Shown here in pieces: positions 1-64,000 of a DNA stretch of 64,000 bases (position 1 is the stretch's first letter; each line of letters begins with the position of its first letter). The position numbers and the translations under genes are program-made. The stretch is from the NCBI RefSeq assembly GCF_026151205.1, contig NC_087083.1, positions 7,852,460 to 7,916,459 of the forward strand. The letters are read 5' to 3'. The stretch is from Bolinopsis microptera (taxonomy: Eukaryota > Ctenophora > Tentaculata > Lobata > Bolinopsidae). Below the pieces are notes generated by a model. That model did no database searches. It worked only from the letters and a program-made list of their open reading frames with translations, and had not been told where the DNA came from.

Positions 1-860
1 CCAGACATATCACGTCTCAGCTCTCATAAGCAATTGAATCTTACGAGAGAGAAACCGTTTCAAATTAATCAGCGACACACCGGACAACCGGTCATAATTA
101 GAAAACAGGATATTACGTGCAGTTTATTAATTGTGAGTCGCCATGCAATTCACGTTTTGATATGTTGACTTTAGTAAAGTCATTTTAAAATAATGTTAGA
201 TAGCAAGCACACAACATTACACTATCGGGAGTTAATCTAGTTTATATAGATCTGAATAAAGCGGATATATACAGAGAAATTGTAACGTGTTTGAAACTTA
301 GTAGATATTTGTGTTCGTCCGATAAGATAATTACTACCAAAATTTAATTACATAATTAACTGATTAATTAAATTGACAGAGATTTGGGGGTTTATTTAGT
401 TATGATTAGATCTTCCAAGTAATGTTGAAATGGAAATATAACGAGGTCATCTTCTTACAGCGTTACTTACTACAGAAATGGAAATATATCCATTCTTCCG
501 TTTTCTGACAGCATGAGTGCCTAAGACCATTTAAAGATCGGAGGTCTTTTGACACATTTTTGACACATTTTTGACAAATGTTTGCATTTTAGGCTTTTCC
601 AAAAGGGGGTTTCTTGGGGCCGGCGATTGATTTTAATGAATTATGATGGTTTTTTAAGGATAGTTCTTGACCCAAAAGAATTAAGGTTAAAGAATTCGGA
701 ATTTCAAAAATGTTAATTTAACACATTTGTCAGAAAACGGAAGCATTCGAATGAAGCAGAATACCAATACATTTAAATATAAATTGCACAAAATCTATCG
801 ATTATTGATTGAAATAATACCCGTACTACACATTACCAAGTACGTTACGTGGGAGATTGT
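1..860. other. AT-rich stretch without a recognisable gene
   Basis: No long reading frame, splice-bounded exon or named repeat is visible. A short direct repeat of the type GACACATTTTT occurs near 549-583. The stretch leads into a purine-rich decamer array. Confidence 0.5.
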
Positions 861-1031
861 GCGAAATAAAATGAAATAAAGTGAAATAAAGGGAAATAAA
901 GTGAAAGAAAGTGAAAGAAAGTGAAAGAAAGTGAAAGAAAGTGAAATAAAATGAAATAAAATGAAATAAAATGAAATAAAGTGAAATAAAGTGAAATAAA
1001 GTGAAATAAAGTGAAATAAAGTGAAATAAAG
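861..1031. repeat. Decamer tandem repeat (GTGAAATAAA / GTGAAAGAAA)
   Basis: About seventeen units of a 10-bp purine-rich motif follow one another, with variants ending in ATAAA or AGAAA. The open frames read through it are low-complexity and I do not regard them as genes. Confidence 0.9.
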
Positions 1032-1168
1032 TTCACACGGTACAGCAATCTGATGCAGTACATTTGACAGAGTGAACTGTAGAAAGCTTAATAGTTTAGC
1101 TAATAATGACACGGTTAATAATAATTAACGTAATAAAATAATGGGGGGTTACGAGCTGTCTAGACAAA
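1031..1168 (+). repeat. Direct repeat copy 1 flanking the 43-bp minisatellite
   Basis: This segment recurs in the same orientation at 2632-2768 with small differences. Shared landmarks include CAGCAATCTGATGC, GAGTGAACTGTAGAAAG and GGGGGGTTACGAGCTGTC. The two copies bracket the 43-bp array, so the interval looks like a duplicated or transposed block. Confidence 0.8.
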
Positions 1169-1275
1169 TAACCTGCCATTATTATTTGTAATATTTGTAA
1201 TTCAATGTGGCATATTCAATGAGTTCAATCAAGAAGTGCGGTTAAGATGGGAGCTTCATTGATTAGAACAGTAAA

Positions 1276-2247
1276 GCGTTATGAGCTATAAAATCACATA
1301 CCTAACTATGCATTAAGAGTACAGGATTTTGTAAACCACAATCACATACTGTGCACTTATAGTGCAGCGTTATGAGCTATAAAACCACATACTGTGCACT
1401 AATAGTGCAGCGTTATGAGCTATAAAACCACATACTGTGCACTAATAATATAGCGTTATGAGCTATAAAACCACATACTGTGCACTAATAATATAGCGTT
1501 ATGAGCTATAAAACCACATACTGTGCACTAATAATATAACGTTATGAGCTATAAAACCACATACTGTGCACTAATAATATAGCGTTATGAGCTATAAAAC
1601 CACATACTGTGCACTAATAGTGCAGCGTTATGAGCTATAAAACCACATACTGTGCACTAATAGTGCAGCGTTATGAGCTATAAAACCACATACTGTGCAC
1701 TAATAATATAGCGTTATGAGCTATAAAACCACATACTGTGCACTAATAGTGCAGCGTTATGAGCTATAAAACCACATACTGTGCACTAATAGTATAACGT
1801 TATGAGCTATAAAACCACATACTGTGCACTAATAATATAGCGTTATGAGCTATAAAACCACATACTGTGCACTAATAGTGCAGCGTTATGAGCTATAAAA
1901 CCACATACTGTGCACTAGTAGTGCAGCGTTATGAGCTATAAAACCACATACTGTGCACTAATAATATAGCGTTATGAGCTATAAAACCACATACTGTGCA
2001 CTAATAGTATAGCGTTATGAGCTATAAAACCACATACTGTGCACTAATAGTGCAGCGTTATCAGCTATAAAACCACATACTGTGCAATAATAATATAGCG
2101 TTATGAGCTATAAAACCACATACTGTGCACTAATAATATGGCGTTATGAGCTATAAAACCACATACTGTGCACTAATAATATAGCGTTATGAGCTATAAA
2201 ACCACATACTGTGCACTAATAATATAGCGTTATGAGCTATAAAACCA
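1276..2247. repeat. 43-bp minisatellite, about 22 copies
   Basis: The unit begins GCGTTATGAGCTATAAAACC and ends with a variable TGCACTAATARTRYA segment. Copies differ mainly in the last few bases (AATATA against AGTGCA), giving two interspersed subtypes. No coding function is apparent. Confidence 0.95.
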
Positions 2248-2631
2248 AATCTTTTAAAGGACCACTTTAGTTAATGAGAATTGGGTCATTTTTCATTATG
2301 TTATGAAAAAAAGGCTGTAGAAATATGTGCGGTGTTTTTATTTCTTGATGTGATTAAAAAAGGTATATTCCCCCGCTTTACTCGGTTTTCATGTTTATTC
2401 GGAGCCGGTGCCACCACGTTTTATATTTGGCAGTTTTCAAAAATAAACAAATATTTGATTGCTTTTTCATGTAAAACTACCTGGCTAGTAGCCAGAAAGT
2501 TTCGTAACAAATGTGCACATTTTAATCTAACTTCGTATGGGAATTCTGTGAATCGGATCACACACGATTTACTTAATTGCAAGTGAAAGAAAGTGAAAGA
2601 AAATGAATTATAGTAAAATAAAATGAAATAA
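2248..2631. other. Non-repetitive stretch, no gene supported
   Basis: A 101-codon open frame at 2281-2586 starts at TTG and has no recognisable domain or codon bias. I see nothing else in this interval except a few GTGAAAGAAA-like decamers near 2583. Confidence 0.4.
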
Positions 2632-2768
2632 AGGTCACTCGGTTCAGCAATCTGATGCGGTAGATTTGACTGAGTGAACTGTAGAAAGTTTAATAGTTTA
2701 GCAAATAACGACACAGTTAATAATAATTAACTTAATAAAATAATGGGGGGTTACGAGCTGTCTAGACA
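2632..2768 (+). repeat. Direct repeat copy 2 flanking the 43-bp minisatellite
   Basis: Homologous to 1031-1168 in the same orientation. The similarity ends at the shared GAGCTGTCTAGACA. Confidence 0.8.
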
Positions 2769-2963
2769 CACATCAAGAGCGATCCACTCAATTCTCTCTG
2801 TGAACGAACAATTTACAGCCTACTATAAGAGCCCAGATTTCCACTTAAATACTGGCCAATGCATAATGCTATAGGACCTCAAAATAAGATCGAAATCTAC
2901 AAATCCGATCTATTCATAGAAAAATAGTATTATAAAACATTTCTATTTTATCCCTACACATCC

Positions 2964-3032
2964 TTTGTACATTATTTGTACATTATTTGTACATTATTTG
3001 TACATTATTTGTACATTATTTGTACATTATTT
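2964..3032. repeat. 11-bp tandem repeat (TTGTACATTAT)
   Basis: About six uninterrupted copies of an 11-bp unit containing the palindrome TGTACA. Confidence 0.9.
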
Positions 3033-3122
3033 CTATCACGCTGAATGCATACATACATGATAAATAATAAATGGCCAGTAAAGGAGGTTTCAGCTAATTC
3101 CTGGCTATATTGAGGGGAGTAT

Positions 3123-3426
3123 ACTAGTCTAATATATACTTTACACTAGTTTAATATGTACTTTACACTAGTTTAATATGTACTTTATACTAGTTTAATA
3201 TGTACTTTATACTAGTTTAATATGTACTTTACACTAGTTTGATATGTACTTTACACTAGTTTAATATGTACTTTATACTAGTTTAATATGTACTTTACAC
3301 TAGTTTAATATGTACTTTACACTAGTTTAATATGTACTTTACACTAGTTTAATATGTACTTTACACTAGTTTAATATGTACTTTATACTAGTTTAATATT
3401 ATGTACTTTACACTAGTTTAATATGT
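3123..3426. repeat. 22-bp minisatellite, left portion
   Basis: The unit is ACTAGTTTAATATGTACTTT plus AC, repeated about 13 times. The same array resumes at 5530, so it was split by insertion of the element at 3427-5529. Confidence 0.93.
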
Positions 3427-5529
3427 GGACACGTTCATTTGAGTTTGAGGATATTGGTAAATATAAGTGACCCTATTAAAAGGCACAGTGTAGTTGACTT
3501 TGTCACACTATTGAATTACTTAAACCCTTGATGGTTAGGATAATCGTCTCATCCTCTAGGCTAACTTTGTCACATAACGATATCTTAATCAGGTGATAAG
3601 ATATCGCTTAAATACGGCCGGCACGGAAATGGTTACATTGTCACACTATAAACATGTGACGGAGTAAATATGAACCCCTTGCTGCCGTTTTTGACCAAAT
3701 TTTTGAGTGTCCAGTTGATTGGATGGGTACATATGACCATTACCTACATATTTGACGACTTTTTTCGTTATATGGTGCATTCAGGTTTACTCTGTCACAC
3801 ATTAAAGAAAATATGTGATGAATGTTTAGGGCACCCTGATAAGCAATGCTGAGTAGTGTAAGTTTATTTGATGGCCTGGAAGTGCTGGGAATTGTTATTA
3901 TATCATATAATAGTCGTAAGGAATTAAAACACAGAAGGCACAACCAAGCTTATTTTGTCACACAATCTTGATGATATCTGAACATGTGTGAAATTGAACA
4001 AATAATGGTATACCAGCTTAAACCCCTTATATTATACGTACTATGGATCAAACAACACTGCTAGTACCATGCACCATGCCAGTCACATAAATCATTATCA
4101 GGTGGTAATATGTTAACAGTGTCACAATTAAACTACCGCTACATGATCAAAAATAGGGTAATTTCGTCACAAAAAATTATTATAACTCTGTTAGCTCCTT
4201 GCTGGCAAAATAACTAGTTTATCGAAATTTTTTTGATGATAAGGTTACATGGTATTCTAATAGAGGTATAGTTCTTCAAAATAGGGGCAAGACATGTTTA
4301 CTTTGTCACATCAGTTATTATAAGAGTTAGGTAATCGTCATCAGATTAAAAGATATTTTTCGTAGTTTGGATCGATTAATACTTTAATATACCTGTAATA
4401 AATCCTATGCCAATTTTAACACACTATCTTGATACTGTTGGGGCAGAAAAAGTTAATTTTGTCACATTTTCAATGTCTTTGACAAATTAATCTAAATCTA
4501 GGGGCAAGACATGTTTACTTTGTCACATCAGTTATTATAAGAGTTAGGTAATCTTCATCACATTAGTTACATATATTTTTTTGTAGTTTGGATTGATTTA
4601 TATAGGTAATAAAGCAGCCTATGCTAATTTTTATACACTATCTTGAAATTTTTGGGGCATGAAAAGTTAATTTTGTCACATTTTTAGTGACTTTGACAAA
4701 TTTAACCTAAAATTGTTAAACTTAAGCTCTGATGTTCTGGACAATATTCTAATAGAGGTATAGAATATAGATCTTCAAAATAGGGGCAAGACATGTTTAC
4801 TTTGTCACATCAGTTATTATAAGAGTTATTATTAGAGACTATTTCATTCTATAATCATTGTTTTTAATCTATTTACGATTTCGTATAATTTTTTGTGACA
4901 ATGTAAACATCAACTGATCTTAACTTGCATCAACTACATTGTCATCATATAAAATTTTCCCGCCTTTCAAACCAAAATCAGATATAAATAATTCGCCCAA
5001 AATTTTAAATTTCATTTATTGTGACAGAATTAACCTCATTTCCCAATAACCAAGTGCCTGTATAAGCTAAATATTCAAAACAACATATTTTAGGGCTATG
5101 ATTGGTAGAGCAACCATCAAATAATGAGTTGAAAGGGTTTTTAGGACACCTCACAGTAGAATAGAGGTATGGTATCATGAGTGTGACAAAGTTACCTAAA
5201 TATTGCCTTGTAACCGTTCGATCCGTGCCCATTAACCAATGTTGTATCATAATTGTTAGATTGACCTAATTTACTATATTTCAGACCAAGGAATGATAAT
5301 TAGACAAATGCAGTTAACTAAGTCACACAAAATGTGACATTTGAAACATTATAGTGCCTAACAACAATAGATTTTCTTTCTGAGCGGTGCATATGGGAGT
5401 ATGGGTTACGTGGCTAATGTTCAGAACTTCTGAACGTGCTAGGTTAATAGATGTCAAAATTAAGCCACTATCGTCAAAAACGCTATTATTTTTGTTTACC
5501 AATATCCTCAAACTCAAATGAACGTGTCC
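3427..5529. mobile_element. TIR DNA element with ordered TTTGTCACA motifs, inserted in a minisatellite
   Basis: Perfect 35-bp terminal inverted repeats begin GGACACGTTCATTTGAGT at the left end and finish CTCAAATGAACGTGTCC at the right end. The host 22-bp minisatellite is interrupted and ATGT is present on both sides (3423-3426 and 5530-5533), consistent with a 4-bp target duplication; because the TIR is flanked by T and A, a 2-bp TG duplication is equally possible. The 2.1-kb interior has no transposase frame, so the element is non-autonomous. It carries about twelve copies of a motif near GTTTACTTTGTCACA in one orientation between 3493 and 4810, then three or four in the opposite orientation between 4893 and 5335. 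A block containing GGGGCAAGACATGTTTAC is present three times (about 4281, 4501 and 4783). Confidence 0.85.
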
Positions 5530-5612
5530 ATGTACTTTACACTAGTTTAATATGTACTTTACACTAGTTTAATATGTACTTTACACTAGTTTAATATGTA
5601 CTTTACACTAGT
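5530..5612. repeat. 22-bp minisatellite, right portion
   Basis: Continuation of the array at 3123-3426 after the inserted element, with about 3.5 copies. Confidence 0.92.
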
Positions 5613-5721
5613 TTACAACAATTTAAGGTATGAGTTAACATACATCAGCCCCATGGATATTCGGATAGAAACATTATTTATGAGTCGCATTACTACTTTA
5701 CTATACTGTTTAAAGATCAAA

Positions 5722-8558
5722 ATGTCTGATAATTACTCTTCAGGAAAGAAGATAATGTTCTCCCTTCCCACAAAGACAAGCAACACTAAAAACACTGGCA
5801 GCTACGGGGAACGATTAAAACACACCAGGTAACAAACAACAAAGATTAGTAGATGTGGATTCTGGTGAGGGGTGTAGGAATACCCCCCTCCCCCGCCCCC
5901 GCTTTCTACACCCCTGATTCTGGTGAGGAGGTGATGCACGTGACAGCTGCGATTATCCTTCCACTACTGACTGATTACGTCACGTCGTCATTAGTCATGG
6001 GCATCGTCGTACTTGATAATATTATAATATGAGACACCTGTTCAGCAAACTGCTTCTTATAAAGTTATTTATAAAGGAGTATTATAAAGAATTACAGATC
6101 TCTGAGTAAACAGAGAAATTACAAACTACCTTGTATGTACAATATTATTTTTGTGTGACGTACAATCATTAAGTCCGTAGATCTCGTAAGACTGAGCGTG
6201 AGTTTTTTAAATTATAGTGTTCAGTAGGGAGCATCGCGGCTCTCGACAGACAAAGTGAAACAAGGCAAATAAGTGGTGAAAACTAAATGAAAATAATCGA
6301 CGTTTCAGCACTCATTGGCCATTTAAGTAATCTTAGTAAAAGGCCAATGAGAGCTGAAACTAAACACTACAATCTTTTATATATATATAAGTCACACCTG
6401 CCCAAGCTAGAGAGCCATGGCAGGGTCAGCAAGCAAGGCCCGGACCAAAACAAACTGAGCCGACTGGTTATAGAAACACTACAATCTTACCCACCATATA
6501 AATATTATACTATTAGAACGGGTCATTGTTCTCTTATATCTGAACAATTCGACTAATGGCAAATTAAGATTTATAATGGTTTATACAGGTTAAAATCGTT
6601 AGTAAGAAACTTAATCTATTGACCATCACCATATGGTATGAGCATTAGCAAACTTTGAGCAAATGTTTGTACCGTATGTATCTAATATGATAACCACAAC
6701 GCGTTGAGGTAGATGTAAAGGTGAGGTCGATGTAAAGGTGAGGTCGATGTAAAGGTGAGGTCGATGTAAAGGTGAGGTCGATGTAAAGGTGAGGTCGATG
6801 TAAAGGTGAGGTCGATTTAAAGGTGAGGTCGATGTAAAGGTGAGGTCGATTTAAAGGTGAGGTCGATGTAAAGGTGAGGTCGATGTAAAGGTGAAGTCGA
6901 TGTAAAGGTGAGGTCGATGTAAAGGTGAGGTCGATGTAAAGGTGAGGTCGATGTAAAGGTGAGGTCGATGTAAAGGTGAGGTACCTTGACTATATTTAGT
7001 AAACTGGTAGGATATGGGAAATTATTACAAGTTAATATCTTATCCTTAATGAGAAACTTAATCTTTAGCCCACCAGAAAGAAAACTTTGAGCAGAAAATA
7101 AAAACGACTATAATTTAAAGGATTGAGGTTACATTCACCTTGTTTTTAAGATTTAACCTGTTTTTCTGACGTGTCTACTTACCAAAGACCCATATTAACT
7201 TTTAAAAGCATTATAATTTAGTGATAACTGGGCATATTTATAGTATGGTGAGTAAACGTTAGCTTAAAATAGAGCCAGTCTATTTATTAATTGAATGACA
7301 AAAACTTCATTTAGATAATCGCTAAATGCAAAAGTCCTAAAATGTTGATTGGAATTACCTTGGAGGTTCATATTATATTGGAAGTAAAAGGTCCTTTAAA
7401 CTATAAAGCTATAACGAATAATTAACAAATTTTGATTACGTAATCAACGACCAAAATGAAGGAAATGAACGAAATAAAGGAATCAGCAACTATTAAAGTT
7501 AAGAGAACCGCAACAGCCTACTGGCGATGTGACCTAAGCATAAAGCATGACAAAACACGCTCAACTATCAAATCCCTATGAGTTTATGAAATGTTATTGT
7601 TTACTGTAGACATCTGACGCTCGCCAGTCGGCAGTCATTATACCAAACCTTGAGCTTCTCTCAATTGCCAAAAAGAATGGCTCTGTCAGCTGTCTTCGGC
7701 ATTTGTATCAATTCTTTTCTTTTATCTTAGAGACAAGAGTAAAGAGAAAGGCCACAATTGGCGCCAGAAATCCTTGTATTTAAGTCAAAAAGATCTGCCT
7801 TATGCATATTTATCAATCGAATGAAAAAAACGTGCAATATTCTGAGCTATAAAAGTATAAAGACAAAAGAGCGGTTTTTACTTTTAGTCTTAGATCATAT
7901 TAGTCTTTTAGTCTTAGATCATATTACTATAAAAGTATAATAAATGGTAGATTTGGTAAAAACAGCATACTCTAGGCCCCATACCACGTGTAATATCACG
8001 TGTAATATCACGTGTAATATCACGTGTAATATTACGTGTAATATCACGTGTAATATCACGTGTAATATCACGTGTAATATCACTCGTAATTATGTAATAT
8101 CACGTGTAATGTCACGTGTAATATCACGTGTAATATCACGTGTAATATCACGTGTAATATCACGTGTAATATCACGTGTAATATCACGTGTAATATCACG
8201 TGTCACGCCACGTGTTACACCACGTGTAATATCACGTGTAATACCACGTGTAATATCACGTGTAATATCACGTGTTTCACCACGTGTGTGTAGCTATATT
8301 AATGCTTGTATTCCAATAAAATAACACTCCTCTCCTCTCAGCACAACTGCAGAAAAGAAGAACACAACCCAAGGACACGGCTTCACACAACGAGGGATAA
8401 AATACATTGCACTCAGTCTTATCTGCTGTATTATCGGGATACTCTTTTATCTGCTAGCTGCTGACGCTGATAACACTGCACGGTTACTTGTGTTGCTGAT
8501 AGGGGCCGGGTTGGGAGTCTTCTTCTTTCTGTGTGCTAATGATTACGTTTGTAGGTAG
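5722..8558 (+). CDS. Two-exon gene for a small protein with two membrane segments (hypothetical)
   Basis: Exon 1 is 5722-5828 (ATG with A at -3; ends ACCAG before GTAACA). Exon 2 is 8342-8558 (after the pyrimidine tract CTCCTCTCCTCTCAG; ends TAG). Exon 1 leaves two bases and exon 2 supplies one, so the frame is kept and 107 residues result. The N-terminal 55 residues are polar and rich in Lys, Ser and Thr (MSDNYSSGKK...). They are followed by a first hydrophobic helix (IALSLICCIIGILFYLLA), a short acidic turn (DADNTAR) and a second helix (LLVLLIGAGLGVFFFLC), ending NDYVCR. This looks like a hairpin with both ends on the same side of a membrane. The architecture loosely recalls TMEM230/DUF872 proteins, but the PGxY motif of that family is absent, so I assign no function. 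The 2.5-kb intron holds several repeats. AATAAA lies at 8675. The exon pairing is inferred from phase and splice signals only. Confidence 0.5.
5858..5928. repeat. Small insertion flanked by a 13-bp direct repeat
   Basis: GATTCTGGTGAGG occurs at 5858-5870 and again at 5916-5928. Between them lies a C-rich segment with imperfect inverted ends (GGGGTGTAGGAA against TTTCTACACCCC). It lies in the intron of the two-TM gene and looks like a tiny foldback insertion. Confidence 0.5.
6302..6360. repeat. Near-perfect hairpin
   Basis: Arms 6302-6320 and 6342-6360 (GTTTCAGCACTCATTGGCC and its complement) pair over 19 bp with one mismatch around a 21-nt loop. It is intronic. A short MITE remnant is the simplest reading; a small-RNA precursor cannot be excluded from sequence alone. 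Confidence 0.55.
6705..6982. repeat. 17-bp minisatellite (GAGGTCGATGTAAAGGT)
   Basis: About 16 nearly identical copies, with rare GATTT and GAAGT variants, inside the intron of the two-TM gene. Confidence 0.95.
7982..8288. repeat. 12-bp minisatellite with an E-box palindrome (TAATATCACGTG)
   Basis: About 25 units, nearly all preserving CACGTG, end only about 54 bp before the acceptor of the second exon of the two-TM gene. Variants change the spacer (TAATAC, TCACGC, TTACAC) but keep the hexamer. A 126-codon frame across the array is a repeat artefact. Confidence 0.92.
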
Positions 8559-8674
8559 TGAGGGTGTCACGTGGCATGTCACGTGTTCGTGATCAGACAC
8601 TGTTAATTAAAGATGAAGTATATGGTGAAGATAGGCTGTGTTAATTATGCTGACTGATTGTGTAGTGTGTAAAT

Positions 8675-8680
8675 AATAAA
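8675..8680 (+). promoter_or_regulatory. Candidate polyadenylation signal AATAAA
   Basis: Lies 117 nt after the stop codon of the two-TM gene; another AATAAA follows at about 8700. Confidence 0.4.
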
Positions 8681-9131
8681 TTAAATGATGATCAGATGAT
8701 AATAAAGTAAATAAACTTCATATATCACAACTTTCTCCCTTAACAGTTAATACTTTAATAGCCGATCGGCGATCGGCATTGTACATATTTGTCGAGCAAG
8801 ATCATCTTATATACTCCTGGTTAAATAAGTGGCTGGTATTGGAGATTTGTCAGATATGTGGGGTTGCTTTTATCTTTAATCATCGTGTTGTGAATAATGC
8901 TGTTACCATGGCAACTGATAGTAACCATGGCAACTGTTTTTCAGTAATATTCTGGGTTCTTTTCTCTGTTCGAATAAAAAAGAATCTTCATTCATTTTAA
9001 AACTTAATAACTAATATTTAAAATTAATCATTGATTAATTAAATAAAACAGATGCTGTTACCAGGCCAGTATTGAAAAAGTGACCGCTATCTCCATTAGT
9101 GTTATACCTGTATTCGCATGATAGCAGTTAG
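8681..9131. other. Intergenic stretch, no gene supported
   Basis: AT-rich sequence. A 73-codon open frame at 8779-9000 lacks a recognisable domain and I do not call it. The only structure noticed is a short direct repeat, GCCGATCGGCGATCGGC-like, near 8761. Confidence 0.4.
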
Positions 9132-11271
9132 GGTCGTTCACATATTACGTAATCACTGAGGGGAGGGATGGGTGTCTTAATCACTAAGGGGAGGGAGGGG
9201 TGTCTTAATCACTAAGGGGAGGGAGGGGTGTCTTAATCACTAAGGGGAGGGAGGGGTGTCTTAATCACTAAGGGGAGGGAGGGGTGTCTTAATCACTAAG
9301 GGGAGGGAGGGATGTCTTAATCACTAAGGGGAGGGAGGGGTGTCTTAATCACTAAGGGGAGGGAGGGGTGTCTTAATCACTAAGGGGAGGGAGGGGTGTC
9401 TTAATCACTAAGGGGAGGGAGGGGTGTCTTAATCACTAAGGGGAGGGAGGGGTGTCTTAATCACTAAGGGGAGGGAGGGGTGTCTTAATCACTAAGGGGA
9501 GGGAGGGGTGTCTTAATCACTAAGGGGAGGGAGGGGTGTCTTAATCACTAAGGGGAGGGAGGGGTGTCTTAATCACTAAGGGGAGGGAGGGGTGTCTTAA
9601 TCACTAAGGGGAGGGAGGGGTGTCTTAATCACTAAGGGGAGGGAGGGGTGTCTTAATCACTAAGGGGAGGGAGGGGTGTCTTAATCACTAAGGGGAGGGA
9701 GGGGTGTCTTAATCACTAAGGGGAGGGAGGGGTGTCTTAATCACTAAGGGGAGGGAGGGGTGTCTTAATCACTAAGGGGAGGGAGGGGTGTCTTAATCAC
9801 TAAGGGGAGGGAGGGGTGTCTTAATCACTAAGGGGAGGGAGGGGTGTCTTAATCACTAAGGGGAGGGAGGGGTGTCTTAATCACTAAGGGGAGGGAGGGG
9901 TGTCTTAATCACTAAGGGGAGGGAGGGGTGTCTTAATCACTAAGGGGAGGGAGGGGTGTCTTAATCACTAAGGGGAGGGAGGGGTGTCTTAATCACTAAG
10001 GGGAGGGAGGGGTGTCTTAATCACTAAGGGGAGGGAGGGGTGTCTTAATCACTAAGGGGAGGGAGGGGTGTCTTAATCACTAAGGGGAGGGAGGGGTGTC
10101 TTAATCACTAAGGGGAGGGAGGGGTGTCTTAATCACTAAGGGGAGGGAGGGGTGTCTTAATCACTAAGGGGAGGAGGGGTGTCTTAATCACTAAGGGGAG
10201 GGAGGGGTGTCTTAATCACTAAGGGGAGGGAGGGGTGTCTTAATCACTAAGGGGAGGGAGGGGTGTCTTAATCACTAAGGGGAGGGAGGGGTGTCTTAAT
10301 CACTAAGGGGAGGGAGGGATGTCTTAATCACTAAGGGGAGGGAGGGGTGTCTTAATCACTAAGGGGAGGGAGGGGTGTCTTAATCACTAAGGGGAGGGAG
10401 GGGTGTCTTAATCACTAAGGGGAGGGAGGGGTGTCTTAATCACTAAGGGGAGGGAGGGGTGTCTTAATCACTAAGGGGAGGGAGGGGTGTCTTAATCACT
10501 AAGGGGAGGGAGGGGTGTCTTAATCACTAAGGGGAGGGAGGGGTGTCTTAATCACTAAGGGGAGGGAGGGGTGTCTTAATCACTAAGGGGAGGGAGGGGT
10601 GTCTTAATCACTAAGGGGAGGGAGGGTGTCTTAATCACTAAGGGGAGGGAGGGGTGTCTTAATCACTAAGGGGAGGGAGGGGTGTCTTAATCACTAAGGG
10701 GAGGGAGGGGTGTCTTAATCACTAAGGGGAGGGAGGGGTGTCTTAATCACTAAGGGGAGGGAGGGGTGTCTTAATCACTAAGGGGAGGGAGGGGTGTCTT
10801 AATCACTAAGGGGAGGGAGGGGTGTCTTAATCACTAAGGGGAGGGAGGGGTGTCTTAATCACTAAGGGGAGGGAGGGGTGTCTTAATCACTAAGGGGAGG
10901 GAGGGGTGTCTTAATCACTAAGGGGAGGGAGGGGTGTCTTAATCACTAAGGGGAGGGAGGGGTGTCTTAATCACTGAGGGGAGGGAGGGGTGTCTTAATC
11001 ACTAAGGGGAGGGAGGGGTGTCTTAATCACTAAGGGGAGGGAGGGGTGTCTTAATCACTAAGGGGAGGGAGGGATGTCTTAATCACTAAGGGGAGGGAGG
11101 GGTGTCTTAATCACTAAGGGGAGGGAGGGGTGTCTTAATCACTAAGTGGTGGGAGGGGTGTCTTAATGCTATGCTGAACGATACCTATTATAAAACTGAT
11201 CGGGGGGATGGAGGGGGGAGGGGGGGGGTTGAAAATAGGCAAAAGAGTGATTACGTAATACGTGAACGACC
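9132..11271. mobile_element. TIR element (MITE-like) expanded by an internal minisatellite
   Basis: The ends are inverted repeats of 26 bp with one mismatch: GGTCGTTCACATATTACG at the left and the complement of GGTCGTTCACGTATTACG at the right. The inner end of the left TIR (AATCACT) is itself the start of the 28-bp unit that fills nearly the whole element. No transposase is encoded. I could not define a convincing target duplication. Confidence 0.75.
9146..11166 (+). repeat. 28-bp G-rich minisatellite, about 72 copies
   Basis: The unit is AATCACTAAGGGGAGGGAGG followed by GGTGTCTT. The array is very homogeneous; noted variants are GGGAT for GGGGT in a few units, one unit lacking a G near 10170 and one near 10625. 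Three G-runs per unit give strong G-quadruplex potential on the plus strand. Confidence 0.97.
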
Positions 11272-14200
11272 GCTAGTGTACATAATATAGTTGGATTATT
11301 TTGAATCTGATTTGTAGAATAGTTTGTATATTTTTGATAAATTTTTATTTTTCGATTTAAACAAAAGTTAAGTGTTCAACTTGGTTTGAGAAGCTGCAGC
11401 TCAATATCTCGGCAGCAAAAAGGGAACTCCTATAAAAAATATATAAAAATAAGGAACATTTTAATTTGCTATTCCTAAATAAAACACTATCTAAAATCTA
11501 AAAGCTTGTGGAAGTGCAGCGGAACATCTGAAGTTAACTTTAAGATAGTGTGTAATGTTCACGTGTGTAATGTCTTTACCGCAATTTTAGCATTCAGTAC
11601 TGAAATTTCAGTGTGTTCCACTCACCTAGGTTCCAATCATAATTTTCCTAGGTTACAACCCCCCAATGTTAGCGATGTATTGCTTTTCATACAAAGTTAC
11701 AACAACGTCTTACGTTATGTATCCTGGGTTTGGACAGGATATTACCCGCTTAAAATATTTCCATCCCGTTACATAATACTCAATAAATGTAATAGATTTG
11801 AAGTGTTGTAATAATAAGTATGTTAAATGTATCAATATCTACCCGTCCTGATTAATGAGACTACAGGTTACTACACCTTATAGGACACGGTGCCTGCTTA
11901 GTGATTATACCGGCTTACTAATCCAGTAGTTATATTATATATAAGTTACATTAATGTGTTACATAATATGTTAATATGTCACAGTATGCGGCTCCCCGCG
12001 AGTATGAATTTGTCTTTGTAAATGACTCTTATAAGCTCCGGTGCTTGCTTATACTGGGCTATTAATATAATAGTTAATAATAATAATGAATTGAAGTTTA
12101 AGAACACCACTGTTAATTAAGATAAACTGATACTCAGCTTATCCTCAAACTTCAATGTACGTGTCCATATAATATAAGTTACATTAAAATGTTAATATGT
12201 CACGTGAACCAATTAGTATGCACCAAGTGTAGGAATTTGTCTTTTTAATAAGCTTGCACTTTCGCAAATTCAGCTTTAGTGAGAATCATTCTTTTCTCTA
12301 AAGCAGCTCAATTATACATTTCATTCCCATTCTAGTTTCAATGAATAGTTGGAAACATCGAGCTCTCAGATGTACAATTGTATAGTGGTAGTTTATAATT
12401 TGCAATGTTACCATGGTGATAGTTATTTAGAATATATATTCGCATTTATCCACACTATATTTACATTACATTACACGTACAACGTGATATCGTTATCAGT
12501 GCAGTGTGTACAACACCAACTACACCGATTAATTGCCAATCTGCGAAACATTTAATTATTATTATCACTTCGAGATGGCCATGGTGATAGTGTACGTGGT
12601 AATTAATACCTGTAGGAGTAGTTATTTGCTGAGATCATGTTTTGTTCCCATGGTAACCTCTAGTTATCATACTCAGTAAATATATGCTTATTATACCGAA
12701 TGTATGGTTGATATCTAGATATTATGTGCATTCTTGTGGTGAGGTATATTAGTTTGTCACGTGTAACACTGATTCTGGGTTTTGGTTCTGCAATTTGATT
12801 GGTTACTTTCTGTCACGTGTCAAGAATGCACTTCAACTCCAGAACCTTGTAAATATACTTTATATGTATCGTAAAAATATGGTCCAATATTCCATAAAGA
12901 TAAACATATTTGAATTTAACTACTCCTCCATTACTAGAAGTGAAACATTACAATTACAATTAGAGTGTCTCGTATGTGAGTGGTGAAACGTGATGTCATA
13001 TTTCATCAAAAAGCTAAAGTAAAAACGTTAAGCAATGCACGATTTCACAAGCATCAAGAGAGCTGATACTCCTTATGTTGTCTTTTTGTCGACGAAATTC
13101 ACGTGCATTGTGAACTATAGTACAACCGCATCCAGATATCGGTTAACTGGCAACTTAACAAAGTGGTTTGATTACAGGTAATATTTGCAGGTCAATATTT
13201 TAATATTACTAATAATAGTACTGCGTCCTGTTTCCTTAATATTACTAATATTACTAATAATAATACTACGTCCTGTTTCCCTCTTATTTTATTGCAGAGA
13301 CGTCTTAAGGGCAATAAACAGTGAAGGACACTAAATCTTATGTACGTGATTTGTTTCCATGGACACATGGAAAATAATAATTCTCGTAATATGGTATGGT
13401 ATTAGGAGACATTAAATTCTTGATTCAATTCAGGACAATTCCATAACAACGCACATGGTAACGGTGGTACGTTATCAAAACAGCGCGCCTAGCACAATAT
13501 TTGTAGTTTCTTGAGCGCTGGATATTTTCGAAATTTTATTAGGAAAAGTATGACATCAACATCAAATAAAATGCGCGCGTACGCGCTATTGACATATGAC
13601 TTCGTCGCTAACCCTAATGCCTAACCCTGTTCGAAAACACCTGTTCGGGAACACATGTCAAGCTACTTGGTACTGCTGCGCTCTCTTCATCTGACTAGCA
13701 AAATTCAGAAAAACTTTCGGATAATCTCTTCCAAATCAAAAGGCCGAAAATCGAGTGTTTTAGCAAATATATCTTAGAATGATTTTAAATTTTCTGTAGA
13801 TACGCCTACCACTTTTTTTTCGAACTTTCCAGATACTAAAATGGCTATAGCCATATTATAAGTTTGATACTCTGTGCAAGTTTGGGCGAATTTTGGTGTG
13901 CCAAATTTATCACTTCAAACACAAGAAATTTGAGTTGTACCGCTTATTATATACTGGACCTTGAACAATTATTAAGTAACCATAATATTAATATGGATAT
14001 ACGATTTGGCAAATAACTCTGCAATTTTGTATGCAATTTGTACAAAACAATTTGGTTTTTTTGGCATTTTTAATAGGATTATAGGAAGTAAGTCAAGTTA
14101 CTTTTTTCGTTCGGATCATTTATCTCATAAAAGGATGTACTCACGGACTCACTTCCTTATCCCAAAAAATATTCCAGATTTTCTCAGAAAAGTTTGGACT

Positions 14201-14377
14201 TACATCCTTCCCTCAGAAATTATTTAGGCAAAACACGATGTTTCTATACTAGTACTTACTTCCTTTAAAATTACATAAAACAACGTTTCCATACAACTGG
14301 TATATGCTCGTGTTTTAAAAAGGACGGTACACCCGGTGGTACGATGATTTCCCCACCTTCCAAGCAGTGTCGTAATG
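11272..14377. other. Long intergenic region with dispersed minor repeats
   Basis: No exon pair or domain could be supported. Visible items: a duplicated segment around TATAAGTTACATTAAT at about 11940 and 12168; a sequence at 12144-12165 resembling the TIR of the 3427-5529 element (CCTCAAACTTCAATG...CGTGTCC), possibly a decayed relative; and short TTAATATTACTAATA repeats near 13198-13265. The open frames here are short, start at non-ATG codons or have no domain. Confidence 0.4.
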
Positions 14378-14465
14378 TTGCCTGTTGCCCCCCCCCCACT
14401 TACGTTGCCTGTTGCCCCCCCCACTTACGTTGCCTGTTGCCCCCCCCACTTACGTTGCCTGTTGG
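14378..14465. repeat. Short C-rich tandem repeat (ACTTACGTTGCCTGTTGCC)
   Basis: About three and a half copies of a unit of 23-25 bp with poly-C tracts, immediately before a hAT-like MITE. Confidence 0.8.
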
Positions 14466-14501
14466 CGATCCCCCCACTGCTTCCAACCCTGGAGCCACTG
14501 T

Positions 14502-14788
14502 CAGTGGCGTAACGTTGCCTGTTGGCGCCCCCCGGCCGAAAAGGCGCCCCCCTGTTGGCGCCCCCTCCCCTTTTGGTGCCCCTCCCTAAAATTGAACAAA
14601 TTAGGTGATTTTAGAGGATGAGCCGGTAAAATCTCTAAAAAATGTATATCTAGAGCAAAACGCGCAGTTTTGCTAGTACTTTAGTTAAGTTTTCGAAATT
14701 GTCCCACATTCAAACGACGATTTGGCGCCCCCCTAAGACGGCGCCCCCCTGCACAGCGGGGTCAGCGGGGCCCTTCGTTACGCCACTG
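14502..14788. mobile_element. Non-autonomous hAT-like MITE with an exact 8-bp target duplication
   Basis: The termini CAGTGGCGTAACG and CGTTACGCCACTG are perfect inverted repeats of 13 bp. The flanks at 14494-14501 and 14789-14796 are both GCCACTGT. An 8-bp duplication and CAGTGGCG ends are typical of hAT elements. The 287-bp interior is C/G-rich with GGCGCCCC repeats and encodes nothing. Confidence 0.9.
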
Positions 14789-14796
14789 GCCACTGT

Positions 14797-15344
14797 AGGA
14801 ACTCCAACCAAAACTTCCCAGTTATATGAAAATGGTACGACGCGCTCACAAGAGGTATATATATTAAATTAACGTCATTTAGTTCGATATTTTATTTCTG
14901 TAAAAATACTTTCCTTAAGAGCTCAAATAGTCGACAGTCAGTAATACTATAAATAATCATACTTGCTGACCATTTTCTTACAAATCTGGTTTTAAAACTG
15001 TATTTGAGTCATTATCTGTCTGGTTTCAAACTTCAAAGAACTCAAATTTTTAAATTCCGCAAATGTGAAATTTATGTGATTTAAAAACACTATTTTAGTT
15101 ATTATCTGTCAGATATTAATGTTTTGGAGCCAGGGTGTGGTCAGGGAACTCACGTGGAGGGGGTTGCTTAAATAATTTACTTGTTTTGATATAGACTCCG
15201 AAACCATAGCAGAAAACAGGTAAAAACTTAAAAAGTAAGCAGTTAACTGTTTTCTAATTTCTTAGCTCAGACTACAGGTACTCATGAAGTAATTAGGCAC
15301 TTTAGCACTGATTCTCCTTTTCATAGTAGCAGGCCCATTAAAAC
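14797..15344. other. Intergenic stretch, no gene supported
   Basis: AT-rich single-copy sequence without a recognised feature. An upstream exon of the following candidate gene could lie here but I could not place one. Confidence 0.35.
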
Positions 15345-16599
15345 ATGAAAATAAGCTCACTGCATCCTGATCAAACACTGTTCAGGGTAAAGTTCAAGAA
15401 GCTAGAAACTACACATATGTGTTTTGAGACTGCAGATTTCTGTAACATGAAGTGCTCTGGAAGGTGAGGATCGTTACTTAGTGTTGATTTTCGTCCTATT
15501 TTTAATAAAGTAATAATTATCGAATACAATATCTGAATTTTTCGTGGGGATCTTTATTTTAAGTCCGCTTTGCTTTTAACCATGGATTAATATGTTTTAC
15601 TATTATTAATATTACTACTTATTATTAATAATAACTGATAAAATCATATTTCCAAGCTGGTCCAATGTAAGGTATCTTTATCTAATAAGCTAATAGCACT
15701 CAATTATCATGCCGTGTTAATTATAAAAGTAAATTGTGTTTTACTTAATATAATATTATATATACTTATATATAAGTGTTAAGTGGGTCACGAAGGGAGA
15801 GGGGATTTTCAATGGCCAATAACGGCTTACGTAATGTAAAACACAACCATCTGGGGTTTCTTACACGTAATAGGTCAAAAATCTCGAGCACCCAATTAGT
15901 AGGCCGTGTCCTAAGTGGCCGTTATATCGCGTTAAGTGGTAGTTTTCTCTTTAAGTTTAAAAGCGTAATTTTGGAAAAATTGTCTTACATCCGAAAATTG
16001 TAATATTTTCACCCAGGAACAGGAACTACCTATTTAAACGCATTACCTAGGCCAAGTAATTGATCGATTATACATATACAAGATGCAAAGTAATTGAATT
16101 AGATAATGTTCGTTAAAATTCGGTTCAGTGACCGTTTTTATATTTTACATTTCTGACTTTCAGCCGCCGCATATAATGCAATTTTTGCTATCGGTGGAAT
16201 TTTATTTTCTTGGTACTATTCGCCAGGAGTCTCGGTATCTCAAATTACTAAAGACCACATTTAACGGGCTTTATTGTGATAAAATCTGCCACGTTTTAAA
16301 AAGAATTGAAATAATGAAGTAGCGTTGAAAGGTCTGGATCCACACCCCTCCTCCGCAAGATTTGCTCATTCACCCACCACTTACACCACTTTTATAAGGT
16401 TTATATCATTAGCCAAGACAAGACTGAGCTGCCGTACAAATGTGAAGTGTGGCGTGAAAGCCGCTCTCTCTTTACAGTTGACACTGGATATGAGTACAGC
16501 GTGTTTCACTCCGCACGCTGTGGACACGTGTTGACAACCAGATCACTTTTTACAGCTGGCTGGTTCAGACCTTGTTACTTACCTGATAAATACTGCTGA
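15345..16599 (+). CDS. Candidate two-exon gene for a 101-residue Cys-rich protein (hypothetical)
   Basis: Exon 1 is 15345-15463 (ATG with A at -3; ends GGAAG before the donor GTGAGG) and leaves two bases. Exon 2 is 16413-16599 (after ATATCATTAG, stop TGA) and supplies one base, so the phases agree and 101 residues result. The frame has a coding look: exon 1 holds CFETADFCNMKC, and exon 2 holds KCEVWRESRSLFTVDTGYEY followed by further Cys (ARCGH, RPCYL, DKYC). Eight Cys in about 75 residues suggest a disulfide-rich fold, but the modelled N-terminus (MKISSLHPDQ) is not a signal peptide, so an upstream exon may be missing. The second exon has no ATG. An alternative acceptor at 16399 would be phase 0 and would not fit exon 1. 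I do not recognise the family. AATAAA occurs at 16811. Confidence 0.35.
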
Positions 16600-17640
16600 T
16601 GTGATGTGAGAATAGGTTCGGTTAATGTGATGGTCTCACTGGCCAGGCGACAGCTGCAGATTATAGTGTCTGGAAAATTTAGACTTTAACATTGTAAAAA
16701 GGCTTAGGATTATTTAAAAAATGAAACTTAGGAGCCATGCTAGATGGTGTAATGTCTTGCTGATACGGAAAGCACAGACTCTAGTTGGGACCTTATTCCT
16801 AAGTGTAATCCAATAAAATAGTGTAATTTAATAAGACCAGCTGTTGACAATAACGTGTGCCACTATGTAGTGGTGGTAATCATGTGAACACATCACAATA
16901 CTCACTTTGTACCCGTAAATAATACTGACTTTCTGTACAAAGTAAAATGATTTAAGACCCTCTAATTGCAGCATGTAGCTGAAAGTCGTGGAGACTGACA
17001 CTGGTTTGAGTTACAACTCTTATCCAGTCGCGACGCGCGCACTGGCACGTGACCAGTCGCGATGCGCGCACTGGTCACCATGGTCACGTCATGCGGAGTA
17101 GTACACGCGTTTAAAAGTTGAGAGTTAATTGATGACAGCGTAACTACTACAACAAGATGGTGGTTAATTGTCGTGACATTCCGATCTTAGCATTGACTAA
17201 GTTGTGGTGAGTTGGTTCCTAGTTCCGACTCACGTTTAGCTTTCTTTACTATTGAACTCTGTTTAGAGATACGCAACTAGCTGCAACATGTTGGTTAAGC
17301 TGGATGCGTTAATATAAGTTACTAGTTAGAAAGATAGACGAGTAATACTAATTTGTTTAAAAAAATAAAAATATTTATATTAGGTCATGGTAAATTATTG
17401 AATATTACAATTGTAAATATTATACTTATAGCACGATGGGCGGTAAAGAAATTTCTAAAAGATTATTGTAATATTTAGTATTTACGTAATTATCGTAATT
17501 GAAATTTTCATTCATTCAGATTACATTTTTCGTAAGATTTGATTGTAATGGAAATAATTTTAGAAATGTTATATCATGAACTTCTATTTTTACAACTTTA
17601 TGCTTAAAAACCTCGAAATTGATTCCACCAAAGCTTTATA
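16600..17640. other. Intergenic region with a CpG-rich duplicated 22-mer
   Basis: CCAGTCGCGACGCGCGCACT followed by GG occurs at about 17024 and again, with one C-to-T change, at about 17050, next to two CACGTGA/GTCACGT-type sites. The rest shows no feature. Confidence 0.45.
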
Positions 17641-18497
17641 GTAGAGGCTCTTACGGGCAAAAAGACGTGTTTTCTGCTACGAGTTTAGAGACCTAACCGC
17701 TAATTGGACACAATAGTATGATGTCTAAGGATCGATAATATGTTAAGAAGTATAAATTTGGCCTTATTAGTCACGTGCTATACCAATGCGCGTTTTAAAC
17801 TTTGACAGTCTATTACTCTAAGGCAAATAAAGTAATTATATTCATATTTTGTCAGCAATAAGATCACATTATTTTCTATTTAGTGTAAAAATATGAGCTA
17901 GAACGGACATAATCTCGCTGAGTTATAGCTGTTTGAAATTTATGATGAACGCGCGGGTGCCAATTGATAACAACTAAATGCTTTTGCGCGTAGTGCGCGT
18001 CGAAAATTTGGCAAAAACGCTTGCGGAGTGAAAATATTCAAACTTCGATAAAGTATATGAAGTGGGTACTTCTCGGAAAGGAAAAATTTAGGCAAACACG
18101 ATGTGACTATTTTTGGGTTGATTTAATACAACTGCAAAAAATTATTCAAACTTCAAGCAAAAAAGTCAAAATTTTTACCACTTTTTTGGATTTTTACCTC
18201 AGAACAAATAGAGGGATTTGTTTTATTTTTATACAATCTTGTGCGGCTGTCTTTTAGCTATCTTTATGCAAGTTTTGCCGACATGCCAACAAAATTAACT
18301 TGCTCAAAATATCAAAAAACATGGTTTTTTGGCCTATTTTTGGCCCAAAAATCGGTTTTTTGCGATTTTACCTCAGAACAATCAGTCCAATCATCTTGAA
18401 ACCACTTTCAATCGATTCTACGGTCAAAAATACGTCTAGTAAGGTGTATCTGGGGTCCCTAACGTATCGAGCAGACAATGCCCGTAAGAGCCTCTAC
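17641..18497. mobile_element. Non-autonomous TIR element with TA flanks
   Basis: Perfect 19-bp inverted ends: GTAGAGGCTCTTACGGGCA at the left and its complement at the right. TA lies on both sides (17639-17640 and 18498-18499), as expected for a TA target duplication of the Tc1/mariner type. The 857-bp interior has only short frames without a transposase motif. Confidence 0.75.
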
Positions 18498-21434
18498 TAT
18501 TAAATCATATGCTGCTGGAAACTCTACTCAAAAAATAAAATCTATGATGATCTCTCATCAAAGTAAAACTTAATTAATTAAGTTAATACACATCACCTTA
18601 ACACATGCAAACGCGTCTGTCTGAAAATCAAATAACTTACTTAATTAACAATTCCAATAGCACAGAAAATTATATGAAAAAGTTTCCGTATTTTCACAGT
18701 AAATTATATGAAAAATTTTTCATATTTTCACAGTAAATTGTATGAAAAAGTTTTCATATTTTCCTGTTTTATCTTCAATTTTACAAACGAGCTTAAGTAG
18801 ACTAGAAATATTACAATAATTCGACATATTCCGTCCTCGGTTCGTTGAATAATATTTATTATTCCAATGCTAAATACAATGAGCATTGATGAGCTAAATA
18901 CAATGCAGTCCGATAATCAGTGAAATTTCACCGAATGATGATTTTATTTTACAGACCAGCGTAGTTAAAAAGTCATGAAATTGTTTAAAATACTTTTTAG
19001 GCCGTCATGGTTGATTAATAAGAAAACAGGCTAAAATCTTAAATGTACATATTCAATTAAAGGAAAGGTATAGTATAGTGAAGAATGTCCATATAGAAAA
19101 TATTAACAGACGTTCATTTCATTATGAATTTTCGTTTTATATCTCTATAGCGCCAATTTAATTATTTCAATCAATTCTACGCTAAAAGAATAATTTAAAA
19201 CCATAAAATTCATAACTTTAAACTAACTATAAATATTTCAAGTTGCTAAACTAAAAAATAGTTCATAGAATCAAACACTATAAATCTACATTGACGGCTG
19301 TCTCTACAGAATGTATCATTATCAACTAGCAGAAAGCACATTTGATTCTCCAAACTTTGTATTGTATATATTGACGTACTTAATTGAACTAAATAAGATG
19401 ATGCAATTCCTGCTTAGTTACGTAGCTTTTATACTGTGAACGAATGTGCAAATAAGTCGATGACTTTAAAGGAATTTTCTAGTACTGTCTTTCTCGAACA
19501 ACTCTATAAGATATCTTTTTAAATTGAGGAATCTAAGATTGTTATCTCTGTTGAAATTGACCAATTTCTTTTAATAGATAGCGTACATGCTGTACGTGCA
19601 TATGATGTACGTTTATACGCACACAATACTTTAAACAGATATTCATAACTAACAGGGTGTGGTACTGCTCAGTTGCGTTACTTGTAAGTTTGTAACTGAC
19701 AGCTGCAGCACCCCACCTGCCTGAGGCACACCCTTCACTAGATACCATCATACTGAGGTGAAACAGGAAAACTCAGAGGTCATACCTCAAACTACAGTCT
19801 TGAAGTTGGAGGTGTGACGTTAAGAAGGTTCAGTCTTAAAGGGACCCTTGCTGTTTTAGGTAATACTAATCGGCTTCGCAGACTGGTTATAGATGAAATC
19901 ACAGGCGATATTCTCAACTGTCAATAAGCCAGATTCTCGGGCATCATGCTGTTTGGTTTGATACCAAAAAAATGACAAATCATTCTCCCGGCCTTGCTAT
20001 ATAATATATATAGAGAAGCTGTTCCAACAAACTGTAACGACAAATATTTGTAGAACTGCTGACAGGGGCAATTAGTACAAGTTGTGAAGAGGGGGTAAAG
20101 TGAAGAAAATTGAAGGTTCCGAGTCTCTCTACTATGCTGTTGTCATGGTTACGGGCTCTCTCTCACTCTGGGTTGGAAAGGATTGCCATGGTGATTATCT
20201 GATCACATAATATAACAGAACTTACAAGTCATCAGCTACAATTAACAGGTCACACTTTATTTACTGTGAGCAAGTGTGGCTTATTATAATGGGTGCTGCT
20301 TTACCATGGACACGTGTAACTTTGTGTGTGGACGTGAATGAAGCTACATTCAATCATTGAGAATGAGTGGTTGGTCTTGGCAACCTGCCAGTTTCACACT
20401 AGTTCTCAAGAGTGGTCTAAAAACCTACCGGACGGAGAGAAAGTTCTGCCTGTCAGTATTTGGCGTGTGTGAGTGAGGGCTATTTATAGATGTAAAACAA
20501 CTATTGCTGTCAGCACATTTCCTGTGCAATCCACTCTCTGCTGGCATTTGCTTATAGTTTTAGACGACACGGGTATCCCTAAACTTAAGAACATCACGAA
20601 ACTAGTGACTTAATCACTTAATCAGGATGTAAATAATATGACACAAGTCTCATTAATCTCAACTTAATTACACGCTGTTTCTTATGTAAAACTAAGGATT
20701 GTGGCTTCTCTATACTCAATATATTGCGAGCATTCTCTAGAACATTTTCTTAGTCACGTGAATAAAGAATTGGAATTTAAAAAATACTTAAGTTATGATA
20801 TCATGCTTACATGAAATAGTACAGAGATGGAATTATTCTGGATATTAGTGATTTGCTTCCATCCTCCATTAAGTAATTCAGTATAAAATCTAGATTATCT
20901 TCACGATTAAGAGGGCAACGTAGATATGTGAAAAGTATAATCTAGTGAGTAGCAATAGATAACGATTCGCATAGCAAATAACGATCAAATAACTAACCGC
21001 ATTGTTAAGATCTAGTAGTATATGATGGAGGTGAACACAGAGGCAGCTGATATTATACTCATGAATATGTTATGCCCAGTTAGCCTAAGAACACGTTATA
21101 TTGAGGCAGAATAAATATAGGCTTGACTGTATTAGCGTATTGCGTAACTCTAATTTCTTAATATCAGAATGGAAGCAAGAACGTCAACCAATAGTAATAA
21201 AAATTACCTTTTTCAAAGGTGGATGGCAAAATGCTATAAATTACCATGCTGTTTATTCCATCTGTCCAATATTACCGTTATAGTTCTGATGAACCCTGTC
21301 ATTGTGACCGTTTCAAAATGTTTTTACTGTCCAGTAAAATCTTAATGTTAGAATAATATTTTAAGATAAAAAATTCTTTCACGTCGAATATATTACAAAG
21401 TAAATTGTTTTGAAAAACTCAATCACCCATTTGA
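18498..21434. other. Intergenic region without a supported gene
   Basis: Contains three imperfect copies of a segment around AAATTATATGAAAAAG...TTTTCACAGT (18665-18765). Short coding-looking frames without ATG or clear splice partners exist near 19756-19926 and 20085-20205 on the plus strand, but each is short enough to arise by chance and I do not call them. Confidence 0.4.
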
Positions 21435-21440
21435 TTTATT
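21435..21440 (-). promoter_or_regulatory. Candidate polyadenylation signal for the fusogen gene
   Basis: AATAAA on the minus strand, about 100 nt past the stop codon at 21542. Confidence 0.4.
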
Positions 21441-21541
21441 TTCACGGAACAATTCCCTCTACAATGCTACAGTGCTCATTTACAAATACTAATACAGCTA
21501 AAATCTCGATCATAGCTATGGTTACTACTTTAAAAGGATTA

Positions 21542-24004
21542 CTAAAGCTCACTACTGTTCTTTAAAAGCAGCACTCTCGACCCATTCCTTGAGTGGCCTG
21601 GCCTCCTCGGAGCGTCTCTAATAATCTCTACTGCTTGTCCTCCTCTACTCAACAAACTCTCTGTAGAATTAGTCATTAGTTCCATCTCTTGGTCATTAAA
21701 CAGTGCTCTAGTCAAGTGCATTCTCGCTAGATTAGGTGATCCATGTCCCGGTGCTCTAGCTAAGCTTCTGGAGGAGCCAGTGTGATGAGTAGGAACCCTC
21801 TGGAGACTGGGAGAGGAGAGAGCTTCAGTGTCAACTCCGTCTTGTACGGTGTGTCGTCTCCCCATTCTGCTGAGAGCAACCGGTATTCTGGAGGGAGGTG
21901 GAGTAGCGCTGTAGGGGTTAGGGAGAGTGCTGCTCTTCTTTCCCATGATGGGGGTGAGGTTGAAGCCGGGAGTGGCAGCTCTGGGTGGGACAGGAGGAGC
22001 GTTGCTGAGCGAGCTGTTTACTGGCAGAGTGTAGGCTTTCCTCTGAGATTGAGGGGTGGAAGTGGAGGTTCTGGAGGACTGGGGAGTTGAGTTGGCTGTA
22101 GTGGAGAGGGTGGTGTTTTTATCCCACACGAATATGTTAGGGTCGGTTGTAGTCATCAGGGTGACGGGGTTGCCCTGGGCGTCATCTAGTTCGATGTACC
22201 GAGGAGTACTCACTAGGTAGGAGGGAGAGGATTCAGAGGACTGGGATCTGTGCCGATAGTTCATGTTTTGGTGGATTATATTCCCGTCAACAGCTGTTAA
22301 GTGATCCCTTATTTCATCTATTAGGACTCTCCTTTCCCTATCTCTCTCGTTGGACAACTTTGGTTGAACCTTCTCTCTTCGTTTCTTTAAAAAGTCGAAG
22401 TTGATCGGGCCAATAATGCAAGCCCAGCACTTTCCCAGACACCCGAAAACCTTCAATAGTTTCAAAACCACGCCGATAACAGTGAAAATACCCACAAGTT
22501 CTGTTGCCATTATCAAAGCCTCCTTCCAGTTCTTGATCCCGTTAAACCACTCTGCTGGGTTGAGATGTTTGGCCCAAGTTGCAGGTGATAAAATACTCAT
22601 CTTCTCTCCCTTTTCATAGTCAATAGCGGAGTCAGGCAGTTCAAATTCTTGAAGAAGTTCACGAATGCATTCAACAGGCTTGCAAAGTACTGACTCAACC
22701 CCAACCTCAGTAAAGAGGCAAAGCCGAGCTTGTTGGTGTGCTTCACAAAGGGAACTTAATCTGATGTAGAAGATGCTGGCGTCACTCTGATGTTCTGGAA
22801 TATTAATTTTGAAAACGTCAGTTTCACTATCCACTGTCAGGTTACCCCTGATGCTTCCTTCACCCTCGTAGATAGTGATATTGACGAAGTAGTTGGAATG
22901 TTTGTCCATCATGACCACGCCATCAAAATCACGGAAATGAGAGACATCAAACACCTGCACGACGGTATAGTCCCCCTCAAGCGTCAGAGTCAACTCAATA
23001 TTGCTGTATTGTCTGAAAAACGCCTCAACACTCCTCTCCTCGTCGGACCTCTCAACATGAGCAATGGACGTCTTGAACAACTGGTTCAGTTCAGTGGCCT
23101 GGTGGAATGTTTTCTGAGTGTTCTTGTTATCAAACTCCACATTAAGCTCATCACTATCACAATTGTCCACCTCCACGTTGAATGAGTCCATGATCTGAGA
23201 CTTGTCCATCTCGAACATACCCCTGGTGAACTTATACCAGCCCAACTTGTTTGTGTCGTACTCGGACAAACCGTTCAGCTCCACTCCTCCGTACAGCGTA
23301 TCTCCGGTATCAGAGCCAAAATACCAACCCGCTTTTAACGGTGATTGTATTGATGGAGCGGACACAGTTAAGTAGAAAGGTTTTAGTATGGGATGGCCCC
23401 CTTCAATGTCCACCTCAGTTGTAACTGTCCGCTGAGTATTGAGACTGGTGACACTAAACATGGCTCTGTTAGCTCCCGGACCCAGCTGTATAGCCTTCCA
23501 AATAGTCCTGTTCTGCGGGGTAACATTGATACTGCAGCACACTTCAGCACTGCCCGACAGAAACGCGGTACAACCAGAGTTGCTCTTGCCTTGCTCGTAC
23601 CAACTGTAGCAAGTACCTTGAGCTGCGAATATGCCGTTTTCCTTGCAACTGTCTGTGTTGGAACTACAGAAGTCCTCTGCTCCCGGACAATCACACACGC
23701 ACTTAACGTCCACATTGGGGATACCAAAGGAGTAGGAATTCGTGTACCGAAGCACACTTTTCACATCATCAAGTGAGATTCCGTACACTTCACTTTTATG
23801 CCAGTACTTGGCATTTTCGAGTGAAAAACAAGCGGTCTCTTTAAGACCCAGAGATATTGTAACGAGTGTCTGCTCGCTGAGCTTGCCGGTTACTCGGTCC
23901 CTAGTGAGGGTTCCCTTGTGGTGGATGGGCGGGGACTTACTGCAAAGCAGGGAGGAGTACCGGGGCAGCCAGCAGATCACGTGTAGTATTAGTATAATAA
24001 GCAT
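21542..24004 (-). CDS. EFF-1/AFF-1-like (FF family) cell-cell fusogen, single exon
   Basis: 820-residue type I membrane protein. Residues 1-22 are a hydrophobic signal peptide (MLIILILHVICWLP...). The ectodomain (about 23-495) contains 15-16 Cys, including a dense cluster CVCDCPG (102-108), C113, C120, C132, C145 and the pair CC at 156-157, then C282 and a membrane-proximal group C420, C429, C441, C446. Several N-glycosylation sequons are present (N160, N165, N375, N388). A hydrophobic segment at about 496-520 (ALIMATELVGIFTVIGVVLK) is followed by membrane-proximal Cys (522, 526, 529) and the basic run KKRREK. FF proteins have a class II fold and fuse cells when present on both partners. The CDCPG cluster, the Cys count and the domain order fit that family. 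The invariant HAP2/GCS1 block is not visible, so HAP2 is the less likely alternative. The roughly 290-residue cytoplasmic tail is Ser/Thr/Pro-rich, has PPVPPR at about 670-675, and is far longer than in nematode EFF-1. No intron interrupts the frame. Confidence 0.7.
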   Translation of the reverse strand: MLIILILHVICWLPRYSSLLCSKSPPIHHKGTLTRDRVTGKLSEQTLVTISLGLKETACFSLENAKYWHKSEVYGISLDDVKSVLRYTNSYSFGIPNVDVKCVCDCPGAEDFCSSNTDSCKENGIFAAQGTCYSWYEQGKSNSGCTAFLSGSAEVCCSINVTPQNRTIWKAIQLGPGANRAMFSVTSLNTQRTVTTEVDIEGGHPILKPFYLTVSAPSIQSPLKAGWYFGSDTGDTLYGGVELNGLSEYDTNKLGWYKFTRGMFEMDKSQIMDSFNVEVDNCDSDELNVEFDNKNTQKTFHQATELNQLFKTSIAHVERSDEERSVEAFFRQYSNIELTLTLEGDYTVVQVFDVSHFRDFDGVVMMDKHSNYFVNITIYEGEGSIRGNLTVDSETDVFKINIPEHQSDASIFYIRLSSLCEAHQQARLCLFTEVGVESVLCKPVECIRELLQEFELPDSAIDYEKGEKMSILSPATWAKHLNPAEWFNGIKNWKEALIMATELVGIFTVIGVVLKLLKVFGCLGKCWACIIGPINFDFLKKRREKVQPKLSNERDRERRVLIDEIRDHLTAVDGNIIHQNMNYRHRSQSSESSPSYLVSTPRYIELDDAQGNPVTLMTTTDPNIFVWDKNTTLSTTANSTPQSSRTSTSTPQSQRKAYTLPVNSSLSNAPPVPPRAATPGFNLTPIMGKKSSTLPNPYSATPPPSRIPVALSRMGRRHTVQDGVDTEALSSPSLQRVPTHHTGSSRSLARAPGHGSPNLARMHLTRALFNDQEMELMTNSTESLLSRGGQAVEIIRDAPRRPGHSRNGSRVLLLKNSSEL

Positions 24005-26479
24005 TCACAGTGTAGGGGGAGGTTTCATTCCCTGAAAGTGAAAGTGGAAGTGAAAGTTTCATATTCATCATGTGAACCGTGTTTATCAATATCATATTTA
24101 TCATAAAATAATGGTTGTGTGATGTAAGGTTCAGGCGTAATTAACTCGACTACCATGACGCTTATAAACACGTTGAAAACATTTCATTGTGTTTCAATTC
24201 TGTCTTTAGAAGTGATTTAAGTACTGAAAGCAATTGATTGTAACTTGCAATCGGTAGTATTTTTAGCCCACACAGAAGTTTAGAATAAAAAATATTATAT
24301 CCCACGTTGATCGCAGAATTCTTTGCCCCACGCTGTGGGCCTGCCGCGCACAACTGCGTAGCAAATATCCATGTCCACGAACTTGTACCAAGTAGTATCA
24401 AGAAAAAAACAGCATAATTTACTACATTTTAATCAGCAACGAGCGGAAACCTTTAAAGCGTTAACAAAAACTGAACCGTATCAAGAAAAACGCGGCAACC
24501 AGAATTAGCACAAACCAGGATTAGAACATTAAGTTTAACTACCATAAAGTGTGAACTTGACGACACGGCAGTTCTTGCCGCCAATACGAAACACAACCAT
24601 ACGTTTTTATAGTTCACCAATCAAACCATCGGTAATGACAGGTTCTCTATAAATGATTAAACATAATTAACAAATCCCTCCTCCAGATAGATATCACAAA
24701 ATATTCCACGGTAAAATTGGCAAAAACAGGATACAACACCTCCAAGAAATGAGTTCACTGAACGAAATAAAGAGAAAGGGTGGGATGACTTAACCTACAT
24801 CTGACATGACAACATTGCAGAGAGAGAACCCGGCCTAGAGAGAGAGAGAGCTGCTGATATCTCTCTCTCTCTCTCTCCCTCGCTGTGTCAGCAGCTATAC
24901 GCTCAGAACCTCGTGACGTGCCAATATATACTCATTCTGCAACTGCTCTGCTGTTAAAACACTAACATAGCTCACTCTCTGAGCGGGTTATATGGCTTCT
25001 GTTTTTGACATAGCAAGGAGAGAGAGAGAGGTAGAATTAGTCGGGTATAGTGGAATGTAACTGCGGAATTTTAGAAATTTATAGGAGAGGTCTCCACCTT
25101 GACTCACCCTGTTGGGTTGAGCGGTAGAAATTTAGAAAATTGAGGAGTTTGATTGAGGTGGAATTGGTTCCGTGCCATAATTAAAGGGTAAATATTTCGT
25201 ATGCAGGTTTGTTTAGGAATGGGATATGAGAGAGGTTGTGTTATAACTTTATGAACTTGATTTAAAAAGTTCGCGATGTTAACTTGTTGACCGAGTACAG
25301 GGTTAAACAAGAAATGTTTCAAGTTATCAAAGCCTTATAACTTGTTCAATTACCTTCTAGTGCTTAGCTAGATTCACAGAAGAACGATCACCTACTTTAA
25401 TATTCATAAAGATATAAATTATACGGGATTCCTTATTTAGACTTATATTATTATATGTAAAGATGATCTAACTTAGATAATCTAAGCAGTAAATTCTAAC
25501 TTAAATAATAATTTTAGCTTGACGCATCCTATTTTTGGCATCATCCAAATTGGTGAATTTGTGTCGAAAACATTTCAAATAGTCATTATAGATTACGCAA
25601 TAGTTTTGAAATAAAACGAAGCGTAATTTGATTAGAAAGGTGATTATCTTATCGGCCTTATAATGCGCGGAAATTGCTCAATTAATTACAAAGGCTGCGC
25701 ACAAGGTTTAATTTGCATTTGGTGATTTCTTAAGAATAATAAGTTTTAGGATAAAATAATCGTTTTGCTCAGTTAAAAAAATATGATCAGTCTAGGTAAT
25801 CTACATATTTAAAAACACCAGTGCTGCAAAATTGAAGGCAGTGATTCGGATAGGTCTGGTTTAGAAGCACTAAACCGAAACGATAATGACCATAATGTAC
25901 GTGAGACATAACTCAGTACGCACTTAAATATTTACACGAAAATCGAATTCACTGTCACAAGAATTAGCAGTAAAAGCCTAATGTTGAAATATTCATCCAA
26001 ATTGGAAAGATTACTTTTTTAAAATTGTCAGGGCCACTTTAATGAGACAGAGAAGCACAAATTATAATTGGCCGTTAACATGATCGATCAGTAGATGGTA
26101 AATTTCTCTAATTCAGGCAATCAATAAAAAAAGCTGATAGAAATTAATAAATAAAGTATAATAGACCCTGGTCATTATAGGGTCAATATGGCATAATTTA
26201 TCTTATAATGTTTAAACTATTTGACCTTAAAATATTTAAACTATTTTGCCAAATACCAAAAAGAAATTCGATGGAATGCTAGTCTACTCCGAAGCAAAAT
26301 AGCTTCCAGGATTAACTAATGAAACCCAACTTTGTAATGTGCTCTCCTTCCCGCAAGTATTTCTTGCAATATCTTATAATAATATAAATTATTGAAATAA
26401 AGGACAATCACTATGTCGTCCGACATGCGAAAACTCTCATAATCGTCAATAACTACTAGATTTAAAAAAAGTCATTAAG
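24005..26479. other. Intergenic region between the fusogen and SRCR genes
   Basis: No gene is supported. A GA/CT palindrome with GCTGCTGA and TCAGCAGC at its ends lies at about 24836-24892. Upstream regulatory sequence of the fusogen must lie here but I cannot identify specific elements. Confidence 0.4.
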
Positions 26480-26485
26480 TTTATT
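26480..26485 (-). promoter_or_regulatory. Candidate polyadenylation signal (alternative 3' end of the SRCR gene)
   Basis: AATAAA on the minus strand, about 75 nt after the alternative stop at 26561. Other AATAAA motifs lie directly after the preferred stop at 26944. Confidence 0.3.
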
Positions 26486-26943
26486 TCTCAAAAATAATTA
26501 TAAAGTTTCCCTTGAAGCTTATTGGTCCTCCTTTCTGTCCCTATATCCGTACCTTAACTCCTACGTCGAACCTGAAAAACAAGGTTGGAATTAAGGATGT
26601 CATGTTGTATATACATGTTATATAGGTAAGATATGGGCATTTTTATTATCCTCACTTCATTTTTTATCGTATTCCAAATTCATTTATCAATGAAATTAAA
26701 TCTTTATGATTTTTTTTGTTATTTTAATTTTTGATTATCTGTAAAAAAATGCAATCATACAATCATGTATGGTAACGACGGATATGTGTGTAGTAAGGAT
26801 GTCTTAAATTTGATTAAACTGATGCCGTCATGCCGACTTAAGTTTATGGCAAATTATCTAAACGGATCTTTAAGCTGCTGGCCTGTTTCATAATTAACAC
26901 AGCGTCAGCATTTACCAGCAGCAAAATTTTGATTTATTTTATT

Positions 26944-33769
<6,826 letters not shown>

Positions 33770-33974
33770 CTTGTTGCACAATTTTCAATAATTGACTCCG
33801 ACTGTTTTGCTTGCTGAAACTGTTATGTAATATCCGGACATTATTTATGAGTCGTATTGTTGTGATGAAGCGTATTAACTCTTAAACGATTTTAGTTTGA
33901 TAGTAATACCGTATTGCGTAATAAAACGTTGCGTAATAGACATTGGAATTTGTTAAGATATGAATTTGTTTGTT

Positions 33975-35072
33975 TCCTGGGCGGTACGAAATAACTATGA
34001 GTGGTTCTTTCGCAAGTATTTAATTTATGAACAATTATTTATGGAATTCCGTCATCACCAGTTCAAAATAAGCACTATCGATGGTGTTTTAGAAAAACTA
34101 TCAAATTTAAGTGTCGAAGTTTGGTGATATAACGATGTACAAGCAAATCTAAAACCGTGGTTCAACGACGAGAATACCAGATCAATTTAACGCAGTACTT
34201 CAGACTTTCAGAGTAAAGTTAGAAAGTCTCTAAGACTGGAATAATCGAGCAGAAAAGAAGTCCCTTTTACAAATCTAATCAATCATTTAGGTAATTAATA
34301 CCCTGTTATCTTGAGTATAATCTTCAAATTCAATTATATTTGAATATAATTATATATTTACATGATCCTAATTCAAGAAATTTTGAAGCCGTTTGAAAAC
34401 ATTATTATAACGAACATTAGCAAATGAAAGGCGCACTCAACAAGAACCAAGATAACGCGGAACATCAAAAGGTTCTGAATTACTGAACCTTACTTCAATA
34501 TAAACGGTTTATTTTTAAACTTTAGAATAACGGTTTCCTGATTAACATTATTTTATGTTATAAGTTATAATTTTGCTAAAGATTCTAGAATAATCGGTGA
34601 TTAAAACGATATCAAAGTTTCTGTTCACTTAGGTTGCAAAAAGCATATAAATCCCATAAAGATGTGACCTCATGCTGCCATTATATTTATGATTTTATAG
34701 ATGTTTTGTTACAAAAACAATAGTTTCATTCTCAATCACTTTCAATACTTAAGAATCTTTTAATGTTCCATTAAATGATTAAACTAAGTCACGTGGTAAG
34801 AAATGCTCAAATATCATTGGTCAATAAATATAAGTTATATTATATGTATGTTTGAGCAGCGAAAGATCGGGGGTTTTTTCTTCACATCATTTACTATTTT
34901 AAACCTATTCATGGGCTCATGGGGGAAGGAAATGGCGGCTATTTAAATGGCCATGGTAAATCAGGGTTTATAGTGAATCGGGGCGCGACAAAATGGGGTT
35001 TTGTTGTATCATGCTGTAAGATCATTTGAAATTTCCCATGACCGTAACACACTCTAACACACTCTCATGCAC
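33975..35072 (+). repeat. 1.1-kb tandem duplication, copy 1
   Basis: Begins CCTGGGCGGTACGAAATAAC and ends in ACACTCT-type repeats. Copy 2 follows directly. No gene is supported in either copy; the 86-codon frame in copy 2 is not maintained in copy 1. Confidence 0.9.
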
Positions 35073-36150
35073 TCCTGGGCGGTACGAAATAACTATGAGT
35101 GGTTCTTTCGCAAGTATTTAATTTATGAACAATTATTTATGGAATTCCGTCATCACCAGTTCAAAATAAGCACTATCGATGGTGTTTTAGAAAAACTATC
35201 AAATTTAAGTGTCGAAGTTTGGTGAATGGTGATATAACGATGTACAAGCAAATCTAAAACCGTAGTTCAACGACGAGAATACCAGATCAATTTAACGCAG
35301 TACCTACTTCAGACTTTCAGAGTAAAGTTAGAAAGTCTCTAAGACTGGAATAATCGAGCAGAAAAGGAGTCCCTTTTACAAATCTAATTAATCATTTAGG
35401 TTATTATAAATACCCTGTTATCTTGAGTAATAATCTTCAAATTCAATTATATTTGAATATATATCCTAATTCAAGAAATTTTGAAGCCGTTTGAAAACAT
35501 TATTACCACGAACATTAGCAAATGAAAGGCGCACTCAACAAGAACCAAGATAACGCGGAACATCGAAAGGTTCTGAATTACTGTTTCAATATAAACGGTT
35601 TATTTTAAAACCTTAGAATAACGGTTTCCTGATTAACATTATTTTATGTTATAAGTTATAATTTTGCTAAAGATTCTAGAATAATCGGTGATTAAAACGA
35701 TATCAAAGTTTTTGTTCACTTAGGTTGCAAAAAGCATATAAATCCCATAAAGATGTGACCTCATGCTGCCATTATATTCATGTTTTTATAGATGTTTTGT
35801 TACAAAAACAATAGTTTCATTCTCAATCACTTTCAATACTTTTAATGTTCCATTAAATGATTAAACTAAGTCACGTGGTAAGAAATGCTCAAATATCATT
35901 GGTCAATAAATATAAGTTATATTACATAGTTATATGTATGTTTGAGCAGCGAAACATGGGGGATTTTTTAAACATCATGTACTATGTTAAGCCTATTCAT
36001 GGGCTCATGGGGGAAGGAAATGGCGGCTATTTAAAAGGCTATGCTAAATCAGGGTTTGTAGTGAATCGGGGCGCGACAAAATGGGGTTTTGTTGTATCAT
36101 GCTGTAAGATCGTTTGAAATTTCCCATGACCGTAACACACTCTAACACAC
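35073..36150 (+). repeat. 1.1-kb tandem duplication, copy 2
   Basis: Differs from copy 1 by small indels and substitutions. It runs into the decamer satellite that also ends copy 1 in rudimentary form. Confidence 0.9.
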
Positions 36151-36615
36151 TCTAATGCACTCTAACGCACTCTAACACACTCTAACACACTCTAACACAC
36201 TTTAACACGCTCTAACACACTTTAGTACACTCTAACACACTCTAACACACTCAAACACACTCTAACACACTCAAACACACTCAAACACACTCTAACACAC
36301 TCAAACACACTCTAAAACACTCTAGTACACTCTAACACACTCTAACACACTCTAGTACACTCTAACACTCTCTAGTACACTCTAGCACACTCTAACACAC
36401 TCTAGTACACTCTAGCACACTCGAACACACTCTACTACACTCTACTACTCTAGTACACTCTAACACACCCTAACACACTCTAACACACTCTAACACACTA
36501 TAACACACTATAACACACTCTAGTACACTCTAACACACTCTAGAACACTCTAGTACACTCTAACACACTCAAACACACTCTAATAATACACTTCAGTATC
36601 TAATAATACACTCTA
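36128..36615. repeat. Decamer satellite (TCTAACACAC)
   Basis: About 48 units with variants TCTAGTACAC and TCAAACACAC. The parent sequence, a few TCTAACACAC units, is present at the junction between the two 1.1-kb copies. Confidence 0.95.
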
Positions 36616-37024
36616 GCATCTGATATTTTGGTGAGCGGACGTTCAGTTTGAAATTTACAAATCATTACTGGTGTGATCTAGCGAGTGTGCTAAATCACTC
36701 TACAATCGATCTTCGAGATTTTTCTAAAAGGGCCCCTGACAGTTGAAATCTTCCTGGTTCGATGTAATTTCGAACGCTGATTTCAAATCACCCCACATGA
36801 CTTAGGGTTAAAATACTCCCCTAGCGAGATCTTGATCACGTGATATTACCATATAAGGAAGTTGGTCTAATTTCTCGTTAGGGTTCCAGCATATGCTTCA
36901 GTTAGGGATTGGATTAGGTTTAGAGTTGAGATCAGATTAGAGGGCTAGGATTTCGAAAAGTCGTTCAGGGCCAGCTAGAGAACGTTTTTAAAAAGTCGCG
37001 TGATACTCGAGTGTAGAGTGATTA
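36616..37024. other. Single-copy stretch without a gene
   Basis: Moderately GC-rich compared with its surroundings, with GATCACGTGATA near 36834. GTAGAGTGATTAATCATMATCC-like sequences flank the following array on both sides (about 37012 and 37333). Confidence 0.4.
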
Positions 37025-37325
37025 ATCATAATCCCGTTGTGAGACTCCAACTATATATTCTGATATTTAAAATAAAAGTGCCGCGTTGTGAGACTCCAAC
37101 TATATATTCTGATATTTAAAATAAAAGTGCCGCGTTGTGATACTACAACTATATATTGTGATATTTAAAATAAAAGTGCCGCGTTGTGAGACTCCAACTA
37201 TATATTATTCTGATATTTAAAATAAAAGTGCCGCGTTGTGAGACTCCAACTATATATTCTGATATTTAAAATAAAAGTGCCGCGTTGTGATACTACAACT
37301 ATATATCCTGATATTTAAAATAAAT
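37025..37325. repeat. 49-bp minisatellite, about 6 copies
   Basis: The unit is GTTGTGAGACTCCAACTATA followed by TATTCTGATATTTAAAATAA and AAGTGCCGC. Confidence 0.93.
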
Positions 37326-40272
37326 ATCACTCTACAGTGATTAATCATCATCCGTGATTAAGCCGCAGTCGCCTCCAGAGTACAAATACTCCAGGGTAGA
37401 ATATTAAAATAATGGTAATGATAAGGTCATGATTAATTGTCCGTTCAAATAAAGTCCGGTAAAGTACGTTTTCATGATCACCATTAATCTAATAAGGGAT
37501 ATTATAAAGTTTACTCACCTTTGTATTCGTCATTCCAGTTTTTTTGCAAGAGCAGAGCATTAAATGGAGATTACGAAGAAAAACGACGTAATCTTATCTC
37601 AAAGCGACCCTCCTGTATAAAACTAGTTATACCACTTCCAGCCAGTACTAGTTGTGGTGTTATAATCAGACATCACATGACGACATTAAAAGTTTTAATG
37701 TAAGTTTTAATTTAAAACTTAGTATCTCTAAGTGACAGTTGATTCACGATTTCAATCCTTCGCATCTCGACCCAGTTGTGCATCGCGCTACAAAATGACA
37801 GCTGCTCCAAGCGGAAGTTAATTAAACACTTCAAATCTATCGCATTTAAACATCTATTACATTTATTGACGTAATCCTAAATACTCCCGCGTGGGTGGCC
37901 GTAGAAAGCCGATACTATTGGAGTAGTATAGGCTAACGGTTCACCTGATCGCACTACATCGTTTTTATCATATATCTTCATGATCGCCATTTATCTAAGG
38001 GATACTAATATTACTAAGTTTACTCAGCTTTGCATTAGTAAATACACCTTTCCAGATTGCTTTCTAGAGCAGAAAAAAATTTTTTATTCCTTTCTTTTTT
38101 CATTTATTTTTTCATATCTTTTTTCACATCTTTTTTCCTTTATTTTTTCCTTTCTTTTTTCCTTTATTTTTTCCTTTCTTTTTTCCTTTCTTTTTTCATT
38201 TCTTTTTCCTTTCTTTTTTCCTTTTTTCTTTTTTTTTCTTTTACACTATAAAGGTACTCAGAACATGCCTCCTATAGTTATACCAAGACCAGTCTCTTCA
38301 CAAGGATGGACCTTCTATATTCACTGACACAAAACTTCAGAAGGAGATTTCTAAGTTTTTAATTGAAATAATTAAACGACATTTCCCGAGTAGTAGAGAG
38401 AGACAGGTTAAAATATCATCTAAAAATTTGAATCTGGCTGGTCTTACACCCATTGTATAATGTAACTAATTTCTGGGTGTACTTTTTCGATCCTTTGCCT
38501 CTTTTCTTTGCACTTTTTATTTTCTGTTTCGTTTTTTGAAGATCGTTCATTCTTGTATTCCCAACGTCGTGGTGCTGAGAAGCTAAGAGGCAACGATATT
38601 TACTTATTTTACGATTTTGACACTAATTAAAGGTATAAATTTGGGACCCAAAGTTCTATATTGGTCAATTTTGTATTTCTTCTGGTCAAAATGCAATAAA
38701 AACTTTCGATGCAGACAAAAAACGTTTTGATGGAATATCATTTACGGTGTTTGCGGAAATTTGTGTTGAAGTTGATGTCGTGGTATCAGTAAAATGGCAA
38801 CAGATATATTTCGTCTAGCTTTATATATAGCAAGATTACTTTAAAATCTCATACTTGTCTTTTACCAACTGAGATTTAAGTGTAATTCTTTATTTAACTA
38901 CCTTGACCTCAAACATTGAAGTTAAAATAAAGAAACTTACTAAAATGCGATAAAGTGCACTGAAACCACTGATAGTGATACACGATAGATACTTAGATGA
39001 GTGAAGCAAATCTCAATTAAGATAATTTTACAATTATAGGTATTAGCTAACAATACTCATTACTCACCTCACTCACTATTAACCCCAGACCCACATTAAA
39101 TTCACAAAAAAAGCCTCCATAATCAATGTTTAAATTAAACTTTAATGCAACCGCTCACAACATTAAACCGAAATAATGACAAATTTAAAAAAATTAAAAA
39201 AATTTGTTTTTTTAAATTAAAAAATAAATAGATTTAACTGAATACCCTGCACAGTATGCCTACTAATTAAGTAATTTAGCTGTTTTCCCTGGGGGCTGGG
39301 GCTACCTGAAATTAACTCTTATATATTTATTATTATTATTAACTCTATTGATAATTAACCCTTATTATTTTCACTCGATCTTCCACGTGATTAAAACGCG
39401 TTTTTCTAACGACAATCGTGTGTGCACGTGTATCCTCCGCTGCTTAAAAGAGCGGATAAGTTCCAACAAAGATCAGCAAACCTTTTATTATCCATTTGGT
39501 GACAAACTCGCGAATTTTCCTCACGCATAATTTAGTTTTGATCTTGAACAAAAAATGTTGTGTAATCTTAAGAGTACAATGTACATGCACTATTATTTAC
39601 TTTTATAAGACATCCACCATTACTATTAGATACCTGATTTTTGCAATGTTTTTATGTTTAATGCGACGGGACATGCAATTTATAATCTTGAGGGATATAT
39701 TTTAAAAACATGTTGCAAGTATAATAATGCTGCGGAAGTACGTTGCCAACTATTTCCAACTATCTATTTATAGTTTATCACGTCAGCTGCGCTAAAACTT
39801 GATTTGTCTAGACCGGACCTGATATTTATCTTTATTAATTGGTTATCTTGCTGCACACATGTCCATTTAAGGAACTTTCTACTGTTAGTCTTTAATTTGT
39901 GAGCAATATTACCAATTTTGAGGTTAAACTTTGCAAAACGTATGTTTAACCTTTTAACTGTAGAATTTGATTAAAAGTAAAAAGGTGGTCCGGTAAGGAT
40001 TGTATTAATTTTGATGGGCAGAACGTAAACTGACAATTTTTCAAAAACCGCCGATTTTAAATATTAGGACGCAATAATGAAACTACCGGACCAGTATAAT
40101 ATATACTTATATAGTTCTGCAGAACCAGAATTCTGCTAATTCTTTACCAATTCGGTATAATGGCGGTGATTTTCATATTAACATTTTTCTGCCTTCGACA
40201 TCATTTTTAAATGTTTTGTCGAAAGTCTTCTGTCTGAACTCATTGATCTCCTTTTCAGTAATACAAATAAGT
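37326..40272. other. AT-rich region, no supported gene
   Basis: Two diverged copies of a segment (about 37430-37560 and 37925-38075) share CTAAGGGATA and AGTTTACTCASC. A pyrimidine-rich TTTTTTCCTTTC tract occupies about 38083-38245. The remaining sequence shows nothing I can name. Confidence 0.45.
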
Positions 40273-41352
40273 TGGCACTATCCGTCGCGGAGTCGAGTCC
40301 GCGGCGGAGCCGCCGGACTCCGGGCGGACTCCGAGCGGACTCCGGCGGAGCCGCCGGACTCCGAGCGGACTCCGGCGGTGCTCCGCCAAAATGTATTTAC
40401 AGTGGACTCGAGTACATTTTGGCGGACTCCGAGTGGAGCCGAGCGGACTCCGAGCGGACTTTAAAGTCCGCCGCGGACTCCGAGCGGCTCCGCGGCGGCT
40501 CGGCGGAGTGTCCGCCGCGGACTAAGCCACTAGGCGGACTCCGGTCCGCCGCGGACTCCGGCGGAGTGCTTGGCGGACTCCGCCGGACCTCTCCGCCAGA
40601 CTTGAATCCGGCGGAGTCCGGCGGAGCTTGGCGGAGTCCGCCAGCTCGGCGGACTCCGCTCGGAGTCCGCCGGACTCCAACAGAGTCCACTGACTTCCGA
40701 CCTCCGTCTTCCGACCCTCGGCTAAATTTGTCACGTGACATACAACATAGCATTTTGCAATATTGTGGTCAGATGAAAAGGTCGCTAGTGATAAACCTTA
40801 ACCATTACCCTCACAATGTCAATAGTGTACAACTCTAGTCCTAACTTTGACCCTATAATGTATAAACGTTGACCCTAACCCTCCACCAAACCGTCCGCAG
40901 CGAAATATCAATGTCATTGACTGGTCACGTGACCAAAACAATTTTTGTCATATTATCTCGATCATATGGGGAAGCGTTTTTAGCAAGCAAAAATACGTCG
41001 ACCATCACAGGACGACGCCAGCCAGCACTCTCTACGCTCTTCGAGCTCCGATCGTCCTGTGACGAAGTAAGGACGAAGCCTGAGGTCCTCAGGTAACATC
41101 GACCACCGATTGAAAATTTTTTTGACATAAAGGTCAAATGTAAAACTAAAATCTTGATGTTGATTGATTGACGACGTCAATTTTTGAGCACAGCGCGACT
41201 CGCGAACGCATATTGCGGAAAAGGACCGCGTAGCTAGTCAAGATGTTGATAAATATTTGGCTTGTTGCGCGATGTGTTGCTCTAACTATAGCCCTCTCGC
41301 TTGCAGTAGCGCGCGACCGCCGCGCCGGAGGCGGAAATGACCTGGTTAGCTA
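40273..41352 (+). repeat. GC-rich 1.1-kb interspersed repeat, copy 1
   Basis: The first 400 bp is a dense array of GCGGACTCCG-type motifs. It is followed by a less GC-rich tail with GTCACGTGAC sites and ends CCTGGTTAGCTA. An inverted, nearly identical copy lies at 60239-61381. Long open frames exist in several phases because the motif lacks stops; none looks like a real protein. Confidence 0.9.
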
Positions 41353-41712
41353 GGTAAACGCGATGTGCCTTGTAGGATGAAATCCTACTACATACTAGCT
41401 GACGCCATTCGCAGCTGTGCTGCTCGCTGTACGTCAGCTCGTTGCGATGCGCCGCGCAATGAGCTGCCAGGCTAGGACATCGTCCTGGTCCAACAAATTT
41501 TGGCGAGCGATTTTCTCCAAAAATTTAATGAGGGCGTCGACGTGCGACGAGCAACGAGAAAAATTGCGTGGCGCGTCGGGTGGCACATCTTAACGGGTGA
41601 TACGCGTATAAATTTCGATCGCTGACGTACAGCGAACATCACAGCTGCGAGTGGCGTCAACTAGTAGGATTTCATCCTACAATGCAAGGCACATCGCGTT
41701 CATTTAGCTAAC
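41345..41712. mobile_element. MITE with hairpin-containing TIRs
   Basis: Left end GTTAGCTAGGTAAACGCG and right end CGCGTTCATTTAGCTAAC are inverted, continuing through GATGTGCCTTG to an inner GTAGGATGAAATCCTAC that is itself palindromic. The interior carries no transposase. The outermost TTAGCTAA is palindromic, so target duplication and TIR cannot be separated. Confidence 0.75.
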
Positions 41713-42181
41713 TTGTATCACGTTGCGACCCCCACGGTCGTTTCACTATAGTGGGTGTCAAGTAATTTGCGAGCCGCACGAGAAATCTCAGGTGCAACTG
41801 TAGGAGAAGAACTCGCGTGCGCGAAGCGACCATTTCAGTCCTAAAACCTTTTTGATGGTGTGATCGCTATGTTGACAAAAAGCTTATCTCTGGGCTCTGG
41901 CTTTTTAAATTTTTTGACTTGCAGCACTTTCTTAATCAATTATTCTTATTTGCTTACATGGGGACCCTGGGGTTTACTGTATAAATACTTAAGTCTTGGT
42001 ATTGAGACTATAAAATCAGTTAAAAGCCACAATTTTAGTCACAATATTTACAGAATGGAGCTTCCAAACTAGCCACATAATTCAAATTTGTATTACTATT
42101 ATTGGTATCCTAAGAATAATACATAATATGTAACAGAACTAAAATTCATCTGTATAATAAACTAACAATATTACATACGTC
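41713..42181. other. Intergenic stretch
   Basis: No gene or repeat recognised except the left target duplication of the following MITE. Confidence 0.4.
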
Positions 42182-42513
42182 GGGGGGGTACCAATGGCAT
42201 AAATGGCATAATGGAGAATTGGCCAATAAAAATTTTCATTTATGCCATGAAACGTATGCCATTCATGCCATTTTTGATATAATACATTTCTATTTTCTTT
42301 ATTTGTCATATGAATCTTTAACGATCATTCCAAGCGTTATAAAGCCTAAAACATGTCTCTTATTCAAGTACTAATAATAATTTGCGAATTTAAAGTCAAA
42401 TATGAAGACCTAAATTCATGACATAAATGGAGAATTGGCCAATAAAAATGTCCATTTATGCCATAAAACGTATGCCATTTATGCCATTTTATGCCATTGG
42501 TACCCCCCCCCCC
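42182..42513. mobile_element. MITE with G-run termini and an 8-bp target duplication
   Basis: The ends are inverted (GGGGGGTACCAATGGCATAA and its complement). CATACGTC occurs at 42174-42181 and 42514-42521, an 8-bp duplication as for hAT-type insertions. The interior contains repeated ATGCCATTTATGCCAT motifs and GGAGAATTGGCCAATAAAAA twice. Confidence 0.8.
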
Positions 42514-42521
42514 CATACGTC

Positions 42522-43620
42522 AGTGCTTCAAAGAACTATGTTTTTGAAGAAGTTTCAAAGTTAATATTTGGTTCCATATCGGGTAAAACTATTAAAGGGC
42601 ATGATAACAGGAAAATAGACTGATATCATACTGTTTCCGGTCAAGTAGCCAAATCTCTAGACGGGTACTCTGTTACTTGTCGTTTGTGATAACATAAAAA
42701 GGTGGTATGTGGTAGATATTTATGTAGCATACTCTACAATCTAGATCTTTAAAACGAAGTAAGAGTTATCACGCCTATATTAGTCGTTTATCTCCCCGTT
42801 AAATCTACAATTCTAACATCATTGGGCAGCATGAGACAAGCGAAAAAAAAACAACATACGAATAGATTTCAAGCTCATAAAGGATCGTTGTTGGAGACAG
42901 GAGATTTCAAAACTAAAGTTTGATAGTCGAAGTTCTCCTGTAGAATTTGAGTCCAGGTAGAGCACTTTCGTTCGACAAAGTCCAACCTTAGGGTTTGTCG
43001 AACTACAGTTGTACGTGTCGAACTTGAGTATGTGTACCGAATTTACCGTGGTAAAAAACATCTCCACACCGTGAAATGTGCTAAAAACTACAAAAGGTTC
43101 GCCTCAAGATAGTCTATCAATAATTTAAGGAGGCTTTGCCGAGACAACCTATACGCCCGTTTAATTTTTACAGGCAGCCCAGAAGTAATTGGTTCTGAAA
43201 CAATTCAAGATTTAAATCTAATCCCTTTAAAGTAGGCGGCTCAGTTACTTACACATTATTACCAAAACAATTAAAATATACCCAACTACCATCTATAGCC
43301 TATTTTCTAATAATAGAACAATCTTCAGCTAACATGGCAATTAGAATGTTACGGGAGTATGTGTGCAAAATAAGAATTATTTCCTGAAACTTCTATACAA
43401 ATTTCCCTGTCAACTTTACCCTTAACCCGATTCCTGACCAATGTTACTTCCTCAAACAATTAACTACACCATTAACAACTGAGCTTCTATACTTGATATT
43501 CAAATGAAGCGGTAAGTAAAAATTGATAATATAACTAAATAATTTCCTAAAGTTTGGGAGCATCTCTTGACATATACAGTCGTAGATCTCAACCCAGCTT
43601 CTTCACAATATAATATGTCC
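42522..43620. other. Intergenic stretch, no gene supported
   Basis: AT-rich, with no recognisable exon or repeat. Confidence 0.4.
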
Positions 43621-43849
43621 CTAGAGAAGACAGAAATGCCGCGTTGACTGAACGGTAATTGTCCTGAGAAGATTTCCGATAACGTCGGTAAACGAGTTGG
43701 GGCCAGAAGTCTCTCCATCAAATGCAATGAATTAAGTGTCTGAATGGCAGTTCTATGCTGTGAAGGCAGCAAATACATCTTTGCAATTCCCGTCCAAGAT
43801 TCTTCTCCAAGAGGGCTATAATCCCATTGTGACCGGTAAGGTCACAAGA
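43621..43849 (-). pseudogene. Fragment resembling a transposon-borne ORF (NELPLRHL-type), frameshifted
   Basis: The minus strand encodes GHNGIIALLEKNLGRELQRC and then CLHSIELPFRHLI. One base of frame shift later it gives FDGETSGPNSFTDVIG. The spacing and wording resemble an uncharacterised transposable-element protein seen in several arthropod and cnidarian genomes (L(E)xxLxRPLQWxxCLxHxNELPLRHL...DGxTxGPxxFxGPIGK). The frameshift and short length mark it as a relic. The family assignment is from memory of the motif and is uncertain. Confidence 0.4.
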
Positions 43850-44899
43850 TCTAATTGGCGGTGTCCCCACCTCCTTACAATGCGTTCAAGGTGGCAGCAG
43901 CTGAAAGTGGAAAACTGAGCAAACATTTGAAATAGTTTTTTAGAGTTAAGTAGAATTTTTACGAGCAATTTTACAGATTATTTTGATTTAATTGACTTTA
44001 ATGTTGATGAAAAACTTACCGGTTCCATTCTCCGTGGCTGCAAATCCAAGGTAACGACCAGATGGCTGCGTTACAAGGGTCGTGTTTCTCAGTAACCTTC
44101 TGTCTAATCTTGTGTTGATCCAAGGCTGGTTTAGGTTCTGCTGGAAGTTGAGGTTCTGCTGTAGGTTCGGATGGGGATACTTTTATGAAGTAAGGTCCAG
44201 GAAACGAGCTGCGGAGCAATATCTGTTCATCCAGCTCGGCCCTTTTCTGTTAAGGTTCATAAAATTGGTCCTCTGACTGTCTTTATTGGCTCTATCTTTG
44301 GATTTCTTCAGTCTCCTGAAATATATTAAGCCACATTATATGATACGTAAAGATTTGTTTAAGCATACCCAAAAGGATTTCTTTTATATTAATAGCTTAA
44401 TAAAAATCCAACATTAAGATGTATTTGAAAAGTAACTTAAAAGGACATGCAGAGCGACCAATATCGACTGAATCAATGCTTGGTAGCACAAACCGGAGGT
44501 TAGAAATGAATACTTGACCACATGGTTGTTGCATGGGTCACTTGCAACATATATCACATACCTTGGTTTTACATTTCCTTTTCAATAACTAAATCAGAGC
44601 GACCTCCAATCTCCATAGATTTTCAAACGCATGGTCCGACCATATCGACGAGAATTTTCAAATGATTTCGGTATTTCAATTCCGGCCGCGGTTGCTGAGT
44701 TTCTGAAAAATAAATCATTATAAAACATTATTGGGATTTTATATTGTCTGAAATATTCGAATTTTCGAATGTTGACGACGGACTTCTCGAATGAATACTT
44801 ACATAATGCCATCTGCAAAATTACAGGTCTCAAAATATTGAACACGTGTGTAACGGCGTTACGGCACTTTTGGCCCCCTCTATTATTCCTAGTATATCT

Positions 44900-45195
44900 A
44901 TAATATTAGAGCTATTCTGGTGTATCTGAACATTGAACAAGGTTAGAGCTACTAAAGTCTGGTGTATCGTAACAATATAAATACTAGTAAGGTATGGTGT
45001 ATCTTAACAATATAAGAACTAGTGACGTCTACGTCTGTCGTCTGGTGTAACTCAACAATAGTGTATCTGAACAGTAAACAACGTTAGAGCTATTAAAGTC
45101 TGGTGTATCGTAACAATATAAATACTAATAAAGTCTGGTGTATCTGAACAATATTAGAGCTAGTAAAATGTTGTGTATCTGGTGTATATTATAGC
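44900..45195. repeat. Imperfect tandem repeat of about 36 bp
   Basis: Repeated AGTCTGGTGTATCGTAACAA and TATAAATACTAGTAA segments, diverged and partly rearranged, about seven units. Confidence 0.75.
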
Positions 45196-45341
45196 ATAGC
45201 CATTCTTTATTATGTAGTTTATATATTTAGCGTAAAAAACATTGTTTGGGTTTTAATAGCTGTAATGATATCCCAGATATGACTTAATATGTGGGATGAC
45301 TTGCATGCTATTGTGTCTTATTGTGATAGTGTGATCGAAAA

Positions 45342-45432
45342 CAGCTCGATATTATTTACATCACCCACCAAATGCGATATGACTCATATCGCATTCGGTG
45401 GGTGATGTAATTATTATGAGCTATGATAAATC
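45342..45432. repeat. Long hairpin
   Basis: TACATCACCCACCAAATGCG pairs with CGCATTCGGTGGGTGATGTA around a short centre (ATATGACTCATAT). The complementarity continues imperfectly outward to AGCTC and GAGCT. Confidence 0.8.
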
Positions 45433-45436
45433 ACAT

Positions 45437-46110
45437 TTGTTGAGGAAAAGAAGAGGTAGATGGTAATCCAGGTAAGCCGGTTCAGATTGACACAATTGAC
45501 GGTACAGAGGTTTTATTTAATACATATTATGCGCTTATCTTAACTCCACTGATTCATTAAACTAATTACAACACTACTATTACATTTATTGAGGATACAT
45601 AACATGAAGACTTTGTTGTAACCTTGTATGAAAAGCATTAAAGCATTAATAGCACAGCAGGCTATCGGTTCGATCTTAAATGTGCCTTTGGTGCAGTTTC
45701 TGTGAAAATCGATAAGGATGTACTGTAATTAATTATGAAACTCTAATAGTATTATCCTGTGGTTAACGTTTTTCAGTTTCAGCCCTTTTGACTTAGTAAT
45801 TGATTACTAAAAACTACTTTTCTCCGTGTTTTAAGCTATTCCAATCATTTTGAGTCAAAAAGTTTATAAATTTTTGCTAATTAGCTAATTTATAATTATC
45901 CAATTAACTGATTATCTGACGTAAAATTGTCTTCCTGATAATATGAACACCCTCGATTAATCTGCAACCTTTTAAGATGTTCACAACTAAAGATATTCGA
46001 CAAACAAGAAAAGTGGAAAAGTGGTAAAGTGGCAAAAAGTGGCCTAAAGACAAGTGGAAAAGTTTGGAAAAGTTGGTCAGCCATAAAGGGCACCTAATGG
46101 GATTCAAAAA
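45437..46110 (+). repeat. Diverged third copy of the inverted-repeat arm
   Basis: Resembles 49207-49760 in order and orientation (GACGGTACAGAGG, the AATTATCCAATTA segment, CTAAAGATAT), so three copies of this repeat lie within 4.5 kb. Confidence 0.7.
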
Positions 46111-46690
46111 CGTCAAAAATCTTTTGTAAGCTTTGTGTGTCGGCAGATCGAATTTTTCAGACGGATCTGTCTGTACCAGTACAACTCGACAATTCACGCA
46201 ACGTATTATACACTGAGAAAAATCTCGAAGTTCCTGTGATGCGCACTCAAATTTTGTAACGAATGCTGAAGGAAGTGTGATTTATATGAAACTTTGCCAC
46301 ATTTTGGTCTATAATTCGGTGTGTCTCTAATATGATATTTGGCAAATAATTGTGGCGTGGTCAGAGCCGCGCACACGTGCGAGTTAAGCGAGTATCATCA
46401 ATGGAATGTACAAATGTGTGTGGTGTGTGCGAAGCAAATTTCAGCGTAGCCGATGTAATCTATAAAAACATATTATGCTATGATTCCGTTTTATTACAGG
46501 ATCTGGCATCTGCCGTAAATATTACTGATTTTATCAGTGACACACACTAACTATGCAATGTTACCTGTTTCTCTGATAAACTGCTCGGACAAGTATACGG
46601 CTATTATAGGGACTGCGATTCTATCAGCTACACCAATATCAATAAGGAGTACTCGGACTCCTCTAACGGAATTAAATAATGAAAGTAGTA

Positions 46691-47836
46691 GTAAGGGGAA
46701 AAGTGGCATTCCGTTGGATTTAAATGTTCACAAGGATTTAGCAACGGAATATGGTAGTTAAAACCCCTACGAACATAATTAGACTTGTCACCAATTTTGT
46801 ATCTCGACAGAAACACCACTTTTTACCACTTTTTACCACCTTTGTACCACCTTTCTGGTTTGCCGAATATCTTTAGTTGTGAACGTCGTAGAAGGCTGGA
46901 AATTAACCTAGAATGTTTATCTTATCAAGGAGTAAAACTTTTATAAGAAAAATTTTTACATTGGACAATCAGCTAATTGGATAATTACCAATTAGTTAAT
47001 TACCAAAAAAAGTGAAAAATTTTTATTGGCTAAAAATGATTAAAATCGTTTGAAACACGGAGAAATGTAGTTTTTAGAAAAACTTCAAAACTTTTTCACT
47101 TACAAATTTTTTTCGAGACTTCGAAAAATTTCGAAAATTTGAAAAAAAATTTTTCCGCCAAAAGTGATCGAATTGCATGATACGTGGATAAAAATGCTTT
47201 GCAGAAAAACTTCGAACCTTTTTAGATTGGGGAATACTAAAATCATCAATATTTGAAGTTGGAGTTCAGTAAATCTCGGCATATTTTAGTAATTAGGAAT
47301 AGCTTAGCGGAAAGGGCTGAACCTGAAAAACGTTAACCACACAATATTAGAGTTTCATAACTAATTACAATACAGCTTTATCAAATTCCACATAAAGAAA
47401 CAGCACAAAAGGACCGTTTAAGATCGAACCGATTTTACCTGCTGTATACTATCATTTTATTGATTTCAATGATCAAAACCTCTCTGTACCGTCAATCTTG
47501 CCAATCTACACCGGGTATCTGAATGTACCGGACCTCTTCTTTGCCTCTATAATAATTAGACCCAGTTGTGCAAGAAATGCGATTTCTCACAGGGGCTTCT
47601 TTTAACTGTGCACCTTTTGTCACTCTCGCAAGAGGCCTGGTATAATTATAGGGGGGTATAGGAAGTGTAAATATACCTTCCATCATCCACTGTGGCTTTT
47701 TTGTGTTGTGAATGCACATGCCGCTTCGTTTGCTATGCAAGATACCTCGAATAACCCCCATATGTCATTGCCAGGGTCGGGATAGAGCTGGAGATAGCAT
47801 TGAGAGGTTGCTAGAAATAGCTAGACTTAGAATAAA
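46691..47836 (-). repeat. Large inverted repeat, left arm
   Basis: Complementary to 48938-49919. Landmarks are GTAAGGGGAAAAGTGG at the outer end and CTAGACTTAGAATA at the inner end. This arm contains about 170 bp (about 47238-47408) that is missing from the other. Both arms encode the same short peptide, PVRNRISCTTGSNYYRGK, preserved with few changes. Confidence 0.85.
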
Positions 47837-47950
47837 CTGGTGGTAGCTGGGTGGTGCTAGCATGGAGGTAGCAGAACGTAGCTACACGGGGTTTCATTGG
47901 AGTTGGTTATTTTAATGGCCAAAGAGTGCCGGAACTAAAGTTACTTAAGA

Positions 47951-48275
47951 TTGCAGTTTAGGGGCAGTGCAAACCACGGTGGAGTCAGGGACACAGAGCT
48001 ACAGTGTAACAGTGCAGGAGTACTGCAAAAGAACAGTGCAAGTGATACAGTCTGCAACAGTAAAACGCCGAAGAAGGAGATAAGATTTCTGGCTGCAGAG
48101 GAGGAGAGGAGCAGGAACCTGATTGTGTTTGGGTTGAAAGAAGAGGAGGAAGAAGAGTTTCCTGCTCTGGTAACCGCATTTTTGGAAGAGGTGGGGTGAT
48201 GACTTAATTCCAAGCGACACGGTGGGCTGGAACCAATCAGGTACAGCTATCCGACCTATCAAGATCACCGTCCTG
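47951..48275 (+). pseudogene. LINE ORF1 fragment
   Basis: The frame contains RSRNLIVFGLKEEEEE followed, after a one-base shift at 48197, by DDLIPSDTVGWNQSG and PIKITVLSF. This matches the general layout of the ORF1 RNA-binding domain of non-LTR retrotransposons (NLIVFGL...RIG...RPIKV). It is truncated at both ends. Confidence 0.5.
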
Positions 48276-48286
48276 AGCTTTGTACC

Positions 48287-48877
48287 GCGACAATTGACCC
48301 CCTAACAATTGACCCCCCGACAATTGACCCCCTATGTAATTACACTGGCGTCAAATGTCGCAAAATCTAGGGCTTAGTACGACAATTGACCCCCCATGTA
48401 ATTACACTGGAGTCAATTGATCGGGTTAGGGTCAGGGTCCTGGGTCAGGGTCAGGGTCAGGGTCAGGGTCAGGGTCAGGGTCAGGGTCAGGGTCAGGGTC
48501 AGGGTCAGGGTCAGGGTCCTGGGTCAGGGTCAGGGTCAGGGTCAGGGTCAGGGTCAGGGTCAGGGTCAGGGTCAGGGTCAGGGTCAGGGTCAGGGTCAGG
48601 GTCAGGGTCAGGGTCAGGGTCAGGGTCAGGGTCAGGGTCAGGGTCAGGGTCAGGGTCAGGGTCAGGGTCAGGGTCAGGGTCAGGGTCCTGGGTCAGGGTC
48701 AGGGTCAGGGTCAGGGTCAGGGTCAGGGTCAGGGTCAGGGTCAGGGTCAGGGTCAGGGTCAGGGTCAGGGTCAGGGTCAGGGTCAGGGTCAGGATTAATT
48801 ATATTAAATTATATTTCCGGGGGTCAATTGTCGGAGGTCAATTGTCGGGGGTCAATTGTCGGGGGGTCAATTGTCGC
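48287..48877. mobile_element. Foldback-type element with a GGGTCA core
   Basis: The left end GCGACAATTGACCCCC and right end GGGGGTCAATTGTCGC are perfect inverted repeats. The inner flanks carry additional copies of the same 15-mer (three on each side or nearly so), in opposite orientation left and right. The core is the hexamer array. Confidence 0.7.
48428..48793 (+). repeat. (GGGTCA)n hexamer array, about 60 units
   Basis: Uniform GGGTCA with three GGGTCCT interruptions. It resembles a telomeric-type hexamer in length and strand asymmetry but lies inside a mobile element. Frames reading GQGQ, SGSG or VRVR are artefacts. Confidence 0.97.
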
Positions 48878-48937
48878 CTACCCCTAAGCTTAACCCCTAA
48901 GCTTAACAGCCTTTCATCATAATCTGATAGCTAGACT

Positions 48938-49919
48938 TTATTCTAAGTCTAGTTATTTCTAGCAACTCTCAATGCTATCTCCAGCTCTATCCCGACCCTG
49001 GCAATGACATATGGGGGTTATTCGAGGTATCTTGCATAGCAAACGAAGCGGCATGTGCATTCACAACACAAAAAAGCCACAGTGGATGATGGAAGGTATA
49101 TTTACACTTCCTATAATTATTCCAGGCCTCTTGCGAGAGTGACAAAAGGTGCACAGTTAAAAGAAGCCCCTGTGAGAAATCGCATTTCTTGCACAACTGG
49201 GTCTAATTATTATAGAGGCAAAGATGAGGTCCGGTACATTCAGATACCCGGTGTAGATTGGCAAGATTGACGGTACAGAGAGGTTTTGATCATTGAAATC
49301 AATAAAATGATAGTATACAGCAGGTAAAATCGGTTCGATCTTAAACGGTCCTTTTGTTTTTAGTATTCCCCAATCTAAAAATGTTCGAAGTTTTTCTGCA
49401 AAGCATTTTTATCCACGTTTTATGCAATTCGATCACTTTTGGCGGAAATTTTTTTTTTCAAATTTTCGAAATTTTTCCAAGTCTCAAAAAAAATTTGTAA
49501 GTGAAAAAGTTTTGAAGTTTTTCTAAAAACTACATTTCTCCGTGTTTCAAACGATTTTAATCATTTTGAGCCAATAAAAAATTTTCACTTTTTTTGGTAA
49601 TTAACTAATTAGTAATTATCCAATTAGCTGATTGTCCAATGTACAAATTTTTCGTACAAAAGTTTTACTCCTTGATAAGATAAACATTCTAGGTTAATTT
49701 CCAGCCTTCTACGACGTTCACAACTAAAGATATTTGGCAAACTAGAAAGGTGGTACAAAGGTGGTAAAAAGTGGTAAAAAGTGGTGTTTCTGTCGAGATA
49801 CAAAATTGGTGACAAGTCTAATTATGTTCGTAGGGGTTCTAACTACCATATTCCGTTGCTAAATCCTTGTGAACATTTAAATCCAACGGAACCCTTAAAT
49901 CGACCACTTTTCCCCTTAC
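48938..49919 (+). repeat. Large inverted repeat, right arm
   Basis: Complement of 46691-47836. The spacer between arms is 1.1 kb and holds the LINE fragment and the GGGTCA element. Confidence 0.85.
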
Positions 49920-50198
49920 TATGGAAAGTGATCGATGGAGCGGATTTTTAGAAGAACAGGAGAGTAAAAACTCAACGGTTGCCATCGTGTCTTCCGAGAC
50001 TAGTGATTAAGGCGCAGATCAGCGGGATGCTGGAGAACAGAACCATCAATTAGTGATCAAGAGATACCGGAACCAGAACTTAACCACGATATGGGTTGAG
50101 AAACAGAGCAAGTTTGCGACCTCCGGACTATTACAGTGATAACCATCATCTACAATTAGACGGGTGACTGATTAACAATCACAAGCAATATTTCAGTA

Positions 50199-50441
50199 AT
50201 GCCAGATAATCTGGCACGGTTTCAAAACTGGGATTGGATATTACCCAGGCCCAACCGAGCACAGTTCACATATATCATAATATCAATTATAGTTGGCATA
50301 GTTCTAGCCACACTGCTAGATTACATCAGTATGAGTCAGGATGTTTATAGTATTTGTCTTTGCGAGGGGTGTCCGGGGTGGGGGGTCGTGAATTTGATTC
50401 TGACAGCAGCTGACCAACAAACTAGGACAAATCTGATATAG
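50199..50441 (+). CDS. Possible small single-pass membrane protein (hypothetical)
   Basis: 80 codons from an ATG with G at -3, preceded by an in-frame stop. The N-terminus is MPDNLARFQNWDWILPRPNR. One strong hydrophobic helix follows at about residues 24-43 (TYIIISIIVGIVLATLLDYI), then a Cys-containing segment (CLCEGCPGWG) and a polar end. AATAAA lies about 145 nt downstream. I do not recognise the family; length and surroundings (repeats) leave chance or a TE relic possible. Confidence 0.35.
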   Translation: MPDNLARFQNWDWILPRPNRAQFTYIIISIIVGIVLATLLDYISMSQDVYSICLCEGCPGWGVVNLILTAADQQTRTNLI

Positions 50442-51349
50442 AGCCGATAAACTCAAGCAGGACTGGTACTGTCTTATTGGAAAGTCTTTGTGGCCGTGTA
50501 AACTGACTTGTTCTGATATTTGGACTTATGTGGGTATGGTGGTATCATTTCGAACCCATTATATGATGTATAATAGGACCTCATAATAAAATTAAACCCT
50601 ACAATTTTTCTCCTTATTGCTAATTGCTTTGGTTGTACCTACATTCCGCAGCTCTCTTATTGATAAAACGATATTACTCTGTGCTAACCTTGTGTACAAC
50701 GTGTGTAACTGTAAAAGAAGTATAGGTACAATGTCAGGCGATAACTCTAATGAACTGGCTATTGGGAACCTGCTTCTCCGTACAGGAAGTAATGAGTAAT
50801 GAAATTGTGAAACGTTTTTGACCACTCTGCAAAGAGTTTAGCAAATGTCAAGTCAATATCTGCTTTTAATCTTGATATGTTGTGTAAGGGCCGCCTTTTA
50901 TGCCTTGGGCTATCGGTTGGAGAAATACTATGATGGTCATTGATTGGGATATCTAGTTTGCTTAAAAGCATTATCTAAGAGCTAATTAGACGTTGATTAT
51001 AAAATAAAGAAAGGGTACATAACCTGATGTGAAGTTAAGTCGATGAGAAGGGAGAGGTCAGGATTGGATCATGATGAATCAGCACCAAGACGGTTAAAGG
51101 GTTCCAGCTAGGGATTGGCTGAGTTACCAAAACTGTAACGAGGAAGCGTTACAATAATCTTAAATTAAGCTACAATATAATATTAGTAATGAAATATTTA
51201 TAATAAGTAAATGAAAATGTTCATTAACTCTATGACTCTTTAATAAAGTTATCATCCTAGAATGTCATGACCATATTCAATCACGAGTTACAATGTATAA
51301 CTTAGCTTCGTTGAGTGTTCAATCTTCAAATTTTCAACCGCTATAGAGT
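50442..51349. other. Intergenic stretch, no gene supported
   Basis: Short overlapping frames in both directions, none with domain features. Confidence 0.35.
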
Positions 51350-51660
51350 CCTCATGTTATAGGAGGGTACCGCTCTAGAGTCCTCATGTTATGGGATCTA
51401 TAAGAGAGGGCCGCTCTCCAGTCCTACTTCCGACCTTCACCGGCCTACAGTCCACCGCTCAACAGTCCACCGCTCTACAGTCCTCATTTTAGGATTGTAC
51501 CGCTCTAAAGTCCTCATGTTGTGAGATCTAAAAGGGCGGCCGCTCTAGAGTCCTACCCTGGTGATTTGACACCACTCTACAGTCCTACTTCCGACCTTCA
51601 CCGACCTACAGTCCTACGCTCAACAGTCCACCGCTCAATAGTCCTACAGCCGTTCTACGG
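51350..51660. repeat. Irregular repeat of CCGCTCTAGAGTCCTCATGTT-type phrases
   Basis: Phrases such as ACCGCTCTA, AGTCCTCATGTT, TTCCGACCTTCACCG and CTCAACAGTCC recur in changing order, giving a patchy minisatellite. Confidence 0.75.
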
Positions 51661-52178
51661 CCATGGTGAGGTGAATAATCTCCTCCAAACTAAAATTGTC
51701 CGGGGGGCTACTGAATCAAAAATCTCTTATCCCGTGGAGCTCCCAGACTTCCGAAGCCTTATAATTGTGTTGAAATCTTTTAGTGGATTTGTGCTCGGAA
51801 ATGGCAACAGGGGCTCGCCCTGTTGTCCAGGAAATTTCTTTATAAAATCTTTTTAATCAAAATTTCTGTCAACGTGTTTTGGAGCCGGTCAGTTTTACAT
51901 TTCTAAGAGGGCTAAATTAGTATCGGGCTCGAGTCGGCTTCCCTAATAGGGGATGATTTAAGAAGCTTCATGGCACTCCGCTGGACTGGTGCAATATGTA
52001 ATCTCATAGCGTACCGTGCGGGGTTGCCAAAACATTAATTACCAGAGTGGGAGCTGGATGAGAGTGGGGCTTAAATGTAACTTTAAGTTCCATCTGGATT
52101 ATTGTGGCTTAATAAGTTAATACTATAAAGTGCCGTGATTTAATATAGATTTTCACTTGGCATAGCCGGGGCCTGGGA

Positions 52179-52243
52179 ATGCACACGGTTCCAACATGTA
52201 AGTATCCCAGGCTGGGATACTTACATGTTGGAACCGTGTGCAT
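52179..52243. repeat. 65-bp perfect palindrome
   Basis: 32-bp arms (ATGCACACGGTTCCAACATG...TCCCAG) are exactly complementary around a single G at 52211. On a single strand this would form a hairpin with almost no loop. Confidence 0.95.
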
Positions 52244-52321
52244 AGTTTTTGAACATTGATTTAGCTGACTCAGACGGGAACAAACTGTATACAAAGGACA
52301 GTCTTGTCAACAGAATTCAAT

Positions 52322-53346
52322 TTGAGCTCCGTGCGTTACTGCCATCAGAATGCTTGGAATGTAACGAAACGTACATTGTTGAGTTTGAAGCCGATTAGAA
52401 ACCTGTTTTTCACTGTCATATGTGTTTTCGGGGATCACACAACTGTTCTGCTGTTACGAGTTTCCACGATGTTTTTACTAGTGCTACTGTTCTTTCTAGT
52501 TATGTTTGGTTGTGTAAATCATGCAAGGAATCAAGTATTCCTATTAAACCACGGAAATTGAAGAGCCGGCATGATAGTACTGTGAACAAATCAGATCCCG
52601 AATCTCAGCAACCCAAGGAGGATTTGATTGCGTCACAAATGTCCTCATCCGAGGAAATCACGGACCACTCCACTTTTCAATCCTGGACCCCACACGTCGA
52701 CAGGATAGCTGAACGTGCAGGAAAAGTTGCTTCTTGGGTGCTAAGTGCGTTCAAAACGAGAGACAAAGCCACCATGATGACTCTAAACAAGTCTCTCGTT
52801 AGAAGTCATTTGGAGTATTGCCGTCCTCTGTGGAATTGCTCTAAGAACAAGGAAATCCAACAGCTAGAAGGGATTCATATTATGGCACCCAGCACCTCAA
52901 CTACTGGCAGAGATTAAAGGCCCTAGATCTGATGTCATTGCAAAGAAGAAGAGAACGGTATTTAATCATCAACATGTGGAAAGTTCTGCATTGCAAGTGC
53001 CCTAATGATATTGGTATCCAGTTCTCGGTCACTCTCAGACATGGTCAAAAAGCAGTTGTGCCCAGTATAGACTATAGTTAAGTCCAGCAGTCAACGTAAT
53101 CAAGCACTACATGACAACTTTGCAGTCACTGGACCTCGATTATGGAATGTAATCCCAACACATATGCACACCATCGAGGATCCTATGCAATTCAAAGCAA
53201 CTTTAACGAACTTTGTGAAGTCATTTCCGGACGAGCCTCCAGCTCCCGGATACAGCCGTCGGAATGGAAACTCCTTGCTGGATTGGAGTGGTGATAAAAC
53301 AGTTTCTATACTGTCCGGGGGGTCGACTTCTTCGATGGCCCGATAG
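52322..53346 (+). pseudogene. Decayed LINE: PHD-like finger joined to an ORF2 3' end
   Basis: The first part encodes a PHD-like Cys/His pattern (ECLECNETY, FHCHMCFRGSHNC, YVWLCKSC) broken by one TAG. The next part encodes SWTPHVDRIAERAGKVASW and SLVRSHLEYCRPLW, typical of the C-terminal region of CR1/Jockey-type LINE reverse transcriptases. After shifts at about 52880 and 53085 it continues with LKALDLMSLQRRRERY, GPRLWNVIP and FPDEPPAPGY...NSLLDW before the final stop. At least two frameshifts and one stop show that it is dead, and the RT catalytic core is missing, so ORF1-like and ORF2-end pieces have been brought together by deletion. Confidence 0.75.
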
Positions 53347-54068
53347 AGGATTCTATGAAGCCCAACAAAGTAACAAAGTAAGTACAAATTCGATATATTT
53401 AAAATTAATTCTCACCTCTTATTCAAAGATCAACAGATGTATAGATCAATATCGGCATATCCCAAGATATGATTTTTTTCTCTGTTCGTCAACTGCAAAG
53501 TGGGCGTAATGTGTTAAGGGTTACAAGAATTTTTATCATAACTTATTATTGTAATCATGGTATTCACCAGGCAAACCATGTACAGTAACACCAGGATTTA
53601 CTGCACAGTTTGCTGTTTGAGGGAAAGACAACTTGTGCGATTATTCGTCGTGTATGATAAATCAGGGTTTTGATGTGGTTCACAAGCACTCAGCTCAAGT
53701 TGGGGGTAATTAGGGAAGCAGTGAGATATTACGAGAATATTAGAATAAGTCTACAACTCACCTTCGGGTTTCATGCTTTGAACATGAACATGTACAAATA
53801 GGTTCCAAGAGAGGTATTGTACGTGTCGACCGTCATGGAGCTTCAGCAGAAAAATATAAGGTCGAACAACAATCCAGCATAATTTTTGACTGCAAGACAT
53901 CTAATAGAGATACTGGGTTTTCGTTTGAAAATTCAATTAATTAGTATATATAAATCAAGGCTCGTTATATTTCAGCCATGCAAAATTAAAAAGACATATT
54001 TTGATATACTAATTGATGAATGGTGCTGTAATACTAATATAAGTAGCTTATAATTGTGTGGCCGGATG
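53347..54068. other. Intergenic stretch, no gene supported
   Basis: AT-rich and featureless to me, up to the target duplication of the Ty3/gypsy element. Confidence 0.4.
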
Positions 54069-54073
54069 ACAAC

Positions 54074-54178
54074 TGTAATAGCTCGCTTAGCTTGAACAAT
54101 GGATACACATAGCTGTTACTCTAATCAGAGGCTGAAGATAATATCATTAATAATACATAACATAAATAATACATAACA
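54074..54178 (-). repeat. 3' LTR of the Ty3/gypsy element
   Basis: 105 bp, identical to 59188-59292. Starts TGTTATG and ends TTACA on the minus strand. Confidence 0.95.
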
Positions 54179-54190
54179 CCTTCCCTTCGC
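54179..54190 (-). promoter_or_regulatory. Polypurine tract
   Basis: GCGAAGGGAAGG on the minus strand, abutting the 3' LTR, where plus-strand priming is expected in LTR elements. Confidence 0.75.
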
Positions 54191-54572
54191 AAATGAATTT
54201 ACTTTCATGATAAAATCGAACAAAAGTTAAAATAATACGTGCGTGCTTCGCGCATTAAAATTACCTAAAATGCTCGTGGTGTTAAAAATCGTACACTAAA
54301 ATCCCGTTTGGCGTCGCGCCCTACGTCGATAAATTCCTATTTATAAACAAAATCCCTGGATTACACTGTCATAATAGCCCTAAATAATCTTTTTAAAAAC
54401 TATTACTGTTTCTGAACTCCCTGGATTGTTTACAAATTCCATTAAAAACAATTAAATGCTGTATAAAAAGTATAAAAGTGTACTACATGTGTGCATAAAA
54501 CATGTGCTTTACAAAACATAAAAAATGTGCTTTACAAAACGTAAACAATGTGCTTTACAATACATGCAAGAA

Positions 54573-57500
54573 TCACGGGTTCACAAACCCGGTGTTAGCA
54601 TTATACCTGATCTTAGGTTTTGAACTCAACCTCCCCGAGCGTCTAACTGGCTCCTGACTACTGATCTGAGTGTTTGGTTGTGTCGGTTGGTTACTAGTCA
54701 CGACTGGCGATCCTTCTCTACTTGGACCCGGCTGCTGCCCCACTGTTATTACAGGTTGCTCAATATTCCTCGGCTCAGTGTTTCTTTCCGGTATCTCAAT
54801 TTGCTGCTTCTGTAACTCGATTACTGGCACTAACCGTTTCTTCATCGCCTCTACATGTTTCTTTATGATCCTACCCTTGTAGTTCACATCATACCACAAT
54901 GATTCTCCGTGTCTTTTTTCAATCGTTGCTGGTTCGTACTCTTTCCGAGTGTCAGGTCGAACCCATACTGTTTGTTTCTCCTCAAATACACGTTCGTTTC
55001 TTCTACTGTCAACAACTTTCTGTTCATTATCAACATTTAGTCTCTCCGCTTCCATCTGATCACTGGGTCTGAGGTGATGTAACTTAGATCGTAAAGTTCG
55101 TCCGTACATCATTACTGCTGGTGGTTGCTTAGTTACAGAGTGTGGAGTATTCCTATATGCCATTAGGAAGTTAGCGAGATTTAAATCTAAATCCTTAGAC
55201 TTTTCGTACATCTTTTTCATCGCTGACTTAAAACTCTGGACAAACCGTTCGCAGCTTCCGTTACTCCTCGGGGAGTATGATGGGCACAAAACATGTCTTA
55301 TCTGATTCTTCTTTAGGAAGTTCTTGAATTCTTCACTGATAAATTGCGGTCCGTTATCGCTGACTAGAACCCAAGGTACCCCTGTTCTTGAAAATACTCT
55401 TCTCATTGCTTTTATCGTAGCTGGCGCAGTAGTGTTATGAGACATCTTGATAACTTCCGGCCATTTTGAGTAAGTATCGTACATCAGTAACCAATAGTTA
55501 TTTTGGAATTCTCCAGCGAAGTCCACATGTACTCGTTGCCAGGGTCTTGTTGATTTAACCCAGGGATGGTCGATGACTTTTGGTAACTTTTTCCCGTGTT
55601 TTTGGCAGGATGCACATGCTTTAACTAAAATCTCTATATCTTGGTCTATTCCTGGCCACCACACATAGCTTCTAGCCAGGCTTTTCATTCCAGTCATCCC
55701 TACATGTGTAAGGTGTAGCATCTTAAGAACCTCTGCTCTTAGTTTATGTGGAATGATTACACGATTTCCCCATGTGATACATCTTTTTTCAGTCGTGAGT
55801 TGGTTCTTTCTGTCGTACATGGCTTTCATCTCCTTGTGATCTTTGTCTATCTTTTCCGGCCAGCCATCTACAATGTACATCGCTATCTTGCTCAGAATAA
55901 TGTCTTTGGATGTCTCCCGGGCAACTTCTTTTGCATCTATCAGTGCGTCCTCCATGGTCAAAGAAAATGCCTCTTCACATTCGTTTGGCTCGTCCACATG
56001 AATGACTTTTTTCGGGAATCTGGACATTACATCAGCATTAGCATGCTCTTTTGTATTTCTGTATACTATGTTATAATCGTAATTTTGTAACAGCAGTGCA
56101 TATCTGGATAATCTGTTCGCCGTCATCTCTGGAATGCCTCTCTTAGGTCCAAATATATGTACTAACGGTTGGTGATCCGTCACTAGTTCAAAGTGTCTTC
56201 CATACAGATACATATGAAACCTTTTTATAGCCCAGACTATCCCTAAAGCTTCTTTGTCAATCTGGCTATATTTTTTCTCAGCATTCGATAATGTCCTTGA
56301 AATAAATTCAACCGGACGTTCATTTGTTCCATCATCATCTATGTGTGACAATACAGCTCCCAAACCCACGCTGCTTGCGTCTGTATCCAGCTTCAAACGT
56401 TTCAGCGGGTTGTAGAACGTCAATACTCTGTCAGAACAAAGTAATTTCTTTAATTCTTCGAAGGCTTTCTGTTCAGTCTTTGTCCATCGCCATTCAACTT
56501 CAGTCTTTCTCAACTCGTCCAATGGAGCGATTATTGTCGACAAATCTGGTAGATACTTGCGATAATACCCAACTGCTCCCAGAAATGCTACTAAATTTTT
56601 CACATTTTCAGGTGCCTGTACTTTTAACAGATCGTCTATCTTGCTGTTGACTGGTGACATACCATGCTTGTTCACCTTGTGTCCTAGATAAATCACTTCT
56701 TCATGCATCAGCTTAGATTTATTCAGTCTGCATCTGAAACCGTTTGCTTCCAGTCTTCTCACAACTTTATTCAGATTATCTAAGTGCTCTTTATCGTTCT
56801 TTCCTGATATTAAAATGTCGTCTATCCTACAGCAAACCATAGGTATACCCCGTAGTACATTGTCCATCAGATTCTGAAAGATTGCTGCGCTGCTATTTAT
56901 TCCATACGGTAAGCGCGTCCACACATACTGTCCCATATGCGTATTCATTGTCGTGATGAGTTGATCTTCTGTTGATAGCTCCACGTTATTGTACGCTTGT
57001 TTTATGTCTATGACTGAGAACTTTTCTCCTCCCGAAACGCTTGCAAAACATTCTTCTGTAGTTGGTAACGGGTGATGTTTCATTTCCAATAGTTTGTTGA
57101 CTGCTTTAAAGTCTCCACATATTCTCACACCGTCTCCTTTTTTCACTGGCATAACTGGAGTTCCCCATGGGCTCTCTTTGACTTTCTTCAAAATTCCTTG
57201 TTTCACCATGTTGTCTAACTCCTTTTCCAGTAAGTCTTTAATAGCAAAAGGTACTGCTCTTGATTTCTGCGTGACAGGTCTGCTTCCCTCCTTCAATTGG
57301 AGTTGCACTTTATAGTTCTTTACCAGACCTAACTCATCTTTGAAGATGTCACTAGACATTATCTCTTGTACTGTCCGTATCTTTGTTGGTGTTCCAGGAT
57401 CTGTTTCATCGTCCACACTAACAAAATTTCTCAACTGATGTGTTCTAGGAGCAGTCTCTTCGTCCTCACATCGTTGTCCAGTTTTAAACTTTCTCTTGGC

Positions 57501-59174
57501 GGTATCTGTCACTGGTTCTGATTCCATAACTCCCAACACGTTCACTGTTCGTACTCCTTCTTGAGTCCCAGGAAATTCTCCTTCGTGTGCGCTACAGTTT
57601 CCATCAGTTCTCTCCAGTTCAACCTCTTTTGTTGGTCTCTGTCCAACTTCTGCTGTTTGGCCCTGTGTTCTCGTTACTAACTTTTCTAACCAGTTTTCAC
57701 CACAAAACTCTGTAATCCAAGAGCGTCCAAACAGTGCTGGAAAGTGATTATCCACCACATACAGTTCCAACCCTTTCACAATCTGGTTGTTTATCGCCAC
57801 TTCCACAACTGCTTTACCGCATACCTGCTGGTATTGACCATTCGCCACACGCAGTTGCCTATCACTACTTCTCAACTTAAACTCCACACCAGCTTTCTTC
57901 AGCATCTCTCTACTGCACACAGATACACTTGATCCACTGTCAAACTCCATCAGACACTCTCGGCGATTGATCCAAACCTTGATCAGGGGTCTAGAATCAC
58001 GCAAAAAGTTCACGTTATCGAAGTAAACAGTGTTATCATGCCAAAACCTGTTATCATGCAAAATAATGTTATTGTCATGCAAATCAACATGCGAATCATC
58101 ATGCAAATTACTACCATACAGAACACTATTATCATCATCCTGAATTTTAGAATCATCAATACTTGTCAGGTTGTTGCCCAAATTTGAAGATTTTTGAAAC
58201 AAAACATTTAACTGGTCATCTAAACTTACGGATTTCTCCGACAATTCACAATAGTAAATATTTCGACTCACAAACTGTTCTGTGTCCTGGTTTGAATCGC
58301 TGTTTGAATCGCTGTTGTTGCAGTCTGTTGATACATGATGTGTAGATTTACCACTCTGTTTCCAGGACTTGCGTTTCGTCTTCTTACGGCAGTCCTTAGC
58401 AGTATGATACAATTCACCACAGTTGAAACATTTAGTATAGCAGTCCTTGGTTGCATGCGATTTGAGTTTGCATTTATTGCATCTTGTCTCCTGATTGGAA
58501 CTTCCCTGTGAAGATTTCCCTTGAGACTTCTTGCTGATCTGTACCTTATGTACAGTTTGCTGGGAGTTTTTAATCATTGCAGCCTCTGATTTAGATCTGT
58601 CCATTGCCACCACTTTTCTATACGCTCTCTCTAGTGTCAGTTGTTCGAAATCCTCCTCCAATAGCAACTCCTGTGCTTCTGAGTTAACAATTCCCATTAT
58701 AAATTGATCTAACATTGAACTGCCGAAGTCTGTAAACTTGCATTTGACTGCCAGTTTTTTTAACCTCGCAACAAAGTCTGCTGTTTTCTCCGACTGCTTT
58801 TGGTGGCATTTGTAGAATCTGAATCGCTCTGCCAAAACAGTCGGTTTCGGGACCATGTGATTTATGAGAATTGTCTTCATCTCGAAATATGTAAGTTCGT
58901 TGACGTCATTTGGAGATGCTAAAGACGTAAGTAGGGAAAAGATTTCTGGATCAATGCTCGTTAAGAAGTGAGGTTTGATCGTTTGACATAGCTGATTATA
59001 TTCCGCTAACAGTTGTGCATGCGCGGTTCGTTGCGCTTCATTCGGATTCTCTACTAACGGTTCCGGTTCAACCGGATAGGATTTTTGGGACTCGAGAAAC
59101 CATGTGTACTGCTCGAACCAGTCTTCCGGCGCGCTGACTGTAGCGGTCAGAGGATAGGGGTAGGATTTTGTCAT
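54573..59174 (-). CDS. Gag-Pol polyprotein of the Ty3/gypsy element
   Basis: Uninterrupted frame. The first Met is at 59222, inside the 5' LTR; Met17 at 59174, 13 nt after the LTR, is the likelier start, giving 1533 residues. Numbering from the upstream Met, the domains are: gag with two CCHC knuckles (CNKCKLKSHATKDC 248-261, CFNCGELYHTAKDC 265-278); an Asp/His/Asn-rich linker (about 300-410); aspartic protease (FDSGSS at about 427); reverse transcriptase (first Asp in FSVIDIKQAY, about 739; catalytic pair in CRIDDIL, about 798-804); RNase H (TDASSVGLGAVL, about 950); integrase with HHCC (HLTH...CASC) and DDE residues in VDFAGEF, SDNGPQF and NGSCERF; and a basic C-terminal tail. It replicates the element by reverse transcription in particles and integrates the DNA (family knowledge). 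The residue before IDD is Arg rather than the usual Tyr or Phe, which may impair activity. No chromodomain is obvious. Confidence 0.93.
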   Translation of the reverse strand: MTKSYPYPLTATVSAPEDWFEQYTWFLESQKSYPVEPEPLVENPNEAQRTAHAQLLAEYNQLCQTIKPHFLTSIDPEIFSLLTSLASPNDVNELTYFEMKTILINHMVPKPTVLAERFRFYKCHQKQSEKTADFVARLKKLAVKCKFTDFGSSMLDQFIMGIVNSEAQELLLEEDFEQLTLERAYRKVVAMDRSKSEAAMIKNSQQTVHKVQISKKSQGKSSQGSSNQETRCNKCKLKSHATKDCYTKCFNCGELYHTAKDCRKKTKRKSWKQSGKSTHHVSTDCNNSDSNSDSNQDTEQFVSRNIYYCELSEKSVSLDDQLNVLFQKSSNLGNNLTSIDDSKIQDDDNSVLYGSNLHDDSHVDLHDNNIILHDNRFWHDNTVYFDNVNFLRDSRPLIKVWINRRECLMEFDSGSSVSVCSREMLKKAGVEFKLRSSDRQLRVANGQYQQVCGKAVVEVAINNQIVKGLELYVVDNHFPALFGRSWITEFCGENWLEKLVTRTQGQTAEVGQRPTKEVELERTDGNCSAHEGEFPGTQEGVRTVNVLGVMESEPVTDTAKRKFKTGQRCEDEETAPRTHQLRNFVSVDDETDPGTPTKIRTVQEIMSSDIFKDELGLVKNYKVQLQLKEGSRPVTQKSRAVPFAIKDLLEKELDNMVKQGILKKVKESPWGTPVMPVKKGDGVRICGDFKAVNKLLEMKHHPLPTTEECFASVSGGEKFSVIDIKQAYNNVELSTEDQLITTMNTHMGQYVWTRLPYGINSSAAIFQNLMDNVLRGIPMVCCRIDDILISGKNDKEHLDNLNKVVRRLEANGFRCRLNKSKLMHEEVIYLGHKVNKHGMSPVNSKIDDLLKVQAPENVKNLVAFLGAVGYYRKYLPDLSTIIAPLDELRKTEVEWRWTKTEQKAFEELKKLLCSDRVLTFYNPLKRLKLDTDASSVGLGAVLSHIDDDGTNERPVEFISRTLSNAEKKYSQIDKEALGIVWAIKRFHMYLYGRHFELVTDHQPLVHIFGPKRGIPEMTANRLSRYALLLQNYDYNIVYRNTKEHANADVMSRFPKKVIHVDEPNECEEAFSLTMEDALIDAKEVARETSKDIILSKIAMYIVDGWPEKIDKDHKEMKAMYDRKNQLTTEKRCITWGNRVIIPHKLRAEVLKMLHLTHVGMTGMKSLARSYVWWPGIDQDIEILVKACASCQKHGKKLPKVIDHPWVKSTRPWQRVHVDFAGEFQNNYWLLMYDTYSKWPEVIKMSHNTTAPATIKAMRRVFSRTGVPWVLVSDNGPQFISEEFKNFLKKNQIRHVLCPSYSPRSNGSCERFVQSFKSAMKKMYEKSKDLDLNLANFLMAYRNTPHSVTKQPPAVMMYGRTLRSKLHHLRPSDQMEAERLNVDNEQKVVDSRRNERVFEEKQTVWVRPDTRKEYEPATIEKRHGESLWYDVNYKGRIIKKHVEAMKKRLVPVIELQKQQIEIPERNTEPRNIEQPVITVGQQPGPSREGSPVVTSNQPTQPNTQISSQEPVRRSGRLSSKPKIRYNANTGFVNP

Positions 59175-59187
59175 ACTCGTCGCCAAT
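59175..59187 (-). promoter_or_regulatory. Primer-binding site
   Basis: ATTGGCGACGAGT lies between the end of the 5' LTR (59188) and the likely gag ATG (59174-59172). The TTGGCGACGAG wording is common after LTRs of metazoan Ty3/gypsy elements. Confidence 0.7.
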
Positions 59188-59292
59188 TGTAATAGCTCGC
59201 TTAGCTTGAACAATGGATACACATAGCTGTTACTCTAATCAGAGGCTGAAGATAATATCATTAATAATACATAACATAAATAATACATAACA
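59188..59292 (-). repeat. 5' LTR of the Ty3/gypsy element
   Basis: 105 bp, identical to the 3' LTR. Confidence 0.95.
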
Positions 59293-59297
59293 ACAAC

Positions 59298-60238
59298 TAA
59301 TTAAAAAATAAAAATAAACTTATTATATAATAATTAACGTTGGGGCCGTCTACCAAATTTGAATGAGAAACAATAACAAGAAATGAAACATATCAAAGAA
59401 AATCATAATTATTTTGTTCATTACAATTCTGTCCCAACGAGCTGAGAACAAGAAAAAAGTTAAAAATTAGTAGAAATTTAAATAACAATTATCCTTCGTG
59501 GACGGTAGTTGTTTCAAATATGAAGAAGGCAAAATCTCAAGAACCGACTAAGTTATTAATATTAATACAATAGTCACGTCAACAGTTTTGACCGACACTC
59601 TATAATAAATAAATAATGATGTCTTTGTGGCAAAGAACAGAAACGCCACGCAGGGATTTACAATTACAAAGTAATCGTGTGTTAAACGCTATTATAATGT
59701 GACTAATATTTGACAATTTAAGCCAAAACGAGGATGAGAATGCCATACTTTCGACAAATGAAATCACCAATATCAATCTATAAAAGAAGGGCCGAAGTTG
59801 CAGAATTTATTAAAATTAAATGAAATGATGGTGAGGGTCACGAATCACGACGCAAACAACAAACAGTGACAAGGCAGACGGGCATCAAACCGCACACACA
59901 GTGCTATGCAGACGAATCAACTGTTAATTTTACATAGCAATCTGACATTCATCACGTAATATACTCTGCAAGCATTTTAAAATATATTGTATATCGATAT
60001 GTCTCCAAATAATTTAATATTTAAAACGCTTAGCAACCCTCCGCAAATATTTCGTATAAGCAACACACAGATATTCAATACAAAATACGGATGGCGCGGC
60101 GCTTTATTGTGGAGGGAGAATTTTTTTCTCCCTCTGGTTTGTTATTGTTTGCAAATTGACTATGACCCCCTTTATCGTCCTGACGATACAGGGGGAGCCG
60201 CGCACTTCGTGCGCGGCGGGTCATACAACGTATGACAA
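59298..60238. other. Intergenic stretch, no gene supported
   Basis: AT-rich and mostly featureless. Near its right end, GGGAGAATTTTTTTCTCCC forms a small hairpin (about 60113-60131) and a GC-rich GCGCACTTCGTGCGC palindrome lies at about 60200. Confidence 0.4.
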
Positions 60239-61381
60239 TAGCTAACCAGGTGCTTTCGCGCCGCTGCGGGCGCGCTTGTTCCACAAGTCATTTCCGGCGG
60301 TCGCGCGCTACTGCAAGCGAGAGGGCTATAGTTAGAGCAACACATCGCGCCACAAGCCAAATATTTATCAACATCTTGACTAGCTACGCGGTCCTTTTCC
60401 GCATGCGCTCGCGCTGTGCTCAAAAATTGACGTCGTCAATCAATCAGCATCAAGATTTTAGTTTTACATTTGACCTTTATGTCAAAAAATCTTTGAATTT
60501 TCAATCGGTGGTCGATGTTACCTGAGGACCTTAGGCTTCGTCCTTACTTCGTCACAGGACGATCGGAGCTCGAAGAGCGTAGAGAGTGCTGGCTGGCGTC
60601 GTCCTGTGATGGTCGACGTATTTTTGCTTGCTGGGATCCGGCCGAATGACGCCACATGCAACGTGTAGGGTAAAACTAAAAACGCTTCCCATATGAGATA
60701 ATATGACAAAAATTGTTTTGGTCACGTGACCAGTCAATGACATTGATATTTCGCTGCGGACGGTTTGGTGGAGGGTTAGGGTCAACGTTTATACATTATA
60801 GGGTCAAAGTTAGGACTAGAGTTGTACACTATTGACATTGTGAGGGTAATGGTTAAGGTTTATCACTAGCGACCTTTTCATCTGACCACAATATTGCAAA
60901 ATGCTATGTTGTATGTCACGTGACAAATTTAGCCGAGGGTCGGAAGACGGAGGTCGGAAGTCAGTGGACTCTGTTGGAGTCCGGCGGACTCCGAGCGGAG
61001 TCCGCCGAGCTGGCGGACTCCGCCAAGCTCCGCCGGACTCCGCCGGATTCAAGTCTGGCGGAGAGGTCCGGCGGAGTCCGCCAAGCACTCCGCCGGAGTC
61101 CGCGGCGGACCGGAGTCCGCCTAGTGGCTTAGTCCGCGGCGGACACTCCGCCGAGCCGCCGCGGAGCCGCTCGGAGTCCGCGGCGGACTTTAAAGTCCGC
61201 TCGGAGTCCGCTCGGCTCCACTCGGAGTCCGCCAAAATGTACTCGAGTCCACTGTAAATACATTTTGGCGGAGCACCGCCGGAGTCCGCTCGGAGTCCGG
61301 CGGCTCCGCCGGAGTCCGCTCGGAGTCCGCTCGAAGTCCGGCGGCTCCGCCGCGGACTCGACTCCGCGACAGATAGTGCCA
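60239..61381 (-). repeat. GC-rich 1.1-kb interspersed repeat, copy 2 (inverted)
   Basis: Nearly identical to the reverse complement of 40273-41352. The longest shared frame differs at only two residues in 188. Differences are concentrated in the tail: about 50 extra bases near 60640-60690, and a divergent GCGCCGCTGCGGGCGCGC segment near 60258. Confidence 0.92.
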
Positions 61382-61383
61382 AT

Positions 61384-62137
61384 AAGTTTATTTGCGTGTC
61401 TAACTATAGCGACAATTGTTTTTTCTCCAAAAAGGAATACAACGGTTTTATCTGCTTCTCGCTCGATAAGCTGAAAGACGCCATTAAATTTATATTGCTC
61501 AATACTTTTGTTTCTTTTGGAGGTCAGATCCTCAGACAGACGAAAGGTATTCCCATGGGAGGGAATTCAAGTGGTCAGTTCGCCGATCTTTCTTTATGGA
61601 AGTGTGAATTTAACTACATGACCAAACTCATCAAGGAAAAGAAGTTCAGCCTTGGTAAGCTTATCTCTAAGAACTGCAGATGTGTTGACGATCTCGGCAC
61701 TATATCAACTATCTAAAGTTTGCCAATCTCATCAGGACAATCTATCCACCAGACCTACTCATGGAGAGAAGTGGTGACGACAATAAGAACATCAACTACC
61801 TTGACATTAACATTTCTTTAAGTGAGTCAGGTATCGTCACAACCAAGCTATACAACAAGCCATGTTTACCTTCCCTAATAGTAATATTTCTTCTTCTGTT
61901 GGATACAATGTCTTTTATGGTGAGGTCCTACGTTATTCTTCCAACATCACAAGTCTTGATTCCTTCTTAAGGTCTATTAATTTACTGTACAGAATCCTTA
62001 TCTCAAGAGCTTATGATGATAGACTCTTTAAGAAGAAGTTCATAAAGTTGATGAGTGACCGACCCAACGTACTTCACAAGAACGGAATATTTGATGTCAA
62101 CGACATATTCGACATCGCATTCAATGTGGACAGGTGA
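61384..62137 (+). pseudogene. Reverse-transcriptase fragment, frameshifted
   Basis: Successive frames encode KGIPMGGNSSGQFADLSLW and CRCVDDLGTI (the palm PMG and VDD motifs), then NINYLDINISLSESGI and TTKLYNK, then FPNSNISSSVGYNVFYGEVL with a helical thumb-like tail. Reading needs two frame changes (about 61710 and 61860), so the gene is dead. The GIPMG...VDD...LDI order is that of a non-LTR or Penelope-like reverse transcriptase; I cannot decide which. It abuts the GC-rich repeat. Confidence 0.6.
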
Positions 62138-64000
62138 TCACTGACGAGTGTTTGCTAGGGGAGCTTGGTAATTTAATATCGGTACAGGTATTAAACCCCC
62201 GAAACCGATAGCCAAGTCATTTGCTGATGATGTCCACTTAGACATTTTTCTTCTTTTTTTGTAATCCTTTATTTCTCCTGATTTACCCAGGACCTGGATT
62301 ACGGAATGGGTTTATTTCTTGGTACTGGCGCCTTTTTTGTTAATTTCTCCCCTATATAAATATTATACAATATATTTTAATATGTTTTTTGAGATTACCC
62401 GATGATTTTACACTTTTTTTTGAGTGTGGAGTCTATGTTGATTTAGTTCGATAGTTCAGTTTTGTATTTACTCGTTTAACTATATGCTATGTGAACATTT
62501 TTCCCGGAAATTGATGAAATATTTCGCAAATTCTGTAGAACCAGAATTCTGCTCATTATAATTATAATGTTTGAATCTCTGTGTTTATGAACATAATAGC
62601 CTGGGGTCCCCCAGGTAATACACTTGTACCCTATTATAGTATATTTATACACCAGACCTTTTCCATTTCCATCAGTTATTATACTGCAGTGTTTCAATTA
62701 TCAAGCAGTTTGTTTGACCAAATTTGATTGGTTCTCGATTCTTGAAGTATAGTGTATACTGGAACAAACTTAAATCGTTCATGTAACGGCTTAAGTTGCC
62801 GACGTTATTTAAATTGTTTGCAAAATGCCTTGAAAGTGGTTAACCCGATCTTTGCCCGATTAGATAAACGATGCTAGATTCAAGTCTGCAACATTGAAGA
62901 ATGCATTAAATTTTGAGTGCCTCTATGGCTAATGTTGATTAATTTTAAAGTTTATCAAAAATTTCTGCATCTAATCTTGGAGCATCGTATATTTTGTAGA
63001 GCTCCGTGCCCGAGCCGCTCTTATCTGGACGCCTGTCTCTTACCTGGTTTTACATGTACAGCAGAGTTTATGGTCTATAATTGCACATAGATTTTATTTG
63101 CTACACGTTGTAAGCCTCTCTCGTGCACGAAAAGGGTTACAACGTGTATCACTATCAAGCTTTTATCGATAACATTAAATTTCCAGCTTACAATAATTAT
63201 ATTCCTAAAATATGCCACGTTACTATCATGTCTTATATTGTGGAATGATATCTTTCGTTTTGTGGAATTGGAGTTTTAAGTTTTAACTGCTATATTTTAC
63301 GGTTAAAATATTTCTCTCCAAAATTTTACTGTTTTTGTAATGTAGTACGCGCTGTGCGCCACAGCCAGAATTTCAAAGGTTTCATAAATTTCAATAATAT
63401 AGTACTAGTAGCGTACAGTTTGCCAAAGATTTTTGAGCATTGTGCTCGTGCAAAACGCCTAAAAGTAATGTGGCAATAAATAAATTTGTGAACTATGCTT
63501 ACACTTACAGTAATTGATCTCGAAGAGGGTGCAAGGAGAGAGAACCTGGAAAAATTTTAAGGTATGAATTCTAGCAATGAGAAATGTAAATTTGGACTAC
63601 ATGGGGTGACTATTGTGCGGACAGTCTGCAGATGGTCTAACTGCACTGTAATAATATCTTTAAAACTAACAAAAATTAATTATTTCTAGGGGCCAAATGA
63701 GGCAAAAAAGTAACTAAAGATCCCTCAGTAAAACTAAGGATACTTTAGTAAAACTAAATGAGTTTGGCCGACATGAGTGTTTAACTCTTGCAGTTTCACT
63801 ATTCCTTAATTCCTACTGAATGTTATCTATTTTTTTGAATTAACCATCCTTAGACCTAAATAGTCGTTTAATGATTCCTCACATATATCCATTTGCATAC
63901 AAATACTAAAATAAGGATCGTTATATAATTAGACTGGAAAACGAAATTTATTTTTAGATGATGATTTATTTTTTATGCGAATGAGTTACTGTTATAACTA
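62138..64000. other. Terminal AT-rich region, no gene supported
   Basis: Nothing coding is recognised. CACGTTGTAA and TTACAACGTG form an inverted pair at about 63103-63150, and AGAACCAGAATTCTGCT near 62538 is also present near 40127. Confidence 0.4.

Follow-up and report, generated by a model that had tools for sequence, protein, structure and literature searches.

The gene that we designate copy A, on the reverse strand of the window (the whole 64-kb stretch of Bolinopsis microptera DNA under analysis), very probably encodes a class II cell-cell fusogen of the FF family, in a ctenophore whose genome has at least 12 FF loci. The protein has the profile, predicted fold, topology elements and conservation of this family, belongs to a multigene set and carries a hydrophobic cd loop. 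FF relatives have already been reported in ctenophores in the available text of PMC4723337, as the preliminary description of this DNA had stated, so that copy A is not a first for the phylum. The protein reported earlier (cited in PMC4723337; Avinoam 2011) shares phylum and family with copy A and is presumably its ortholog or paralog.

Gene layout and family membership

The features of copy A and its product are the following:

21542..24004, reverse strand: single-exon FF (EFF-AFF) gene, copy A, 820 codons plus stop (open reading frame and EFF-AFF profile)
21435..21440, reverse strand: AATAAA, possible polyadenylation signal, 102 nt past the stop
23948..24004, reverse strand: putative signal peptide, residues 1-19 (hydropathy alone, peak at residue 2)
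22655..23947, reverse strand: ectodomain domains I-III, residues 20-450 (predicted model and EFF-1 fold matches)
23534..23701, reverse strand: Cys-rich domain II tip region, residues 102-157, CVCDCPG ... CC (9 invariant Cys)
23552..23581, reverse strand: hydrophobic cd loop NSGCTAFLSG, residues 142-151, between predicted strands 131-141 and 152-163
22520..22654, reverse strand: membrane-proximal stem, residues 451-495, motif LNPAEWFNGI (top conservation; aligns with EFF-1 LNPAHWIKGI)
22442..22519, reverse strand: transmembrane segment, about residues 496-521 (hydropathy; predicted helix 493-531)
22418..22441, reverse strand: juxtamembrane Cys 522, 526 and 529 (sequence)
21545..22417, reverse strand: cytoplasmic tail, residues 530-820 (model pLDDT below 50 from residue 531)

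The frame opens with ATG, preceded by in-frame stops 3, 57 and 63 nt upstream, and runs uninterrupted over 820 codons, in agreement with the earlier claim of 2.46 kb free of introns; the longest stop-free stretch in 50 single-base shuffles of window positions 15001-30000 was 157 codons. By hydropathy, which peaks at the N-terminus and from residue 496, the product has the FF-family layout of signal peptide, one transmembrane segment and cytoplasmic tail. The elements named beforehand were all recovered: a hydrophobic N-terminus taken as signal peptide, a single transmembrane segment followed by juxtamembrane Cys, and, for the 15-16 ectodomain Cys that had been announced with CVCDCPG and a CC pair, a count of 16 (residues 21, 59, 102, 104, 106, 113, 120, 132, 145, 156, 157, 282, 420, 429, 441 and 446) with both motifs present, Cys 11 falling inside the signal peptide and outside this count. 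From the sequence, the three juxtamembrane Cys are possible acylation sites.

Profile, fold and Cys pattern all give strong support to the first proposal, that this is a member of the FF (EFF-1/AFF-1) family in a non-nematode animal. The Pfam EFF-AFF profile matches copy A with 198.9 bits (cut-off 25) over all of its 467 positions (1-467), and the sequence matches in PDB are to EFF-1 only. In an alignment of eight sequences that includes an EFF-1 fragment and extends from residue 102 on, ten Cys are invariant, nine of them within residues 102-157 and one at 282. EFF-1 is also the top fold match in Foldseek and VIA, in the two predicted models of copy A. The first AlphaFold2 model, of the full protein with 12 sequences, is poor (pLDDT 52.8), and the second, of the ectodomain with 41 sequences, is better. 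Residues 228-230, 434-455 and 470-476 are weak (pLDDT below 50), pTM is 0.57, and the rmsd to EFF-1 is 11 A, so that the class II three-domain ectodomain of EFF-1 type is seen in a predicted model that leaves the arrangement of the domains unreproduced. The comparison nevertheless turned out as the preliminary description had expected, with EFF-1 ranking first, and the contrary outcome that it had named, a fold devoid of class II domains, did not occur.

The closest known system is EFF-1 of Caenorhabditis elegans (PDB 4OJC, 4CYL), with which copy A shares the class II fold, the Cys-rich domain II tip with its ten invariant Cys and the stem motif LNPxxWxxGI followed by a transmembrane segment, while identity is about 22%, the loop reads TAFLSGSAEV instead of SEDDIPKL and the cytoplasmic tail is longer in copy A. 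Class II viral fusion proteins and HAP2/GCS1 have the three-domain fold in common with copy A, and the viral ones hydrophobic tip loops as well (PMC8784728, available text), but neither shows a sequence-level match to copy A, which belongs to a host gene family.

Could copy A be a gamete-fusion protein of the HAP2/GCS1 kind? The superfamily fold is the same, and among the fold matches a HAP2 structure ranks 26th, but PDB sequence matches are confined to EFF-1 and the HAP2-GCS1 profile of Pfam (PF10699) is absent from the matches of copy A listed up to E 10, a search in which most matches with E beyond about 0.1 are removed by the filters of HMMER. The profile check proposed at the outset thus favours EFF-AFF, and we reject the HAP2/GCS1 assignment as highly improbable. 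The HAP2 search of the Bolinopsis genome itself returned no match, and the control genomes gave none either.

Equally remote is the idea of a class II glycoprotein recently captured from a virus or retroelement as an envelope protein. The envelope of the hookworm Atlas element and phlebovirus Gc do rank after EFF-1 among the fold matches, copy A is a single exon and the window holds a gypsy-like pol frame at 54573-59222; against these points, EFF-1 is closest by sequence as well as by fold, 30 kb separate the pol frame from copy A, there are close homologs, and seven paralogs look split by introns (GTAAGT...TTTCAG in one), as in a host gene family. Moreover, a scan of viral_contigs with two short patterns gave 20 pattern matches, none of which was confirmed as a relative; the scan of prokaryotic genome_contigs gave 18, again with none confirmed.

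The cd loop, the stem and the cytoplasmic tail

Viral class II proteins have a hydrophobic loop at the tip of domain II, whereas the cd loop of EFF-1 is acidic and thought unlikely to interact with lipid membranes (PMC8784728, available text); the AFF-1 tip is described as lacking charge in the accessible part of a preprint (PMC12236693). The acidic EDD motif of EFF-1, given as residues 157-159 in the available text of PMC4050280, lies at 179 in the 658-aa precursor, inside C-SEDDIPKL-CC, an offset of 22 compatible with removal of the signal peptide. The stretch of copy A aligned to it is C-TAFLSGSAEV-CC, so that copy A lacks the acidic, non-hydrophobic loop, a trait of EFF-1 rather than a criterion of the family.

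We scored this loop in all rows with a findable motif by counting F, I, L, M, V, W and Y, omitting the residue just before the CC pair. The ctenophore-type rows are copies A-I and P0001-P0011, readable in 19 of 20 cases (P0010 is without the region; P0012, a C-terminal piece, is also without it), P0001-P0011 being taken as ctenophore proteins from their sequence closeness to the copies of this genome. Their 11 distinct loops have two to four hydrophobic residues each, with mean hydropathy above zero in 10; the exception is copy D (KD -1.19), whose loop is hydrophilic on average and owes its count of two to I and Y. Among the EFF-1-type rows (P0013-P0058, most with nematode names and a few unnamed; 38 of 46 readable) there are 23 distinct loops, 18 with no hydrophobic residue and 5 with one, and mean hydropathy is below zero in every one of them, the highest value being -0.33. 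AFF-1 of nematodes belongs to the same family and is described as lacking the charged tip, but none of the 38 EFF-1-type loops, from a set of 46 rows in which AFF-1 and EFF-1 are pooled and only P0049 is singled out by its name CRE-AFF-1, is hydrophobic on average. By-eye readings of exons give loops that agree with the ctenophore type for copies J (GITSFLGTGEV) and K (GLLEWLGQADV), which stand outside the counts; that of copy L is outside the comparison. Rank tests give p values of 7e-5 for hydropathy and 4e-7 for residue count, which are overstated, because the rows are not independent and the difference, essentially between two clades, may reflect one or a few events. Composed without arthropod, chordate or protist FF sequences, this sample gives no ancestral state of the loop.

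By analogy with EFF-1 and other class II proteins, the copy A product would be a type I membrane protein exposed at the cell surface, and on cell contact the tip of domain II would reach the opposing membrane, into which, given its hydrophobic loop sequence, it may insert directly. Protomers would then trimerise and fold back, so that the conserved stem and domain III come to lie along the trimer, and this movement would draw transmembrane segment and tip together until the two plasma membranes merge. No part of the protein is better conserved than this stem next to the membrane, identical to P0002 in 45/45 residues and to P0004 in 38/45 (residues 21-450: 376/430 and 274/422, respectively), and such conservation is what would be expected of a stem that forms a hairpin.

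The tail is also conserved in places. Its identity is 216/283 to P0002 and 105/253 to P0003; the closest homologs retain the islands PPVPPR, RRHTVQ and SRNGSRVLLLKNSS, and the aligned C-termini of copy A, P0002 and P0003 (NSSEL/NSSDL/NSSDV) have what we take to be a resemblance to a PDZ-binding end. These proline-rich and basic islands, in a tail of about 290 residues out of 820 (EFF-1A has 658 in all), would suit an FF member that has lost its fusion activity and has become a receptor for adhesion, signalling or membrane sealing, the tail recruiting cytoplasmic partners. Twelve loci would permit such specialisation, the frame of copy D is short (448 aa), and AFF-1 is also named in endocytic scission (PMC5931541, available text), which indicates that FF proteins can have other jobs. 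We consider this reading unlikely, since the stem exceeds all other parts in conservation, the domain II Cys are invariant and the tip loop of copy A is hydrophobic, features that favour a fusogen.

A family of FF genes and their introns

The searched genome comprises 264,652,675 bases in 232 contigs. FF loci were marked by the EFF-AFF profile (13 matches) and by the homolog P0011 (21 matches), which together give the 12 loci below; the counts are lower bounds:

Copy A: contig C12, in the window
Copy B: C1:3.64 Mb, 720 aa, identity 54%
Copies C and D, tandem pair: C1:11.47 Mb (C1:11472000-11478000)
Copy E: C6:4.21 Mb
Copy F: C6:12.72 Mb
Copies G, I and J: C13:13.26, 15.73 and 10.85 Mb, respectively
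Copy H: C9:14.59 Mb
Copy K: C7:13.37-13.39 Mb, nine tblastn blocks over about 22 kb
Copy L: C1:1.03-1.04 Mb

The gene models are incomplete, and those of copies J and L do not reach both ends. In copy D the stretch preceding the stem is much reduced; it is possibly a decoy or a decaying copy. A tree of 34 rows, genome copies and homologs, contains the groups A, P0001 and P0002 (100/100); E and F (100/100); B, P0004 and P0006-P0008 (100/99); G and P0011 (100/99); and C and D (100/99). Support is weak at the deeper forks (80/42, 80/32), and the branches of H, D and F are long. Between A and B, 28% of 149 four-fold degenerate sites are identical, near the 26% expected at saturation, while first and second codon positions are 70% identical, which argues that both genes have long been held by selection.

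As read from tblastn blocks rather than transcripts, seven of the 12 loci look split by introns and five do not: copies A-E form a single frame over the matched region, copies F-L two or more blocks, and the ends GTAAGT...TTTCAG bound one intron of copy I. The two states are mixed on the tree, with E unsplit against its partner F, and A and B unsplit against G; intron state must therefore have changed more than once. The preliminary description had suggested that the lack of introns could reflect retroposition or an old intron loss; the mixture of split and unsplit loci is compatible with both and singles out neither, an old retroposition of the ancestor of A and B being possible. This comparison of gene structure covers the copies of the genome; the homologs P0001-P0011 enter as proteins, and in a set of that sort unsplit genes may be over-represented. 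In copies J (L017 4729-5449) and K (L049 1268-2979) the match ends within the cd loop, directly ahead of the CC pair, and is taken up again by a later block; an intron thus seems to lie at this point of the loop, through which copy I reads uninterrupted.

A possible role in comb-jelly cell fusion and the surroundings of the gene

As to fusexin mechanism, EFF-1 and AFF-1 are described as bilateral fusogens (PMC9259645, available text), and if the ctenophore loop works as its sequence suggests, FF proteins would bridge the somatic and the viral or gamete modes of class II fusion. Copy A offers a concrete candidate for cell fusion in comb jellies. Burkhardt et al. (PMC7617566) ask if the syncytial nerve net of a ctenophore comes from neurons that remain joined once they have divided or from the fusion of neurites; the FF genes, about a dozen, would be named candidates for the latter route, a link that we put forward as a hypothesis. 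A bolder and rather doubtful extension holds that ctenophore FF proteins are membrane-inserting (hydrophobic-loop) somatic fusexins able to act from one membrane only, that nematode FF proteins lost the loop, and that the expanded family builds syncytia, the nerve net included, by true neurite fusion. We found no description of the FF gene family of ctenophores, of the tip loop in its members or of the nerve-net link in the literature searched, whose coverage leaves subscription journals largely outside and which mentions FF proteins in a ctenophore only in the available text of PMC4723337; this does not establish that the family or the loop is unpublished.

Elsewhere in the window, the neighbouring gene had been described as split by many introns: three SRCR-domain frames at 27666-31909 are separated by other DNA, in partial agreement with this. 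Positions 29085-32541, and on to 33529, form a tandem duplication spaced at 2.2 kb, with stretches 96-97% identical; it carries SRCR-domain frames, and long CT/GA simple repeats lie in between. Rfam gives no match within the 64-kb window at gathering thresholds. The gypsy-like frame on the reverse strand at 54573-59222 is uninterrupted over 1549 aa, with domains for protease, reverse transcriptase, RNase H and integrase. A probable repeat element is represented by two 188-aa frames that are almost the same, lie 20 kb from each other and face opposite ways (40272-40838, forward; 60816-61382, reverse); the forward frame, the one scanned, has no Pfam match. The GC content of the window is 38.2%.
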